The notes under the pieces were generated by a model. That model made no database searches. It was not told where the DNA came from and saw only the letters and a list, made by a program, of their open reading frames with translations. DNA of 64,000 nt, taken from Agreia bicolorata (GTDB taxonomy: Bacteria > Actinomycetota > Actinomycetes > Actinomycetales > Microbacteriaceae). A program made the position numbers and the translations under genes. The DNA is taken from contig NZ_JYFC01000001.1 in NCBI RefSeq assembly GCF_000938265.1, positions 186,001-250,000 of the forward strand. Direction: 5' to 3'. Shown in pieces: positions 1-64,000 of the stretch (the first letter of the stretch is position 1; each line of letters opens with the position of its first letter).

Positions 1-79
1 GCAGATCGACGGCGATCTGCTCGTGGAACGGGCGGTACTTGTGGATCGGCATCGCCGACGCTGTTTGATTGTTCTTCAC
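1..79 (-). CDS. leuA: 2-isopropylmalate synthase, N-terminal 26 residues (partial)
   Basis: Only the first 26 codons are inside the window. The enzyme condenses acetyl-CoA with 2-oxoisovalerate, the first committed step of leucine synthesis. The visible peptide contains MPIHKYRPFHEQIAVDL, the conserved N-terminus of actinobacterial LeuA. The start is a GTG at 79-77. A strong ribosome site (AGAGGAA) lies 7 bases upstream; an in-frame ATG nine codons later is less likely because it lacks such a site. Upstream on the same strand sits a leucine-rich leader peptide with a stable stem, so leucine-dependent regulation through the leader is likely. Confidence 0.85.
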   Translation of the reverse strand, partial: MKNNQTASAMPIHKYRPFHEQIAVDL

Positions 80-126
80 GGTCTTGTTCCTCTACTGCTC
101 TTCAGATGGTCAGCCAATGGCGAACT

Positions 127-164
127 CCGCGACGAGGAAGGCCTGAGACTAGGACTCGTCGCGG
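127..164 (-). promoter_or_regulatory. leuA leader stem-loop, candidate attenuator element
   Basis: A perfect 10-bp inverted repeat (127-136 with 155-164) encloses an 18-base loop. The upstream arm overlaps codons 10-13 of the leader peptide and the leader stop codon is in the loop. A ribosome stalled on the Leu codons just upstream could stop this stem from forming. No T-run follows, so it is not a plain intrinsic terminator. It may act through an alternative fold or Rho. Confidence 0.6.
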
Positions 165-193
165 CAGCTAAGAAGGAGCAGACCGAACAGCAT
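149..193 (-). CDS. leuA leader peptide (14 aa)
   Basis: This short frame reads MLFGLLLLSCRDES and ends in TAG. Five of its 14 residues are Leu, four of them consecutive (CTG CTC CTT CTT). It lies on the leuA strand, 69 bases before the leuA start. Its ATG follows a TANNNT -10 box by exactly six bases, the leaderless arrangement used by many genes here, so it is probably translated from the first base of the leuA transcript. Ribosome stalling at the Leu run when leucine is short would couple leucyl-tRNA level to folding of the stem at 127-164. Leucine leader peptides upstream of leuA are known in other actinobacteria. This copy is assigned from sequence only. Confidence 0.75.
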   Translation of the reverse strand: MLFGLLLLSCRDES

Positions 194-199
194 CTTGCA

Positions 200-205
200 A
201 CGGTA
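200..205 (-). promoter_or_regulatory. -10 box of the leuA leader transcript (TACCGT)
   Basis: TACCGT on the minus strand is followed by six bases and the leader-peptide ATG. The transcript is predicted to begin at that ATG. Confidence 0.6.
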
Positions 206-263
206 GCACCGATTCCTCGACGTAACGATGCGTCACAGTGGGTTCTTTGCACCGTCTGCCGTC

Positions 264-269
264 TAGCGT
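264..269 (+). promoter_or_regulatory. -10 box (TAGCGT) of the thioredoxin gene, leaderless
   Basis: TAGCGT, six bases, then the ATG at 276. Transcription should begin at or next to the A of the start codon. No ribosome site is visible upstream. Confidence 0.6.
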
Positions 270-275
270 CGCGAT

Positions 276-746
276 ATGGATGTTGTCTGGACCTGGGCGG
301 CCGTGGGAGCTCTGGTTCTCGTGACGTCGATCGGAGGCCTCCTCTGGCGACGCCGTCAGGGGCGGGTGGTCTCCGACCGTGCGGTGCACCGCGTATCCGC
401 GGGCGACCTCACGGTGGATTCCGCATCGCCCGCCCTGTTGGGAACCGACGTGACGCTGGTTCAGTTCTCCACGGAGTTCTGCGGGCAATGCCCGGCGACC
501 CGCCGCCTCCTCTCTGGCCTGGCGAACGACGAACCCCACTCGGCGATCCGTCACATCGACATCGACCTCACCCACCGGCCGGATCTGGCGACCAAGTACC
601 GCGTGCTCCAGACACCGACCACCCTCGTCCTCGACGGAGAAGGACGGGTTCGCGCTCGCATCGGCGGGCCGCCCCGCCGACCGGAACTCGTCGACCTGCT
701 CGAGCGCATCCAGAAGGAGAACCATGACCGTGCAGTCAGCCGATGA
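276..746 (+). CDS. Membrane-anchored thioredoxin-like protein
   Basis: A 156-residue protein with one N-terminal membrane segment (about residues 5-25), a basic stretch, and then a thioredoxin fold carrying the active-site pair CGQC (about residues 69-72) and a cis-Pro TPTT motif near residue 115. It probably carries out dithiol/disulfide exchange, with the thioredoxin domain after the single anchor. The next gene overlaps it by 23 bases and encodes a DUF4395 membrane protein with its own CxxC. This pairing suggests electron passage between the two, an inference. The start is fixed by the leaderless promoter. The exact substrate is unknown. Confidence 0.8.
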   Translation: MDVVWTWAAVGALVLVTSIGGLLWRRRQGRVVSDRAVHRVSAGDLTVDSASPALLGTDVTLVQFSTEFCGQCPATRRLLSGLANDEPHSAIRHIDIDLTHRPDLATKYRVLQTPTTLVLDGEGRVRARIGGPPRRPELVDLLERIQKENHDRAVSR

Positions 747-1239
747 ATCCCTGTCACCCCAGGTGCCAAAAGACGGAATCGACCCGCGTGGGCCGCGCTT
801 CGGCGCGGCGATCACGGCCACGCTGCTTCTGTTCGTCATCCTCCTGGCCATGCCAGGGGCATCCCGGCCACCCGTCGAGCCCTGGGAGCGCGCCACCCAA
901 CCGGCGTTCCTGCTGCTGACCGGAATCGTCGTGCTCTTCTCCTGGGGCGCGGCCGCTGGCGTAGCCCGACATCCTTATGGCGTGCTCTTCGGTCGAGTGA
1001 TCCGTCCACGACTCGCGCCGCCCGCGGAACGCGAAGACCCGCGTCCACCTCGCTTCGCACAACTCATCGGACTGATTGTCACCGGCCTTGGTCTCGTTCT
1101 CGCGCTCGCGGGCGTGCCCTTCGCGCTTGTCACCGGTGCCGCGCTCGCCTTCGTCGCGGCATTCCTCAACTCGGTCTTCGGCCTCTGCATCGGCTGCCAG
1201 CTCTATCTTCTCCTTGTGAGAAGCCGCGTCCTGACCTGA
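724..1239 (+). CDS. DUF4395 family membrane protein
   Basis: A 171-residue protein with four likely membrane segments (about residues 25-45, 60-80, 110-130, 135-165). The family signature FGLCIGCQLY is at the end of the last segment and gives a conserved CxxC pair at the membrane face. The gene starts inside the upstream thioredoxin gene, with the ribosome site AAGGAG just before the ATG, so the two are translationally coupled. DUF4395 proteins often neighbour thioredoxin-fold genes in actinobacteria. A role as redox partner is inferred and no reaction is established. Confidence 0.75.
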   Translation: MTVQSADESLSPQVPKDGIDPRGPRFGAAITATLLLFVILLAMPGASRPPVEPWERATQPAFLLLTGIVVLFSWGAAAGVARHPYGVLFGRVIRPRLAPPAEREDPRPPRFAQLIGLIVTGLGLVLALAGVPFALVTGAALAFVAAFLNSVFGLCIGCQLYLLLVRSRVLT

Positions 1240-1286
1240 GTCCGATCGGAGCGACGACGGTTACGCTGGAACAAAGGGGAGGCCGA

Positions 1287-2207
1287 ATGCCTGAACAGCA
1301 GACCATCGTCATCGCCGGCGCATCCGGCATGATCGGCACCGAACTGACCCGGCAACTCGAGGATGCCGGGCATCTCGTGATCCGGCTCGTTCGTCGTCCC
1401 ACGCACCACCCGAAAGAACGCCAATGGGATCCAGAGGTGTCGTGGTTGAACATCGCCACGGTCGACGCTGCCGATGTCATCGTGAACCTGTCGGGGGCAT
1501 CCATATCCCGCCTGCCGTGGACGCTGCCGTACAAGAAGCAGATCCTGTCGTCTCGAGTCCAGGCGACAAGCACCATCACGGCGGCCATCGCCAAGTCGTC
1601 CTCTCCACCTCACACACTGGTGAACGGCTCGGCCGTGGGATTCTACGGAGATCGACCGGGCGAGATACTGACCGAAACGTCAGCTCAGGGCGATGGCTTT
1701 CTCCCCAAGGTCGTGGAGGCATGGGAACGCGCGGCCGCCAAGGCTTCGCCGACCACACGCGTGGTGATGGCCAGAACAGGCCTTGTTCTCGGCAATGGCG
1801 GAGCGCTGAAGCCGCTGGAGATTCTGGCTCGCCTGGGAGTGGCCGGCCCACTCGGCTCCGGCACGCAGATCTGGCCGTGGATCAGCCTCCACGACGAGGC
1901 GGCCGCGATCGCTCACCTTGCACTCCGCTCGTCGCTGACAGGGCCCGTGAATCTCGCCGCCCCTCGTCCGGTGACGGCGACAGAACTCTCCGAGACTCTC
2001 GCCCGCTCACTCAACAGACCGTTCTGGCTGCCTGCTCCGAGCTGGGCTATCAAGGCGGCTCTGGCCGACGCCGGCAAGGAGCTGCTGCTGTCAGACCAGA
2101 ATGTGTCGTCGCAGCTGCTTGTCGCCGACGGTTTCGCGTTCCGCGACGAGAACGTCGATGACGCTCTCAGCGCTGCCCTGTCTGCGCCTCACAGCGCGGC
2201 TCGCTGA
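1287..2207 (+). CDS. TIGR01777 family (YfcH-like) NAD(P)-binding protein
   Basis: A 306-residue SDR-type epimerase-like protein. A nucleotide-binding GASGMIG motif lies at residues 11-17, and the C-terminal third has the DUF1731 shape typical of the TIGR01777 group (YfcH, SDR39U1). The substrate is unknown for the family. The ATG is preceded by AGGGGAGG at a good distance, and TACGCT at 1262-1267 may be the -10 box, giving a short leader. A second member of the same family is at 40720-41730. It is monocistronic and ends six bases from the convergent TPR-like gene. Confidence 0.8.
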   Translation: MPEQQTIVIAGASGMIGTELTRQLEDAGHLVIRLVRRPTHHPKERQWDPEVSWLNIATVDAADVIVNLSGASISRLPWTLPYKKQILSSRVQATSTITAAIAKSSSPPHTLVNGSAVGFYGDRPGEILTETSAQGDGFLPKVVEAWERAAAKASPTTRVVMARTGLVLGNGGALKPLEILARLGVAGPLGSGTQIWPWISLHDEAAAIAHLALRSSLTGPVNLAAPRPVTATELSETLARSLNRPFWLPAPSWAIKAALADAGKELLLSDQNVSSQLLVADGFAFRDENVDDALSAALSAPHSAAR

Positions 2208-2213
2208 CAGCCG

Positions 2214-2657
2214 CTAAGCGGTCTGCCTGTTCAGGGCGATCGCACGGCGCAGCGCTGCGCGCGCACGGCGACGATCGCCGCTGGCGTCGTAAGCGAGGCC
2301 GAGTCTGAACCAGGCGCGCCAACTTTCGGGAGCGGCATCGACGTCGGCCCGATATTGATCGAACTCGGCATCGGCCGACGCCCTGTCGGGCCGACCGCTG
2401 GGCCTCTTGGGAAGGTCGTCTTCGGGAAGAGCATGCTCCGCCTCGAGGTGTTTGACCAGACGTTCGGTGCGGATGCCGAAGAGCAGCTCTCGCATCAGCG
2501 CCCAGGCGGCGATCAGCGGCAGAACGACGAGTGCGACTCCCAGTCCGATGGCGATCGGCTCCCCCGTTGCTACAAGACGCACGGATCGATCGACGACGAG
2601 AATCAGGTAGAGCGCCAGGAGCACGGCCATCGACCATGCAGCGATGCGGCCTTTCAC
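2214..2657 (-). CDS. Small membrane protein with C-terminal TPR-like repeat
   Basis: About 147 residues from the GTG at 2657. Two N-terminal membrane helices (about residues 8-28 and 38-60) are followed by a charged linker and one helical repeat near the C-terminus, which resembles a single TPR unit (WRAWFRLGLAYDASGD). It lies directly downstream of dapB on the same strand, about 34 bases apart, and is probably cotranscribed. The start is uncertain: an ATG ten codons later is possible and no clear ribosome site was found. No function can be assigned. Confidence 0.6.
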   Translation of the reverse strand: MKGRIAAWSMAVLLALYLILVVDRSVRLVATGEPIAIGLGVALVVLPLIAAWALMRELLFGIRTERLVKHLEAEHALPEDDLPKRPSGRPDRASADAEFDQYRADVDAAPESWRAWFRLGLAYDASGDRRRARAALRRAIALNRQTA

Positions 2658-2691
2658 TGCGTCACTCGCGCGCTGAGGCGGTCGGGGCGGC

Positions 2692-3441
2692 TCATCGCTC
2701 GCCCGAGCCCGCGTTGAGGTCGATGAGCTTGTCGAGTCCGACGATGACGCCCCTTGCCTGCGTTGCGGCCCGCAGGGCGATCGCGATGCCCGCCTCGTAT
2801 GCGCTGGGCGCCAGAGTGTCGTGGCTGATGGTGAGCACCTCACCGACTCCGCCGAGAATCACGTCCTGCTTGGCGACGACGCCCTGCAGGCGCAAACTGT
2901 GGATGGGAACGCTCGCCGCCTGCTGCCCTCTGGCTCGCTGATCGGTATGGGGAGCCGAAACCGGTCCGAGTGCTCCGCGCGACGCAGCGATGAGTTCCGC
3001 TGTTCTGACGGATGTTCCCGATGGGGAGTCGATCTTGGTGGCATGGTGCGCCTCGACGATCTCTATCGAGTCATAGAACCGCGCCGCCATCGCCGCGAAC
3101 GAGCTCGCGAGCACTGAACCGACAGAGAAGTTCGGAATGATCACCGCGCCGAGTTCGGGACTGTCGACCAGGCGACGCTCCAGAACCCTGATGCGATCGG
3201 CCGACCACCCGGACGTTCCGACGAGCACGGGAATGTCATTCGACAGCGCAAAGTCCACGATGGAATGCGACACCGCAGGGATCGTGACGTCGACCGTGAG
3301 GTCGGCCCCGATCATCGCGGACAGGTCTCCTGACGACCCGATCTGTGCGAAGAGCTCGAAGCCCTCCGTCTCTTCGACGATTCGCGAGAAGAGCTGCCCC
3401 ATGCGGCCGGACGCGCCGACGACGGCGACCTTCGTAGTCAT
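2692..3441 (-). CDS. dapB: 4-hydroxy-tetrahydrodipicolinate reductase
   Basis: A 249-residue enzyme that reduces the dapA product with NAD(P)H on the lysine/diaminopimelate pathway. The nucleotide-binding motif GASGRMG is at residues 9-15. The family signature EAHHATKIDSPSGT at about 130-143 carries the catalytic His and Lys. Length is normal for the family. The ATG follows a TAGATT box by six bases, so the mRNA is predicted leaderless. The promoter lies back to back with that of the acetyltransferase at 3486, in a 44-base intergenic region. Confidence 0.95.
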   Translation of the reverse strand: MTTKVAVVGASGRMGQLFSRIVEETEGFELFAQIGSSGDLSAMIGADLTVDVTIPAVSHSIVDFALSNDIPVLVGTSGWSADRIRVLERRLVDSPELGAVIIPNFSVGSVLASSFAAMAARFYDSIEIVEAHHATKIDSPSGTSVRTAELIAASRGALGPVSAPHTDQRARGQQAASVPIHSLRLQGVVAKQDVILGGVGEVLTISHDTLAPSAYEAGIAIALRAATQARGVIVGLDKLIDLNAGSGER

Positions 3442-3447
3442 GGCACC

Positions 3448-3453
3448 AATCTA
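3448..3453 (-). promoter_or_regulatory. -10 box (TAGATT) of dapB, leaderless
   Basis: TAGATT on the minus strand, six bases, then the dapB ATG. Its expected -35 region coincides with the divergent -10 box at 3474-3479. Confidence 0.6.
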
Positions 3454-3473
3454 CCAAGGCCGATCTCCTCGCT

Positions 3474-3479
3474 TACCCT
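3474..3479 (+). promoter_or_regulatory. -10 box (TACCCT) of the acetyltransferase gene, leaderless
   Basis: TACCCT, six bases, then the ATG at 3486. It is about 20 bases from the divergent dapB -10 box, so the two core promoters interlock. Confidence 0.6.
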
Positions 3480-3485
3480 TGACCC

Positions 3486-3965
3486 ATGGATATCCGCGAG
3501 GCTCGCACGGATTCGCCCGACGCTCACAGACTGCTGACCGACTACTTCACGTGGCGGGCCGGCGAATTCCCTCCAGCGCAGGGGGCGTACACGATCACGT
3601 ACCCCGACCCGAGCGCTTTCGTCACGCCGGATGGCTCGTTTCTTGTCGCAGTCGACGACGAGCCCGTCGGATGCGGCGGCATTCGACGAATCACCCCCGA
3701 TGAGGCGGGGCGCGGGCGATTCGAGGTCAAGCATCTGTGGTTGGCCCCGAGGAGCCGTGGCCGGGGCCTTGCTGCGGCGATGATGGACGAACTCGAGTCG
3801 CGGGCGCGACAGTTCGGAGCAGATGTGATGGTGCTCGACACCCACCACACGCTCACGGGCGCGGCGCGCCTGTATGCCAAGCGCGGGTATCTGCCCGTGG
3901 ATGCGTACAACCAGAATCCGAATGCAACGGTCTGGTACGCGAAGGATCTGAGCGTTCCGGTCTAG
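3486..3965 (+). CDS. GNAT family N-acetyltransferase
   Basis: A 159-residue GNAT protein. The acetyl-CoA pyrophosphate loop appears as LAPRSRGRGLAAAMMDELE (about residues 86-104), followed by the usual LDTHHTLTGAARLYAKRGY segment near the C-terminus. The acceptor is unknown. The leaderless promoter fixes the ATG. It ends 16 bases from the convergent phosphatase gene and appears monocistronic. Confidence 0.85.
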   Translation: MDIREARTDSPDAHRLLTDYFTWRAGEFPPAQGAYTITYPDPSAFVTPDGSFLVAVDDEPVGCGGIRRITPDEAGRGRFEVKHLWLAPRSRGRGLAAAMMDELESRARQFGADVMVLDTHHTLTGAARLYAKRGYLPVDAYNQNPNATVWYAKDLSVPV

Positions 3966-3981
3966 GAATGCGAACGCTGGA

Positions 3982-4584
3982 TCAGTACGGCTGGGCTTCT
4001 GGCAGGCCGGTGCGCAGCTCGACCGGCAGATGACCCAGGTCGTTGTGCGAGACGAGTTCCGGGAGTCTTCCCGCCTTGACGTTGATGATGGTGAGTCCGC
4101 AGTTGGCCTGGTTCACACCCACCCAGCGCCAATCCGGCGCACCCATCGCTTCTCTCACGAGCCATCCGATGACGAAGTTATGCGTGATCAGGAGGTCGTT
4201 CGTCGTCTCGCGCGTCGGTGACAGGAACTCCGCCACGGCATCGGCCATCTGAGCCCTGCCCGCGTCGACCTGCTCGATCGTCACCGAGTTGAAGAACGGC
4301 TGGAACGAATGCGGCATCTGAGGTGAGTAGCCCGTGGGAACGCAGTCGAAAAGTAGCGCGGTGGGCTCCGGCTGCAAAGCCGGCAGATGGGCGGCCATGA
4401 TGGTGGCCGTGTCCTCGGCGCGTTGCAGGGGCGAGTGCCAGACGTTCGTGAACGGCACGCCACCGAGGCGCTCCGCAACGAGTCGCGCCTGGCGCTGACC
4501 GCGCGGCGACAGCGGTCCGTCGTCCATTCCGTATTCGGCATCCTGCTGCTCGCCATGTCGAACCAGATACAGCGTGCGGGTCAC
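3982..4584 (-). CDS. Histidine phosphatase family protein
   Basis: A 200-residue phosphoglycerate mutase-like phosphatase. The catalytic RHG is at residues 9-11, a second conserved Arg/His patch follows (VWHSPLQRAEDTA, about 48-60), and the distal His is in LLITHNFVIGWLV (about 131-143). The substrate is unknown. The GTG start overlaps the stop of the upstream M16 peptidase (GTGA), so the two genes are translationally coupled. Confidence 0.85.
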   Translation of the reverse strand: MTRTLYLVRHGEQQDAEYGMDDGPLSPRGQRQARLVAERLGGVPFTNVWHSPLQRAEDTATIMAAHLPALQPEPTALLFDCVPTGYSPQMPHSFQPFFNSVTIEQVDAGRAQMADAVAEFLSPTRETTNDLLITHNFVIGWLVREAMGAPDWRWVGVNQANCGLTIINVKAGRLPELVSHNDLGHLPVELRTGLPEAQPY

Positions 4585-5978
4585 GATGTAGCCCCCGCCA
4601 GAGTCACGCCGAGCCTGTCGAACGCGTTCTCCGAGATGGCGCCGACGGCCGAGATCGAGATCGGGCGGGCGGCGAGCTCACGGGCGAGCTCCTGCACATC
4701 GTGAGGCGTAACGCGGTCGAGACGACGCAGAGCCTCGTCGAGATCGACGAACTCGCCCTGCGTGATCTCCGCGCGCCCGAGCCGCGACATCCGGGTGTCG
4801 GAGTCTTCGAGGGCCAGGGCGGCCGAGCCCGACAACTGGCCGTGCGCCCGGCGCAGCTCGTCGTCGGTGATGCCGTCGTCTGCGAGCAGATGAAGCTGTT
4901 CGATCATCAACTCGGCGACATCGCCCACCCGCGCCGGCGTGCATCCGGCGTTCATGCCGAAGAGCCCGGCGTCGGAGTACGAAGGAGCGAACGAGTAGAC
5001 AGAGTAGGCGAGGCCCCGCTTCTCACGGATCTCTTGAAAGAGTCTCGAAGACATGCCTCCACCGAAGACCGATCCGAGCACGCTGAGTGCCGAGCGGCGT
5101 TCGTCGTTGGCCGTGAATCCGGCGGTTCCCACGATCAGGCTCGCCTGCTCATTGGGACGCTGCACCACGACCAGGGGCGCTCCCCTGTGGATCTCGACGC
5201 CGGCGGATTCTCGTCGCGCAACAGGGTCAGCCGCGCGCTCCAGGTTCCAACCCGCAGCTGCCAGTGCAGCCGTGACCCGCGCGACGAGCTCGTCGTGGTC
5301 GACTGCGCCCGCCGCGGTGATCACCAGATCTTGCGGGCGATAGTTCTCGAGGTAGTGCTGCCAGACGGCATCGCGGGTGACCTCACGGATCGTCTCAGCG
5401 CTGCCACCCACAGGACGTCCGAGGGGATGGTCACCGAGAACCGCTTCAAAGAACCGCTCGCCCGCGACATCGGACGGATCGTCCGATGCCTCGGCCAGTT
5501 CTTCGAGAATGACACCGCGCTCGGTCTCGAACTCGCCTCGCTCGATCAACGACGATGTCAACATGTCGGCGATGACATCGACCGCCATGGGCAGGTCTTT
5601 GTCTCGGACCTTGGCGTAGTAGCAGGTGTATTCCTTGCTCGTCGCTGCGTTGTGTTCGCCGCCGACAGCATCGAAGGCCACCGCGATATCGAGGGCCGAC
5701 CTCGTCGGCGTTCCCTTGAAGAGAAGGTGTTCCAGAAAGTGCGTCGAGCCGTAGCGCGAAGGAAGAGCGGGGGCCGCCGGCGTAGCCAGCACAGTGCCGA
5801 GCTCGTCTCGAGAGCCGACTGCGACCCAATAGCCAACCGTGGCGCTCTGCGCCCCGGGCATCTTCTCAGTGAGGATGCGCACCCCCGACGGAAGGATCGT
5901 GCGGCGGACCAGAGATCCGCCGGAGGCTTCGACGTGGAGTTCGGACAGATTCAGGGGTAGGGGCACGGCATTGTTCAT
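4581..5978 (-). CDS. M16 family zinc metallopeptidase
   Basis: A 465-residue member of the pitrilysin/processing-peptidase family, taking the ATG at 5978 as start. The inverted zinc motif HxxEH is at residues 80-84 (HFLEH), and the distal metal-ligand region (ERGVILEELAEASDD) lies about 80 residues later. The C-terminal half is the catalytically inert second M16 domain. Just before HxxEH there is an unusual Ala/Pro-rich insertion (about residues 61-75) where most homologues go straight from the GSRDE motif. A TAGGCT box ends eight bases before the ATG, suggesting an almost leaderless mRNA. It is coupled to the phosphatase downstream. Confidence 0.85.
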   Translation of the reverse strand: MNNAVPLPLNLSELHVEASGGSLVRRTILPSGVRILTEKMPGAQSATVGYWVAVGSRDELGTVLATPAAPALPSRYGSTHFLEHLLFKGTPTRSALDIAVAFDAVGGEHNAATSKEYTCYYAKVRDKDLPMAVDVIADMLTSSLIERGEFETERGVILEELAEASDDPSDVAGERFFEAVLGDHPLGRPVGGSAETIREVTRDAVWQHYLENYRPQDLVITAAGAVDHDELVARVTAALAAAGWNLERAADPVARRESAGVEIHRGAPLVVVQRPNEQASLIVGTAGFTANDERRSALSVLGSVFGGGMSSRLFQEIREKRGLAYSVYSFAPSYSDAGLFGMNAGCTPARVGDVAELMIEQLHLLADDGITDDELRRAHGQLSGSAALALEDSDTRMSRLGRAEITQGEFVDLDEALRRLDRVTPHDVQELARELAARPISISAVGAISENAFDRLGVTLAGATS

Positions 5979-5994
5979 CGCGCCCCAGCCTATG

Positions 5995-6927
5995 TCACTC
6001 CGACGCGCGATCGAGGGCCGCGAGCTGGTGAGGCTCGAGAACCAGATCGGCGGATGCGACGAGCTCGGCGACCTGTTCGGCCGACGCCGCGCGCACCACG
6101 GGAGCGATGACGCTCGGTTTCGAACGCACCCACGCGAGAGCACACGCGCCGAGTGATGCGTTCTGCTCGGCCGCCACCAGCTCCAGTGCTTTCAGCACCC
6201 GGAATCCATCACGACCGACGTGCTTGCTCGCGTCGGTGAACATGATCGACTCGGGCGCATCTGCTCGCACGCGGTACTCGCCGGTCAGAAAGCCGTTTGC
6301 CAGCGGCAGCCGGGCGAAGATCCCGATTTTGAGCGCTCTGATGGCGGGCAGGAGGTCGTTCTCAACGGGCCGCCGTGCCATGAGGCTGTATGGACTGAAG
6401 ACTGCCCTGAAGCGAGGCAGAGCTTTCTCATCGGCGATCTGACGAGCCTGCATGAGGCGGGCTCCTGAATACGACGACGCGGCCAGCGCACGGATCTTGC
6501 CGCTCTCGATCAGGGTGCCCGCGGCTTCCAGGCTCTCCTCTAGTGGAGTTTGGGGATGGTCACCATCGAACGAGAGCAGATCGAGATGGTCGGTCTGAAG
6601 ACGATCGAGGCATGCCTCAGTCGCTGAGATGATGCCCCGCGCGGACAGGCCGGGCGCATCCGGATGCCGACCGATCTTCGTCGCGAGGATGACTCGAGAG
6701 CGCGCTTTTCTGCTGTGTACCCAATTGCCGATCATGACCTCGCTGCGACCGCCCGCGTAATGATCGGCGGTGGAGATGAGCCGGCCCCCTGCGGCATAAA
6801 ACGCGTCGAGGGCCTCAGCCGTGGCAGAGACGCCAGAGGCCCATCCGAAGACGTTTCCGTCGATCGCGAGGCGGAATCGGGCGGGCGGAAAGCCCGCGCT
6901 GCTGCTGGCGTCGTCGTTCGGCGTCAT
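5995..6927 (-). CDS. Aldo/keto reductase
   Basis: A 310-residue TIM-barrel oxidoreductase, probably NADPH-dependent. The active-site Tyr is in STADHYAGGRSE (about residues 55-66), the catalytic Lys in ILATKIG (about 79-85), and the C-terminal cofactor region includes SKPSVIAPVVRAAS. Substrate unknown. The ATG follows TACACT by six bases. The next gene downstream on the strand, the M16 peptidase, begins 16 bases later and may be partly cotranscribed. Confidence 0.85.
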   Translation of the reverse strand: MTPNDDASSSAGFPPARFRLAIDGNVFGWASGVSATAEALDAFYAAGGRLISTADHYAGGRSEVMIGNWVHSRKARSRVILATKIGRHPDAPGLSARGIISATEACLDRLQTDHLDLLSFDGDHPQTPLEESLEAAGTLIESGKIRALAASSYSGARLMQARQIADEKALPRFRAVFSPYSLMARRPVENDLLPAIRALKIGIFARLPLANGFLTGEYRVRADAPESIMFTDASKHVGRDGFRVLKALELVAAEQNASLGACALAWVRSKPSVIAPVVRAASAEQVAELVASADLVLEPHQLAALDRASE

Positions 6928-6933
6928 GAGGGC

Positions 6934-6939
6934 AGTGTA
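6934..6939 (-). promoter_or_regulatory. -10 box (TACACT) of the aldo/keto reductase gene, leaderless
   Basis: TACACT on the minus strand, six bases, then the ATG at 6927. Confidence 0.6.
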
Positions 6940-6961
6940 GTTGCGAGAGGGAAGAAATGAC

Positions 6962-6996
6962 GAAGGCCCGCCCCACCTTCAGTGGGACGGGCCTTC
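6962..6996 (-). terminator. Intrinsic terminator of pnp
   Basis: A 35-base hairpin 11 bases after the pnp stop. The arms GAAGGCCCG and CGGGCCTTC continue through one G-U pair into CCCAC/GTGGG around a five-base loop. A T-rich tail follows on the minus strand. Confidence 0.75.
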
Positions 6997-7007
6997 ATTA
7001 AGGGCGA

Positions 7008-9281
7008 CTAGCCTTCGGCCGGAGCCTCGGGGCCTTCGCTGGCGGCAGCGGAGCCCTCGGTGTCGGCGTCGTCGGCCACGACCGGGGCGAGCGACAGCTT
7101 TCCACGGTCGTCGATCTTGGTGATCTCGACCAGGATCTTCTGGCCGACGCCGAGCACGTCTTCGACGTTCTCGACGCGCTTGCCACCGGCGAGCTTGCGC
7201 ACCTCAGAGATGTGCAGCAGGCCGTCCTTGCCGGGGAGCAGCGACACGAACGCGCCGAACGTCGCGATCTTCACGACGGTTCCGAGGAACTGCTCGCCGA
7301 CCTCGGGGTTGGTCGGGTTGGCGATCGCGTTGACCTGAGCGCGAGCGGCTTCGGCAGACGGACCGTCGACAGCGCCGATGTACACGGTGCCGTCTTCCTC
7401 GATCGAGATGTCGGCGCCGGTCTCGTCTTGAATGGCGTTGATCGTCTTGCCCTTCGGGCCGATCAGCTCACCGATCTTGTCGACGGGGATCTGCACGCTG
7501 ATCACGCGGGGCGCGGTCGGTGCCATCTCGTCGGGAGCGTCGATCGCGGAGTTGATGACGTTCAGGATCGCGGTACGCGCGGCCTTGGCCTGCTTCAGGG
7601 CGCCGTCGAGCACGCTCGTGGGCAGTCCGTCGAGCTTCGTGTCGAGCTGGATCGCGGTGATGAAATCGCTCGTTCCAGCAACCTTGAAGTCCATGTCGCC
7701 GAGAGCGTCTTCTGCACCGAGGATGTCGGTGAGCGCCGCGTAGCGGGTCTCACCGTCGATGGTGTCGGAGACGAGACCCATGGCGATGCCGGCAACGGGT
7801 GCGCGCAGCGGCACACCGGCGTTCAGCAGCGACAGGGTGGAGGCGCAGACGGAACCCATCGACGTGGATCCGTTGGAGCCGAGAGCCTCGGACACCTGGC
7901 GGATTGCGTAGGGGAACTCGTCGCGGCTCGGCAGCACCGGCGCGATGGCGCGCTCGGCGAGGAAGCCGTGGCCGATCTCGCGACGCTTCGGCGAACCGAC
8001 ACGACCCGTCTCTCCGGTGGAGTAGGGCGGGAAGTTGTAGTGGTGCAGATAGCGCTTCTTCTTGATCGGGCTCAGCGAGTCGATCTGCTGCTCCATCTTG
8101 AGCATGTTCAGCGTGGTGACACCCAAGATCTGGGTCTCGCCGCGCTGGAAGATGGCGGAGCCGTGCACGCGCGGGATGACCTGCACCTCGGCGTCGAGCG
8201 GACGGATGTCGGCGAGGCCGCGACCGTCGATGCGGATGCCCTCGGTGAGGATGCGGCCGCGGACGACCGTCTTCGTGACCGACTTGTAGGCTGCCGAGAC
8301 CATCGGCGGGATGTCGCCGGACAGCTCGCCCGCGGTCACCTTCTCGTTGATGGCCAGCTTGACGCGCTCTTTCAGCGCGTCGTCTGCATCTTGACGCTCG
8401 GTCTTGTCTGCGATCTGGTAGATCGAGACGAGCTCGTCGTACGCGAGTTCTGCGACGGCGTCGTATCCGGCCTGGCTGTAGGCGGGGAAGACGGGGTATT
8501 CACGGACTGCCTTGTTCACCTGCGAGGCGAGCGAAGCCTGAGCCTCGACGAGCTGCTTGAGGAACGGCTTGGCGGCCTCGAGGCCCTGAGCGACGATCTC
8601 CTCATTCGGCTTCGTGGCGCCGGCCTGAATCAGGTTCCAGCTGTTCTCGGTGGCCTCGGCCTCGACCATCATGATCGCGACGTCTTCGTTGCCCTGGGCA
8701 TCGGTGACGACGCGGCCGGCGACGGTGAGGTCGAAGACGGCCTCTTCGAGCTGGGAGTACTTGGGGAAGACGACCCACTGGTCACCGATCAGCGCGAGGC
8801 GCACACCGGCGATGGGACCCGAGAACGGGATGCCCGAGATCTGGCTCGACGCGGAGGCCGCGTTGATCGCCAGGGTGTCGTAGAACTCGTCGGGCGCGAT
8901 GCTGAGCACCGTGATGACGACCTGGACCTCGTTGCGGAGGCCGTTCACGAACGACGGACGCAGAGGGCGGTCGATCAGGCGGCAGACCAGGATGGCCTCG
9001 GTCGAGGGGCGTCCCTCGCGGCGGAAGAACGATCCGGGGATCTTTCCGGCGGCGTAGCTGCGCTCTTCGACATCGATGGTGAGCGGGAAGAAGTCGAAGT
9101 TGTCCTTCGGGTGCTTTCCGATGCTGGTGGCACTCAGCAGCATGGTTTCCTCGTCGAGGTAGGCCGCGACCGCGCCCTGTGCCTGCTGAGCCAGACGTCC
9201 CGCTTCGAAGCGGACCGTGCGGGTGCCGAACTTGCCGTTGTCGAGAACGGCTTCGGCGAATTTGATTTCTGGACCCTCCAT
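7008..9281 (-). CDS. pnp: Polyribonucleotide nucleotidyltransferase (PNPase)
   Basis: A 757-residue phosphorolytic 3'-5' exoribonuclease and RNA-tailing enzyme. In order it has a first RNase PH domain (about residues 10-150), a helical linker, a catalytic second RNase PH domain (about 340-560), a KH domain (about 590-650) and an S1 domain (about 660-730). Length is normal for actinobacteria. The ATG has a strong AAGGAG ribosome site. The roughly 335-base leader contains at least two hairpins, one predicted at the first transcribed base, fitting the known autoregulation of pnp leaders. rpsO, its usual neighbour, is 2.9 kb upstream with five genes in between. Confidence 0.97.
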
Positions 9282-9392
9282 ATGGGGGTTTTCTCCTTAT
9301 GTGTTGTCTCCCGCCATGCAGGCGAGGAGAATTCGCGGCCCCGTGTGGGCTCTCGCGATGCGTACAGCGGAGTGGGGTGACAGAGCGACATG

Positions 9393-9418
9393 CGGGTGCT
9401 CGCCGATTGCGAGACCCG
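9393..9418 (-). promoter_or_regulatory. Hairpin in the pnp leader
   Basis: Arms CGGGT/ACCCG and CTCGC/GCGAG stack with one bulged base around a five-base loop. It lies about 115 bases before the pnp start and is a possible RNase III or PNPase control site. Confidence 0.4.
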
Positions 9419-9597
9419 TGCACGTACGCGCCTTGTCGAATCCAAGGGATTCGTCAGAACCATCAGAGCATGGGGCGCATGTCTGGCCAACAGTAGAAAA
9501 CCTCGGACCGCTTCTCGCACGTTCCGAAACCCACCACCGGTGACCAGCGTCCTGCCGGCCTGCTCCGCATTTGATGCTCGTGTATTTATTTGTTCTC

Positions 9598-9616
9598 GTT
9601 GCCCACGAGGGGCAAC
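9598..9616 (-). promoter_or_regulatory. 5'-terminal hairpin of the pnp transcript
   Basis: A 7-bp stem, GTTGCCC/GGGCAAC, with a five-base loop. The -10 box TAAGAT (9623-9628) would place the transcript start at 9616, exactly the first base of the hairpin. A stem at the very 5' end usually protects mRNA from 5'-dependent decay. Confidence 0.45.
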
Positions 9617-9643
9617 AGGCCGATCTTAGCAGGCGCGCACTCT

Positions 9644-10282
9644 TTACGGCCGGATAGCACCGATTGCGCCGTCGGCGGGTCGTCCGACCTCCACCGTGAG
9701 GGGACGGGCCAGACGCGTGAACGGCCTCGACGGATCGGGCAGCTTGCCGGCACCGAAAACTCGCGCCGACACGGTGACGAGCACACCCTCGTCGCGCAGC
9801 GCCTCAAGGGCCTCACCGATGGATGCGCCGGTGCCGCGAGGCAGGAATCCTGCGCGGGCCGGCTTCGGCCCCCCGACGAAGTACGCCTCTACACGGAGCT
9901 CGCGACCAAGCCAGCGAGTTGCGCCAGGCCACAGCACGACCACGAGTGCGGGGTCGGTCCAACCGAGGGCGAGGTCGATGGAATCCTGGCGCCGATTGGT
10001 TTCGTCGAGCGTAACCACCCCTTCGACGGGCACGTCGTGCAGCGCGAAGCCGTCGAGCCTCGCGAGCCCGGACGGCGTGTTGCGGTCTCCCCCGCGGCTG
10101 ATCCCGAGGCGCACGAGCTGAACGATGGCCGGCAGGGCCACGATGACGGCGACGACTCCCACAATCGTGCCCGCCACCGGAAGCCGCACCGTCATCGAAG
10201 CGGCCAACGCCGCGAGAAGCACGATGCCGAGGAGGAACGGCTCCCACGCGAAGACGGAGAGCTTTCGGCGAGATGCAGGCAT
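9644..10282 (-). CDS. Membrane protein with HIRAN-like C-terminal core
   Basis: A 212-residue protein with two N-terminal membrane helices (about residues 13-32 and 37-60) and a soluble C-terminal domain. That domain holds ARAGFLPRG followed by a helix and the strand pattern ALRDEGVLVTVSARV (about residues 143-175). The same VGF[LV]PRG-helix-strand signature is in the two small proteins immediately upstream on the same strand, so the three appear to be a diverged family. The signature resembles HIRAN domains, which bind DNA ends. That link is inferred from a short motif. It is 39 bases from the upstream gene and probably cotranscribed. Confidence 0.7.
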   Translation of the reverse strand: MPASRRKLSVFAWEPFLLGIVLLAALAASMTVRLPVAGTIVGVVAVIVALPAIVQLVRLGISRGGDRNTPSGLARLDGFALHDVPVEGVVTLDETNRRQDSIDLALGWTDPALVVVLWPGATRWLGRELRVEAYFVGGPKPARAGFLPRGTGASIGEALEALRDEGVLVTVSARVFGAGKLPDPSRPFTRLARPLTVEVGRPADGAIGAIRP

Positions 10283-10321
10283 TGTTCAATCCAAGCATGT
10301 CCGCAGCACCGAGCCGACCGG

Positions 10322-10747
10322 TCAGTATGCACGGCCCATGTGGAGGTCGATGCGGAGACCATGTCGGGTGGAAGCGATCGAGCACGGTATTCGAGGACCT
10401 TTGCCCCTGTCTGACAGTCGTCCAAGACAGGCATCAAGCGGCGCTTCGAGACCACGGGGAACAAAACCCACGACGCCACTCAGCTCCGAACCCGCCCAGA
10501 GACGAACCGGCATAGGCGCATCGACTCGATCCTCCGCCGGAGGTCGCCGTTCGACGAATGCCTCCGTCGGCGGTATCGGCGACGAGCGCAGCTCGACGAG
10601 TTCGCTCTGGAAGGGCATACTGCCCGCGACCCTCACGACGACGTTGGTGAAACGCGGGAACAATCCATAGGTGTAGTCGGCAAGGGATCCCGAGCCGGCA
10701 TCGTGCCTGTCAGGAACGTCCGAGCCTCTGCGATCGCCGATGACCAT
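10322..10747 (-). CDS. HIRAN-like small protein, paralogue B
   Basis: About 141 residues from the ATG at 10747. It aligns end to end with the next gene upstream (10804-11235), sharing GSGSL.DY.Y.L.PR near the N-terminus, TEAF..RR in the middle, then PVRL and VVGFVPRGLEAP. The pair are therefore tandem paralogues. The core recalls HIRAN domains; no catalytic residues are evident. Start choice is uncertain. A GGAGGAG site sits too close to an in-frame TTG at 10759, and a third candidate ATG is out of frame. Confidence 0.65.
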   Translation of the reverse strand: MVIGDRRGSDVPDRHDAGSGSLADYTYGLFPRFTNVVVRVAGSMPFQSELVELRSSPIPPTEAFVERRPPAEDRVDAPMPVRLWAGSELSGVVGFVPRGLEAPLDACLGRLSDRGKGPRIPCSIASTRHGLRIDLHMGRAY

Positions 10748-10803
10748 AGCGCCATTCAACTCTCCTCCCGTTCGAGAGGGAAGATCGAGATCCTCGATCG
10801 GAA

Positions 10804-11235
10804 TCAGCGAGTCAGACCGATGGCCAGTTCGACCCGGAGGCCATTCTTCGTCTCGCGGACCGTCGCCTGGATACGGGTGGACTTGCCTGAGTCGACCAGC
10901 CGCCCGAGGGCCGCTTCGACGGGGGCCTCGAGGCCCCGAGGAACGAAGCCGACGACGGGGGTGGGTCGCTGGTTCACGAACAGGCGCACCGGTGTCGGCG
11001 CATCCGTTCGTTCGTCGGCCGCGCTCCGGCGCGTGATGAAAGCCTCGGTCTCTGTCACACCCTGCTCGATCACGGTGCGCAGAGCGTCTTGGCAGGGGTC
11101 GCTATCGGCGAGCTGGATGCGCACTCTCTGGTTGCGCGGCATGAGGTCGTAGAGATAGTCATCCAGCGATCCCGAACCCTGGTCGGTCTTCGCGAGTTCT
11201 GGGTTGTTTACGCGGCCGAACGAAAAGAATCTCAT
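10804..11235 (-). CDS. HIRAN-like small protein, paralogue A
   Basis: A 143-residue soluble protein, paralogous to the gene at 10322-10747. It carries GSGSLDDYLYDLMPR (about residues 21-35), TEAFITRR, then VVGFVPRGLEAPVEAALG and a closing basic/hydrophobic strand pair. The ATG is four bases after the stop of the VanZ gene, so the run VanZ, A, B and the membrane member at 9644 looks like one operon. Function unknown. The HIRAN resemblance is inference from the motif and its strand context. Confidence 0.7.
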   Translation of the reverse strand: MRFFSFGRVNNPELAKTDQGSGSLDDYLYDLMPRNQRVRIQLADSDPCQDALRTVIEQGVTETEAFITRRSAADERTDAPTPVRLFVNQRPTPVVGFVPRGLEAPVEAALGRLVDSGKSTRIQATVRETKNGLRVELAIGLTR

Positions 11236-11239
11236 GCGT

Positions 11240-11707
11240 CTATCCAAGCGCCTGCGCGGCCCGAGCGCGAACACGTCGCCGACGACCCCGCCGCGCCAGC
11301 GAGATCGACATCAGCACAACACCGAGAAGCACACCCACCGTGCCGCCCGACGTGTTCGCCACCACGTCGGCGATATCCGCGACGCGCGTCGGAAGAAGGG
11401 CACCCTGCCAGATCTCGATGGCACAGGAGATCGCACCGCAGAGCAGGATCGCGAGCCACCAGCGTCGACGGCCGAGAAGCAGCACGAAGAAGATGCCCAG
11501 GGGAACGAACATCGCTATGTTCGCAATGAACTCGACCCTGTCGAAAGTGATCCAGTCGGTTGCCTCGTAGCGCCCGAAAAAGTCGAGGAAACGCCAGAGG
11601 ACACTGCTCGTGTCCGCGTCGTAGGGCTCCGGTCCGAGCGTGACCCACGCGACCCCGCCGAGATAGAGCACCGTGAGAACAGAGAGCACGGGGTGGCGTC
11701 GGAACAT
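11240..11707 (-). CDS. VanZ family membrane protein
   Basis: A 155-residue protein with four membrane segments. The VanZ signature appears as FIANIAMFVPLGIFFVLL (second segment), IEIWQGALLPTRVADIADVVANTSGG between segments, and a final hydrophobic helix. VanZ proteins are named for low-level teicoplanin resistance, but most family members have no known role. The ATG at 11707 is preceded by AAGGCAGGA. An upstream ATG adds 15 residues that do not fit the family. First gene of the run leading to 9644. Confidence 0.8.
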   Translation of the reverse strand: MFRRHPVLSVLTVLYLGGVAWVTLGPEPYDADTSSVLWRFLDFFGRYEATDWITFDRVEFIANIAMFVPLGIFFVLLLGRRRWWLAILLCGAISCAIEIWQGALLPTRVADIADVVANTSGGTVGVLLGVVLMSISLARRGRRRRVRARAAQALG

Positions 11708-11757
11708 GGGTCGATCCTGCCTTACAAGTCTTTGTGGGAAGTGTGCATTCACTGTTC

Positions 11758-11763
11758 TAGAGT
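11758..11763 (+). promoter_or_regulatory. -10 box (TAGAGT) of the acidic protein gene, leaderless
   Basis: TAGAGT, six bases, then the ATG at 11770. Confidence 0.6.
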
Positions 11764-11769
11764 CGAGAT

Positions 11770-12057
11770 ATGACTGACAGAGAACGCGACGAATACAACA
11801 AGGAAGATCTGCTCGAGGTCTCGAGCGAACTCGATAGCCGGGGCGACGCAGAGTTCACGAATCCGGGCGACCCGTCCGTCGATGACGAGGAGAGTCTCGA
11901 CGAGGGACTGCTCGACGGTGCCGACACCGAGTTCGGAGTCGAGAACGACATCGACACCCTGCAGATCGACGATCCCAACGAGACGAACGACGATCTCGAC
12001 GACGATGACTACGAAGCCGAGAGCGCTGCCGAACTCGGCGACGACGACCGCATCTGA
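11770..12057 (+). CDS. Highly acidic small protein, DUF5709-like
   Basis: A 95-residue, very acidic protein, with Asp and Glu making up close to half the residues and almost no hydrophobic core. It has no membrane segment or catalytic motif and is probably largely disordered. Similar acidic proteins annotated DUF5709 occur in actinobacteria; that family name is my best match, not certain. Monocistronic, with a leaderless promoter and a perfect bidirectional terminator shared with rpsO. Confidence 0.65.
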   Translation: MTDRERDEYNKEDLLEVSSELDSRGDAEFTNPGDPSVDDEESLDEGLLDGADTEFGVENDIDTLQIDDPNETNDDLDDDDYEAESAAELGDDDRI

Positions 12058-12082
12058 TCCTCAGCCCGGCCGAAGAATGCGA

Positions 12083-12116
12083 ATGGGCCGTTCTCCCCTA
12101 GGGGAGAACGGCCCAT
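12083..12116. terminator. Bidirectional terminator between acidic protein gene and rpsO
   Basis: A perfect 34-base palindrome with 16-base arms meeting at CCCCTAGGGG. It sits 26 bases after one stop codon and 20 bases after the rpsO stop on the opposite strand. Confidence 0.8.
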
Positions 12117-12135
12117 CGTCAAGAAATGCGGCGAA

Positions 12136-12405
12136 CTATCGACGCAGACCGAGACGCTCGATCAGCGCACGGTAGCGCTCGATCTCGACATCGGCCAGGT
12201 AACCCAGCAGACGGCGACGCTGTCCGACCAGAAGCAGGAGGCCACGACGCGAGTGGTGGTCGTGCTTGTGCTCCTTGAGGTGCTCCGTGAGGTCCTTGAT
12301 GCGACGCGTGAGCATCGCGACCTGGACCTCGGGGGATCCGGTGTCACCGGGGTGAGTTGCGTATTCTTCGATGATCGCCTTCTTGACATCAGCTTCAAGA
12401 GCCAT
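12136..12405 (-). CDS. rpsO: 30S ribosomal protein S15
   Basis: An 89-residue protein with the family pattern from the acidic N-terminal helix through [11 protein letters not shown] and [10 protein letters not shown]-like basic residues (here [23 protein letters not shown]) to the basic C-terminus. It binds 16S rRNA at the central-domain junction early in 30S assembly. A TAGAAT box at 12497-12502 probably drives it with a leader of about 85 bases, enough to hold a translational operator, which rpsO often has. Confidence 0.97.
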
Positions 12406-12496
12406 AGTTGGTGATCCCCTTTCTCCTCATTGCGCGGTGCCCGGCACAGTATGTGCGGGCTCTCTTTATCCGCGGCCGTTAGACGGCAACCTTGAG

Positions 12497-12502
12497 ATTC
12501 TA
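12497..12502 (-). promoter_or_regulatory. Likely -10 box (TAGAAT) of rpsO
   Basis: A good match to the -10 consensus, 92 bases upstream of the rpsO ATG and just after the end of the MFS gene. No clear -35 is seen. Confidence 0.45.
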
Positions 12503-12526
12503 GCAGATTTCGGGCTTCCCGGTCGG

Positions 12527-13843
12527 CTAGTGCTGCACGATGGCGACAAGCGGCAGGCGACGACGCAGTCGAAGGGTGAATCGGCCACTCCGAGCGAGGA
12601 TCACGCCGACGACCACCGCGGCCATAGCGGGCACCACCCCAGACACGAGCATGCCGAACTGGGGACCATAGCTTTCGACTATCCAGCCCATGAGCGGCCC
12701 ACCGAGAGCCTGACCGCCGAGCAGAACAAGCACATACACCGACATGACGCGCCCGCGAATCGATACGTTGCTCGAGAGTTGGATCAGCTGATTGGCGCCC
12801 GTCAGGAACTGGAGGGTGCAGAACCCGACGAGCACGAGCAGCACGCAGACGACAGGCTCGGTGGGCGCACTCGAGACGATCGCCTGAACCGTTCCCCAGG
12901 CGAGGCCTGTAATCACGACGGCGCGCAACCGGATGCTCGTGCGCCGCGTCGAGAGCACGGCCCCGGCGAGCGCTCCCACCGCTACGAGGGAATTGAACAA
13001 GCCGTATCCTCCCGGTCCGCTGTCGAACACCTCTGATGCGTAGGCCGCGAGCAGCACGGGCATATTGAGCGCGAACACGGCGACGAACGCCACCATCACG
13101 ACCGTCCAGAGAATGGTCGGCTTGGCGAGCACGTACGCGAGTCCCTCACGTAACTGCCCCTTCGCCCGAGGCGCGACAGGAGCCGGGTAGAGGGTCGCGG
13201 GGTTGAGCATCAAGACCGTGATCACCACGCCGAGGCACGCCACAGCGTTGATCGCGAACGACCATCCCGCCCCGACCGACACGAGCAGTACGCCACCGAT
13301 CGCCGGGCCGATCAGCGCGCCGAGCTGGAACACCGACGAGTTGAGGCTGATGGCATTGCGCAGGTACTTCGGCCCGACGAGTTCGTTGACGAATACCTGG
13401 CGGGTGGGGTTGTCGATCACGGTCGCGAGGCCCACGATGAGGGCGACGAGCATGATGTGCCACACCTCCACGACTCCGGTCAGCGCCAGCACGGCCAGGG
13501 CGACACTGGCGAGAAGCGAGACGCTCTGCGTGATCGCCAGCAGCATCCGCTTCGAGTAGCGGTCGACGAGAACCCCGCCGTACAGCCCCAGGAACAGCAT
13601 CGGTGCGAACTGCAGCGCGACAGTCAGTCCGACAGCGGCGACGCTTCCGGAGAGCTCGAGCACGAGCCAGTCCTGGGCGATCCTCTGGATCCAGAGGGCC
13701 GTCATGGCGACGATGTTGGCCGAGGTGAAGAGCCGGAAGTTGGGGACTCTCAGAGAGGAGAAAGTGTCTTTCCACGGGGGTGCCGACGTCAGCACGGGCA
13801 TGGGGGCGGTTACGGGAAATGGGTCGGAGGGAGGGGGTGTCAC
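12527..13843 (-). CDS. MFS transporter (MFS_3/EntS-like exporter)
   Basis: A 438-residue, 12-segment major facilitator. The loop between segments 2 and 3 has the family motif GGVLVDRYSKR, and a second basic loop follows midway through the protein. Its closest style is the drug/siderophore exporter subgroup MFS_3. It is divergent from a LysR regulator at 13978, which is followed by another exporter of the same subgroup. The start is a GTG at 13843. The LysR protein may control it from the shared 134-base region. Confidence 0.85.
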   Translation of the reverse strand: MTPPPSDPFPVTAPMPVLTSAPPWKDTFSSLRVPNFRLFTSANIVAMTALWIQRIAQDWLVLELSGSVAAVGLTVALQFAPMLFLGLYGGVLVDRYSKRMLLAITQSVSLLASVALAVLALTGVVEVWHIMLVALIVGLATVIDNPTRQVFVNELVGPKYLRNAISLNSSVFQLGALIGPAIGGVLLVSVGAGWSFAINAVACLGVVITVLMLNPATLYPAPVAPRAKGQLREGLAYVLAKPTILWTVVMVAFVAVFALNMPVLLAAYASEVFDSGPGGYGLFNSLVAVGALAGAVLSTRRTSIRLRAVVITGLAWGTVQAIVSSAPTEPVVCVLLVLVGFCTLQFLTGANQLIQLSSNVSIRGRVMSVYVLVLLGGQALGGPLMGWIVESYGPQFGMLVSGVVPAMAAVVVGVILARSGRFTLRLRRRLPLVAIVQH

Positions 13844-13887
13844 GAATAATCCAAGTGCGAGATAACGAAGGCGGTTGCGTATGAGTG

Positions 13888-13904
13888 CGGATGCCGGGCA
13901 TCCG
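13888..13904. promoter_or_regulatory. Palindrome in the LysR/MFS divergent region, possible operator
   Basis: Perfect arms CGGATGC and GCATCCG flank three bases, inside the 134-base region between the divergent genes. LysR proteins bind such dyads. GGATGC is however very common in this window, so chance is possible. Confidence 0.35.
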
Positions 13905-13977
13905 ATTCTTCAACGCTATTGCCCCACCCACTCATTCCCCGAGTAAATTGACCCTATAACTCCCATTACCTTTTCGA

Positions 13978-14835
13978 ATGAGACCTGTGTTCGACCCCAC
14001 CCTTCTCCGCACCTTCCTCGCGCTCGCTGAGACCTCGAGCTTCACTCTGGCCGCCCAGCGCCTGGGCATCAGCCAGCCCACGGTCAGCCAGCACGTCAGG
14101 CGGCTCGAACGCGCGTCCGGTCGACTTCTCGTCGCCCGCGACACGCGCGACGTATCGCTGACCGACAACGGGGATGCGATGGCCGGGTTCGCGCGCACGA
14201 TCCTGGCGGCGCACAGTGCGGCCGACGACTACTTCAGCGGCTCGGCGATGAAGGGCAAGCTCCGTTTCGGAGCTGCGGACGACCTGGCGATCACACAGCT
14301 CCCCCGCATTCTCAGGCACTTCCGGCAGCTGTATCCGCAGATCAACCTCGAACTCACCGTCGACCAGTCGGGGCCGCTCTTTCGCAAACTGCACGCGGGC
14401 TCGCTCGATCTCATCTTCATCAAACAGAAACCCGAGACAACTGATGGAACCGTCGTGCGAAGGGATCAACTGGTCTGGGTCGGCCAGGAGAAGACCATCG
14501 TCGAACTCGGCGCGCCGGTTCCGCTGATCACCTACCAGGGGACGACCGTCAGCCGCACGAGCGCGATCGAAGCACTCGAGCAGGCCGGACGGCGCTGGCG
14601 CATCACCTGCAACACGCGTGAGGTGAACGGCCTGCTCGCCGCAGTGCGAGCCGGCCTCGGCGTGGCCGTGTTCCCCCGCTCACTGATTCCCGACGACCTG
14701 GTCGTGGTCGGCACGCGCTTCGCGCTGCCCGTGCTCGGTGAGGTCGACCTCACCCTGCTGCGCAACCCCGGAGCCCCGGCCGAGCCGGTCGACGCCCTCA
14801 TCTCGGCCATCATGGGCCGTACGCTGAACAGGTGA
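13978..14835 (+). CDS. LysR family transcriptional regulator
   Basis: A 285-residue regulator. The N-terminal helix-turn-helix (about residues 8-67) reads LAETSSFTLAAQRLGISQPTVSQHVRRLE in outline, followed by the linker and the periplasmic-binding-like effector domain from about residue 90. It starts the unit LysR-MFS, overlapping the next gene by four bases (GTGA). It is divergent from another MFS exporter, so it may control one or both in response to an exported compound. The effector is unknown. Confidence 0.9.
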   Translation: MRPVFDPTLLRTFLALAETSSFTLAAQRLGISQPTVSQHVRRLERASGRLLVARDTRDVSLTDNGDAMAGFARTILAAHSAADDYFSGSAMKGKLRFGAADDLAITQLPRILRHFRQLYPQINLELTVDQSGPLFRKLHAGSLDLIFIKQKPETTDGTVVRRDQLVWVGQEKTIVELGAPVPLITYQGTTVSRTSAIEALEQAGRRWRITCNTREVNGLLAAVRAGLGVAVFPRSLIPDDLVVVGTRFALPVLGEVDLTLLRNPGAPAEPVDALISAIMGRTLNR

Positions 14836-16157
14836 GCACTTCCCCGGCGCCAGCACGCACGCGCCGAACCCACTTCGTCGATCTCAGCCCGTTCCGCCGC
14901 AGCCCGGCATTCTTCCGGCTGTGGCTCGGAGGCCTGATCGCGGGGATCGGCGGCCAGATGACCATCGTCGCAGTCGGCCTTCACATCTACGACCTCACCG
15001 GCTCGACAACAGCGGTCTCGCTCGTGGGCGTGTTCGCGCTCGTTCCCATGATTTTCGCCGGGGTGTACGGCGGAGTGCTCGCCGACAGCTTCGACCGGCG
15101 AACAGTGGCGCTCGTCGCCGAGTTCCTGGCCTGGGGATCCACGGTGGGGCTCGCCTTGCTCGCCTGGAACCACATCGACGAGTTGTGGATGTTCTACGCG
15201 CTCACCACGGTGACGGCCGTCGCCACCACGGTCATCGGCGCCACCCGCGCGGCCATCGTTCCGCGGCTACTCACCCCCGATCTCCTTCCGGCGGCGTCGG
15301 CGCTCGGAGGCATCAGCTTCGGTGTGCAGGTCACCCTCGGGCCGGCCCTCGCGGGCGTGCTCGTTGCCACCGTCGGTTTCCAGTGGACCTACACGGTCGA
15401 CGTCGTGCTCTTCATCGCGGCATTCACGGGCGTGATCACCCTGCCCCGCATCGTTCCGGAGGGTGGAAGTCGGCGGGCCGGTTTCGCGGCCGTCTGGGAG
15501 GGCCTCGCCTTTCTGAAGCGGGCCCCGAACATCCGCATGTCGTTCCTCATCGACATCGTGGCGATGACGTTCGGGATGCCCCGGGTCGTGTTCCCGGCCG
15601 TCGGCGCCCTGCTGATCGGCGGCGGCGCGATCACCGTGGGCATCCTCTCGGCGGCGTTCGCCGTCGGAGCGCTGCTGTCGTCGGTGTTCTCAGGAAGGCT
15701 GGGTCACGTGCGCCTGCAGGGTCGCGCCATCGGCCGTGCCGTCGCCGTCTACGGGGCCTTCATCGCCGCGTTCGGCGTCGTGCTGCTCGTGATGAATCAC
15801 AGACCGATCGAGGGCATCACCTCGGCGTTCGAAGACGCGAACCTGCCGGCACTGGCCTTGGCGAGTCTCGCCCTGGCGGGCGCGGGCGCCGCCGACAACG
15901 TCAGCTCGATCTTCCGGCAGACCATGATGCAGTCCGCCGTTCCCGACATCATGCGCGGGCGCATCCAGGGTGTGTTCACCGTGGTCGTGACGGGTGGGCC
16001 GCGGCTCGGAGACGCCTACGTCGGCCTGGCGGCAGCCACCACGCTTCTCTGGTTGCCTCCGCTGCTCGGTGGAGCCATCGTGGTGCTCTTCTCGCTCGCC
16101 GCCGTGCGCCTACATCGCTCGCTGAGGGAGTACGACTCGCTCGCTCCCATGCCCTGA
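14832..16157 (+). CDS. MFS transporter (MFS_3 type exporter)
   Basis: A 441-residue major facilitator with 12 segments and the loop motif GGVLADSFDRR. The first half resembles the MFS protein encoded divergently at 12527-13843, so a LysR gene is sandwiched between two related exporters. The GTG start overlaps the LysR stop by four bases, giving tight translational coupling. The substrate cannot be read from sequence. Confidence 0.87.
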   Translation: MSTSPAPARTRRTHFVDLSPFRRSPAFFRLWLGGLIAGIGGQMTIVAVGLHIYDLTGSTTAVSLVGVFALVPMIFAGVYGGVLADSFDRRTVALVAEFLAWGSTVGLALLAWNHIDELWMFYALTTVTAVATTVIGATRAAIVPRLLTPDLLPAASALGGISFGVQVTLGPALAGVLVATVGFQWTYTVDVVLFIAAFTGVITLPRIVPEGGSRRAGFAAVWEGLAFLKRAPNIRMSFLIDIVAMTFGMPRVVFPAVGALLIGGGAITVGILSAAFAVGALLSSVFSGRLGHVRLQGRAIGRAVAVYGAFIAAFGVVLLVMNHRPIEGITSAFEDANLPALALASLALAGAGAADNVSSIFRQTMMQSAVPDIMRGRIQGVFTVVVTGGPRLGDAYVGLAAATTLLWLPPLLGGAIVVLFSLAAVRLHRSLREYDSLAPMP

Positions 16158-16180
16158 CTCGGCGTGCCGCGTACAACAAC

Positions 16181-16215
16181 GGCGGGGTGCGAAGCTGAAA
16201 GCTCCACGCCCCGCC
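16181..16215. terminator. Bidirectional terminator between MFS and FKBP genes
   Basis: Arms GGCGGGG and CCCCGCC, extended by a GTG/CAC pair across a one-base bulge and an inner AGCT/AGCT stem. It lies between the two convergent stop codons. Confidence 0.6.
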
Positions 16216-16238
16216 GCGGCGGTCGAAAGAGGTGAGCG

Positions 16239-16610
16239 TTACGGAACGTTGACCAGGTCGATGACGAAGACGAGCGTCTTTCCGCCGAGGAAGTGTCCGC
16301 CGGCGGGGCCGTAGGCCAGGTGAGGCGGAATGGTCAGCTTGCGTCGGCCGCCAGCCTTCATGCCCGGAATGCCTTCCTGCCAGCCCGCGATGAGGCCGTT
16401 CAGTGGAAAGCTGATCGTCTCGCCGCGACCCCACGAGGAGTCGAATTCCTCGCCGGTCTCGTACTCAACACCGAGGTAGTGCACCTCGACGGTTGCACCG
16501 GGCGTCGCTTCTGCACCGTCTCCAACGACGATGTCCTCGATGACGAGCTCGGTCGGAGCGGGACCCTCAGGAAAATCGATCTCGGGCTTGGTGTTCATGT
16601 TTTCGGTCAT
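16239..16610 (-). CDS. FKBP-type peptidyl-prolyl isomerase
   Basis: A 123-residue cytoplasmic FKBP with no signal peptide. The domain runs from GATVEVHYLGVEYETGEEFDSS through the substrate pocket GLIAGWQEGIPGMKAGGRRKL to the closing strand. It catalyses cis-trans isomerisation at Pro peptide bonds. The ATG at 16610 fits family length; an upstream TTG/ATG frame adds 12 unrelated residues. Monocistronic. Confidence 0.92.
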   Translation of the reverse strand: MTENMNTKPEIDFPEGPAPTELVIEDIVVGDGAEATPGATVEVHYLGVEYETGEEFDSSWGRGETISFPLNGLIAGWQEGIPGMKAGGRRKLTIPPHLAYGPAGGHFLGGKTLVFVIDLVNVP

Positions 16611-16676
16611 GGCTCCATCCAACCGTGACCGGGGTGCACCGGTCAAAAGCGTTCTCTCACGGGGTAATCGCGCGCG

Positions 16677-18941
16677 TCACACCGGCCGCACGAGATGCAG
16701 GCGCTGGGTGGGCCGCGTCATGGCCACGTAAAGCCCGGATGCCCCACGGCTCGACTCGGCGAGAATGCCGTCGGGGTCGACGACGACGACCGCGTCGAAC
16801 TCCAGGCCCTTCGCGTCCTGCGGCGTCAGTACGGCGATCGCGCGGTTCAGACCCTGAGCGCCCAGCCCGATGTCACGCCCGAACGACTCCGACAGCGCGG
16901 GGTACAGCGAATCCACCGTCGCCTCGGGCGCAATGACCGCCACCGTGCCGCGGTCATCGATGTCGCGGTCGTCCTCGATCACGGTGATCACCGCGTCACC
17001 GAGCGCATCGGGATCGACGGGACCGCCCTCCGGTCGGAGCTCGACGATCGTGGTGGTCACGGGCCACTCGCTCTCTCTCACCGCCGTCGCGCGGGTGATC
17101 GGAAGGTCGTTCTCCTCAGCCATCGCCTCGGCTTCTGCAGCGATCTGTGCGGGCGTGCGGTAGTTGACCGTGAGTTCCTCGAGCCGCCACCGCTCGCCGA
17201 GGGGCGACGACCCCACCAGCGGATGCACCGCGTCCTGCCAACTGCGCGCGCTGGCCGCCGCGCTGGCCTGGGCCATGTCGCCGACGACGGTGAACGATCG
17301 CAAGGGGCAGCGTCGCGCGAGAACGCGCCACTGCATCGGCGACAGCTCCTGTGCCTCGTCGACCACGATGTGGCCGTAGGTCCACGTTCGATCTGCCGCA
17401 GCCTGCTCGGCCGTGGTTCCCCGCACGCTGCGTTCCGCAAAGCCCGCGGCGAGATCCTCCGCGTGCACGAGACCCTCGACCTGCATATTGCGGATCGCGT
17501 TCTCGGCGTTCTCGATGTCGCGCTTCTTCTGCAGCTTCTCTTCGCGCTTCAGAGCGGCATTCTGCGCGTTGTACTCGCCGAGGAGTTCGGCCGCTTCATC
17601 GAGAAGGGGCACATCGGAGATGGTGAACGGCGCGTCGCGATCGCGGCGCAGCTGCGCACGCTTCTCGGCCGACCACGACGGAGTGAGCGACGCGAGCCAT
17701 TGCGGCCTGGCGTAGAGATCTTGGAGCAGCTTCTCCGGCGTGAGCGGCAGCCAAGCCGTGTTGAGCGCCACCACCACATCCTGTGAGGTGCGGAGGTCCT
17801 CGCGCAGCACCGCCTGATCGGCGTCGTCGACAGTGTTGCCATGCGAACGCAACTGCTCGGCCAGAAGTCGGCTCAGCTGATTCAGAGCACTCTTGACGAA
17901 CACGACGCGCGCCTCGTTGTGCGGCTTACGTGTCTCCCACGCCCGATTCATGGCCGACGCGATGAGTCCCGGCTCGAGCGTGAGCCGCTCACCGTTGATG
18001 TCGAGGTCGACGGCCTCGAGAGGTATTCGCTGTCGGGAACGGACCGCGCGTTTGATCAGCCCCGCCATGTCGGAGCCGCCTTTCACCCGAGCGGTCTCAG
18101 GCGCATCGTCGTGCACAGCCTCGAGCCCCGGATACAGGCCGCCGACGCTCGAGACGACCACTCCTGTTTCGCCGAGGCTCGGCAGAACGGCCTCGATGTA
18201 TTGCAGGAAGGCCCGAGACGGCCCGACGACGAGAACACCGGATGACGCGAGTCTCTCGCGGTGGGAGTAGAGCAGGTATGCGGCACGGTGAAGCGCCACA
18301 GCAGTCTTGCCGGTGCCCGGTCCACCCTGAACGACGAGCACCCCTCCGAGTTCCGACCTGATGATGCGGTCTTGCTCGGCCTGGATCGTGGCCACGATGT
18401 CGCTCATCCGGCCGGTTCGCTGACTGGTGAGCGCCGCGAGTAGGGCGGCCTCGCCCTGAAGCGAGTCGGCCTGCTCGACGAGCAGATCTGCATCGAAGAT
18501 CTCGTCGTCGATGCGAGTGACGGAACGACCCTCGGTGATGAGATGACGCCGGGCACGGGCGCCGAGTGGGGTCGCCGCCGTCGCCTGGTAGAAGGCTGCG
18601 GCCTGCGGCACCCTCCAGTCGAGGAGGATGGGCTTCAACTCGTCGTCACGCAGTCCGATGCGTCCGATGTACCGAAACGCCGATGCGCCGTCGGAGTCGT
18701 CGCTATCGCTCAGTTCAAGACGGCCGAAGGCCAGCCGGTCGTCAACCTCGTCGAGCTGCGCGATGCGGTCCTCGTAAAGCCGGGCGTAGGCATCCCGCTC
18801 TGAGCGGCTCTGGTGATTGCCACCGACATCGTCGCGCCGCACCTTTTCGAGGGCTGCTCGAGCCTCCGATCTCAGTGCGTCGAGACGGGCGTACAGCCCC
18901 TCGACGTAGTGACGTTCCTGGGCGAGCTCGGTTGAAACCAC
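16677..18941 (-). CDS. RNA polymerase recycling helicase-like ATPase HelD/HelR
   Basis: A 754-residue UvrD-related ATPase of the actinobacterial HelD type. The N-terminus is a coiled-coil (about residues 1-70) that inserts into the RNA polymerase secondary channel in known structures. Walker A GGPGTGKTA (about residue 215), the DEAQ motif VVDEAQELSP, the QA motif GDMAQA and a C-terminal AMTRPTQRLHL motif are present. HelD frees stalled polymerase, and some members give rifampicin tolerance. The GTG at 18941 is chosen because AAGGAG lies nine bases before it, and because the TAAACT -10 box is only two bases from an upstream in-frame ATG. Confidence 0.88.
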   Translation of the reverse strand: MVSTELAQERHYVEGLYARLDALRSEARAALEKVRRDDVGGNHQSRSERDAYARLYEDRIAQLDEVDDRLAFGRLELSDSDDSDGASAFRYIGRIGLRDDELKPILLDWRVPQAAAFYQATAATPLGARARRHLITEGRSVTRIDDEIFDADLLVEQADSLQGEAALLAALTSQRTGRMSDIVATIQAEQDRIIRSELGGVLVVQGGPGTGKTAVALHRAAYLLYSHRERLASSGVLVVGPSRAFLQYIEAVLPSLGETGVVVSSVGGLYPGLEAVHDDAPETARVKGGSDMAGLIKRAVRSRQRIPLEAVDLDINGERLTLEPGLIASAMNRAWETRKPHNEARVVFVKSALNQLSRLLAEQLRSHGNTVDDADQAVLREDLRTSQDVVVALNTAWLPLTPEKLLQDLYARPQWLASLTPSWSAEKRAQLRRDRDAPFTISDVPLLDEAAELLGEYNAQNAALKREEKLQKKRDIENAENAIRNMQVEGLVHAEDLAAGFAERSVRGTTAEQAAADRTWTYGHIVVDEAQELSPMQWRVLARRCPLRSFTVVGDMAQASAAASARSWQDAVHPLVGSSPLGERWRLEELTVNYRTPAQIAAEAEAMAEENDLPITRATAVRESEWPVTTTIVELRPEGGPVDPDALGDAVITVIEDDRDIDDRGTVAVIAPEATVDSLYPALSESFGRDIGLGAQGLNRAIAVLTPQDAKGLEFDAVVVVDPDGILAESSRGASGLYVAMTRPTQRLHLVRPV

Positions 18942-18970
18942 GAATAGACACTCCTTGACAGCGGCCATCT

Positions 18971-18976
18971 AGTTTA
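18971..18976 (-). promoter_or_regulatory. Likely -10 box (TAAACT) of the helD-like gene
   Basis: It would start the transcript near 18964 and give a leader of about 23 bases with the AAGGAG site. It rules out the ATG at 18968 as start. No rifamycin-associated element is seen nearby. Confidence 0.5.
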
Positions 18977-19004
18977 CTCGCGTCTCGGGCCTCCGCCCCT
19001 GCAC

Positions 19005-20351
19005 TCAGATGACGGGCGGCCCCTGTGGCGACTGCTGAGGAGCGCCGTACTGGTCGAAAGGCTGCGTCGGGTCGGAGGGCTGCGGATAGCGCTGGGGCGC
19101 CGTGGAAGCGGGAGCCTGCGGGCCCGACGCGAGCAGCAACGCCCTATCTGCTGCGACAGCCTGCAACAGATCGGCCTCGTCTCGGCGGCCGCCGATGCTG
19201 TCGCGCCCCGTGACGACGCGCTGTCGCGCGAATGCCAGCCGCGTCGCATCCTGGGTGAAACGTCGCATCACGCGACCCTTGTCGCCTCCCTGGGCCGCGG
19301 CCCAGGCTCGCGCCTGCCGTCGCCCTGCGCTGGTCGAAAGCATCGAGACCTCTTCGGGTGTGAACCACCCCGCCGATGCGTACTCGTCGAGACGCACGCG
19401 GGTGAGCGCGGCTTCGCGCTTGCGCAGGAACACGACGGCGACGATCGCGAGGGCGAACAGCGGAACCTGCACGATCGCGTAGACGAGGAAGAAGCCACCG
19501 AGCCCCTCGACGATGAAGGACGATCCGTTCCAGAGGGCGTGCAGCAGCATGGCCGGAATCAGACCGATGAAGAAGAAGCCGATGCCCGGGAGCCAGCCCT
19601 TCTTCTGCGACGCGAAGCCGAGCGCGACGCCCGTGCAGGCTGTGAACATCACGTGGGCGAAGGGCGACATGATGCCACGCAGGAAGAACGTGAAACCGAG
19701 ACCGACTCCCCCGGACTCGATCAGCGACGAGCCGAAATAGAGGATGTTCTCGGTGAAGGCGAATCCCGCCGCGACGGTGGCTCCGTACACGAGCCCGTCG
19801 ATCGGGCCATCGAAGTGACGCCGCAGCACGAAGAAGAGGATCAGGATGCCGAGCCCCTTCGCGCTCTCCTCGACGAGTGGCGCTTGGATGACGGCCGAGA
19901 AAAAGTCGCCGACTCCGCCCTGCCCTTCCGTGGCGTAGTAGACCGCGAGCTGCACCCCGAGGCCCACGAGCAGTGCGATGGCCACCGAGGCGGCCGCGCC
20001 CCAGAGGAAGGCGAACCACAGCGCGCCACGCGGTTCCGGTTCCCAGCGGTCGATCCAGGTGATCGTGAGGATCACGACGGCGAGAGGAATCAACGCGATG
20101 AGAGCGCAGATCAGGAGCGCGACAGGCCCGAGCCCGATGGCGAAGTAGACGAGCACGGCGAGGAAGACGAATCCGAGAACGCTGATGCCGATGATCGATA
20201 GCACCAGTCCGGTGGATCTTTGAGTCGGGGGCGTGGGCGCCGCCCACACCGCCTGCTCGGCGTAGACCGGGTTCACCGCCTGCTGAGGCTGAGGGGCGAA
20301 TGCAGGCGCGGCCTGCTGCGGATAGTAGCCGGGCTGATAATGCTGGGACAC
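19005..20351 (-). CDS. PrsW family intramembrane protease
   Basis: A 448-residue membrane protein. The N-terminus is Pro/Gln-rich (about residues 1-45) and cytosolic, followed by eight or so membrane segments with the protease motifs APLVEESAKG (EExxK), FAFTEN, HVMFTACTG and HALWN. The C-terminal 130 residues are soluble and Ala/Pro-rich. PrsW proteases cut membrane-held regulators such as anti-sigma factors in other bacteria; the target here is unknown. The GTG at 20351 follows AGGAG. An in-frame ATG four codons earlier is possible. Confidence 0.85.
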   Translation of the reverse strand: MSQHYQPGYYPQQAAPAFAPQPQQAVNPVYAEQAVWAAPTPPTQRSTGLVLSIIGISVLGFVFLAVLVYFAIGLGPVALLICALIALIPLAVVILTITWIDRWEPEPRGALWFAFLWGAAASVAIALLVGLGVQLAVYYATEGQGGVGDFFSAVIQAPLVEESAKGLGILILFFVLRRHFDGPIDGLVYGATVAAGFAFTENILYFGSSLIESGGVGLGFTFFLRGIMSPFAHVMFTACTGVALGFASQKKGWLPGIGFFFIGLIPAMLLHALWNGSSFIVEGLGGFFLVYAIVQVPLFALAIVAVVFLRKREAALTRVRLDEYASAGWFTPEEVSMLSTSAGRRQARAWAAAQGGDKGRVMRRFTQDATRLAFARQRVVTGRDSIGGRRDEADLLQAVAADRALLLASGPQAPASTAPQRYPQPSDPTQPFDQYGAPQQSPQGPPVI

Positions 20352-20418
20352 AATGCTCCTCATCGGTGACTGGCCACTGATCTTAGCGGCACAGCACCTG
20401 TTCGGGGGTGACCGCGGA

Positions 20419-21840
20419 TCAGAAAACCGCGCCGGGATTCATGATCGACAGCGGGTCGAAGACCGCCTTGATGCCGCGTTGCAGTTCGAGACTCCGCGGC
20501 CCGAGCTCGTTCTCGAGCCAACGCTTCTTCAGTACGCCCACACCATGCTCGCCGGTCAGAGTTCCGCCCAGCTTCATGGCCGCCACGAACAGCTCGTCGG
20601 CCGCCGCCCAGACCGAGGCCGGCACCCACTGATCGTTCTGCTCGCCCGATCCCTCGGCCTGCTGCGAGGCGCGTGGCGGCAGCACGAAATTGGGATGCAG
20701 GTTGCCGTCGCCCGCGTGAGCGATCGTCGGGATCGCGATGCCGTGCCGGCGCGAGATCTCGTCGATCGTGGCGAACATGTCGGCGAGGCGCGATCGGGGA
20801 ACGCAGATGTCTTCGATGAGCACCTCGCCGGCGGAGGCGAGCGCGGGGTGAAAGTTGCGCCGCACAGCGAGGAGCGCCTCCCCCTCGGCGGAGTCGTGCG
20901 CCAGGCGCACGTCAGCTCCGAGGCCCGTCAAAATCTCCGAGATCGCCGCCCCCTCGTCTACAGCGCCACGCGCATCCGTCTGCACGAGCAGATACGCACC
21001 GCCGCCAGCCGACAGCCGGGTGCCGGAGTACGCATCGATGGCGACGAGCGATGCGTGATCCATCAGTTCCATAACGGCGGGTCCGATGCGGGCGGCCGTT
21101 ATCGCCGCCGCTGCCGCTGCGGCGTCACGGATATCGCCGAAGAACGCCCCCAGCGTGACGACGTCGCCGGGCGGAATCGGCCTGAGACGCACTGTCGCCT
21201 CGACGATGACACCGAGCGTGCCCTCTGATCCTGTGAGAAGGGCAGTGAGGTCGAGACCCGTGACCCCCTTCACGCTGCGATGTCCCGTTCGGAGCAACGA
21301 CCCGTCGGGCAGCACCACGACAAGACCCAGCACCGCTTCTCTCGTGACCCCGTACTTCGCGCAGAGGAGTCCTCCGGCGTTCGTGGCAATGTTGCCCCCG
21401 ATCGTTGAAATGGCCTTCGATGCCGGATCGGGCGAGAACACCAGACCGTGCGGCGCCACGACGTCGCTCAGCCGCTGATTGATGACGCCGGCCTGCACCA
21501 CGGCGAGTTCATCGGCCGGGTTCACCTCGAGAATCTCGTTCATGAGCTCGGTCGAGATCACGAGCGCGCCATGAGTGCCGACACCGCCGCCGGCCAGCCC
21601 GGTGCCGGCCCCGCGCGGTACGACGGGAATCCTGAACCTGGTGGCGATTCGCATGGCCGATTGCACGTGCTCCGTAGTGCGGGCTCGAACCACCGCGAGG
21701 GGCAGGCCTGGCGCCACCCATCCGGACTTGTCCGAGCGCACAGACTCAAGAAGGGCCGGATCGGTCGACACCGAATCGCCCAGTTCGGACTGGAGTGCCT
21801 CGACAACAAGCTGAGGCGACGTTGGCTCGGAGGAGAACAT
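20419..21840 (-). CDS. FAD-binding oxidoreductase, GlcD/D-lactate dehydrogenase type
   Basis: A 473-residue flavoenzyme of the glycolate oxidase/D-lactate dehydrogenase group. The PCMH FAD domain includes PRGAGTGLAGG (about residues 75-85) and IGGNIATNAGG (about 145-155). The C-terminal domain has HAGDGNLHP and GEHGVGVLKKRW, the residues that hold substrate and metal in this family. It likely oxidises a 2-hydroxyacid, most plausibly glycolate or D-lactate. It stands alone without GlcE/GlcF partners. The ATG follows TAGCAT by six bases. Confidence 0.88.
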   Translation of the reverse strand: MFSSEPTSPQLVVEALQSELGDSVSTDPALLESVRSDKSGWVAPGLPLAVVRARTTEHVQSAMRIATRFRIPVVPRGAGTGLAGGGVGTHGALVISTELMNEILEVNPADELAVVQAGVINQRLSDVVAPHGLVFSPDPASKAISTIGGNIATNAGGLLCAKYGVTREAVLGLVVVLPDGSLLRTGHRSVKGVTGLDLTALLTGSEGTLGVIVEATVRLRPIPPGDVVTLGAFFGDIRDAAAAAAAITAARIGPAVMELMDHASLVAIDAYSGTRLSAGGGAYLLVQTDARGAVDEGAAISEILTGLGADVRLAHDSAEGEALLAVRRNFHPALASAGEVLIEDICVPRSRLADMFATIDEISRRHGIAIPTIAHAGDGNLHPNFVLPPRASQQAEGSGEQNDQWVPASVWAAADELFVAAMKLGGTLTGEHGVGVLKKRWLENELGPRSLELQRGIKAVFDPLSIMNPGAVF

Positions 21841-21846
21841 ACGGCC

Positions 21847-21852
21847 ATGCTA
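21847..21852 (-). promoter_or_regulatory. -10 box (TAGCAT) of the glcD-like gene, leaderless
   Basis: TAGCAT on the minus strand, six bases, then the ATG at 21840. Only 56 bases separate this start from the divergent yihY-like start. Confidence 0.6.
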
Positions 21853-21884
21853 GGCGGTGTCGCGGCACACCTCGGGCTGCCCTC

Positions 21885-21890
21885 TACTAT
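21885..21890 (+). promoter_or_regulatory. -10 box (TACTAT) of the yihY-like gene, leaderless
   Basis: TACTAT, six bases, then the ATG at 21897. This selects that ATG over an upstream frame extension. Confidence 0.6.
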
Positions 21891-21896
21891 CGAATC

Positions 21897-22943
21897 ATGA
21901 CGAGCGCGGGTGACCCCCTCCCCACCCGCAGACAGCTCGACCGCAGAGCGACGCGGTATGCGATTCGTCGCACCTGGCACGGGTTCATCCTGCACCGCGA
22001 CATCGACGCGGCGGCCGCGATCACGTTCTTCTCCGCGCTATCACTCTTTCCCGCAGCCCTTGCCGTCGTCTCAGGACTCGCGCTGTTCGACAGCCGTGGC
22101 GCGACCATCGAGCTCATCTTCGACGTTGTCGGTCGCCTCTCGCAGCCCGATACCTCCGCGGCCGTGCGCGCGATCTTCGACCAGCTCTCTCTTCTTCCGA
22201 ACTCCGGCTGGGCCCTTCTCATCGGCACGGTGCTGACCCTGTGGACCGTGTCGGGGTTCGCGACCGCATTCGGCCGTGCCATGAACAACGTGTACGAGGT
22301 CGAGGAGGGACGCCGACTGACGAAGAACCGCCTACTGATGCTCGGTGTCGCCGCGGGTCTGATCGCCTGCTACCTCGTGATCGGCATCATCGTGGCGATC
22401 ACGCCCTCCGTTGCGGCGGCGCTCGTCGCCTCCCTTGGCTGGCCCGACGTCATCGCACAGCTCTGGTCAGCACTCAAGTGGATTCCGCTTGCCGTCGTCG
22501 CAATCTTCACCGTCGGATTCCTCTACTACGGAACGCCCAATCTGCATCGGCCGCGCTTGCGCTGGCTTTCGGTGGGTGCCACGTTCACGGTGGCCATCTG
22601 GACCCTCGCGGCCCTCGCATTCGGCCTCTATCTCGCAACATTCGCGAACTACGACCGCCTGTACGGCTGGCTCGGCGTACCCATCGCCGCGCTCATCTGG
22701 CTGTACATCTCATCGGCGGTGCTGATTCTCGGCGTCGAAGTGGATGCCGAGCTCACCCGTGCGCGCCAGCTGCTAGCCGGACTTCCTGCCGAAGAGACCA
22801 TCCAGATGCCGCTGCGCGACACCGCGCGCAACAGCATCCTGGCCCGACGCTGGTCGGCCGACCTCTCAGACGGACGCGAGCTGCGCCGCCTCTCTCAGCT
22901 GCTGCGAGAGGCGGAGTCGAACGCTACCGACGTTCCCTCGTAG
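21897..22943 (+). CDS. YihY/BrkB family inner membrane protein
   Basis: A 348-residue protein with six membrane segments. Family motifs are AITFFSALSLFPA in the first segment, a Trp/Gly-rich SGWALLIGTVLTLWT, FLYYGTPN, and FGLYLATFANYDRLYGWLGVPIAALIWLYISS in outline. Once called ribonuclease BN, these proteins are not nucleases, and their true function (perhaps lipid or solute transport) is unsettled. The C-terminal 60 residues are cytosolic and charged. The end overlaps the convergent aspartase gene by 20 bases. Confidence 0.88.
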   Translation: MTSAGDPLPTRRQLDRRATRYAIRRTWHGFILHRDIDAAAAITFFSALSLFPAALAVVSGLALFDSRGATIELIFDVVGRLSQPDTSAAVRAIFDQLSLLPNSGWALLIGTVLTLWTVSGFATAFGRAMNNVYEVEEGRRLTKNRLLMLGVAAGLIACYLVIGIIVAITPSVAAALVASLGWPDVIAQLWSALKWIPLAVVAIFTVGFLYYGTPNLHRPRLRWLSVGATFTVAIWTLAALAFGLYLATFANYDRLYGWLGVPIAALIWLYISSAVLILGVEVDAELTRARQLLAGLPAEETIQMPLRDTARNSILARRWSADLSDGRELRRLSQLLREAESNATDVPS

Positions 22944-24474
22944 CCGCCTCCGCTTCGGCCTGCGCGATCACCTGCACTACGTCGGTGACCGGCTCGAGAC
23001 CGGTGAGCCGGGCCGGCGACAAGAGCTTGAGCACGCGCTCCCTGTCCATCAGTCCGGCCTCCACCACGAGGTCTGCGATGTTGCGCTTCGTGAGAAGGGC
23101 GGCGTGCGCCAACGAGGATGCCGCCGAGTAGCCGATATAGGGAGTGAGCGCGGTGACGACGCCGACACTCGACGCGACCATGGCGTCGAGCCGCTCGTGG
23201 TTGGCCGTGATGCCGTCGATACAGTTGATGCGCAGTGTGCGGCACCCCTGGCGCATCCATGCCAGGCTCTGCAGCAGCGAGTGCGCGATAACGGGTTCGA
23301 AGGCGTTCAACTGCAGCTGTCCCCCCTCGGCCGCCATGGTGACGGTCACGTCCGCACCCGCCACGGAGAAGGCGATCTGATTGACCACTTCGGGAATGAC
23401 CGGGTTCACCTTGCCCGGCATGATGCTCGAACCGGCCTGCCGGGGCGGCAGATTGATCTCGCCAAACCCTGCCTGGGGCCCGCTCGAGAGCAGCCTGAGG
23501 TCATTGCAGATCTTGGAGAGTTTGATGGCGCTGCGCTTCAGAATTCCGGAGAGCTGCATAAAGACACCCGCATCGCTGGTCGCTTCGATGAGGTCGGCCG
23601 CGGTGATGTGCTCGTAGCCGGTGAGAGCGCTGAGGTGGGCCCGCACCGATTCGACGTAGCGCGGGTCGGCGGTGATGCCTGTGCCGATGGCCGTAGCGCC
23701 GAGGTTGATCTCCCACAGCAACGGGACGGTCTCCTCGAGACGATCGAGGTCTTCGGTGAGAGTGGTCGCGAAGCCGTGGAACTCCTGGCCGAGCGTCATG
23801 GGCACGGCATCCTGCAACTGTGTACGGCCCACCTTGAGCACACCGGCGAACTCTTCGCCCTTCGCCGCAAAGGAGTCACGCATAAGCGCATGCTCCACAA
23901 GCAGCCGCTTGAGCGAGAAACACAGCGCGAGCTTGACTGCCGTCGGGTACGTGTCGTTCGTGCTCTGGCTGCGGTTCACGTCGTCGAGGGGATGCAGCAG
24001 GTCGTAGCGGCCCTTCTCTTCGCCCGCGAGTTTCAGGGCGACATTCGTGATCACTTCGTTGGTGTTCATGTTCGTCGACGTTCCGGCGCCGCCCTGGATG
24101 ACCCCCACCACGAACTGGTCGTGGTACTCGCCCTGGCGGATCGCCTCACAGGCGGCGTCGATCATTGCGCCCTTCTTGGCTGAGAGAACGCCGATCTCAA
24201 CGTTCGCCCTGGCCGCCGCCTGCTTGACGATCACGAGTGCGTCGATCAGGTCGGGGTAGACCGAGATGGGCCGACGGCTGATCGGAAAGTTCTCGAGAGC
24301 GCGGGCGGTGTGCACGCCCCAGAATGCGTCGAACGGAATATCGACGCTGCCGAGCGAATCCGTCTCCGTGCGGAAACGAGTGGCCGTCGAGGGCTGGGCG
24401 GCCGTCTCGGCCGAGGTCTGCGCAGCGAGTCTCTCGGCGGCCGTTGTGGGCGCGGTCGTGGGGGCATTCTCCAT
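22924..24474 (-). CDS. aspA: Aspartate ammonia-lyase
   Basis: A 516-residue fumarase/aspartase superfamily enzyme that converts aspartate to fumarate and ammonia. The signature GSSIMPGKVNP (about residues 365-375) carries the catalytic Ser loop. SQSTNDTYPTA and GTSTNMNTNEV shape the active site. Compared with typical aspartases it has an extra Ala/Thr-rich N-terminal stretch of about 35 residues. Fumarase is the alternative, but the TDSLGSVDIPFDAFWGVHTAR opening in outline and the gene length favour aspartase. The ATG has GGAG ten bases upstream. Confidence 0.85.
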   Translation of the reverse strand: MENAPTTAPTTAAERLAAQTSAETAAQPSTATRFRTETDSLGSVDIPFDAFWGVHTARALENFPISRRPISVYPDLIDALVIVKQAAARANVEIGVLSAKKGAMIDAACEAIRQGEYHDQFVVGVIQGGAGTSTNMNTNEVITNVALKLAGEEKGRYDLLHPLDDVNRSQSTNDTYPTAVKLALCFSLKRLLVEHALMRDSFAAKGEEFAGVLKVGRTQLQDAVPMTLGQEFHGFATTLTEDLDRLEETVPLLWEINLGATAIGTGITADPRYVESVRAHLSALTGYEHITAADLIEATSDAGVFMQLSGILKRSAIKLSKICNDLRLLSSGPQAGFGEINLPPRQAGSSIMPGKVNPVIPEVVNQIAFSVAGADVTVTMAAEGGQLQLNAFEPVIAHSLLQSLAWMRQGCRTLRINCIDGITANHERLDAMVASSVGVVTALTPYIGYSAASSLAHAALLTKRNIADLVVEAGLMDRERVLKLLSPARLTGLEPVTDVVQVIAQAEAEAATRERR

Positions 24475-24525
24475 GTGACTATCAGCTCCATTGCTCGTGA
24501 GAGGGGCTCGTGGCCCCAGCAAGCA

Positions 24526-24531
24526 AGCCTA
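24526..24531 (-). promoter_or_regulatory. Likely -10 box (TAGGCT) of aspA
   Basis: TAGGCT would start the RNA about 45 bases before the aspA ATG. Its first three bases are the TAG stop codon of the upstream aldehyde dehydrogenase gene. Confidence 0.45.
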
Positions 24532-25923
24532 GCTCAGCCTGCGCAGGAGACCCCGGATGAAGGAGCTGCGCCTGGGCGTGTACGGCGGGTAGACGAGGCC
24601 CAGGGTATCGGGCGTCAAAGGCTTGGAAAGGACAGCCTTCTCATGGCTGAACGTCTCGACGCTTCGCCTGCCGTGGTAGCTGCCCGTTCCACTCTCGCCG
24701 ACCCCTCCGAAGGGCAGCCCCGGAACGCTCAGGTGGGCCACGGTGACGCCGAAGCCGACGGCTCCCGACGACGTCTCGGTCAAGAATCTGCGACGCGCTG
24801 TCTTGTCGTCGGTGAAGGCGTAGAGGGCGAGCGGTTTGTCGCCCGAGCGGATGTAGGCGATGGCGTCGTCGAGTCCCGTAACGGTCACGATGGGGAGGAT
24901 CGGCCCGAAGATCTCCTGCGCCATGACCTCGTCGTTCCGGTCGACGTCCACGAGGACTGTCGGTTCGATGTAGCGCTCCGACGCGTCGAATCGACCTCCG
25001 ATAGCAGAAGTGCCCGCGTTCACGAGGCCGGACAAACGCTCGAATTGCGCATCGTTCACGATGCGCCCGTAATCGGTCGTCTGTCGCGCGTCGAGGCCGT
25101 AAAGCGACCCGATCGCTCGTCGCAGCGCCTCGACGAGGCGACCGGCGACATCCGCTGTTGCCAGTACGTAGTCTGGCGCGACGCACGTCTGGCCGGCGTT
25201 CAAGAACTTGCCCCATGCGATGCGTCTCGCCGCTGCGTCGATGTCAACCGTGTCGTCGACATACACCGGCGACTTGCCGCCGAGTTCGAGCGTCACCGGC
25301 GTGAGGTTCTTGGCTGCGGCCGCGGCCACTATACGGGCAACCCTCGAGTTGCCCGTGTAGAAGATGTGGTCGAAGCGCTCGGCGAGCAAATCGGTCGTCT
25401 CGTCGACACCGCCCTCGACCACGATGACCGACCGATCGTCGAGATAGCGCGGCAGAAAACGGGCCATCACTGCCGATGTGGCGGGAGCGAGTTCGCTCGG
25501 TTTGAGCACCACCGCATTGCCTGCTGCGAGGGCGCCGACCAGCGGAGCGAGAAGCAGCTGAACCGGGTAGTTCCACGGCGAGATGATGAGCACAACACCC
25601 AGGGGCTCGAGCATCACGGATGCGGATGCCGGGGCCAGCGCGAGGGGAACCGGGACCGACCGCGGTCGAAGCCAGGACTTCAGACTCGAGATCGTGTGCG
25701 AGACCTCGGCGAGAACGACTCCGATCTCGGTCAGCTGCGACTCGCTCGGGTTCTTGGCCAGGTCATCGCGAAGGGCGCGCTCCAGCTCAGGGCCGCGCTC
25801 GAGAAGGAAGTCGCGGAGCCCGTTGAGCTGCTCCATCCTCCAGCGGAGCGAACGCGTGCGCCCCGAATCGAAGCTGCTACGAACAGCGGTGACATGTTCG
25901 GAGATCGCCGGAATTGAATCCAT
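24529..25923 (-). CDS. Aldehyde dehydrogenase (ALDH3-like)
   Basis: A 464-residue NAD(P)-dependent aldehyde dehydrogenase. The Glu motif LELGGKSP (about residues 205-212) and the catalytic Cys in FLNAGQTCVAPDY (about 236-248) are intact. YTGNSRVARI replaces the more usual GS at the cofactor loop. The short length and C-terminal tail resemble the membrane-associated ALDH3 or coniferyl aldehyde group. The ATG at 25923 is chosen because a TAGGGT box ends seven bases before it; the GTG two codons upstream is too close to that box. Confidence 0.87.
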   Translation of the reverse strand: MDSIPAISEHVTAVRSSFDSGRTRSLRWRMEQLNGLRDFLLERGPELERALRDDLAKNPSESQLTEIGVVLAEVSHTISSLKSWLRPRSVPVPLALAPASASVMLEPLGVVLIISPWNYPVQLLLAPLVGALAAGNAVVLKPSELAPATSAVMARFLPRYLDDRSVIVVEGGVDETTDLLAERFDHIFYTGNSRVARIVAAAAAKNLTPVTLELGGKSPVYVDDTVDIDAAARRIAWGKFLNAGQTCVAPDYVLATADVAGRLVEALRRAIGSLYGLDARQTTDYGRIVNDAQFERLSGLVNAGTSAIGGRFDASERYIEPTVLVDVDRNDEVMAQEIFGPILPIVTVTGLDDAIAYIRSGDKPLALYAFTDDKTARRRFLTETSSGAVGFGVTVAHLSVPGLPFGGVGESGTGSYHGRRSVETFSHEKAVLSKPLTPDTLGLVYPPYTPRRSSFIRGLLRRLS

Positions 25924-25930
25924 GGCCACG

Positions 25931-25936
25931 ACCCTA
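25931..25936 (-). promoter_or_regulatory. -10 box (TAGGGT) of the aldehyde dehydrogenase gene
   Basis: TAGGGT followed by seven bases and the ATG at 25923, so the mRNA should have at most about one leader base. Confidence 0.5.
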
Positions 25937-25948
25937 GCGCGGCCGATG

Positions 25949-26245
25949 TCAGGACGCGTGGAAGAACGGCACGATCAGGTATATGCCGAAGAGAACCGCG
26001 CAGCTGCACAGGGCGAAGCACGCCACCGCGGCGATCGTTGCCCACCGAGGTCGACCCTCCGGCTGGCCGCTCACGACGGTGACGGAGCCCGAAGGCGTGG
26101 TCTCGATGACGCCGGGCGAATCGTCGGCGTCGAGGCCGCGACCAACGTTCAACAGTCGCAGACCGTAAGCGAACAGGCTGACGACGACGGACGCCGAAAC
26201 GAGTGCCGCTGCTGCGACGATGGCGAATGCCGCCCAGTCGATCAT
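25949..26245 (-). CDS. Small membrane protein linked to the phosphate transporter
   Basis: A 98-residue protein with two membrane helices (about residues 5-32 and 68-93) joined by a Gly/Ser/Pro-rich, acidic loop. Its ATG overlaps the stop of the Pit transporter by four bases (ATGA), so it is cotranslated with it and may be an accessory subunit. No family recognised, and the function is inferred only from this coupling. Confidence 0.7.
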   Translation of the reverse strand: MIDWAAFAIVAAAALVSASVVVSLFAYGLRLLNVGRGLDADDSPGVIETTPSGSVTVVSGQPEGRPRWATIAAVACFALCSCAVLFGIYLIVPFFHAS

Positions 26246-27435
26246 TCGGCTGCCTGCCTCTTCTTCTTGCGGTTCTTGCGAGTGGCCTTGGGGGTGCGCA
26301 CGGCGCCGACAGCGGCGTCGACCTCGCTGACGACGGTTCCGCTCGTGACCTTGTCACGCGACGAGATCACAAAGATGGCCACGATCACCGCGAGACCGAG
26401 CACGGCATCGATGACGATACCGACCGGCCCGATGGTGACGAGCAGCGCTGCGACGGCACCGACAGCGGCGGCGGCCGGAAGCGTCAACAGCCAGCCGACT
26501 CCGATGCGACCCGCAGTGCGCCACCGTACAGATGCACCCTTGCGCCCCAAGCCGGACCCGATCACGGAGCCCGATGCGACCTGGGTGGTCGACAGCGCGA
26601 AACCCAGGTGGCTCGACGCGAGGATCGTCGCAGCCGTGCTCGTCTCGGCGGCGAAGCCCTGGGCCGGCTTGATGTCAGTGAGGCCCGTTCCCATCGTCTT
26701 GATGATGCGCCAGCCGCCCGTGTAGGTTCCCAGCGCGATGGCGAGGGCGCACGCCGCGATGACCCAGAACTCCGGTCCAGTGCCCACGGCCTGAGCTCCG
26801 GTCGCGATCAACGTCAGAGTGATGACTCCCATTGTCTTCTGCGCGTCATTCGTGCCGTGCGCGAGCGCGACGAGCGACGACGAGAAGATCTGCGCGTAAC
26901 GGAAGTTGCCGCGCCCAAGGCCTCGCCCCGTCGCAGGATCTCGGGTGATCGCATAGGCGAGCCGGGTGGCAACGAAGGCGACGACCCCCGCCACAATGGG
27001 AGCGACAAGAGCGGGAAGAACCACCTTCGACACAAGAACAGTGAAGTCCACGGCTCCGACGCCCGCACCGACGATAGCCGCTCCGATGAGTCCACCGAAG
27101 AGCGCGTGAGACGAGCTCGACGGCAGCCCGAAGAGCCAGGTGACCATGTTCCAGCACACGGCCCCGATCAGGCCGGCGAAGATCATCTCCGGCGTGATCT
27201 GGATTCCTCCGTCGCCCTCTTTGATCAGGCCGCCGGAGATCGTGCGTGCAACCTCGGTGCTCAGAAACGCGCCCACGAGGTTGAGCACGGCCGCCAGTGC
27301 GACGGCCATCCGCGGCTTCAGAGCGCCCGTCGCGATAGGTGTGGCCATCGCGTTGGCTGTGTCGTGAAAGCCGTTCGTGAAGTCGAAGAAGAGGGCCAGA
27401 ACGATGACCAGGACAACGATGAGGGTGAGATCCAC
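26242..27435 (-). CDS. Low-affinity inorganic phosphate transporter (PiT family)
   Basis: A 397-residue transporter with about ten membrane segments. The duplicated PiT signature is visible as FDFTNGFHDTANAMATPIATG at the start and LAHGTNDAQKTMGVI midway. It moves metal-phosphate or phosphate with protons or sodium. The C-terminus is a basic tail rich in Lys and Arg. The start is a GTG at 27435 with a weak GAGAGAG site. It is the first gene of a two-gene unit with the small membrane protein. Confidence 0.93.
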   Translation of the reverse strand: MDLTLIVVLVIVLALFFDFTNGFHDTANAMATPIATGALKPRMAVALAAVLNLVGAFLSTEVARTISGGLIKEGDGGIQITPEMIFAGLIGAVCWNMVTWLFGLPSSSSHALFGGLIGAAIVGAGVGAVDFTVLVSKVVLPALVAPIVAGVVAFVATRLAYAITRDPATGRGLGRGNFRYAQIFSSSLVALAHGTNDAQKTMGVITLTLIATGAQAVGTGPEFWVIAACALAIALGTYTGGWRIIKTMGTGLTDIKPAQGFAAETSTAATILASSHLGFALSTTQVASGSVIGSGLGRKGASVRWRTAGRIGVGWLLTLPAAAAVGAVAALLVTIGPVGIVIDAVLGLAVIVAIFVISSRDKVTSGTVVSEVDAAVGAVRTPKATRKNRKKKRQAAE

Positions 27436-27528
27436 CAGCGACTCTCTCTAGAGGTGCACACACGTTCGCGCAGCGGAAGTTCACCGCTTCTCTTCGCGAT
27501 GAGTTCACACACTATTAGGGTGTCTAGG

Positions 27529-27549
27529 GTTGCCCTGTTCACGGGCAAC
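27529..27549. repeat. Hairpin with the same stem as the pnp leader hairpin
   Basis: GTTGCCC, seven bases, GGGCAAC, in the divergent region between the Pit gene and the esterase gene. The 7-bp stem is identical to that at 9598-9616. It overlaps a possible plus-strand -10 box (TAGGGT, 27525-27530). Confidence 0.45.
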
Positions 27550-27622
27550 TAGATGATCGCATTCTTCGCTCCGCACGGTCAACTTCTCCGGCGGGTCCCG
27601 AACAGATGGACTTCAACCGCCC

Positions 27623-28489
27623 ATGCGCCGCCGGCTCGCCCTCGTGTGCGGAATAGTGATCGCGTCGCTTGCGCTCGGCGGCTGCCAGCAGTGGTCGACC
27701 CCTGACGTGACCGACCGCGTCGCCGACGCATCCGGAGCAGAACCGGCAGCCCAGGTTCTCGTCGGCGGCGTAACCTCCGAGGTCTTCTCGAGCGCATCCG
27801 AGTCCACCGACACGCAGGTGCTCTTCATTCATGGAGGGTCATACGTGCACGAAGCCTCGGCCCTGCACGCCCCGTTCTTCGACGAGATTCTCAGCAACGC
27901 CAACGCGACGATCACCATGCCGATCTACGCGTTGGCTCCCGAACACGGCTATCGGGTCGCGTACGCGCAGATGCTGGATGTCTACCTCGCGCTACGTGCA
28001 TCGCATCCGGATTCGCCGATCGTTCTGATGGGCGGATCGGCCGGCGGTGGCTTCGCGCTGGGTTTCGCGCAGAGTCTCGTAGAGCAGGGTCTCCCCCAGC
28101 CCGAGCGCATCGTGCTGCTCTCGCCGTGGCTGGATCTGACTCTCACGAATCCCGATATCCCGGCCATCGACACGAACGATATGCTGCTCGACCGAGACGC
28201 GCTCATCCCGAACGGGTTGGCGTGGGCGCACGGCGACGATCCCAGGGGCTACCGCCTCAGTCCAGTGAACGGTTCGCTGGCGGGGCTCGCGCCGACGACC
28301 GTGCTCGTCGGCACCAACGACATCCTCTACCCGGATGCGCTGACGCTCGAGGCCCGGGCGAAGACGGCGGGTCTCGACTTCGAGCTGGTCGCATTCGCCG
28401 GAGCGAACCACGTCTTCGCGATGTCCCCGGGCCGCCCGGGCGACGAGGCACGCAGCATTGTCGAGAAGCTCGTCAGGCCTCTCGACTGA
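27623..28489 (+). CDS. Lipoprotein alpha/beta hydrolase (HSL-type esterase)
   Basis: A 288-residue esterase with an N-terminal lipoprotein signal ending in LGGC (Cys about residue 21), so it is anchored on the outer face of the membrane. The hormone-sensitive-lipase features are HGGS in FIHGGSYVHE, the nucleophile elbow GGSAGGG, the Asp in GTNDILYPD and the His in GANHVF. It likely hydrolyses short acyl esters. Monocistronic, and followed closely by a convergent aldo/keto reductase. Confidence 0.87.
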   Translation: MRRRLALVCGIVIASLALGGCQQWSTPDVTDRVADASGAEPAAQVLVGGVTSEVFSSASESTDTQVLFIHGGSYVHEASALHAPFFDEILSNANATITMPIYALAPEHGYRVAYAQMLDVYLALRASHPDSPIVLMGGSAGGGFALGFAQSLVEQGLPQPERIVLLSPWLDLTLTNPDIPAIDTNDMLLDRDALIPNGLAWAHGDDPRGYRLSPVNGSLAGLAPTTVLVGTNDILYPDALTLEARAKTAGLDFELVAFAGANHVFAMSPGRPGDEARSIVEKLVRPLD

Positions 28490-28492
28490 GCG

Positions 28493-29332
28493 TCACTGTT
28501 CGTTGTGCGTGACCGGGTCCGCGCCGAACAGTCGGCCGTCGGGCCGCCCCAGAAGCGTGATGGCCTCCATCTCGGCCGAGGTCAGCTCGAAGCCGAAGAC
28601 GTCGAGGTTCTGGGCCTGCCGCACCGAATCCGCAGACTTCGGAAGCGGCACACTGCCGAGTTGAACGTGCCAACGAAGCACGACCTGCGCCTCGGTCACC
28701 CCGTGGGAACGGGCGGCCTCGACGATCACAGGCGACGCCAGCACATCTGAGCCCTTGCCCAATGGACTCCACGATTCCGTGCGAATGTTGTGCACCTCGT
28801 GGAATTCGCGGAGGGCGAGCTGCGGGAAGTATGGGTGAAGCTCGATCTGGTTCACGGCGGGCAGCACGCCCGTCTCCGACTGCAGACGGATGAGGTATTC
28901 CTCGGTGAAGTTCGAAACTCCGATCGACCGAGCCAAGCCCTGCTCGTGCAGCTGCACCATGGCCCGCCAGGTGTCGACGTAGCGGTCGTCGCCGGGGTTA
29001 GGCCAGTGGATGAGGTAGAGGTCGATGCGGTCGAGTCCGAGCCGGTCGAGCGACTCCTGGAACGATGCGAGCGTGCTGTCATACCCGTGGGCGCGACCGG
29101 GGAGCTTCGTGGTGACGACGATCTCATCGCGTGGAACGTCGGTGTTTCGGACGGCTTCGCCCACGGCATCCTCGTTGCCGTAGTTCACAGCGCTGTCGAT
29201 CAGTCGATATCCAGCTGACAGGCCTGCGCTCACGGCCGTCACCGCCTCGGCTCCCTTCAGCGGGTAGGTGCCAAGCCCGACAGCGGGGAGAGTGTTGCCA
29301 TCGGCGAGGAGGTGAGTTGGCGCGATCGTCAT
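28493..29332 (-). CDS. Aldo/keto reductase (DkgA-like)
   Basis: A 279-residue NADPH-dependent reductase. The active-site Tyr is in SAVNYGNED (about residues 46-54), Lys in VVTTKL (about 73-78) and the conserved His in LIHWPNP. The C-terminal cofactor segment LPKSADSVRQAQN is present. It belongs to the group that includes 2,5-diketogluconate reductases and methylglyoxal reductases; the physiological substrate is open. The ATG follows TAGGCT by six bases. It is divergent from the maltokinase gene. Confidence 0.88.
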   Translation of the reverse strand: MTIAPTHLLADGNTLPAVGLGTYPLKGAEAVTAVSAGLSAGYRLIDSAVNYGNEDAVGEAVRNTDVPRDEIVVTTKLPGRAHGYDSTLASFQESLDRLGLDRIDLYLIHWPNPGDDRYVDTWRAMVQLHEQGLARSIGVSNFTEEYLIRLQSETGVLPAVNQIELHPYFPQLALREFHEVHNIRTESWSPLGKGSDVLASPVIVEAARSHGVTEAQVVLRWHVQLGSVPLPKSADSVRQAQNLDVFGFELTSAEMEAITLLGRPDGRLFGADPVTHNEQ

Positions 29333-29338
29333 ATATCG

Positions 29339-29344
29339 AGCCTA
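29339..29344 (-). promoter_or_regulatory. -10 box (TAGGCT) of the DkgA-like gene, leaderless
   Basis: TAGGCT on the minus strand, six bases, then the ATG at 29332. Confidence 0.6.
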
Positions 29345-29388
29345 ACCATGTCTACAGCAACCCCCTGGGTGTCCGCACTCCCCCGGGG

Positions 29389-29394
29389 TATGGT
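29389..29394 (+). promoter_or_regulatory. -10 box (TATGGT) of the maltokinase gene, leaderless
   Basis: TATGGT, six bases, then the ATG at 29401. This fixes the start and excludes a long upstream extension. Confidence 0.6.
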
Positions 29395-29400
29395 CAAAGA

Positions 29401-30825
29401 ATGATCGCTGGTGCAGTCCGTCCTGACCGCCGTCCGACTACTCTCCCAGGCTGGGTTGCGCGCCAGCGGTGGTATCAAAGCGCTGCGCAGAGCGCAGAGC
29501 TCGTCCTCGTTGGCGAGTGGCTTCTTCCGGCTGCACCCGACGGCACCGCTTTCGTGACGCACCTGCTTCGCGATGGCTCGGGAGCGGCATCCACGCTCTA
29601 TCAGGTGCCGCTGGCCTACCGCTCGGCGCCCAGGCCCGACGCCGACGAGTCCACTCTGGTCGGCACCGTCGACGGCGAGGTCGATGGATCGTCGGCCACG
29701 CTCTGGGTGTACGACGCCCCGCACGATCCGGCCTACTGCGCTGCGCTGCTGGCCTTCATGCTCGATGGCGAGGTGAGCAGCGAGAGTGCGCGGTCATCGG
29801 GCGCCAGTGCCGCAGGGCATCGCCATCCGACGGCATCGCCCTCGACTTTCGCCGAGGCTCACGTTCTCCGCGGCGAGCAGTCCAACACATCGATCATCTT
29901 CGACACAGTGGATGCCACGGGCGAGCCGTCGCTGCCCGTCATCTGCAAGGTCTTCCGCACCCTCCACCACGGCGAGAACCCCGACATCGTCGTTCAGTCC
30001 GCGCTCGCCGAGGCCGGGTGCACGCTCGTGCCTCCCTCTGTCGGGTACGTCTCGGGCACCTGGCGGGCCGAATCATCACCTGACTCCCCCGTTGACGCGG
30101 GCCATCTGGCCTTCGCCCAGCGGTTTCTTCCGGGGGTGCGCGACGCGTGGCGCGTAGCCCTCGATGCCGTCGAGAGCCGTGAGGACTTCAGTGATCGGGC
30201 ACGGAGCCTGGGTGCAGCCACCGCAGAGGTTCACGCCGTGCTCGCAGACATCCTGCCCACTGTCGCTGCGACGGCGGCAGAGAGGGCGCAGGTCGCATCG
30301 AGCATGCGGGGGCGCCTGAGCGCAGCCGTCGCCGAGGTGCCAGAACTCGGTGTGTATTCGTCGGCCGTCGACGCCATCATCTCCGGTGCCGAGTCAGCCG
30401 ACTGGCCGAGGCTCCAGCGCATCCATGGCGATTACCACCTCGGCCAGGTCGTCGCCGTTCCCGATCGCGGATGGGTGCTTCTCGACTTCGAGGGCGAGCC
30501 GCTCCGCCCCCTGAAGGAGCGGTCTCAGCCTGATCTCACTCTGCGTGATGTTGCGGGCATGCTCAGGTCGTTCGACTACGTCGCAGGCTCATTCGAGCAG
30601 TCGCATCCGGGCGCCTCGGCCGACGACTGGGCCCGCGCATCCCGCACGGCATTCCTCGAGGGGTATTCTGCCCGTGCCGGCGTCAACATCGAGCGCTTCC
30701 GAGTTCTGCTCGACGCACTCGAGATAGACAAAGCGCTCTACGAATCCATCTACGAGGCACGGAACCGGCCGACCTGGTTGCCGATCCCCGTGACCGCGAT
30801 CTCCAGACTGGTTGCCCTGACATGA
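29401..30825 (+). CDS. mak: Maltokinase (Pep2-type)
   Basis: A 474-residue kinase that phosphorylates maltose for the GlgE alpha-glucan pathway in actinobacteria. The N-terminal cap domain opens with the characteristic LPGWVARQRWY (about residues 14-24). The aminoglycoside-phosphotransferase-like fold has the catalytic HGDYHLGQV (about 341-349) and the metal motif LLDFEGEPLRPLKER (about 360-374). No treS, glgE or glgB lies nearby in this window, so it is away from its pathway partners. Its stop overlaps the start of the oligopeptidase B gene by four bases. Confidence 0.85.
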   Translation: MIAGAVRPDRRPTTLPGWVARQRWYQSAAQSAELVLVGEWLLPAAPDGTAFVTHLLRDGSGAASTLYQVPLAYRSAPRPDADESTLVGTVDGEVDGSSATLWVYDAPHDPAYCAALLAFMLDGEVSSESARSSGASAAGHRHPTASPSTFAEAHVLRGEQSNTSIIFDTVDATGEPSLPVICKVFRTLHHGENPDIVVQSALAEAGCTLVPPSVGYVSGTWRAESSPDSPVDAGHLAFAQRFLPGVRDAWRVALDAVESREDFSDRARSLGAATAEVHAVLADILPTVAATAAERAQVASSMRGRLSAAVAEVPELGVYSSAVDAIISGAESADWPRLQRIHGDYHLGQVVAVPDRGWVLLDFEGEPLRPLKERSQPDLTLRDVAGMLRSFDYVAGSFEQSHPGASADDWARASRTAFLEGYSARAGVNIERFRVLLDALEIDKALYESIYEARNRPTWLPIPVTAISRLVALT

Positions 30826-32957
30826 CACACTTCCCCGATGCTCCCCGTGCGGAGCGCCACCCATTCCCGCGCACGCACCACGGAGACACCGTCGTCGACG
30901 ACTTCGAGTGGCTACGTGACAAAGACGACCCCGCCGTGCGCGCTTATCTCGACGCCGAGAACGCCTTCACGCAGGCGTCCACAGCGCACCTCGCCGACCT
31001 GCGGCAGTCGATCTTCGACGAGATCAAGTCGCGCACGCTCGAGACAGACCTGTCGGTGCCCGTGCGTCATGGTCGCTACTGGTACTACTCCCGCACGGTC
31101 GAGGGAAAGCAGTACGGCATCCACTGTCGGATCCCCATCTCGCACGACGACGACTGGACGCCTCCGGATCTCGCGTCGGACGACGCCCGCGAAGAGGTGC
31201 TGCTCGACGACAACATCGAGGCGGAGGGCACCGATTTCTACTCGCTCGGCAGTTTCGACGTCTCGACAGACGGGCGCCTTCTCGCATACTCGGTCGACAC
31301 GACGGGCGACGAACGGTACACGCTGTACATTCGCGACCTCGAGACGGGTTCCAACCGAGCCGACGTCGTGCCCAACACATTCCCCGGCGCCACGTTCTCC
31401 CCCGATGCGAGCGTCGTCTTCTACCCGACCGTCGACGATGCATGGCGCCCCGACACCATCTGGCGGCACGCTGTCGGCACCGACGCGTCCCTCGACATCG
31501 CCGTTTTCACCGAGCCCGACGAACGATTCTGGGTCGGCGTGGGGCTCACCCGCAGCGGCCGATTCCTCGTGCTCGACATCGCGTCGAAGATCACGAGCGA
31601 GGTGCGCATTCTCGACACTCTCGACTTAGAGGGCGAGTTCCGGGTCGTATGGCCTCGACGAGAAGGCATCGAGTACCAGGTCGAGCACGCGGTCATTGCG
31701 AGTGAAGACCGCCTGCTCATCGTGAACAACGACGGCGCCGAGGACTTCCACGTGGTCGACGTGCCTGCTGATTCACCCCGTGACGAGACGGCATGGCGCA
31801 CTGTCATCCCATCGCATCCCGGTCGTCGAATCGAGGAGGTCGACGCCTTCGCCGGCCACCTCACGGTCGAATACCGCCGGGACGGGCTCACCCGCGTTGC
31901 CATCATCCGGCTCCTCGATGGCGCCGCCCCGTTCGGCCCCATCGAAGAGATCCCATTCGACGAGCCTCTTTTTCAGGTCGGCACAGGCGGCAACCCTGAG
32001 TGGACTCAGCACACGGTGCGGCTCGGCTACACGTCTTTCGTCACGCCCTCGACGGTCTACGACTTCTCTGTCGCCGACGGAACGATGACTCTACTGAAGC
32101 GACAGGCCGTGCAGGGCGATTACGACCCCGACGATTACCGGCAGGAACGTGTCTGGGCGACTGCCGACGACGGGGCACGCATTCCCATCTCCCTCGTCAG
32201 TCGCCGGGTCGACGAATCTCGGATGCCACGGCCGACACTGCTCTACGGTTACGGCTCGTACGAGGCGAGCATAGATCCGGGCTTCTCGGTGCCCCGGCTC
32301 TCTCTTCTCGACCGCGGAGTCGTCTTCGCTATCGCACATGTGCGCGGCGGCGGAGAGCTCGGCCGCGCGTGGTACGAGCAGGGAAAGACGCTCGCGAAGA
32401 AGAACACCTTCACCGACTTCGTCGCCGCCGCCGATGAACTCATCGATTCGGGCCGAACCAGCTCGGATCTCATGGTGGCCCAGGGCGGAAGCGCGGGCGG
32501 CCTGCTGATGGGTGCTGTCGCGAACATGGCCCCCGACCGTTTCGCCGGCATCCTCGCCCAGGTTCCCTTCGTCGACGCTCTCACCTCGATTCTCGATCCG
32601 GATCTTCCGCTCACCGTCATCGAGTGGGACGAGTGGGGCGATCCGCTGCACGATGCCGAGGTCTACGCATACATGAAGTCGTACTCGCCCTACGAAAATG
32701 TGAGAGACGACATCCGTTATCCACCGATCCTCGCCGTGACGAGCTTGAACGACACGCGCGTGCTGTATGTCGAACCGGCCAAATGGACCGCCCGCCTCAG
32801 GCAGGCGGAGGCGCCGGTGCTGCTGCTCACTGAGATGACGGCCGGGCACGGCGGCGTGAGCGGCCGCTACGAACGGTGGAAGGAAGTCGCCCAGGAGTAC
32901 GCCTGGGTACTCGACCGCATGGGCCTTGCCTCCGTGGAGCCCATCAAAAATATCTAG
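30822..32957 (+). CDS. ptrB: Oligopeptidase B (S9A serine peptidase)
   Basis: A 711-residue cytosolic peptidase that cuts small peptides after basic residues. The N-terminal beta-propeller (about residues 70-400) caps a C-terminal alpha/beta hydrolase domain. The catalytic Ser is in QGGSAGGLL, the Asp in SLNDTRV and the His in TAGHGG. No signal peptide. It is translationally coupled to maltokinase by an ATGA overlap, an unusual partner. Confidence 0.93.
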
Positions 32958-33057
32958 GAATCTGCGCGCCGTTTACCCGTCATTCAGTGAGACGTGGTTT
33001 ATTAGGTGCAAACGCACGGAGGTCGCCCGAGCCTTCGGCATCACACCCGAGGTTGAC

Positions 33058-34014
33058 ATGCCTGTCAGAACCGCCGAGTACCCCCGCCCCGATCACTTCA
33101 TCCTGCACCTGAGCGACACGCATTTCATCGGGGATGACGGCCTTCTCTACGGGGCCATCGATGCAGAGGCCCATCTCGCCCAGCTGCTCATCGAACTCGA
33201 GGGTTCGAACTCGCGGCCCGAAGCAATCGTCTTCACGGGAGACCTCGCCGACAAGGGCGATCCTCGTGCCTACGAAAAGCTGCGAGCGATGGTCGAACCC
33301 GTCGCCGCGCGCCTGGGCGCCCAGCTCATCTGGGTCATGGGCAACCACGACAACAGGGCGTCGTTCAGGGCGGGACTGCTCGGCCAACTTCCTTCGATGA
33401 AGCCGATCGACAGGGTGCACGATGTCAACGGACTGCGCGTCATCGCGCTCGACTCGAGCGTGCCCGGCTCGCACTACGGCGAGATCACCCCGGAGCAGCT
33501 CGACTGGCTTGCCGAGGAACTCTCCTCCCCCGCTCCTCACGGCACGATTCTGGCGCTGCACCACCCGCCCGTTCCGAGCGTTCTCGATCTCGCGGTGCTC
33601 GTTGAGCTGAGAAACCAGTCGGCCTTGGCCGAAGTGCTCGAAGGAACCGACGTGCGCTCCATTCTGGCGGGGCACCTGCACTACTCGAGCACAGCTACAT
33701 TCGCAGGCATCCCCGTGTCGGTCGCATCGGCCACGTGCTACACACAAGATCTCAACGTTCCTGTGGGCGGAACACGCGCCCGCGATGGGGCGCAGGGATT
33801 CAACCTCGTGCACGTCTACGAGAACACCATCCTGCACACCGTCGTGCCGATCGGCAGCTACAGCACGACGTCGTACACGTCAGCCGAAGAGACGGCGCGC
33901 ATCCTCGAACGCGAGAACGTCGTGATTCGCGCGGCAAAGCCGACCGCGATTCCCATCGATCCGATTCTCACCGTGCCCCAGCTGCTGCCTCAGGAAGCCA
34001 CGCTCTCGTCTTAA
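33058..34014 (+). CDS. Class III phosphodiesterase-like metallophosphoesterase
   Basis: A 318-residue metallophosphoesterase resembling CpdA and Rv0805, which hydrolyse cyclic nucleotides in other bacteria. The five metal motifs are in order: [26 protein letters not shown] and GHLHYSS. The 2',3'- or 3',5'-cyclic nucleotide activity is inferred. A C-terminal tail of about 50 residues extends past the fold. The ATG at 33058 follows GAGG; the upstream frame adds 44 residues unlike the family. It lies 100 bases after ptrB. Confidence 0.83.
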
Positions 34015-34027
34015 GCGATTCGCGCGC

Positions 34028-35650
34028 TCAGACGGATGTCTTCTCCCACGGCGCGGGGATCGGGAAGTATTTCTCGAGGAAGTCGACCATCAGTTCGGCA
34101 CGCTCGTCTGCGGGCACCTCGGGAAAGCTGCCGTCATTCAGGCAGAACAGGTCGTATTGACGTCGGCGAAGCAGAGCCGGGAGCCTACCGAGACCGCTCT
34201 TCAGAGTGGTGTCGACATAGAGCACCTTGGCGTCTTCTTGAGTGACGGCGTGACCTTGCAGAAGCGCGTAGTAGTGGTACAGCGAATTGGTGACCGAAAT
34301 GTCTGACTTCGAACGGAACCGGCTGGCGGCCGTGCGCCGGAACTCCTCAGGGAAGTCCGCCTCGAGGAGAGAGATGATGCTCTTGCGCAGCGGCGCGGGC
34401 GTGTGCTCGAGATGACGCGTGATGACGTGCCCGAACTTCTTCTGAAGAAGATCGCGGTTCACTCGGGCCGAGTTCTCGAACCCACTGCGGCTGGGATCGC
34501 TGAAGCCCAGGCCGATGCGGGTCGTCGCCTCGATGAACTTGGTGACGCCTCCCGATGAGAAGAACATCGACGGCGGAACAAGACGCCCGAAGAACATGTC
34601 GTCGTTCGAGTACAGAAAATGTTCGCTCAGACCCGGGATGTTGTGCAGCTGGCTCTCGACGGCTTGCGAGTTGTGCGTGGGCAGCACTGATGGATCTTCG
34701 AAGAACTGCTCACTGCGCATGAGTTGCACCCGGGGGTGTTCATCGAGCCAGGCGGGACGCGGCGAATCGGTTGCGATGAAGATGTTTCGCACCCACGGAG
34801 CGAAGAGGTACACCGATCTGAGGGCGTACTTCAGTTCATCGACCTGACGGTAGCGCGCGTCGGCCTCGTCGCCCTCGCCGACGACCACACCCTCCATGCG
34901 CGCAGCCCTGGCCTTCTGATACTCGACGTCGTTGCCGTCGACCCACGAGAAGACGAGGTCGATGTCGAAGGTGACGTCGGTGGCGTGAGGCTCGAACATG
35001 CCCTGAAAGGTGTCCCAGCTGCGGCCGTACAGCTCGACCGTCGCGGGGATGGCCTCGACCAGAGGCAGTTCCCGGCGGGTCAGCGAATTCTCGACCGGAC
35101 ACACATAGTGGTCACCCTCGATGCTCCAGAACTGCAATTCGATACCAGTAGACGATCCGTAGCTGAGACCGCCCAAGGGCTCGAGTCTCGGACGGAACAG
35201 TCGGAAGATCATCGCCGAGCGCTTCTCCGAGAGGAGGCCGTCCCCCAGTAGCACCGGGGGCCTCCGTCGTCCGCCGACCGTGCGCGAGTAGAACGGCTCG
35301 TCGGCGCAGGCTGCAGCGAGAGCCTTCTCGACACGTCGGCGCAACGGCGCATCGACCACGAGGACGGGGCGCTCGTCGTTGCCACGCACGAGAACGAAAT
35401 CGATGCCTCCTGCGATGAAGGCATCGCGAATGAAGAGCAGATCTTCGACGAGGGCCTGGTGCGGAGTCAGCGACGTGTTGATGAGCGTCGCAAGACCCTT
35501 CTTGACAATGACGTCGGGCCGACCGTGCACCTCGGGCCACGACCGAGGTGCGCCATGCACCCCCGTGGCTGCCGTGAAGAGTTCTTGGGGGGTGAAAGCC
35601 TCGACGCCTTCATCGATGTCTATGTTGTGGGTGGCAGAGCTTCCAGACAA
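34028..35650 (-). CDS. Stealth family sugar-phosphate transferase
   Basis: A 540-residue protein with all four Stealth regions: CR1 DLVFSWVDGNDVEYQK (about residues 225-240), CR2 DELKYALRSVYLFAPWVRNIF, CR3 SEHFLYSNDDMFFGR with the DD pair, and CR4 near the C-terminus. Stealth enzymes join hexose-1-phosphate units in surface polysaccharides, like GlcNAc-phosphotransferase and capsule polymerases. No capsule cluster is visible here. The start is a TTG at 35650, the best of weak choices, with a possible -10 box TAGAAT at 35706-35711. Confidence 0.87.
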   Translation of the reverse strand: MSGSSATHNIDIDEGVEAFTPQELFTAATGVHGAPRSWPEVHGRPDVIVKKGLATLINTSLTPHQALVEDLLFIRDAFIAGGIDFVLVRGNDERPVLVVDAPLRRRVEKALAAACADEPFYSRTVGGRRRPPVLLGDGLLSEKRSAMIFRLFRPRLEPLGGLSYGSSTGIELQFWSIEGDHYVCPVENSLTRRELPLVEAIPATVELYGRSWDTFQGMFEPHATDVTFDIDLVFSWVDGNDVEYQKARAARMEGVVVGEGDEADARYRQVDELKYALRSVYLFAPWVRNIFIATDSPRPAWLDEHPRVQLMRSEQFFEDPSVLPTHNSQAVESQLHNIPGLSEHFLYSNDDMFFGRLVPPSMFFSSGGVTKFIEATTRIGLGFSDPSRSGFENSARVNRDLLQKKFGHVITRHLEHTPAPLRKSIISLLEADFPEEFRRTAASRFRSKSDISVTNSLYHYYALLQGHAVTQEDAKVLYVDTTLKSGLGRLPALLRRRQYDLFCLNDGSFPEVPADERAELMVDFLEKYFPIPAPWEKTSV

Positions 35651-35744
35651 GTAGATATCAAGCCTTTCCGAGCAGTACGGGGCGGCCCCAGTTTTCGCTT
35701 CAACTATTCTACCGTGCGTCCGCGACGCCGAACGCGATGCGTTA

Positions 35745-36878
35745 TTACAGCCAGCCTCGGCGTCGGAACATGACGTACAGGCCTGTCATCGCGACCAACA
35801 TCACGCCGATCGCGACGGGGTAGCCGTATTGCCAGTGCAACTCGGGCATGGCGTCGAAGTTCATGCCGTATATGCCCGCGATCACCGTCGGAGCGAAGAA
35901 GATCGCGGCCCACGCTGAGATCTTCTTCACCTCTTCGTTCTGGCGGTTACTGGCCTCGGCGAGCACTTTCATGTCCTCGTTCTGGCGCTGTGCAACCAGT
36001 GTCGCGTTCACGGCGAGGATCTCGCGGAGCGTGCTGCGGAATCCTTCGACCCGATCATTCACGACCGCCGTGTGGTCGGCCACGTCGCGCAACGCTCGCC
36101 GAAGCTCGAGATTGGTCTCGAACGCATCGAATCCGGCGCGAAGAGTCTCGAGCATCCCGACGAGCGGCAGGGTCGCACGCTGAAAATCGAGCACTTCCTG
36201 CGAGAGTTCGTAGATGCGCCTCGACACCTCGGCGTCGCCGGCGAATACCTGCGCCTCGATCTCATCGATATCATTCTCGAGCCCCGACACCACGGGCAGA
36301 TACTGGTCGACAACAGCGTCGAGGATGCCGTAGAGCACGGCCACGGGGCCGAGGGCAAGAAGCTCGGGCTCGGCTTCCATGCGCTGACGCACGACCGCCA
36401 GATCGGGCGATTCGCTGTGCCGCACCGAGACCACGAAGTTCGGTCCGACGAAGAGATGGAGCTCCCCGAAGTCGACCTCTTCTCGCTCGTCGGAATAGCT
36501 CGCTGCTCTGAGCACGACGAAGAGGGTGTCGCCATAGCGCTCGAGTTTGGGGCGCTGGTGCGCTCCAATGGCATCCTCGACGGCGAGGGGATGCAGATCG
36601 AATTCCTTCTGGATGGCCGCAAGCTCCGTCTCGTCCGGGCGGTAGAGGCCGATCCAGGCCATGGAGTCATCGAACCGGGCGCATCCCGAGAGCGTGTCCT
36701 CGAGACTCGTCGGCGAAAGCACACGACGGCCGCCGGCATACACGGCGTTGTCGACCGTGCTGCTGTGCCGGGCCAGAGGCTCGGTCTCGACCTCTGCGAC
36801 GGACGGCGCATGCGGATGAGATCCTGGACGAAGAGACGACATCGCCCTGAGGGCCTGGGACACACTGGGCTTCTTCAT
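35745..36878 (-). CDS. corA: Magnesium/cobalt transporter CorA
   Basis: A 377-residue channel-like transporter. A large acidic cytosolic N-terminal domain precedes two C-terminal membrane helices, with the selectivity motif GMN in GIYGMNFDAMPEL between them. The mid-domain IGLYRPDETELAAIQKEF in outline is typical of the family. It forms pentamers that conduct Mg2+. The ATG at 36878 has AGAGGTG just upstream. Monocistronic, and divergent from the GST-like gene. Confidence 0.92.
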   Translation of the reverse strand: MKKPSVSQALRAMSSLRPGSHPHAPSVAEVETEPLARHSSTVDNAVYAGGRRVLSPTSLEDTLSGCARFDDSMAWIGLYRPDETELAAIQKEFDLHPLAVEDAIGAHQRPKLERYGDTLFVVLRAASYSDEREEVDFGELHLFVGPNFVVSVRHSESPDLAVVRQRMEAEPELLALGPVAVLYGILDAVVDQYLPVVSGLENDIDEIEAQVFAGDAEVSRRIYELSQEVLDFQRATLPLVGMLETLRAGFDAFETNLELRRALRDVADHTAVVNDRVEGFRSTLREILAVNATLVAQRQNEDMKVLAEASNRQNEEVKKISAWAAIFFAPTVIAGIYGMNFDAMPELHWQYGYPVAIGVMLVAMTGLYVMFRRRGWL

Positions 36879-36920
36879 CGTCACCTCTTCTGCACGCGCC
36901 CTGATTTGGGCGGTTAACCT

Positions 36921-36926
36921 TAGCAT
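36921..36926 (+). promoter_or_regulatory. -10 box (TAGCAT) upstream of the GST-like gene
   Basis: Six bases after TAGCAT is a GTG (36933), not the GST ATG, which is 11 bases further on. The mRNA is predicted to start at 36933. Confidence 0.5.
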
Positions 36927-36932
36927 ATGGAT

Positions 36933-36947
36933 GTGAACGAGACATGA
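36933..36947 (+). CDS. Possible four-codon leaderless upstream frame
   Basis: GTG AAC GAG ACA TGA. The GTG sits exactly where leaderless starts sit in this window, and the stop codon overlaps the GST ATG (ATGA). If translated it would deliver ribosomes straight onto the GST start. This is speculative because the 11-base leader could equally serve the ATG directly. Confidence 0.3.
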   Translation: MNET

Positions 36948-37990
36948 ACGACGACCTGAGCACGTCCGGCTCCTATGTAACCGCCGGATCCGAATTCACC
37001 CGCGACACCAACTACATCGACGATCGCATCACGTCTTTCACCACGGAGTCGGGCCGCGACTCCGAGGGCAGGTTGCTCTGGCCGGTCGAACCCGACCGCT
37101 ACAGACTGATCGTGGCCCGCGGATGCCCCTGGGCCAACCGCGCCGTCATTTCGCGGCGGCTTCTCGGTCTCGAGAACGTCATCTCGCTCGGCATCGCCGG
37201 CCCCGTGCACGACAAGCGCAGCTGGAGCTTCGACCTCGACCCTGACGGCCTCGACCCTGTGTTGCGGATCCCTCGCCTGCAGGACGCGTTTCTGGCGCGA
37301 TTCCCCGACTATCCGCGCGGAATCACGGTTCCCGCCATCGTCGAGGTGTCGAGTGGCCAGGTCGTCACCAACGACTATCCCCAGATCACCATCGACTTCG
37401 CTCTGGAGTGGACCGCCTATCACCGGGAGGGCGCACCGCAGCTCTACCCGGAGAACCTCAGAGCCGAGATCGACGAGGTCAACTCGGTTGTCTTCTCCGA
37501 CGTGAACAACGGCGTCTATCGGTGTGGTTTCGCCGGTTCGCAGAAGTCATACGAGCGCGCCTATCGCACGCTCTTCGACCGGCTCGACTGGCTCAGCGAA
37601 CGCCTCAGCACGAGGCGCTATCTGGTGGGCGACACGATCACCGAGGCCGACATCCGGCTGTTCACCACTCTCGTTCGCTTCGACGCCGTCTATCACGGCC
37701 ACTTCAAGACGAACAGACAGAAGCTCACCGAGATGCCGGTGCTCTGGGCGTACGCACGCGACCTCTTCCAGACGCCCGGCTTCGGAGACACCATCGATTT
37801 CGGGCAGATCAAGCAGCACTACTACATCGTGCATACCGACCTGAACCCGACGCAGATCGTGCCCGTTGGGCCGGATGCGACGGGCTGGCTCGAGCCATCG
37901 GGTCGCGAGATCCTGGGCGGGCGTCCGTTCGGCGACGGCACGCCGCCTCCTCCCCCGCCGGCAGCAGAGCGAGTGCCGGATCTGATCTGA
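36944..37990 (+). CDS. Xi-class glutathione S-transferase-like reductase
   Basis: A 348-residue protein of the glutathionyl-hydroquinone reductase group (Xi GST, ECM4/YqjG). The catalytic Cys motif is CPWA in ARGCPWANR (about residues 63-71), and the GST C-domain motif NNGVYRCGFAGSQ follows. In actinobacteria such enzymes may use mycothiol rather than glutathione. The C-terminus ends in a run of Pro. It probably reduces thiol-quinone conjugates or similar electrophile adducts. It ends 29 bases from the convergent SNF2 gene. Confidence 0.85.
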   Translation: MNDDLSTSGSYVTAGSEFTRDTNYIDDRITSFTTESGRDSEGRLLWPVEPDRYRLIVARGCPWANRAVISRRLLGLENVISLGIAGPVHDKRSWSFDLDPDGLDPVLRIPRLQDAFLARFPDYPRGITVPAIVEVSSGQVVTNDYPQITIDFALEWTAYHREGAPQLYPENLRAEIDEVNSVVFSDVNNGVYRCGFAGSQKSYERAYRTLFDRLDWLSERLSTRRYLVGDTITEADIRLFTTLVRFDAVYHGHFKTNRQKLTEMPVLWAYARDLFQTPGFGDTIDFGQIKQHYYIVHTDLNPTQIVPVGPDATGWLEPSGREILGGRPFGDGTPPPPPPAAERVPDLI

Positions 37991-37998
37991 TCCTCGGT

Positions 37999-38035
37999 GG
38001 CTCTGGCAGGCCGAGTCGCTCAGCCCGCCAGAGCC
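37999..38035. terminator. Hairpin between GST-like and SNF2 genes
   Basis: Perfect 9-bp arms GGCTCTGGC and GCCAGAGCC with a 19-base loop. The right arm lies in the last codons of the SNF2 gene. No T-run follows, so termination efficiency is uncertain. Confidence 0.45.
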
Positions 38036-40140
38036 TGCTCGAGAAGGTGTACGAGCGCATCCAGCTGCACGCTGTCGCCGCTCGAGATCTCCTCGTCGCT
38101 TCCGTCGAGTGCGCGTGCGGCCAGGCCCTGCTTGCTGTCGATGAGTTCAGCGATCTTCGCATCGATCGTCTGGGCCGCGACGATGCGCCACGCCGTAACG
38201 GGCTCCTCCTGGCCGATGCGGTGCACGCGATCAATCGCCTGCGTCTGCTCGGCGGCTGTCCACGACAACTCGGCGAGCACCACGTTCGACGCAGCCTGAA
38301 GGTTGAGCCCGACGCCGGCGGCGGTCAGCGAGCAGACGGCGACGGAGACAGCGGGGTCGTTGTTGAAAGCGTCGATCTCTTTCTGCCGATGCAGCGCGGA
38401 CTGATCTCCGCGAATCGACACCGTCTGCAGCCCCGCTTTGGCGAAGGCCTCCTCGGCCTGGTCCATCACGTCGATGTGCTTGGCGAAGAACACGACCTTG
38501 CCCACCGATCGGGCGAGCTGAGCCGTGTAGTCGGCGGCGAGCGACGCCTTGGCCTGGCCGATCAGTCGCACCATGGTGAAGACGTTGTCTCCGCTGCCAC
38601 CCTGGGCCTTGGATTCCTCGACCTCCTGACGTGCGACCGCGCGCATCAGATTCTCTGTCGAGACCTCGGCATCCGGATCGGACTTTGTGCGGGCGGCGAG
38701 CAGCCGCTTGTAGCGCGTGACCAGTCGGCGACCGAGCTCGGCTTCCGCTTCTCGAATGGAGCGACCCAGGTCGTCATCGAGCTCGACGGGAAGATCGACG
38801 ATCCTCTTGGCGGGCAGATCGGCGGCCACGTCGAGCTTGCGACGCCGCACGATCCCCATGTCGATCACTGCTTCACGTGCCTCGGAGAAGAATCCGAAGT
38901 CGGCAGGAGTGAGCCCGGTCTCTTCGAGCTTCTCCATGAGCTGAGCCGTAGGCTTCGTGCCGTCGATCCAGCCCAGAAGCTGCCAGATCGCGCGGAAGTC
39001 GTCGATGTCGTTGATGAGCGGTGTTCCCGTGAGAGCCATCATCAGAGGGTTGCCGCCGGGCGCCTGCGAACGGATGCGTTCGGCAAGCGCGAGCACGTGC
39101 TTCGACCGCTGAGACGACATGTTCTTGATGAAGTGCGCCTCGTCGACGACCATCCCGCGGAATCCGAGCGTGCTCAGCCAGGCCAGGTGCCTGTCGAGGA
39201 CTTCGTAGTTCACGATCACAACATCGGCGAATGCGTCGAGCCCCGCTCCATCGCCGTGGATAACCGTCGCGCGGCGGTGCGGAGTCCACAGTTCGACCTC
39301 GCGGGCCCAGTTCATCTTCACGACGTTCGGCACCACGGCGAGCAGAGGATAAGCATCGGCGACGGATGCGGCCAGCAACGACTGCGCCGTCTTTCCGAGA
39401 CCGGGTTCATCGGCGAGAAGGAACGATCGGTGGCCCTGAGCCACACTCGCCACGAATCGGGCTTGGTGCCGCATCAGCTCCTGTCCAGGAGGCGAGAGCC
39501 TGTCGATGCGAGGGGCCTCAGGAAGGTCCATGCTCGCGACCTGTCCGCCCGCGCCGTATTCGAAGGCGCGGAACAGCGGTCCGAGCAGCTCCCAGTTCGA
39601 CAGTCGACCGTGGGAGGAGTGCTTCTGTGTTGATGCGGCTGCGAAATCGGGGGCCAGGAACGGGTTCGCGAGCTGACGCGCCTTGACCGACTGGGGAATG
39701 ACCTGTCGCTCGGCGAGTTCGGGCGGCAGCATCGTGGTCTGCTTGGGCGCTTCGACGACCTCGTCAGGCACATCGATGCCGGCCTCTTCGAGGTACTGTC
39801 GACGCAGCTTCTGCGCGACGGGCGAAATCGGCGCATCGTTCTCGAGAAGTGTGATCAGCGAGGTGTCGCGTGCCGCCGTCTTCGCGAGAATCGATCCGAT
39901 GCCGTCGAGTCGTTTCAGCTGCTCGGCTCGGTCTGCATCAGACAGCTCGGGATTGTTGCGAACCGAGATGCGTTCCTCGCGGGCCAGGAGGGCAACGACG
40001 AGAAACTTGGTGCGGTTCGAGGGCGCGACCTTTCCGCGCTGTGCCGCAGCTTCGACCTCGCGCACCTTGCGCGCGAGGATCGGGATGAGGCCGGTGTTGT
40101 CGACGCTCTTGGGTGATCGGCGTCCGCCGGATCGAGACAT
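38020..40140 (-). CDS. SNF2 family DNA-dependent ATPase/helicase
   Basis: A 706-residue SWI/SNF-type protein. Motif I is ADEPGLGKTAQ (the usual M is P), motif II DEAH is in VVDEAHFIKN, motif III is ALTGTPL and motif VI is AIDRVHRIGQ. The N-terminal 200 residues are basic, then Pro/Gln-rich. The arrangement is closest to SMARCAL1/ZRANB3-like annealing helicases. It may remodel DNA-protein complexes or stalled forks. The ATG at 40140 has AGGAGGAG just upstream; it is monocistronic. Confidence 0.87.
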   Translation of the reverse strand: MSRSGGRRSPKSVDNTGLIPILARKVREVEAAAQRGKVAPSNRTKFLVVALLAREERISVRNNPELSDADRAEQLKRLDGIGSILAKTAARDTSLITLLENDAPISPVAQKLRRQYLEEAGIDVPDEVVEAPKQTTMLPPELAERQVIPQSVKARQLANPFLAPDFAAASTQKHSSHGRLSNWELLGPLFRAFEYGAGGQVASMDLPEAPRIDRLSPPGQELMRHQARFVASVAQGHRSFLLADEPGLGKTAQSLLAASVADAYPLLAVVPNVVKMNWAREVELWTPHRRATVIHGDGAGLDAFADVVIVNYEVLDRHLAWLSTLGFRGMVVDEAHFIKNMSSQRSKHVLALAERIRSQAPGGNPLMMALTGTPLINDIDDFRAIWQLLGWIDGTKPTAQLMEKLEETGLTPADFGFFSEAREAVIDMGIVRRRKLDVAADLPAKRIVDLPVELDDDLGRSIREAEAELGRRLVTRYKRLLAARTKSDPDAEVSTENLMRAVARQEVEESKAQGGSGDNVFTMVRLIGQAKASLAADYTAQLARSVGKVVFFAKHIDVMDQAEEAFAKAGLQTVSIRGDQSALHRQKEIDAFNNDPAVSVAVCSLTAAGVGLNLQAASNVVLAELSWTAAEQTQAIDRVHRIGQEEPVTAWRIVAAQTIDAKIAELIDSKQGLAARALDGSDEEISSGDSVQLDALVHLLEQALAG

Positions 40141-40325
40141 GCTCCTCCTGTGGAGTGTGGGCCGCGCCGTCCGTGCTCCCTCTGTGGACGGCGATGCCAA
40201 ATAACGATCCCTGGCCGGGATCGGTGCGGTCGTGCGGGCCGGGTGTGGGCGTCGAGCAACATGACATTGTCACGGTCGACGGGGAGAGCGAAGCGGCCCG
40301 GCCTTCACACAGTCTACGTTACCGA

Positions 40326-40345
40326 GCGCGGCGCGAGCGCCGCGC
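40326..40345 (-). terminator. GC-rich hairpin after the DUF6804-like gene
   Basis: An 8-bp GCGCGGCG/CGCCGCGC stem with a tetraloop, six bases after the stop codon at 40351. No T-run. The remaining bases to 40140 show no gene. Confidence 0.5.
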
Positions 40346-40350
40346 CCGTC

Positions 40351-40707
40351 TCAACGACGAGTGGATGCGTTCTCGGGCGCCTGGGGCACCTTGATCAGCA
40401 GGCCGGCGGCCACGAACACCACGGCCGCCGCGAGGTGCAGGATCTGCCAGACCAACAGGTCTAGCTCAAGCGGCACGATCGGGTTCCAGAGAACAACGAT
40501 GACCGCGAGAGCAGGCATCCACCACCACTGCTTGGCCTGAAAGGCGAAGACTCCGATGATCGCCGCGAGGATGCTGATCGCATAGCGGAAGATCGTGAAC
40601 CACTCGCTGTCGATCAGGGCGACGCCGGCGAGCAGCAGGATAGCCGCGAGGAGTCCGGGCGCGAGTGCGAGACGGGCGAAGGACGGGTTCGGATAGCGCT
40701 GCGACAT
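40351..40707 (-). CDS. Small membrane protein, DUF6804-like
   Basis: A 118-residue protein with four membrane helices. The tract FRYAISILAAIIGVFAFQAK followed by WNPIVPLELD resembles small proteins annotated DUF6804; I am not certain of the number. A TAAGCT box overlaps the stop codon of the upstream TIGR01777 gene and gives a nearly leaderless start. Function unknown. Confidence 0.7.
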   Translation of the reverse strand: MSQRYPNPSFARLALAPGLLAAILLLAGVALIDSEWFTIFRYAISILAAIIGVFAFQAKQWWWMPALAVIVVLWNPIVPLELDLLVWQILHLAAAVVFVAAGLLIKVPQAPENASTRR

Positions 40708-40719
40708 CGTGCCGCCAGC

Positions 40720-41730
40720 TTAACGTGTCGCAGCGGGTGCCGGCCGCGCGAGGTCGTCGAGCGCATGCTCGAGGGTGCTGTGCTGAAACACGTAGCCGGC
40801 ATTCTGCAGCCGCTCCGGCACAACCCACCGGCTTTTCAAAACGAGTTCTGTCTCTGTTCGAAGCACCCACATTGCGACTTCGAGCATCCATCGGAAAGCC
40901 GGCAGCCCGATCGGGGCGCCAACGTTGCGGCGCAGCAGAGCCATCAGCCGCCTGTTGTCACTCGGTCCCGGAGCGCATACGTTGACGACGCCCTCGATGT
41001 TCGGCCTGTCGCGGATGAACCGCACGATCGAGACGACGTCGTCGATGTGCACCCAACTGAACTTCTGAAGGCCCTTGGTTCCCCTCTTCTCGTGCCAGAC
41101 GCCGGCCCGACGCCGTGCGGCAGAGCCGAATAGAGAGCGGAACCACCACCCGTCGTGCTGTGTTCCCCCGAGTCCGAGTCTGGCCACGCGAAGGAGTGGA
41201 CTCAGCGCGCCCCCGCGACCGAGCACGATGGCCATCCGCAGGGCGACCCTCCTGGTCTGCGGAAGCTCGCCCGCGAAGAACGCGTGCTCCCAGTCTGTAG
41301 CGATAGAGACGGAGAAGCCGGAGCCGATCTCGCCGGTTGACTCGGTTTGCGGCCGATCCTCGGCATGCCTGTAGATGGTGGCCGTGCTCGAGTTCAGCCA
41401 CAGGGCCGGCGGCGATGCGACACGTGAGATCGACTCGCGGAGGATTCGGGTCGTGTCGACGCGGGATCGCCTGATCTCAGCTCGGTTGCTCTCTGTATAC
41501 CTGCAGTTCACGCTCTTTCCAGCAAGGTTGATGACGAGCGAGGCACCGTTGATCGCCGCGTCGATCGCCTCGAGCTCATGCCAGGCCACGGCCGGCGATG
41601 ACCGCCCGATGAGAGTGACCTCGTATCCTTCTGCCAGAAGTTCGCGCTGCAGCACTTCTCCAATGAATCCGCTGGCGCCGGCGAGCACGGCGCGACGGGT
41701 GGCGAGCGGGTGCAGGGAATCAGGTGTCAT
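40720..41730 (-). CDS. TIGR01777 family NAD(P)-binding protein (second copy)
   Basis: A 336-residue protein. The nucleotide motif GASGFIG is near residue 20, INLAGKSVNCRY follows, and a DUF1731-like C-terminus ends the protein. It is a diverged relative of the protein at 1287-2207. Start choice is the ATG at 41730, ahead of which CAGACT at the standard six-base distance is only a weak -10 match. Substrate unknown. Confidence 0.8.
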   Translation of the reverse strand: MTPDSLHPLATRRAVLAGASGFIGEVLQRELLAEGYEVTLIGRSSPAVAWHELEAIDAAINGASLVINLAGKSVNCRYTESNRAEIRRSRVDTTRILRESISRVASPPALWLNSSTATIYRHAEDRPQTESTGEIGSGFSVSIATDWEHAFFAGELPQTRRVALRMAIVLGRGGALSPLLRVARLGLGGTQHDGWWFRSLFGSAARRRAGVWHEKRGTKGLQKFSWVHIDDVVSIVRFIRDRPNIEGVVNVCAPGPSDNRRLMALLRRNVGAPIGLPAFRWMLEVAMWVLRTETELVLKSRWVVPERLQNAGYVFQHSTLEHALDDLARPAPAATR

Positions 41731-41797
41731 GCGTCCAGTCTGGTCGACGCTCCCCACATTCACGGCCATCACGATTGTTCGAGACCGGCCACGGCGC

Positions 41798-41803
41798 TAA
41801 GTT
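41798..41803 (+). promoter_or_regulatory. -10 box (TAAGTT) of the 41810 gene, leaderless
   Basis: TAAGTT, six bases, then the ATG at 41810. It probably also drives psuG, which starts nine bases after the first gene ends. Confidence 0.6.
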
Positions 41804-41809
41804 TTCCTT

Positions 41810-42217
41810 ATGACCTCTCCTGTGCCCTTCGGTGCCCCTGCCCCCGCCCTTTTCTCCGGCCCTGAGGGCGTCTGGAATGCCGACCCCGTAGAACTCGCGG
41901 CCCGACTGTTCGTCGCCGTCTTCCAGCCCCAGGCTTCTGCCCCGCTGCCGCAGCGCGAAGTGTCCGACATCTACGATGCCCTCGCGGCCCTCGGCGGCTA
42001 TGCGCTGCCCGCCCAGCGTGTCGGCAACACGCAACCCCTCGCCCTGACGGTTCAGCTTGCGCAGGAGGCCATCCTCACCTGGGAGCGGGCGACGATCGCG
42101 ACCCGCCTCTCAGCCGGGGCCGGCCCCGTCTCGCACACCGTCACCGTCCTCCGCTTCGGACCGGGCGTCCTCCAGGCAGCAGACCCCGTCGCCGCTCTTC
42201 GCGATCGACTCGGCTAA
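41810..42217 (+). CDS. Uncharacterised protein upstream of psuG
   Basis: A 135-residue soluble protein, Ala/Pro-rich at the start, with a helical middle (PVELAARLFVAVF) and a C-terminus ending ALRDRLG. I recognise no family, motif or membrane segment. The reading frame is supported by its leaderless promoter and GC-rich third positions. It sits eight bases before psuG and is presumably cotranscribed, which does not by itself assign a role in pseudouridine breakdown. Confidence 0.65.
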   Translation: MTSPVPFGAPAPALFSGPEGVWNADPVELAARLFVAVFQPQASAPLPQREVSDIYDALAALGGYALPAQRVGNTQPLALTVQLAQEAILTWERATIATRLSAGAGPVSHTVTVLRFGPGVLQAADPVAALRDRLG

Positions 42218-42225
42218 GCCGAGGT

Positions 42226-43149
42226 ATGACGTCGCCGTTTCTGGTCTCGACAGCCGTCGCTGACGCTCTGGCCGACGGCCGGCCCGTCGTCGCGCTCGAA
42301 TCCACGATCATCTCGCACGGCCTGCCGCGACCGCGCAACCTCGAGGCTGCGCGCGAGTTCGAGCAGATCCTTCTATCGCGTGGCGTCACACCCGCCACGA
42401 TCGCCGTTCTCGACGGTGTCCCCTGCATCGGCCTCGACGCCGAGGGTGTCGAGCGCATCGCATCCGAAGATATGGCGAAGGCGAGTGTGCGAGACCTTCC
42501 GATTCTTGCGGCCAAGCGAATCAGCGGTGCGACCACGGTGGCTGCGACCGCATACCTCGCGGGTAAGGCCGGCGTACGGGTCTTCGCCACAGGCGGCCTC
42601 GGCGGAGTGCACCGCGGCGCAGGTCAGACCTTCGACGAGTCGGCAGATCTGTCCGCGCTCGCCATCTCCCCCGTGGCCGTCGTCTCTGCTGGCGTCAAGA
42701 GCGTTCTCGACATCGCAGCCACGCTGGAGCGACTCGAGACCCTCTCGGTTCCTGTCATCGGGTACCGCACCACGAACTTCCCGAGCTTCTGGCTGCGAGA
42801 GTCGGGTCACACCATCGACTGGTCCGTCGATTCGGCGGCCGAGATCGCCGCGGTCATGCACAGCCAAGATGCGCTGGGGCACGGCCAGGGCATCGTGGTT
42901 GCAAATCCCATTCCGTTGGATCAGCAGTGGGATCCCGAGGAGCACGACCGCGTTCTCGCGCAGGCATTCGCCGCGGCGGAAGCAGCAGGCGTTCATGGCA
43001 AGGCGGTCACGCCTTTCCTGCTCGGCTACATCGTGGACGCGTCAGGCGGCACGAGTCTCGAGGTGAACCTCGACATCGCGCGCAACAATGTGCGTCTCGC
43101 AGCCGACATCGCCACCGCATGGAGCGAGCGTGCGCCCGGCCGTGAGTGA
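42226..43149 (+). CDS. psuG: Pseudouridine-5'-phosphate glycosidase
   Basis: A 307-residue enzyme that splits pseudouridine 5'-phosphate into uracil and ribose 5-phosphate. The opening ALESTIISHGLPRPRN (about residues 24-39), the catalytic Lys in AKRISGATT, and FATGGLGGVHRGA are all family landmarks. Length is normal. The GAGGT site supports the ATG. It is followed by a PfkB-type kinase overlapping by eight bases, the usual partner psuK. Confidence 0.95.
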   Translation: MTSPFLVSTAVADALADGRPVVALESTIISHGLPRPRNLEAAREFEQILLSRGVTPATIAVLDGVPCIGLDAEGVERIASEDMAKASVRDLPILAAKRISGATTVAATAYLAGKAGVRVFATGGLGGVHRGAGQTFDESADLSALAISPVAVVSAGVKSVLDIAATLERLETLSVPVIGYRTTNFPSFWLRESGHTIDWSVDSAAEIAAVMHSQDALGHGQGIVVANPIPLDQQWDPEEHDRVLAQAFAAAEAAGVHGKAVTPFLLGYIVDASGGTSLEVNLDIARNNVRLAADIATAWSERAPGRE

Positions 43150-44083
43150 TCGCGGCGCGGCGCCCGTTTCGGCCGGTTCACCCCGCGTCGTCGTGTTCGG
43201 CGACGTGATCGACGACATCATCGTCACGCCGAGCGGTGACATCCGGCCCGACACCGACACCCCCGCCAGTATCGTGCGCACGGCCGGCGGTTCTGCCGCC
43301 AACTCCGCGGCGTGGCTGGCGTGGGCGGGCTGCCATGTCGACTTCGTGGGCCGGGTGCACGTCACCGATCTCGAGCGGCATCGCGCCCTGCTCGTCGAGG
43401 CGAGAGTCAGTCCTCACCTTCTCGGAGAACCCGACCTCCCGACCGGAGCGATCGTCGTGATCGTGTCGCCCGACGGCGCCCGCACCATGCTCACCCAACG
43501 GGGAGCGAACGCCGCGCTCTCCCCGCGCGATATCGGCGCCGAACGTCTGTCGCGGGCGAACCACCTGCATTTCACGGGATACTCGATCTTCCGGCACGCG
43601 AGAACATCCGATTTCCCCGAGCTCATCCAACGGGCGCACGAGGCTGATGTCACGGTGAGCGTCGATCCGGGATCAGCTGGCTTCATCGAGGATTTCGGTC
43701 GCGATCGATTCCTCGACGCCATAGACGGAGCAGACATCGTCGTTCCGAATCTCGATGAAGGGCGTGCACTCACCGGACTGCCCGATCCGGCATCCATCGT
43801 CGACTCTCTGGTCGATCGTTTTCCGCTTGTCGCCCTCACCCTCGGCCGGGAGGGTGTCGCTCTGGGAACGAACGACGGGATCCGCCTCTCTGCTCCGAGC
43901 AAGGCCATGCACGCCGTCGATACGACCGGCGCCGGAGATGCGTTCTGTGCCTCGTTCCTGTCTGTTCTGCTGCATGGGCCCTCGCGCGATCGCGATGTTC
44001 TTGCGCGCGCCGTCTCGAGCGGCCTCGACACGGCGGCACGCGCCGTCGCCAGCGTTGGGGCGAGGCCAGTGCCCACCGCGTAA
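43142..44083 (+). CDS. psuK: PfkB family kinase, likely pseudouridine kinase
   Basis: A 313-residue ribokinase-fold kinase. The family signatures GGSAANSA (about residues 48-55) and DTTGAGDAF (about 260-268, with the catalytic Asp) are clear. The second Gly-rich site is intact. Because it follows psuG with an eight-base overlap from a GTG start, it most likely phosphorylates pseudouridine at O5', the step before PsuG. Ribokinase-like sugar specificity cannot be excluded by sequence alone. Its TAA stop also forms part of the next gene's -10 box. Confidence 0.82.
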   Translation: MSDRGAAPVSAGSPRVVVFGDVIDDIIVTPSGDIRPDTDTPASIVRTAGGSAANSAAWLAWAGCHVDFVGRVHVTDLERHRALLVEARVSPHLLGEPDLPTGAIVVIVSPDGARTMLTQRGANAALSPRDIGAERLSRANHLHFTGYSIFRHARTSDFPELIQRAHEADVTVSVDPGSAGFIEDFGRDRFLDAIDGADIVVPNLDEGRALTGLPDPASIVDSLVDRFPLVALTLGREGVALGTNDGIRLSAPSKAMHAVDTTGAGDAFCASFLSVLLHGPSRDRDVLARAVSSGLDTAARAVASVGARPVPTA

Positions 44084-44086
44084 AGT
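44081..44086 (+). promoter_or_regulatory. -10 box (TAAAGT) of the M20 peptidase gene, leaderless
   Basis: TAAAGT, six bases, then the GTG at 44093. The first three bases are the psuK stop codon, so one triplet serves both roles. Confidence 0.6.
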
Positions 44087-44092
44087 CGTGGT

Positions 44093-45451
44093 GTGGAAGA
44101 CGAGGCGGCCGAGCGGCACAGCGATGCACGGGCACTCGACCACCTGCGCACGCTGATCAGAATTCCCACCGTCTCCCGTCTCGACGAGTCGTTGACCGAC
44201 TGGTCGACGTTCGATGAATTCATCTCCACTCTCGCGCGGCTCTACTCACGGGTTCATTCCACGCTCTCGGTGGACATCCTCGACGGACACGCGCTGTTGT
44301 TCCGTTGGGTAGGCCGATCGCCCGGCAACGAGTCTGTGCTGATGGCCCATTACGACGTCGTGGCAGCCGACGACGAGACGGGCTGGACGCATCCGCCGTT
44401 CGCCGGGGCCGTGACCGGCGCGGGCGCCGAGCAGATCGTCTGGGGGCGGGGAACGCTCGACGACAAGGGAGCCCTGACCGCCATTCTCGAGGCGGTCGAG
44501 GGCCTTCTCGACGCCGGCTTCACTCCTGAGCACGACATCTACCTCAGCTTCGGCCACAACGAGGAGACGGCCGGGTCGGGAGCTGCGGCTCTTGCGGCCG
44601 AGCTCATGAACAGAGGGGTGCACCCCCGACTCGTGCTCGACGAGGGCGGTGCCGTCATCGAGCATGTGTTCCCGGGCGTGAGCCGACCGACCGCCGTGGT
44701 CGGCGTGAGCGAGAAGGGCATGGCCAACGTCACACTGACTGTCGGACAGTCCGGTGGTCACGCCTCGACTCCCCCGCGGCTGACGGCCACGGCCAGACTC
44801 GCCAGGGCGCTCGTGCGCCTCGAGAAGCGGCCTTTCCCCGCGTCGCTGTCAGCTCCGACCGTCGAGATGATCCGAACGATCGGCGCGCATTCCACTCCAA
44901 TGCTTCGCTTCGTGTTCACGCGGGCGCAGACCTTTCGCCTGCCCCTGATCGCCCTGTTCGGCCGTCTCAGTGACGAGACGAACGCCATGATCCGAACGAC
45001 GGCCGCCGTAACGCAGCTTCGTGCGAGCGACTCGGCGAACGCGTTGGCCGAACATGCCGTTGCCGTCGTCAACACTCGCATTGCGATCGACTCCTCCGTC
45101 TCGGCGACGCTGCGACACATCAGGCGCGCGGTCCGAGACCCGCTCGTGTTGATCGAGGCGACAACTCCGAGCGAGCCGTCTCCCGTGTCACCCTCCTCGG
45201 GTCCGCTGTGGCAACTCCTCACAGACACGATCACCGCTGTATATCCCCGCGCGGTCGTCTCGCCCTACGTTATGCTCGGCGCGAGCGACGCTCGACATTT
45301 CACGGCCATCAGTTCGCATGTCTACCGGTTTACGCCGTTCGAGATGTCTTCTGCGGAACGCGCGACGCTGCACGCGATCGACGAACGAATGCACGTGCGC
45401 ACGTTCTTGTCTGGAATACGGTTCTACAGAACCCTGATCGAGCGACTCTAG
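44093..45451 (+). CDS. M20 family metallopeptidase
   Basis: A 452-residue zinc peptidase of the M20/carboxypeptidase S-like group. The metal ligands are in MAHYDVV (about residue 83), GRGTLDDKG and GHNEETAGSG with its Glu pair, and the late His is in ARHFTAISSHVYRF. The dimerisation domain is inserted in the middle. No signal peptide, so it is cytosolic. The likely role is hydrolysis of dipeptides or N-acyl amino acids. The GTG start is fixed by the promoter. Confidence 0.87.
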   Translation: MEDEAAERHSDARALDHLRTLIRIPTVSRLDESLTDWSTFDEFISTLARLYSRVHSTLSVDILDGHALLFRWVGRSPGNESVLMAHYDVVAADDETGWTHPPFAGAVTGAGAEQIVWGRGTLDDKGALTAILEAVEGLLDAGFTPEHDIYLSFGHNEETAGSGAAALAAELMNRGVHPRLVLDEGGAVIEHVFPGVSRPTAVVGVSEKGMANVTLTVGQSGGHASTPPRLTATARLARALVRLEKRPFPASLSAPTVEMIRTIGAHSTPMLRFVFTRAQTFRLPLIALFGRLSDETNAMIRTTAAVTQLRASDSANALAEHAVAVVNTRIAIDSSVSATLRHIRRAVRDPLVLIEATTPSEPSPVSPSSGPLWQLLTDTITAVYPRAVVSPYVMLGASDARHFTAISSHVYRFTPFEMSSAERATLHAIDERMHVRTFLSGIRFYRTLIERL

Positions 45452-45456
45452 TCGGC

Positions 45457-46131
45457 GTGCGGTTGCGTACGAGGCCGGTCTCCGGTCAGACGAGATCACG
45501 CACCGCCTTCGGGGTGGCGCGTGCGGTGGTGGCAATCGTGGGCGTCGTCGCCCTGGTCGGCGACTTCCAATACATTCTCGGCTTCAGCAGATTCTCCACG
45601 GTCAACTACTTCACCTACTTCACCAATCAGAGCAACGCGGCCGGAGTCGTGGTGCTGGCGATCGGCGCTTGGCTTTCGTTCAGACGCCCGACGGACCCGG
45701 GGTGGCTCATGACGGCCCGGATGCTCACGGCCACCTTCACGATCATCTCCGGAATCGTGTTCGGGCTCATCGTCAGCCAGGCGGGAGACTACAACTACCG
45801 CATCGTCGTTCCCTGGTCGAGCCAGCTGCTGCACTTCTGGATTCCGTCCTACGTGATCATCGACTGGATCTTCGCGCCCGGTCGCTCGAGAATCCCGTGG
45901 CGGCGGCTATGGCTCGTTCTTATCTACCCGCTCGTGTGGGGCGGCTTCACCATGATCCGAGGCTCGATCGTGGGCTGGTACCCCTACTTCTTCCTCGACC
46001 CGGGCCAGGTCTCGGGGCCCCTCGAATTCGCTGCGTACTCCGGCGCAATCCTGCTCGTCATCGTTGGGCTGGCAGCAGGGCTGGTAGCGCTAACGAGACG
46101 ACGAGGTCACGACACGGGCAGGAAGGGCTGA
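45457..46131 (+). CDS. Pr6Pr family membrane protein
   Basis: About 224 residues with six membrane segments. The family pattern is seen as YFTYFTNQSN (about residues 48-57), RIVVPWSSQLLHFWIPSYVIIDW in outline, and the Trp/Pro-rich WWYPYFFLDP-like stretch. Pr6Pr proteins resemble AIG1/FAR-17a lipases but their role in bacteria is unknown. The start is uncertain; the GTG at 45457 is chosen since it is the first good frame position five bases after the M20 stop. It ends inside the convergent amine oxidase gene. Confidence 0.72.
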   Translation: MRLRTRPVSGQTRSRTAFGVARAVVAIVGVVALVGDFQYILGFSRFSTVNYFTYFTNQSNAAGVVVLAIGAWLSFRRPTDPGWLMTARMLTATFTIISGIVFGLIVSQAGDYNYRIVVPWSSQLLHFWIPSYVIIDWIFAPGRSRIPWRRLWLVLIYPLVWGGFTMIRGSIVGWYPYFFLDPGQVSGPLEFAAYSGAILLVIVGLAAGLVALTRRRGHDTGRKG

Positions 46132-47591
46132 AGGCTGGCTACTGCGATGTCTCGCACCTCGTTGTCACCGAGATCTGCGAATGCTCGCGCGGCGCTGCCC
46201 CCGACCAGACCGATCAGAACTGCATCTCCCGTCAGGGGCATGAGGTTGATCCACTGGGTGATCATCGGGGCGTTCTCGTCTGCCGGGGTCGCTGAGGGCG
46301 CAGGAGTCGAATCCGCCGCGAACGGGGGCGAGTCGACCACCAGGCTCCAATAAGCAGCCGTCTGCGTCCAGAACGGAGTGTCGTAGCGCAGCCAGACCTT
46401 CTCCACGGCGCCGGATCCGAGGGTGGCGATGGCCGTGCGGTGACCGAAGGGAAGTGGGGGGTCAAACGTGATCGAGTCCGATTGGAGCACGCCGAGAGGC
46501 ACAGTGACGATCACCCGGTCGACTCGAATGGACTCGCCCGTCGCCATCTTCAACCGAACGGCGTCGTCGCCGAGCGATACCTCGCGCACCGGTGTCGAAA
46601 GCGCCACGTCGGCGCCGTCGAGCGCGTCGACGATCACTTGGTGGGCTGAGCCGACCACGAACGCGTCACCGCCCTCGCCTTCGGCCGCATCGTCTAGTCC
46701 ATACCAGGTGGAGAGCTCGTCGGCATCGGCCCCGAGCGTCGTGACGACGACCCTGTCGACATATTCTGCGACGCGCGATGCCGGGGTGACGCCGATCTCA
46801 TCTGCTGTGACGTTGACTGATGCATCGCTCGCCTGTGCAAGCGACTCTCGCAGGCTCGGGTCTCGCGACTGGGCGGCCCCCCACGTGACTGCGGCATCGA
46901 CCGCGTCCGGGCCGATGGCGTTGTCTGGCACTGTGTCGGATGCCGTGGTGAGCTGCACTCGCGATGTGGCGTCGACGGGCACCGTGACGACATCGACTGC
47001 CTTGAGCTGATCTGTCAGGCTCGACGAGTCGACGCCGCGAACGAAACTCGGGCCGAGATCGACGACAAACGGCCAATCACCGGGACCGTGGGCATCCACC
47101 CGACCGCCGACGCGGTCGCGGCCCTCGAAAACGACCACCTCGTATCCTGCGGCCACCAGCGCTTTGGCTGCGGCGGAACCTGCGAGTCCCGCGCCGACAA
47201 TGCCGATGCGTTCGCCGTCGGACGCCTGGCGGAGCACGTCGGCTGCCGCTCGTTCGCCTGAGCTCTGTGCCCCGTTCATCGTGCCGGGGAACTCGCTGCT
47301 CGTCGCCTCACCGGCGAAGAAGATGCGATCGGAGACGCTCTCTGCAAGAGCCTTGCGGGCGTCTGGAGATGTGCCCGTCGGAATGTAGCTGGTGCTTCCG
47401 AGCGAGAAGGGGTCGGCTGCCCAGTTCGACCGGATGAAGCCGTTCGGCGATGGGACCGTTCCGGGCGTCGGTGTCGGTGTGGGTGTCGTCGATGTGGGCG
47501 CAGGCGACGGCGGACCGACACAAGCAGACAGGGCGAGGACGGCCGCACCCGTTGCAGCGCCCACCAGGAAGGTACGACGATCCACGGTCAT
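46107..47591 (-). CDS. Flavin amine oxidase, apparently circularly permuted, Tat lipoprotein
   Basis: A 494-residue secreted flavoenzyme. RRTFLVGAA with LSAC (Cys about residue 24) marks a Tat-exported lipoprotein, and a Ser/Thr/Pro tether follows (residues 25-50). Next comes the segment that normally ends amine oxidases: NWAADPFSLGS (56-66), FFAGEATSSEFPGT (91-104) and GAQSSGERAA (107-116). Only then does the FAD-binding GIVGAGLAG (130-138) with FEGRDRVGGR (155-164) begin. The C-terminus stops at LQPFLPVS, just where that segment would usually follow. The order is thus permuted around the FAD fold. Substrate unknown. It lies 28 bases downstream of the SGNH gene on the same strand and overlaps the convergent Pr6Pr end. 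Confidence 0.85.
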   Translation of the reverse strand: MTVDRRTFLVGAATGAAVLALSACVGPPSPAPTSTTPTPTPTPGTVPSPNGFIRSNWAADPFSLGSTSYIPTGTSPDARKALAESVSDRIFFAGEATSSEFPGTMNGAQSSGERAAADVLRQASDGERIGIVGAGLAGSAAAKALVAAGYEVVVFEGRDRVGGRVDAHGPGDWPFVVDLGPSFVRGVDSSSLTDQLKAVDVVTVPVDATSRVQLTTASDTVPDNAIGPDAVDAAVTWGAAQSRDPSLRESLAQASDASVNVTADEIGVTPASRVAEYVDRVVVTTLGADADELSTWYGLDDAAEGEGGDAFVVGSAHQVIVDALDGADVALSTPVREVSLGDDAVRLKMATGESIRVDRVIVTVPLGVLQSDSITFDPPLPFGHRTAIATLGSGAVEKVWLRYDTPFWTQTAAYWSLVVDSPPFAADSTPAPSATPADENAPMITQWINLMPLTGDAVLIGLVGGSAARAFADLGDNEVRDIAVASLQPFLPVS

Positions 47592-47619
47592 GTCAGGGGC
47601 TCCGGGCGCTGGAGGCGCG

Positions 47620-48195
47620 TCACTGCGCAGAGAGGTCGGGCAGCCTGATCGGGCGCGACATGGGGGGAAGGTCGTTGACCCGCTCAAGGGCCGGCCGGAG
47701 TTCGGAAAGCCAGACGTCGTACCCTGCCTCGTTGAGGTGAAGTCTGTCTTCGCTGAGGTCGGAGTTCAACTCTCCGTCGGCATCGGCCAGCGCCGGCCAC
47801 AGGTCGAGATAGTGCACCCGCTGCGTTGCCGCGAACTGCCAGATGTGACGATTGATCTCGCGCACGTTCTCGGCGTACTCTCGTCCGCGAGGCAGAACGG
47901 ACTGCAGAAGAATCCTTGCGTCCGGCAACTCCTGGTGCAGCCGCACGAGCGCGCTCTCGATGTTGCGCACGATGCGCTCGATGCTGCGGCGCTCGGCCAG
48001 ATCGTTCGTTCCAATGAGCAGCACGATGGTCTGAGGGTCGCTCTCGATGACGGCGTCGAGCCGCTCGAGCAATCCGTCGGTGGTATCACCGTCGACCCCG
48101 AAGTTGCGCGCATCGACGTCGGAGAACCAGTCCTGCCATGCTCCTGCGGCGGTAATGCTGTCTCCGACGAATGCGGTCACGGGCTTGTCAGTCAT
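47620..48195 (-). CDS. SGNH/GDSL-type esterase
   Basis: A 191-residue hydrolase. Block I GDSIT holds the nucleophilic Ser, block III is GTNDLAER, and block V RLHLNEAGY supplies the catalytic His. No signal peptide, so it is cytosolic. It probably deacylates small esters or lipids. The second of two adjacent ATGs (48195) is chosen because GGAGG lies four bases ahead of it, only one base from the first. A TATCAT box at 48222-48227 gives a leader of about 20 bases. The amine oxidase gene follows. Confidence 0.82.
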   Translation of the reverse strand: MTDKPVTAFVGDSITAAGAWQDWFSDVDARNFGVDGDTTDGLLERLDAVIESDPQTIVLLIGTNDLAERRSIERIVRNIESALVRLHQELPDARILLQSVLPRGREYAENVREINRHIWQFAATQRVHYLDLWPALADADGELNSDLSEDRLHLNEAGYDVWLSELRPALERVNDLPPMSRPIRLPDLSAQ

Positions 48196-48240
48196 CATGC
48201 CTCCGTTAGTGCTCACGTGCCATGATACGCGGCGGCCCAT

Positions 48241-49752
48241 TCACGACGAGGGCATCGACCTCGACGTGATCGTCGTAGCCTTCTCCGCTGCGGCGGTGAT
48301 GCGGTTGGCCATTCCTGTGAAGATAACGCCGTGAAAGGGAAGGATCGAGAACCAGTAGAGGCGCCCGCCGAGGCCACGGGGGAAGAAGACGGCCCGCTGA
48401 TCGTAGACGGAACCCGCGCCCTCGTCGCCGGGGGTCGCACGCATCTCGAGCCAGGCGAGGCCGGGCACTTTCATCTCAGCCCGGAGCCGGAGCAAAGACC
48501 CGCGCTCGATGGTCTCGACCCTCCAGAAGTCGAGTGCGTCGCCGTTGTGCAGTTCTGTCGCACTCCTCCGACCTCGGCGCAGCCCCACGCCTCCGACGAG
48601 TTTGTCCATCCACCCGCGCGCCGCCCAGGCGAGCGGAAACGAGTACCAACCGTTCTCTCCGCCGATACCTTCGATCACCTTCCACAGCTCAGCGGGATCT
48701 GCGCTGCTCCGACGCTGTTTGACGTCGAGAAACACCGTGTGGCCGGCCCAGTCGGGGTCGGACGGCAGTGGGTCGCTGGCAGCTCCCAGCACGACGGCGT
48801 TTTGCCAGCTCGTCTCGACCGCCCCTGTCTTGACCTTTTCGAGGGCGAGCCGCACGGCGCGCCGATATGAGGTGAGCCCTCCCTCCGGGTCGGGAATCAG
48901 CGTGCGGATGTCGTCTTCGTGGACGACGCAGTCGAACTGCAGAGAGGCGATGATGGGTACGGCAAGAGCGCGGGGAATGGGCGTGACGAGATTGACCCAC
49001 TGTGAGGCCAGCCACGGCGTCATCACCGGAAGCGCAGCGATCGGTCGCTGCTTCAGCCCGGCCTCGAGGGCGTATCCGTTCATCATCTGGCCGTAGCGCA
49101 AGACGTCGGGTCCGCCGATGTCGAAAGTGCGATTGACATCGGATGGCACGGTTGCCGAGTGCACCAGATAGTAGAGCACGTCACGGATCGCGATGGGCTG
49201 GATGCGGTTGCGCACCCATCGTGGGGCGGGCATGTACGGGAGAACATCGGTGAGGTGACGCACCATCTCGAACGATGTGGAGCCCGATCCGATGATGACC
49301 CCCGCTTGCAGCGCGACCGTGGGCACACCGGAGGCGAGCAGGATGTCGCCGACGCGCTTGCGGCTCTCCAGGTGCTCGGAGAGGCGCCCGTCGTCGGGGT
49401 GGAGCCCGCCGAGGTACACGATGCGCTTGACGCCCGACGCCTTCGCCGCTCGTGCGACGTTGCCGGCGGCCTGTTGCTCCCGATCGCGGAAGTGGCCGGG
49501 CTTGCCCATCGAGTGCACAAGGTAATACAGAACCTCGACGCCCGCCGTGGCGGCGCTAAGTGTGCTCGCGTCGTCGAGATCGCCCGTGACGATCTCGACC
49601 TCCGATGCCCAGGGTACGTCCGTGAGCTTCACGGGGTCGCGCACAAGAACGCGCACCTGAAAACCGGCGTCGATCAGGCGGGGAACGAGCCGTCCGCCGA
49701 CGTATCCCGTCGCTCCGGTGACGAGAACGCGAGACTGCGCGGAGGATTCCAT
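48241..49752 (-). CDS. SDR family protein with DUF2867 domain
   Basis: A 503-residue protein. The N-terminal half is an extended/atypical SDR with GATGYVGG (about residues 14-21) and YLGGL near residue 118. The C-terminal half (about residues 330-500) is a DUF2867 domain with WYSFPLAWAARGWMDKLVGG in outline. This fusion is common in actinobacteria and its substrate is not known. The ATG follows TAGCGT by six bases. It is the first gene of a run with the SGNH and amine oxidase genes. Confidence 0.85.
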   Translation of the reverse strand: MESSAQSRVLVTGATGYVGGRLVPRLIDAGFQVRVLVRDPVKLTDVPWASEVEIVTGDLDDASTLSAATAGVEVLYYLVHSMGKPGHFRDREQQAAGNVARAAKASGVKRIVYLGGLHPDDGRLSEHLESRKRVGDILLASGVPTVALQAGVIIGSGSTSFEMVRHLTDVLPYMPAPRWVRNRIQPIAIRDVLYYLVHSATVPSDVNRTFDIGGPDVLRYGQMMNGYALEAGLKQRPIAALPVMTPWLASQWVNLVTPIPRALAVPIIASLQFDCVVHEDDIRTLIPDPEGGLTSYRRAVRLALEKVKTGAVETSWQNAVVLGAASDPLPSDPDWAGHTVFLDVKQRRSSADPAELWKVIEGIGGENGWYSFPLAWAARGWMDKLVGGVGLRRGRRSATELHNGDALDFWRVETIERGSLLRLRAEMKVPGLAWLEMRATPGDEGAGSVYDQRAVFFPRGLGGRLYWFSILPFHGVIFTGMANRITAAAEKATTITSRSMPSS

Positions 49753-49758
49753 TTCTTT

Positions 49759-49764
49759 ACGCTA
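49759..49764 (-). promoter_or_regulatory. -10 box (TAGCGT) of the SDR-DUF2867 gene, leaderless
   Basis: TAGCGT on the minus strand, six bases, then the ATG at 49752. Confidence 0.6.
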
Positions 49765-49813
49765 CGGGGCGCGGCTGTTGGTCGGGGAGGCATTGACATG
49801 CTCAGGCGCATCG

Positions 49814-50278
49814 TCAGCGCTCCACCACTCGGTTCCAGTCGACGGGTCGGCCATGGAGGAGCTCGGACAGGTCGTGCAGCCGATCACCCCAGAAAGCCCG
49901 CACGGCACGCTCCTCGGGCGTGGTGAGAAACGCTTCGTGCCACACACTCACGGCGCACGACCGAGGATCTGCCGGCCGGTCGGGCGTGATGTCGAATGCG
50001 ACGCTGACGCACGAATCGAAGCGAACACTCAGTCGTTGCAGCGGTTCGCTCTCGTCGATCGTTCCGAACCAGTCGGCCTCGTGCGGCTCGCCCGCCGGCC
50101 AGACGACAGCGAATCGGCCACCGACGCTTCCGTCGGTCAAGACATGGCCGAGCCAGCCGTCGAGAAGCACGGGATCTACGAGGCAGTGCCACACGACGGA
50201 TGGCGAGAACGGAACCCCTATCTGCGACTCGACGGCGCGGTGGGGTCGCATCGGGGCTGCGTTCGCGTCGAAGACCAT
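49814..50278 (-). CDS. SRPBCC superfamily protein (AHSA1-like)
   Basis: A 154-residue protein with the SRPBCC layout: an opening strand (VESQIGVPFSPSVVWHCLVDP), Gly-rich turn GWLGHVLTDGSVGGRF, and a long C-terminal helix RAFWGDRLHDLSELL. Such folds bind hydrophobic ligands or, in AHSA1 proteins, act with Hsp90. No catalytic motif. The ATG at 50278 is selected because TATCGT lies six bases upstream; the upstream GTG/ATG frame adds residues that do not fit. It is divergent from the ROK gene. Confidence 0.7.
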   Translation of the reverse strand: MVFDANAAPMRPHRAVESQIGVPFSPSVVWHCLVDPVLLDGWLGHVLTDGSVGGRFAVVWPAGEPHEADWFGTIDESEPLQRLSVRFDSCVSVAFDITPDRPADPRSCAVSVWHEAFLTTPEERAVRAFWGDRLHDLSELLHGRPVDWNRVVER

Positions 50279-50284
50279 GTCTTC

Positions 50285-50290
50285 ACGATA
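50285..50290 (-). promoter_or_regulatory. -10 box (TATCGT) of the SRPBCC gene, leaderless
   Basis: TATCGT on the minus strand, six bases, then the ATG at 50278. This decides the start. Confidence 0.55.
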
Positions 50291-50357
50291 TCCGGCACGG
50301 CCGACAGGCGAGACGCGTCCGAGGCGCATCCATTCGGGGTGTAGGAGCACGGTGGCC

Positions 50358-50363
50358 TAGGCT
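50358..50363 (+). promoter_or_regulatory. -10 box (TAGGCT) of the ROK gene, leaderless
   Basis: TAGGCT, six bases, then the GTG at 50370. Confidence 0.6.
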
Positions 50364-50369
50364 GGCTGG

Positions 50370-51344
50370 GTGCCAACAGCGAGCCTCAATCCGACCGCAT
50401 CGACCCCCGCTCCGACATACCCACCGGGCCTTGTGCTCGCGGTGGACTTCGGCGGCACCAAGGTCGAGTCAGCCCTCGTCGACGACAGCGGCACCCTCGT
50501 CGCCGGAAGCCGCTTTCGGCATCCGACGGGTCGTGAACGCTCGGCGAGCGAACTCGCAGACGCCGTCGTGTCGGTTGCCACGTCATCGCTTCAGAGTCTC
50601 CCCGAAGGCACGTCACTTCGCGGCATAGGCATCGGCGCCGCCGGCCCGATCGATCGTGAGAGAGGCCTCGTCTCCCCGGTCAATCTGCCGGCGTGGCGCG
50701 ACTTTCCCTTGCGCGAGACGGTGGCGGCCGCTGCGCGCGAGCTCGGGCACGATGCACCCGCCGTGCTTCGGCTCGACGGCCTCTGCATCACCCTCGCGGA
50801 GAACTGGGTGGGCGCGGGCCGGGGTACGGACAACATGATGGGCATGATCGTCTCGACAGGCGTGGGCGGCGGCGTGATCTCCGGCGGTGCTGTGGTCGCC
50901 GGCTTCTCGGGCAACGCCGGGCACATCGGTCAGCTCGAGGTTCCCGGGTTCACCGACGTGGATGCTCCGTGCACGCTCGAAGAGATCGCTGCGGGCCCGC
51001 ACACGGTCGCGTGGGCGCAGGCACGCGGTTTCGAGGGCGAGACGGGTGAGGATCTCGCCAGGGCCTATGCCGAGAAGGATCGCATCGCCGTGGCCGCCGT
51101 GACTCGAAGCGGAACGGCGATCGGCCGGGCGATCGCCTCGGTCTCGACACTCCTCGATCTCGAGCTGGTCGTCATCGGTGGAGGCTTCTCTCTCGTCACC
51201 CCCGATCTCTTCGACATCATCCGCACCGCAATCGACCGGTACTCGCGCTTCGAGTACGCACGTCGCGTCGAGGTGGTTCCCACCGGTCTCGATACCGATG
51301 GGCCGCTGATCGGCGCTGCCGCTCTCGTCTACCGTTCGATCTGA
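50370..51344 (+). CDS. ROK family protein, zinc motif absent
   Basis: A 324-residue sugar-kinase-fold protein. The phosphate loop DFGGTKVESA (about residues 26-35), the STGVGGGVI loop, GHIGQLEV and the late VVIGGGF loop are present. The catalytic Asp is retained in the position where ROK kinases have NDAN (here LDGL). The usual CxCGxxGC zinc site is missing: the region after GHIGQLEVPG reads TDVDAPCTLEE with one Cys. It may be a zinc-free glucokinase or N-acetylhexosamine kinase, or a regulator-like relative. Monocistronic with a leaderless GTG start. Confidence 0.82.
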   Translation: MPTASLNPTASTPAPTYPPGLVLAVDFGGTKVESALVDDSGTLVAGSRFRHPTGRERSASELADAVVSVATSSLQSLPEGTSLRGIGIGAAGPIDRERGLVSPVNLPAWRDFPLRETVAAAARELGHDAPAVLRLDGLCITLAENWVGAGRGTDNMMGMIVSTGVGGGVISGGAVVAGFSGNAGHIGQLEVPGFTDVDAPCTLEEIAAGPHTVAWAQARGFEGETGEDLARAYAEKDRIAVAAVTRSGTAIGRAIASVSTLLDLELVVIGGGFSLVTPDLFDIIRTAIDRYSRFEYARRVEVVPTGLDTDGPLIGAAALVYRSI

Positions 51345-51352
51345 TCAGACCG

Positions 51353-51369
51353 GCCTGAGCGGCTCAGGC
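51353..51369. terminator. Hairpin between ROK and ribF genes
   Basis: GCCTGAG, CGG, CTCAGGC. The right arm contains the ribF stop codon. A small bidirectional terminator without a T-run is possible. Confidence 0.4.
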
Positions 51370-52293
51370 GAGCAGTCGTCGAACCTGCACGACATCATCG
51401 TTCATCTGCTCGATGAGCGGCCCAACACCGGTGTATTTGACCATGCCGCGGATGCGATGGGTGAATTCCACATCGACGACATGGTCGTAGAGGTCGATGT
51501 CTTGATCGAGCACGAACGCCTCGACCTGTTTCTGGGGCACGCCTGTGAAGGTGGGATTGTTGCCCACCGAGATGGCCGCCGGGTATCTCACCCCGTTGTC
51601 GGTGAGCCACCCCGCATAGACTCCGTCGGCCGGAATGAGCCCCTGCGACTCCGGTGAGAGGTTCGCCGTGGGAAACCCGAGTTCGCGCCCCCTCGCGGCG
51701 CCGTGCACGACCATGCCGCGCACTGTGGGGACATGGCCGAGCAGTTCTGCAGCCCCCTCGACGTCGCCCTCTCTCAGCAACTCGCGGATCCATGTCGACG
51801 AAACGCGACGGTCGCCGTCGAGGCGCACGTCGTCGATGAGTCGCACCTCGAATCCGTGCTGCCGACCGAGCTCTCGAAGCAGGCCGACATCGCCCGCACC
51901 GCGCGCTCCGAAGCGGAAATCGCTGCCGACGAGAACGATCTTGGCGTGCAGGGCGTCGACGAGCATACGGGAGACGAACTCTTCGGGGCTCTGATCTGCG
52001 AATGCTCTGTCGAAGGTGAGAACGAGAGCGGCATCGACACCTGTCGACGACAGCAGCTCGATCTTGCGCTCGGTGCCCACGAGAGTCGCCGGGCAGCTGC
52101 CCGGCGAGAGCAGCGCGAGTGGATGTCTGTCGAAGGTCACGACGACGCTCGTGAGCGACTGTGCTTCGGCGACACCGAGCAGCTGTCGGATAACCGCTCT
52201 GTGGCCGGCGTGCACGCCGTCGAACTTACCGATGGTGACGGCAGAACGGCCGATGTCAGAGGGAACAGAGTCGAGACCGGTGAAGACCCTCAT
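51364..52293 (-). CDS. ribF: Bifunctional riboflavin kinase/FAD synthetase
   Basis: A 309-residue enzyme that makes FMN and then FAD from riboflavin. The N-terminal FAD synthetase has GKFDGVHAGH (about residues 22-31) and the SSTWIREL motif (about 160-167). The C-terminal riboflavin kinase has the GFPTANL ATP-binding motif (about 200-206). Length is normal. The ATG overlaps the stop of the upstream membrane protein by four bases. It is the last gene of the truB transcription unit. Confidence 0.96.
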   Translation of the reverse strand: MRVFTGLDSVPSDIGRSAVTIGKFDGVHAGHRAVIRQLLGVAEAQSLTSVVVTFDRHPLALLSPGSCPATLVGTERKIELLSSTGVDAALVLTFDRAFADQSPEEFVSRMLVDALHAKIVLVGSDFRFGARGAGDVGLLRELGRQHGFEVRLIDDVRLDGDRRVSSTWIRELLREGDVEGAAELLGHVPTVRGMVVHGAARGRELGFPTANLSPESQGLIPADGVYAGWLTDNGVRYPAAISVGNNPTFTGVPQKQVEAFVLDQDIDLYDHVVDVEFTHRIRGMVKYTGVGPLIEQMNDDVVQVRRLLA

Positions 52294-52754
52294 GCGGCGT
52301 CCGGTGACGCGTCTCGATCGACAGCATCGGACTCTGGCCGGCGCCACCGGAGCCAGAGCATGCCCAGAACCGGAAGAACCAGCGGGATGAACAGGTAGCC
52401 GTTTCCATACCATGACCACACGCTCGGCCTGGCGAACAGCTCAGGGTGGGTGAGGCTGAGTGTGCCGACGACGAGTACCCCGACGAGCTCGAAGGTGATC
52501 GTGATCCAGGCGACGCGGTACCAGACTCGTCCGGGTGCGATCAGAGCGATCGTCGCGACGATATAGACCACGCTGGCGAGGGCCGACAGCCAGAACGCCA
52601 GCGGAACCTGCTGCGAGTCTCTGACGGCGTTCGCGATCTGCACGAACGACCGTCCTGTGGCTCCGAGGGCCAGGATGCCGTATACGACGATGAGTACCCT
52701 GCCGATGCCTTTCGAGCGTGTCGAGCGGGGCGCGGGGGCAGTGAGTTCTGGCAT
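52290..52754 (-). CDS. Four-helix membrane protein in the truB-ribF unit
   Basis: A 154-residue protein with a short basic N-terminus, four membrane helices (about residues 18-40, 50-72, 80-102, 115-137) and a charged tail. No family recognised. It overlaps ribF by four bases and follows another small membrane protein. A TAAACT box at 52764-52769 gives an independent, nearly leaderless promoter, so ribF can be transcribed without truB. The function is unknown. Confidence 0.72.
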   Translation of the reverse strand: MPELTAPAPRSTRSKGIGRVLIVVYGILALGATGRSFVQIANAVRDSQQVPLAFWLSALASVVYIVATIALIAPGRVWYRVAWITITFELVGVLVVGTLSLTHPELFARPSVWSWYGNGYLFIPLVLPVLGMLWLRWRRPESDAVDRDASPDAA

Positions 52755-52794
52755 GGCGAATCGAGTTTACAACCCGTATGCATGCAGAACTCCG

Positions 52795-53163
52795 TCAGGC
52801 GCCCTGCACGAACCAGATCACGTTCATCCGGTAGACCATCACGGCGATCGCGAGACACACTACTCCCAGGATCACGGTGCTCCATCGGGTTCTCTCCACG
52901 AGCGCCCAGAACGCTCCCGCGGCCGGAAGCAGCAGAGCGGAGACGAGGTAGGTGTAGAACTCGAGAGGGTCGCCGCTCGGGTTGTTGCCGGCGAACGGAG
53001 ACACGATCGCCGAGATCAACTGCGCAACCAGAAGCACCTCCACGAGCGCCACAGCGCCGAGTGTGTAGTCGTTCGGCTTGCGACCCGCAAACCCCAGTAC
53101 GAGACACAGGATGCCGCCGGCAACAGCAACCACTACCTGCACGATCGTGAGCCACTCGATCAT
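52795..53163 (-). CDS. Small four-helix membrane protein coupled to truB
   Basis: A 122-residue protein with four membrane helices (about residues 5-28, 38-58, 68-88, 95-115). Its start overlaps the truB stop by four bases, so it is translated with truB. No family assigned. The helix spacing resembles small integral membrane proteins found near ribF in other Microbacteriaceae, which is inference from layout only. Confidence 0.7.
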   Translation of the reverse strand: MIEWLTIVQVVVAVAGGILCLVLGFAGRKPNDYTLGAVALVEVLLVAQLISAIVSPFAGNNPSGDPLEFYTYLVSALLLPAAGAFWALVERTRWSTVILGVVCLAIAVMVYRMNVIWFVQGA

Positions 53164-54146
53164 TCGGACGCTCCGCTCGAGGCCGGTTCTATGCCTGATT
53201 CTGGGTCCGGGGGAAAATTGACCAGTGTCTTTGCACGGCCCGCTGAGACGGAGACGAGGCCGACCAGGCGGCCGTCGGGAGCGATCGCGGCAACCGGGCC
53301 CGCGGCATCCGGAACGTCGTCGCCCAGCGCGAGTTTCTTGCCGTGCCCCAGGTCGATGCTCTGCACTTCGCTGAGCTCGAGCGTCCGGAACAGACGCGAA
53401 GCCGTCGCTGCCGGGGCTTCGAGGGCTTCGGCCACGACGACGGTGTCGAGTTCGGATGCCTCGGAGACGCTGAACGGGCCGATGCGTGTGCGTCTAAGGG
53501 CGGTCAAGTGTCCACCAACGCCGACGGAGGCGCCCAGATCGCGGGCGAGAGCGCGAATGTAGGTTCCCGACGAGCAGACCACTCGCACATCGAGGTCGAT
53601 CGCGTCGGCACCCTCTTCGGTGCTGGCGGAGCGCTGGTCGAGGATCTCGAACTCCGACACGGTCACCGGCCTCGACTTGAGCTGCACCTCGACACCGTCG
53701 CGAACGAGCGCATAAGCGCGCTTGCCGTCGACCTTGATGGCGCTCACAGAACTCGGCGTCTGCTCGATGTCACCCGTCAAACGCGCGACCTGAGACCGGA
53801 TGTCCGCCGCTTCGAGACTGCTGACGGCACCCGCCCGGGCCACGGAGATGACCTCCCCCTCTGCGTCGTCCGTCGTCGTCGCGACACCGAGTCTGATCGT
53901 CGCCAGGTACTCCTTGTCGAGGCCGACCACGTAGGTGAGCAGCCGCGTCGACGTGTTCACGCCGAGAACGAGCAGGCCCGTGGCCATCGGATCGAGTGTG
54001 CCGGCGTGCCCGACCTTTCGCGTTCCCGCTATTCGGCGGGTGCGGGCGACGACATCGTGGCTCGTCAGGCCCGCGGGCTTGTCGATGAGGAGAACGCCGC
54101 TACGCGTCGACGGCTCGGCTTTTTCTCGGGTGAACTGGTCTGGCAC
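53160..54146 (-). CDS. truB: tRNA pseudouridine-55 synthase
   Basis: A 328-residue enzyme that makes pseudouridine at position 55 in the T-loop of tRNAs. The catalytic Asp is in GHAGTLDPMATGLL (about residues 47-60). The later GTYIRALARDLG and the actinobacterial C-terminal extension (about residues 240-328) are present. The GTG start follows TACAGT by six bases. In related genomes truB follows rbfA directly; here a 4 kb insert lies between. Confidence 0.96.
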   Translation of the reverse strand: MPDQFTREKAEPSTRSGVLLIDKPAGLTSHDVVARTRRIAGTRKVGHAGTLDPMATGLLVLGVNTSTRLLTYVVGLDKEYLATIRLGVATTTDDAEGEVISVARAGAVSSLEAADIRSQVARLTGDIEQTPSSVSAIKVDGKRAYALVRDGVEVQLKSRPVTVSEFEILDQRSASTEEGADAIDLDVRVVCSSGTYIRALARDLGASVGVGGHLTALRRTRIGPFSVSEASELDTVVVAEALEAPAATASRLFRTLELSEVQSIDLGHGKKLALGDDVPDAAGPVAAIAPDGRLVGLVSVSAGRAKTLVNFPPDPESGIEPASSGASE

Positions 54147-54152
54147 CCCTCA

Positions 54153-54158
54153 ACTGTA
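54153..54158 (-). promoter_or_regulatory. -10 box (TACAGT) of truB, leaderless
   Basis: TACAGT on the minus strand, six bases, then the GTG at 54146. Confidence 0.6.
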
Positions 54159-54203
54159 AACGCGCTCCGCTCCGCGCTCGGGCAGAGGGCCCGTGCGGCA
54201 GCA

Positions 54204-54827
54204 TCAGCAGCTGTCCGCGAACACCCTCCGGGGTCGTTCGGGGTCGGTAGTGTCGACGATTGCCGTCGCAGAGAAGCGCGGCCCTGCCTCGGCCGTGTAG
54301 CGATCGAGGGCCTCGTCGAGTACGGCACTCCGGGGGCGCACCGGCGTCTCGAGAAAAATCGTGTAGTTGAACGTACCGCGCAGTTCTCCCCGCGCGAGGA
54401 ACGGACCGGCAACGACCAGAATGGCGTCGGCCGGCGCCGTTCGCCAGACCGGTTCGATAGCCCTGGAGGCACTCTCATCGAAGGCCGCCACGACGAAACC
54501 GGCACTGCCTCCGAGGCGGAACGGATCGATGAGCACGCGCCTGAACGTGGCGTAGTCGTAGCGACGGTCGTAGTAGTCAGACGACGTCTGGCGAGCGTTC
54601 TCACCGGGAACTTTCGGATGCACGAAGTCGTCGATCGAGGCGAAGATGGATGCGTGGCCCGCGCGATCGAGAGCGGTCACCAGGTCGTGGCCGAATTCCG
54701 AAGCGTGAACCGCGCCGTCCACAGCGACGACGGCTCGGCCCCGACCGTAGTTGTGCACGATCTCGGCCGCCTGGGCATCGAAGAAGCGACGGCTGTCTGC
54801 GCGGTCTTGCGAGAGGTCTGTTGCCAC
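54204..54827 (-). CDS. Uridine kinase-like protein with degenerate P-loop
   Basis: A 207-residue protein with the overall pattern of uridine kinases: the SIDDF motif (about residues 64-68), SSDYYDRRYDYATF, LIDPF, and a closing FNYTIFLET then VDTT. At the place of Walker A (residues 37-48) it reads VDGAVHASEFGH, with no GKT. It is thus unlikely to bind ATP the normal way. The gene immediately upstream (54831-54992) encodes a tiny protein with an intact Walker A motif. The GTG start follows TACACT by six bases, inside the end of that upstream gene. It may be a pseudokinase or part of a split enzyme. Confidence 0.72.
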   Translation of the reverse strand: MATDLSQDRADSRRFFDAQAAEIVHNYGRGRAVVAVDGAVHASEFGHDLVTALDRAGHASIFASIDDFVHPKVPGENARQTSSDYYDRRYDYATFRRVLIDPFRLGGSAGFVVAAFDESASRAIEPVWRTAPADAILVVAGPFLARGELRGTFNYTIFLETPVRPRSAVLDEALDRYTAEAGPRFSATAIVDTTDPERPRRVFADSC

Positions 54828-54830
54828 GCC

Positions 54831-54992
54831 TCAAGTGTAGGCACGCAACACGGAGTCGGCGACCTGCTGTGCGACCCGCTCAGGCGAGGCGGTCTTCGCG
54901 TCGAGGACGCGAGAATTCGGCAGCAGCTTCTGCAGGAGTGCGGCGGTCGTCGTTTTACCTGCCCCGTGGGTGCCGTGAAGCCAAACGATCAT
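54831..54992 (-). CDS. Mini P-loop protein (53 aa)
   Basis: A 53-residue frame opening MIVWLHGTHGAGKTT, with Walker A GxxGxGKT at residues 7-14, followed by a helix and VLDAKTASPERVAQQV. The second part resembles the C-terminal helix region of thymidylate-type kinases (DA..sPe.VA). It looks like the two ends of a nucleotide kinase joined with the middle missing. The start overlaps the acetyltransferase stop by four bases (ATGA). It ends three bases before the start of the P-loop-less kinase-like protein. It could be a remnant or a functional partner. Confidence 0.6.
   Translation of the reverse strand: MIVWLHGTHGAGKTTTAALLQKLLPNSRVLDAKTASPERVAQQVADSVLRAYT
54834..54839 (-). promoter_or_regulatory. 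-10 box (TACACT) of the kinase-like gene, inside the mini P-loop gene
   Basis: TACACT encodes the last Tyr-Thr codons of the mini P-loop protein and sits six bases before the GTG at 54827. Confidence 0.5.
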
Positions 54993-55681
54993 GCATCGGG
55001 CTCTGTCTCGGCACCCATGTGAGCGTCGTCGATTATTTGAGCAGCGCCGAAAAGCGCCAAACACGACGCCACGCCCGTCACCGTCACGCTCATTCGCTCG
55101 GCACTGACCCAGTCTTTCCTATCGAGACGAAGGCGATCCGAAACAACCACGCGTCCGTCGCGCATATCCCGCGACACCCCGTCTCTTCGGTAGCCGAGGC
55201 GTCGAGACACACCCTGCGACCCGGCGTTGTCTTGGAAGACCTCGCTTACAGCACTCTCCGCCCCGAGCGCCGCGAATGCCAGGTGCAGCAGCGCGGCGCG
55301 CGCCTCGGTTCCCAGCCCGCGTCGTTGAAATTCGACTCCGAGCCATGATTCTGTCTTCACCTCTCGCCGCACACGAAAATCCTGTGCCCGCATGGCCACC
55401 ATGCCGACGGGCCTTTCCTCGACGAACAGCCCCAGTTCAAGGGCCCACGACTCCGGAGTCCATTCGCCACGGCGCCTCCAGTGCTGCTGGATGACGTGCA
55501 CTGCACGCTGTCTGGGCGTCCCTTCTGTCCAGGGCACGAGGTACGGGCACTCCCCTGGCGCATGGACCCCGTCCGCAGCGACTCCGGCGAGTGCCGCCAG
55601 CTCATCGTCACTCGGAGACCGGAGCACCAACCGCTCCGTCTTGAGCTGAAGGTTGAAAACGGGCCAATAGTAAGCGATCAC
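54989..55681 (-). CDS. RimJ/RimL-type GNAT acetyltransferase
   Basis: A 230-residue GNAT protein. It opens LKTERLVLRSPSDDE (about residues 13-27), has the acetyl-CoA loop VEFQRRGLGTEARAALL (about 115-131), and then NAGSQGVSRRLGYRRDG. A C-terminal extension of about 40 residues follows the fold. The acceptor is probably a protein N-terminus or small amine. The GTG start has only a weak -10 match six bases upstream. The mini P-loop gene overlaps its end by four bases. Confidence 0.82.
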   Translation of the reverse strand: MIAYYWPVFNLQLKTERLVLRSPSDDELAALAGVAADGVHAPGECPYLVPWTEGTPRQRAVHVIQQHWRRRGEWTPESWALELGLFVEERPVGMVAMRAQDFRVRREVKTESWLGVEFQRRGLGTEARAALLHLAFAALGAESAVSEVFQDNAGSQGVSRRLGYRRDGVSRDMRDGRVVVSDRLRLDRKDWVSAERMSVTVTGVASCLALFGAAQIIDDAHMGAETEPDA

Positions 55682-55739
55682 GCCAAGAGCATCTCACAAG
55701 CGTCGCGGGAGCCGTCAAGGTAGTCGCCCGAAGTCCGCC

Positions 55740-55745
55740 TAGGCT
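55740..55745 (+). promoter_or_regulatory. -10 box (TAGGCT) of mutY, leaderless
   Basis: TAGGCT, six bases, then the GTG at 55752. Confidence 0.6.
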
Positions 55746-55751
55746 GTCACG

Positions 55752-56672
55752 GTGACGACGAACGCCCCGCCCATCGGTTCTCCAGGAGCGGCCGCCACGA
55801 GCGACTACGCCCGCGCGCTGATCGAGTGGTTCGAAACATCCGCGCGCGATCTGCCCTGGCGCGCTCCGGGATTCGGGGCCTGGGGCATTCTGGTCAGCGA
55901 GTTCATGCTGCAGCAGACGCCCGTTGTGCGAGTCATTCCGCGCCTCGAAGAGTGGCTCGAGCGCTGGCCCACCCCCGAGGCGCTGGCCGCGGACTCCCCT
56001 GGTGAGGCCGTGCGCGCCTGGCAGTCGCTCGGCTACCCTCGGCGAGCCCTGTGGCTGCACGCGTGTGCCGTGGCCATCACCGAGCAGCATGGCGGCATCG
56101 TTCCCTCAGACGTCGAGGCGCTGCGGGCGCTTCCCGGCATCGGGGACTATACGTCGAGGGCTGTGGCGGTCTTCGCGTACGGCGATAGGCATCCGGTGGT
56201 CGACACGAATACCCGGCGCGTGATCGCCCGATCGGTCGATGGCCGCGACGACGCCGGTCCGCCGAGCGCTCGGCGCGACCTCGATGCGATGGATCGTCTA
56301 CTTCCGCACGATGAACTCGATGCACGCAGCTTCAACGCCGCCATCATGGAGCTCGGCGCCGTGGTGTGCACGGCGAGGCGCCCTGATTGCGACATCTGTC
56401 CAATTCGCACGTCGTGCGCCTGGCTTCGTGCCGGCTTCCCCGAGACGGGCGGGCCGAAGAAAAAGGTGCAGAAGAAGTTCGAGGGCTCCGACCGCCAGGT
56501 GCGGGGTCTCGTTCTCGCGCTTCTCCGCGCGAGCGAGGGTGCCCACGGGGTGCCCATCGGAGCCGTCGACGCCGTCTGGCACGACCGGGTGCAACTCGAG
56601 CGGGCCGTCGACGGGCTTCTCGCCGACGGGCTTCTGGCCCGAACGCCGGATGGCTTCGCTCTGCCTTCGTGA
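55752..56672 (+). CDS. mutY: A/G-specific adenine glycosylase
   Basis: A 306-residue base-excision enzyme that removes adenine opposite 8-oxoguanine. The catalytic Glu is in VSEFMLQQTPV (about residues 48-58), the helix-hairpin-helix in LPGIGDYTSRAV, and the catalytic Asp in VVDTNTRRV. The iron-sulfur cluster Cys are spaced C-x6-C-x2-C-x5-C (about residues 205-222). The C-terminal MutT-like domain found in longer MutY proteins is missing, as in many actinobacteria. Leaderless GTG start. The lipoprotein gene follows in the same direction. Confidence 0.94.
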   Translation: MTTNAPPIGSPGAAATSDYARALIEWFETSARDLPWRAPGFGAWGILVSEFMLQQTPVVRVIPRLEEWLERWPTPEALAADSPGEAVRAWQSLGYPRRALWLHACAVAITEQHGGIVPSDVEALRALPGIGDYTSRAVAVFAYGDRHPVVDTNTRRVIARSVDGRDDAGPPSARRDLDAMDRLLPHDELDARSFNAAIMELGAVVCTARRPDCDICPIRTSCAWLRAGFPETGGPKKKVQKKFEGSDRQVRGLVLALLRASEGAHGVPIGAVDAVWHDRVQLERAVDGLLADGLLARTPDGFALPS

Positions 56673-56719
56673 TCGGCCCTATGCTGGCCACCAGGTCGAT
56701 TGACGAAGGCGGTAAAAGA

Positions 56720-57382
56720 ATGAGGGCTCTCCTCGGCGTTTCGGTCACCCTTCTCGCGGTCGTGCTGACCGGATGCGCGGGGGCTCCGTCGGGCGGTCAA
56801 CCAACCACCACGTCGCCCTCGGCAGCCACCCCCTCGACGAGCTCCGAACCGGCCGTTCCCGAGACCACGCCCCCGGCTCCCGAGCCGGCCGCGTACACGA
56901 TCCCGACCGATTGCGCCTCGCTCATCGCGTCCACTCCCTTCACCTCCACGTTCGGGAGTTGGCCGTTGAACGACCCAGGGGTGGTCGGAACCCCGGGCGA
57001 GCCGTATTACACGCAAACAGGATCCATTTCGCCGACCCCCGCCCCGAGCGGCGCGACTCTGCTCGAGTCGATGTTGTCGGCGACCGAGCTCCGATGCATC
57101 TGGAGAGACCCGCAGGCCGACATCACGAACCTGTCCGTCGAGGTCGGCGAGGTCGATCCTGCCATCTCGGCCGCCTACATGCAGTCACTGCCCGCCGATG
57201 GGTTCAGCTGCACCGCGGAGGGTTCCGCCGAGACATGCACGAAGTTCTCGACCGATTCCAAGTACAACGTCGAGGTCGGCAATACGCTCCTCGTCCGTGA
57301 CGGCGTCTTCATCCGGGTCAGCCAGGCCAACATCTCCACGCCAGACCTGCTGGACACGCTTGTCAGCGACGTGTGGAAGTAG
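56720..57382 (+). CDS. Secreted lipoprotein of unknown function
   Basis: A 220-residue protein with a lipoprotein signal ending LTGC (Cys about residue 19), a Ser/Thr/Pro-rich tether (about 22-55) and a C-terminal domain with four Cys that could form two disulfides. No family recognised. The ATG has GAAGGCGG upstream, and TATGCT near 56680 may be the -10 box, giving a leader of about 30 bases. It is anchored on the outer membrane face; a binding role is plausible but not shown. Confidence 0.75.
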   Translation: MRALLGVSVTLLAVVLTGCAGAPSGGQPTTTSPSAATPSTSSEPAVPETTPPAPEPAAYTIPTDCASLIASTPFTSTFGSWPLNDPGVVGTPGEPYYTQTGSISPTPAPSGATLLESMLSATELRCIWRDPQADITNLSVEVGEVDPAISAAYMQSLPADGFSCTAEGSAETCTKFSTDSKYNVEVGNTLLVRDGVFIRVSQANISTPDLLDTLVSDVWK

Positions 57383-57401
57383 CCCGGTAGACCCCAGCAC
57401 G

Positions 57402-57407
57402 TAGGCT
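57402..57407 (+). promoter_or_regulatory. -10 box (TAGGCT) of the panE-like gene, leaderless
   Basis: TAGGCT, six bases, then the ATG at 57414. Confidence 0.6.
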
Positions 57408-57413
57408 TGAAGC

Positions 57414-58415
57414 ATGCGAATCGGCGTGATCGGAGCTGGAGCGATCGGCGGCACTATCGCCGCGCTTCTCGATCGCGCGGGTCACGACGTGGCCATAACG
57501 GCGCGGGGCGAACAGCTCGAGACAATCCGCGCATCCGGCCTGCGAGTCTCGGGAGGCTGGGGCGAGCACACGGCCCGGCCTCGCGCATCCGCAGTACTCG
57601 ACGTGCCGCCCGAGCTGGCGTTCGTGTGCACCAAGGCGCAGGATGCAGCGGGCGCGATCACGGCGAACGCCGAATGGCTGGCCGGAATCCCCGTGGTGAT
57701 CGTGCAGAACGGACTCGACGGGGTGCGCATCGCCGAGGAACTCCTGCCGGGCTCCCCCATCGTCGGCGCGATCGCGGTGTACGCTGCGAGCTATCTGCGA
57801 GCCGGTCTCATCGACGTGACCGCCGCCGGCCCTACGATCATCGGCACCAACGACCCGACCCGTCGAGACATCGCCGCACACGTATCGTCCACGCTCGGCG
57901 CGGCCATGCCAACACAGCTGGTCTCCGATTTCCGCGGTGCGCAGTGGTCGAAGCTCATCGTGAACCAGGTCAACGCGATGCCCGCCATCACCGGGCTGTC
58001 CGCCCAGGTGACCCTCGTGCATCCGGTGCTTGGCCGAATTGTCACAGGGAGCATGCGCGAAGCGGTGCGGATCGGGTTCGCGACCGGAGTGCGTTTCGCC
58101 TCCCTGCAGGGCCTCAGCCAGCCGCTTCTGCGAGCTTTCGCGATGGCACCGATCTCAATCGGCCGTGTGCTTCCACGCGTGATGGCATCGAGAATGGGCG
58201 ACACGCCCAATCCTGGATCGACGTTGCAGAGCATCCGACGCGGCCAGCCGACAGAGATCGACTACCTCAACGGTGCCGTCGTGCGAGCGGCCCGCGCGTC
58301 GGGGCTGACAGCACCCATCAACGAGACACTCACCGAGCTGGTGCACCGGGTAGAAAAAAGCGGCGACTTCCTCGAGGTCGAGGAAGTCGCCGCTGTATTT
58401 CGCAGAATCAACTGA
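57414..58415 (+). CDS. 2-dehydropantoate 2-reductase family protein
   Basis: A 333-residue ketopantoate reductase-like protein. The nucleotide motif GAGAIGG is at residues 7-13, the catalytic Lys in CTKAQDA (about 72-78), and the second-domain Lys and Asn are in WSKLIVNQVNAMPA (about residues 180-193). It probably reduces ketopantoate for pantothenate synthesis, though the family includes other reductases, so the symbol panE is withheld. Its last codons contain a perfect hairpin that acts as terminator for the convergent rbfA. Monocistronic, with a leaderless ATG. Confidence 0.82.
   Translation: MRIGVIGAGAIGGTIAALLDRAGHDVAITARGEQLETIRASGLRVSGGWGEHTARPRASAVLDVPPELAFVCTKAQDAAGAITANAEWLAGIPVVIVQNGLDGVRIAEELLPGSPIVGAIAVYAASYLRAGLIDVTAAGPTIIGTNDPTRRDIAAHVSSTLGAAMPTQLVSDFRGAQWSKLIVNQVNAMPAITGLSAQVTLVHPVLGRIVTGSMREAVRIGFATGVRFASLQGLSQPLLRAFAMAPISIGRVLPRVMASRMGDTPNPGSTLQSIRRGQPTEIDYLNGAVVRAARASGLTAPINETLTELVHRVEKSGDFLEVEEVAAVFRRIN
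58359..58394 (-). terminator. Intrinsic terminator of rbfA, inside the panE-like coding end
   Basis: A perfect 17-base inverted repeat with a two-base loop, followed on the minus strand by a run of six T. It lies 31 bases past the rbfA stop and wholly inside the last codons of the plus-strand panE-like gene. Confidence 0.85.
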
Positions 58416-58424
58416 CGATTCGCG

Positions 58425-58916
58425 CTAGTGACGAGGAGTCGTCACCGGCTCGTCGTCATCTTCGTCGTCGAACTCATCGAGCTCGTCGTCGCCGGGCTGT
58501 CGCGGCTTGATGTACGGGTCGGCGTCGCCGGCGTACTTCGCCTCGCGAGCGAGCCGAAGGGTCTCGGCGTCTCGCTGCTGCGCTTCGGCCAGGAGGCCGT
58601 CGATCAACTGCGCATTCTCGGGGATGCCGTCCGGAATGAACTCCAGGCTCGGAGTGAGGCGGGCGGTGATGTTCTTGCCCACCTCGCTCCGCAGCATTCC
58701 CGTGGCGCTCTTCAGAGCCGCCGCGCTGTCTGCGCGCTCTTCGTCTGAGCCGTACACCGTGTAGAAGACCGATGCGTGCTGCAGGTCGCCCGTCACTCTC
58801 ACATCGGTGATGGTGACGAAGCCCAGGCGGGGGTCTTTCAACCCCCGCTCGAGCGTCTTCGCGACGATGACCTGGATTCGCTCCGCCATTTTTCTGGCGC
58901 GTGCGGGATCAGCCAT
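58425..58916 (-). CDS. rbfA: 30S ribosome-binding factor A
   Basis: A 163-residue assembly factor that binds 16S rRNA during 30S maturation. The KH-like core runs from RKMAERIQVIVAKTLERGLKD in outline through the FVTITDVRVTGDL strand. The last 30 residues form an acidic tail, DDELDEFDDEDDDE, typical of actinobacterial RbfA. The ATG has GGAAAG upstream. It is the last gene of nusA-ylxR-infB-rbfA and is closed by a strong terminator. Confidence 0.95.
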   Translation of the reverse strand: MADPARARKMAERIQVIVAKTLERGLKDPRLGFVTITDVRVTGDLQHASVFYTVYGSDEERADSAAALKSATGMLRSEVGKNITARLTPSLEFIPDGIPENAQLIDGLLAEAQQRDAETLRLAREAKYAGDADPYIKPRQPGDDELDEFDDEDDDEPVTTPRH

Positions 58917-58962
58917 GGTGCTTTCCGTTCTCTTTCGAAGCTGCGATCACAGTCCGTGAGGA

Positions 58963-61776
<2,814 letters not shown>

Positions 61777-61816
61777 AATTCTCCTGTCTGGGATCCGCTC
61801 CCAAACAGGGGCAGAC

Positions 61817-61873
61817 CATTAGTTGTGCGCGGGGCTCATTTGGAGCCGCTCATTAGTTGTCACTCATTAGTTG
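61817..61873 (-). repeat. Three short repeats between ylxR and infB
   Basis: CAACTAATG occurs three times on the minus strand (61865-61873, 61851-61859, 61817-61825), the first containing the YlxR stop codon. The outer two flank a small GGCTC/GAGCC hairpin. Its meaning is unclear: leftover of a local duplication of the gene end is simplest. Confidence 0.55.
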
Positions 61874-62184
61874 GTCACGATGTACGTTTCAGCCTGTTCT
61901 TTAGAAACTGAATGTCTGCGGATTGATGGATGAGTCGCCTGCCGCTCGAGAAAAGCGAGAACGGAGGACGTGTCGAGTGCGGTCTTGATGCGCAACGCCC
62001 GGCCGAAGGCCTTGCGTGTCTGCGCCTTTTCGACGCACTCGATGCGGGGATGCACCCACGCGCCCCGACCGGGCAGAACGGCCGTCTCATCGACGACCAC
62101 GACTGGAATCCGGGCGACGACCCTCAGAAGTGAGGATCGATCGGCACGCGCGCGGCAACCGACGCACGTTCTTACGGGTTCCAT
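61867..62184 (-). CDS. ylxR: YlxR family RNA-binding protein
   Basis: A 105-residue protein with the YlxR/DUF448 signature RTCVGCRARADRSSLLRVV (about residues 5-23) and GRGAWVHP (about 40-47). It binds RNA and is nearly always between nusA and infB. In other bacteria it has been tied to RNase P, which is known for the family, not shown here. The ATG has AGAGGTG upstream. Confidence 0.9.
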   Translation of the reverse strand: MEPVRTCVGCRARADRSSLLRVVARIPVVVVDETAVLPGRGAWVHPRIECVEKAQTRKAFGRALRIKTALDTSSVLAFLERQATHPSIRRHSVSKEQAETYIVTN

Positions 62185-62224
62185 ACTACACCTCTGCCGA
62201 ATCGATCCCTGTGGTGATGCGGCG

Positions 62225-63244
62225 TCAGGCCTCGTCCATCACCGAATCGGGCTGGATGTCGATCTTGGCGCCGGTGAGCTTCGCAGCCAGACGGGCGTTC
62301 TGCCCCTCTTTGCCGATCGCGAGCGACAGCTGATAGTCGGGAACGAGAGCACGCACCGCCTTCAGCGACTCGTCGATGACGAATGCGCTCGACACCTTGG
62401 CCGGAGACAACGCGTTCGCAACGAAGGTGGGCAGATCGGTCGAGAAGTCGACGATGTCGATCTTCTCGTTGCCGAGCTCGCTCGTAACGGCTCGAACCCG
62501 CTGGCCCAGCTCACCGATGCAGGCGCCCTTTGCGTTGATGCCGGGCTCGGTGGCGCGCACGGCGATCTTGGTGCGGTGGCCGGCCTCGCGTGCAAGCGAG
62601 ACGATCTCGACCGCGCCCGATGCGATCTCAGGCACCTCGAGCGCGAACAACTTGCGCACGAGAGAGGGATGCGTGCGGGACACCGTGATCGAGGGCCCCT
62701 TGGTTCCCTTCGACACGCTCGTGACGTAGACACGGATGCGTGAGCCGTGGGAGTAGTCCTCGCCCGGAACCTGCTCCTCGGGAGGGAGGATGGCCTCGAT
62801 CGTTCCGAGATCGACGTGAATCATGCGCGGGTTCGGTCCCTGCTGGATGATTCCGGCGACGATGTCGCCCTCGCGCCCCTTGAACTCTCCGAGGACGGCG
62901 TCATCCGCGATGTCGCGAAGACGCTGGTTGATGACCTGCTTCGCTGCGAATGCTCCGATTCGACCGAAGTCGCTCGGGCTGTCTTCGCTCTCGCCGACCA
63001 CGGCTCCGTCGTCGTCGAGTTCGGGCACGTAAATGCTCACGTGTCCGCTCTTGCGGTCGAGATGCACGCGTGCATTCGGAGCGACCGGCGCCGGCGTGTC
63101 TTTCGGTGCGTCGACCGGCAGAACCGGCGTTGTGTGCTTGATGTAGGCGGTCAGGATCGCCTGTTCGATGATCTCTACCAGTTCGTCGAACGGGATCTCC
63201 CGCTCGCGTTCCAAGAGCCTGAGCACGCTGAGGTCGATGTCCAT
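62225..63244 (-). CDS. nusA: Transcription termination/antitermination factor NusA
   Basis: A 339-residue factor. It has the RNA polymerase-binding N-terminal domain (about residues 1-110), an S1 domain (about 120-200) and two KH domains (about 210-330), including TEPGINAKGACIGELGQRV in outline. It lacks the C-terminal acidic repeats of enterobacterial NusA, as usual in actinobacteria. The ATG at 63244 has AGGAGG seven bases ahead. rimP, which usually precedes nusA, is missing: proS ends 111 bases upstream. Confidence 0.95.
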   Translation of the reverse strand: MDIDLSVLRLLEREREIPFDELVEIIEQAILTAYIKHTTPVLPVDAPKDTPAPVAPNARVHLDRKSGHVSIYVPELDDDGAVVGESEDSPSDFGRIGAFAAKQVINQRLRDIADDAVLGEFKGREGDIVAGIIQQGPNPRMIHVDLGTIEAILPPEEQVPGEDYSHGSRIRVYVTSVSKGTKGPSITVSRTHPSLVRKLFALEVPEIASGAVEIVSLAREAGHRTKIAVRATEPGINAKGACIGELGQRVRAVTSELGNEKIDIVDFSTDLPTFVANALSPAKVSSAFVIDESLKAVRALVPDYQLSLAIGKEGQNARLAAKLTGAKIDIQPDSVMDEA

Positions 63245-63355
63245 AACCCGGCCTCCTTCTTCTGTATTAAGTTCGTGGTCCCCCGACGCGGATGGCGTCA
63301 GGTCCAACAGACCAATTTACCCGACGGATCGACTCCGCGGTACCGCGCACGCAAA

Positions 63356-64000
63356 TCAGCGCAGGCGCGGCACGAGCTCCGTGATGGGCACCTCGACACG
63401 CTCGCCGGATGCGCGATCCCAGAGTTCGACGACCCCGTCGACGGCACCGCGACCGACGATCACGATCGTCGGCACGCCCAGCAGTTCGGCGTCTCCGAAC
63501 TTGACGCCGGGCGACACCTTGGGGCGGTCGTCGTAGAGAACCTCGAGCCCGGATGCCTCGATCGCCTCGACGATCGTCTCAGCCGTCTCGTAGACGGCCG
63601 CGTCTCGACCTGTCGCCACGACATGCACGTCGAACGGGGCGACGGCCTTGGGCCAGATGAGGCCCTTGGCATCGTTGTTCAGCTCGGCGATGATCGCAAG
63701 GATCCGGGTTACTCCGATTCCGTATGAGCCCATCGTGACCGTGGCGAGCTTGCCGTTCTCATCTTGAACCTTGAGTCCGAGTGCCTCGGCGTACTTGCGA
63801 CCGAGCTGGAAGACGTGTCCGATCTCCATGCCGCGCGCGAGCTCGACAGGGCCGGAACCGTCGGGCGCCTCGTCGCCGGCGAGCACCTGAGCGACCTCGA
63901 CGATTCCATCGGAGGTGAAGTCGCGCCCCGCGACCAGCCCGAAGACGTGGCGCCCATGCTGATTCGACCCCGTGATCCAGCCACTGCCATCGGAGACGCG
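63356..64000 (-). CDS. proS: Prolyl-tRNA synthetase, C-terminal 214 residues (partial)
   Basis: The frame continues past the window edge. The visible part contains [16 protein letters not shown] from the inserted editing-region end, the [19 protein letters not shown] and [10 protein letters not shown] motif 3 region in outline, and the anticodon-binding domain (last 100 residues, [10 protein letters not shown] to ELVPRLR). It charges tRNA-Pro. proS commonly precedes the nusA cluster in Microbacteriaceae. The stop is TGA at 63356-63358. Confidence 0.93.

Follow-up and report, generated by a model that had tools for sequence, protein, structure and literature searches.

Layout of the locus

The window, the whole stretch of 64,000 nucleotides analyzed here, carries on its minus strand a gene for a 494-amino-acid protein of the flavin amine oxidase superfamily whose segments stand in a permuted order (positions 46107 to 47591; ATG at 47591, stop codon at 46107 to 46109). 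Stops interrupt the plus-strand frame over the same interval, and all parts of the protein described below are encoded on the minus strand. Residues 1 to 24 (47520 to 47591) match, on pattern, a Tat lipoprotein-type signal, with a twin-arginine motif (RRTFLVG, residues 5 to 11) and a lipobox (LSAC) that includes Cys24. A tether follows (residues 25 to 47; 47451 to 47519), for which the predicted pLDDT is mostly 57 to 65; the sequence is rich in Pro and Thr over residues 26 to 49. The moved segment, residues 45 to 122 (47226 to 47459), corresponds to the normal C terminus and contains the motifs W57..DPF..GS, FAGEA (residues 92 to 96; 47304 to 47318), and GA..SG..AA, the last as GAQSSGERAA at residues 107 to 116. 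Within FAGEA, G94 is found in all 104 permuted proteins that we compared and E95 in 102 of them. A junction linker (residues 123 to 127; 47211 to 47225), flanked by a predicted helix (residues 105 to 122) and a predicted strand (residues 128 to 132), leads into the body (residues 128 to 494; 46110 to 47210), which corresponds to the normal N terminus plus the middle, has a predicted LSD1-like fold, and ends in PFLPVS at residue 494. The dinucleotide-binding motif GAGLAG (residues 133 to 138; 47178 to 47195) lies within GIVGAGLAG (residues 130 to 138), and its glycines G133, G135, and G138 are present in 104/104 permuted proteins. An initial annotation of the window had the coordinates, the motif residues, and the end at residue 494 all correct, and the Tat lipoprotein signal and Pro-rich tether that it placed ahead of the moved part are present by sequence pattern.

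On the plus strand, a convergent frame encodes a Pr6Pr family membrane protein (45208 to 46131; NF038065, 112 bits; the true start may lie further in) and overlaps the 3′ end of the oxidase gene by 25 bases. Genes for Indigoidine_A, a PfkB kinase, and an M20 peptidase lie in a row at 42226 to 45451 on the plus strand; the first two suggest pseudouridine breakdown.

Order of the conserved segments

The whole-protein score against the superfamily profile PF01593 was 200.2 bits, compared with a curated cutoff of 19.8. In the genome search, PF01593 model positions 369 to 443 matched upstream of positions 1 to 375, the second match overrunning the stop by a few codons. On the protein, positions 369 to 443 fell at residues ~46 to 120, before positions 1 to 366 at residues 136 to 492 (the latter from the protein scan). 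The usual superfamily order, with the Rossmann unit first and the FAGE segment last, is thus swapped; in our view, this linear order is customary for the PF01593 superfamily rather than a defining trait. Alignments to LSD2 in a search of PDB sequences were swapped likewise.

We then mapped the protein onto a conventional-order profile of 428 positions representing 23 relatives (21 actinobacterial proteins, one from Haloarcula, and one from a Synechocystis plasmid). Model positions 348 to 425 aligned to residues 45 to 122, followed by positions 5 to 342 at residues 128 to 488. The two parts were complementary within a few residues, with nothing of note duplicated or missing, and completeness of the swapped parts without duplication or loss is the defining pattern of a circular permutation. 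Neither the sequence nor the profile mapping revealed a second FAGE motif at the C terminus, an absence on which the initial annotation had made its claim depend. The placement of a moved C-terminal segment ahead of GIVGAGLAG, as it had proposed, was confirmed by both the Pfam and the conventional-profile mapping.

All 104 permuted proteins showed the same arrangement, with model positions of about 347 to 425 first and about 3 to 345 second; their bodies ended at positions 327 to 353, and their first parts started at positions 338 to 354, with one exception (375, locus L142). In L142 (genome G635), the W..DP front of the first part is missing. Furthermore, three segment models matched in the order C-part, N-part, middle in 103/103 further complete permuted proteins (the window's excluded) and in the order N-part, middle, C-part in 21/21 conventional proteins. 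Conservation of the order across these 103 proteins excludes a chance arrangement of motifs. Four permuted loci with no complete open frame (L089, L090, L154, and L156) and duplicate sequences were excluded from the counts, and two loci found later (L168 and L169) are outside the 104.

Distribution and selection

Our search of Microbacteriaceae genomes gave a match in 289/299, and in 101 of the 299 (the window's included) a junction-spanning match was in the permuted order, including 5/5 sampled congeners. Two of the 101 were incomplete, one being split over two contigs (G012) and the other over two frames (G221, locus L090). The latter may be a pseudogene or reflect an error in sequencing. 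The remaining family matches were weaker, and the 13 that we read (L088 and L092 to L103) were all in conventional order. An exact peptide pattern scan of contigs, which yielded close relatives only, found the gene in the same order in five named Agreia genomes at 81 to 89% identity; four of these are very probably four of the five congeners, because the alignment figures are identical.

Searches with the junction profile extended the range. Among 396 genomes of the order (E up to 1e-12), members beyond the family turned up in four (G412, G488, G344, and G411). At the class level (394 genomes; E up to 1e-19), 14 genomes from other orders had permuted members, although contig ends cut the gene in two of these (G712 and G968), and at the phylum level (296 genomes; E up to 1e-19), 4 genomes from other classes had them. 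Two other classes had 3/148 and 2/66 positive genomes, some of them already detected in the earlier searches. Outside the Actinomycetota, we obtained 7 matches in plasmid records, none reaching 60% identity; the 2 that we read (Haloarcula and Synechocystis) were in conventional order. The genome counts indicate that the permuted form is common in the Microbacteriaceae and sparse elsewhere in the Actinomycetota. The initial annotation had suggested looking for the same order in related genomes, and that order recurs in congeners as well as in further genera, families, and classes within the phylum.

Compared with the five congeners, dN/dS was 0.06 to 0.20 for the moved part, 0.09 to 0.20 for the body, and 0.01 to 0.16 for residues 105 to 150, which include the junction. 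The figures are rough because dS reaches 1.7, but all are well under 1.

A single predicted fold

AlphaFold2 predicted one confident fold for the window protein (pLDDT 91, pTM 0.88), with the FAD and substrate domains of the superfamily. Residues 113 to 494 of the model overlay LSD1 at 2.3 Å, and the best-scoring PDB relatives were amine oxidases and demethylases. The structural check suggested in the initial annotation yielded the confident single fold, but the overlay has no row covering the moved segment, and none of the superpositions shows this segment at its usual site. The longer Foldseek alignments to LSD1 (468 to 508 columns) had rmsd values of 4 to 16 Å, with TM-scores that did not exceed about 0.6 (query length). 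The pTM, the pLDDT, and motif conservation suggest that the moved segment completes the FAD site.

The permuted order, its completeness and conservation, the motifs, and the confident predicted fold are the computed part of the best explanation, and together with the low dN/dS they support the circular permutation proposed in the initial annotation. We conclude with high confidence that the window gene encodes a naturally circularly permuted, folded flavoprotein of the MAO/PAO/LSD type within the flavin amine oxidase superfamily. Compared with conventional members, its chain opens in the loop ahead of the W..DP strand in what is normally the C-terminal segment, and a short linker connects the normally C-terminal helix to the initial strand of the Rossmann unit that binds FAD. 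Judging from the model, the enzyme has been reordered yet seems to keep the same folded shape, as if nature had rewired a well-studied enzyme without breaking it.

Predicted export signals and adjacent genes

We defined a main group as the permuted proteins of the Microbacteriaceae minus five loci (L084 to L087 and L091), which leaves 78 loci besides the window. Membership was assigned by tree for 42/79 (one clade, support 100/100) and by family and similarity for the rest. By regular expression, a twin-arginine-like motif and a lipobox were present in 78/78 main-group homologues. Among the 25 other permuted members, 12 had both patterns, 10 had the RR pattern alone (unconvincing in L124 and L140), and 3 had neither. 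In two further families of the order, the permuted members L138 to L141 (in G412, G488, G344, and G411) have no convincing signal and are perhaps cytoplasmic; they form a long branch in the tree. The idea that the permutation is tied to the lipid anchor is weakened by the five permuted members lacking a convincing signal (L124 and L138 to L141) and by the existence of conventional relatives with Tat-like signals.

Downstream of the oxidase gene, and convergent with it, lies a Pr6Pr gene in 78/78 main-group loci besides the window, within 202 bases in 75 of them and at 629, 664, and 1153 bases in the other three. It was beside the oxidase in 0/27 other permuted loci within the fetched flanks, which are short. 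Because the Pr6Pr family is so common (259/299 family genomes, often in multiple copies), its presence alone is uninformative, and only the adjacency is informative. The full product name, "Pr6Pr family membrane protein," occurs in no paper of the mostly open-access literature that we searched. Just upstream of the oxidase lies an SGNH hydrolase gene, found only in loci of the genus, with a DUF2867 gene beyond it, also confined to genus loci except for a weak 31% match in L085 (most fetched flanks being too short to reach it).

Active site and predicted chemistry

The FAD motifs of the window protein (G133, G135, G138, E156, G162, G163, and R164, plus G94 and E95) are invariant or nearly so across the 104 permuted proteins. 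The window protein also retains Lys398 (46398 to 46400), Tyr69, and Thr104, which correspond to LSD1 Lys661, Tyr761, and Thr810, Lys398 occupying the position of the flavin-facing lysine of LSD1, PAO, and MAO. On this basis, the window protein probably oxidizes an amine, and our best reading is a Tat-exported, surface- or lipid-anchored predicted FAD amine oxidase. It would fold and take up FAD in the cytoplasm, be exported folded by the Tat pathway, and be anchored through lipid at Cys24 via the Pro/Thr tether, where it would most likely oxidize an amine with O2 as the acceptor. None of the neighboring genes indicates a given amine.

The alternative that the permuted fold is kept but that the enzyme is an FAD-dependent dehydrogenase or desaturase instead of an amine oxidase that forms H2O2 draws on the wider family. 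The lysine is replaced in 62/104 permuted members (by T in 28, V in 10, S, L, and R in 6 each, and Q and A in 3 each), 60 of which belong to the main group, whereas it is kept in 23/23 conventional relatives, and the conserved pairing with a membrane protein gene points the same way. Position 69 is also variable (Tyr in 42/104, Phe in 40/104), with Thr at position 104 in 94/104. With the lysine absent from 62/104 members and position 69 variable, amine oxidation cannot be assumed for the permuted family, across which changed chemistry must be taken seriously as an alternative. However, the window protein and 23/25 members outside the main group keep the lysine (the other 2 have Arg), and the top PDB relatives are amine oxidases and demethylases; we therefore regard this alternative as rather unlikely. 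Overall, 42/104 permuted members keep the lysine, but only 19/79 do so in the main group, where 28 have Thr. Since the lysine is kept outside the main group and mostly gone inside it, its loss looks like a later event within the Microbacteriaceae, hinting at changed chemistry in the main group.

Relation to known enzymes

The amine oxidase domain of LSD1 and LSD2 (KDM1A and KDM1B) differs from the window protein, whose order is permuted and which has the Tat lipoprotein-type signal. The SWIRM domain of LSD1 and LSD2 was not among the 3 Pfam families found in the window protein at E 0.001. The polyamine oxidases (maize PAO, murine PAOX, and SMOX) are likewise in conventional order. The conventional relatives in L134, L147 (second gene), L166 (Haloarcula plasmid), and L167 (Synechocystis pSYSM) have the same three segments, and those in L147 and L166 share a Tat-like signal with the window protein, but in all four the Rossmann unit comes first and the FAGE segment last.

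The initial annotation knew of no described circularly permuted amine oxidase, and none was among the matches listed in the literature that we searched, which was mostly open access and included little from subscription journals. Circular permutation is known and so is the superfamily; their widespread, conserved combination appears to be undescribed within that literature. Beyond what the initial annotation had noted, the permuted form is a widespread family, and the flavin-facing lysine is lost in many of its members.

Drug targets occur among the enzymes with the MAO/PAO/LSD fold, one of the best studied in flavoenzymes, and the permuted enzyme has human monoamine oxidase and the histone demethylase LSD1 among its relatives. 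A permutation that is both natural and conserved reveals where such a chain tolerates a new opening. It also makes it possible to ask whether the Rossmann unit must be synthesized first for the protein to fold, and it provides a scaffold whose termini emerge from a different face. In addition, the loss of the lysine in part of one family provides natural variants with which to probe the role of that residue.

Origin of the permuted order

We built a tree of 86 rows, comprising 65/104 permuted proteins (thinned by hand) and 21/23 conventional ones (L166 and L167 were left out). The window's protein fell in one clade of 44 permuted rows (support 100/99); other permuted groups sat among conventional rows, partly with weak support. 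The tree needs 3 changes of order, and the permuted rows were together in 0/200 bootstrap trees; a single origin was not rejected by the AU test (P value = 0.178). The cut site shared across the permuted proteins fits either one origin or a structural constraint.

A more far-reaching and, in our estimation, improbable scenario is that one ancient permutation, old enough to be found in several Actinomycetota classes, placed the lipid tether on the substrate-domain face instead of the Rossmann face, so that the active site would have been turned to the membrane. In the Microbacteriaceae branch, most members would then have lost the catalytic lysine, and the protein would have become a new envelope redox enzyme working with a Pr6Pr membrane protein.

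A nonfunctional fusion between the C-terminal fragment of one amine oxidase and a truncated second one would yield an identical motif order. It is very unlikely, however, given that the two parts are complementary within a few residues, are predicted as one fold, and both have low dN/dS, and that the order is common to several genera and classes. An assembly or sequencing rearrangement, which the initial annotation had raised against itself, has a negligible probability, as we found no point in its favor and the permuted order recurs in the 5 named Agreia genomes and in 101/299 family genomes.

Four loci (in G771, G990, G740, and G1130), among those in which a stop lies within the junction-profile match, were considered as possible tandem-duplication intermediates. 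None of the four was an intermediate: when they were read, the genes proved to be conventional, the matches overrunning a stop or entering a signal peptide. The locus in G740 (L147) has two same-strand conventional amine oxidase genes separated by ~1 kb, and the second of them carries a signal resembling that of a Tat lipoprotein.
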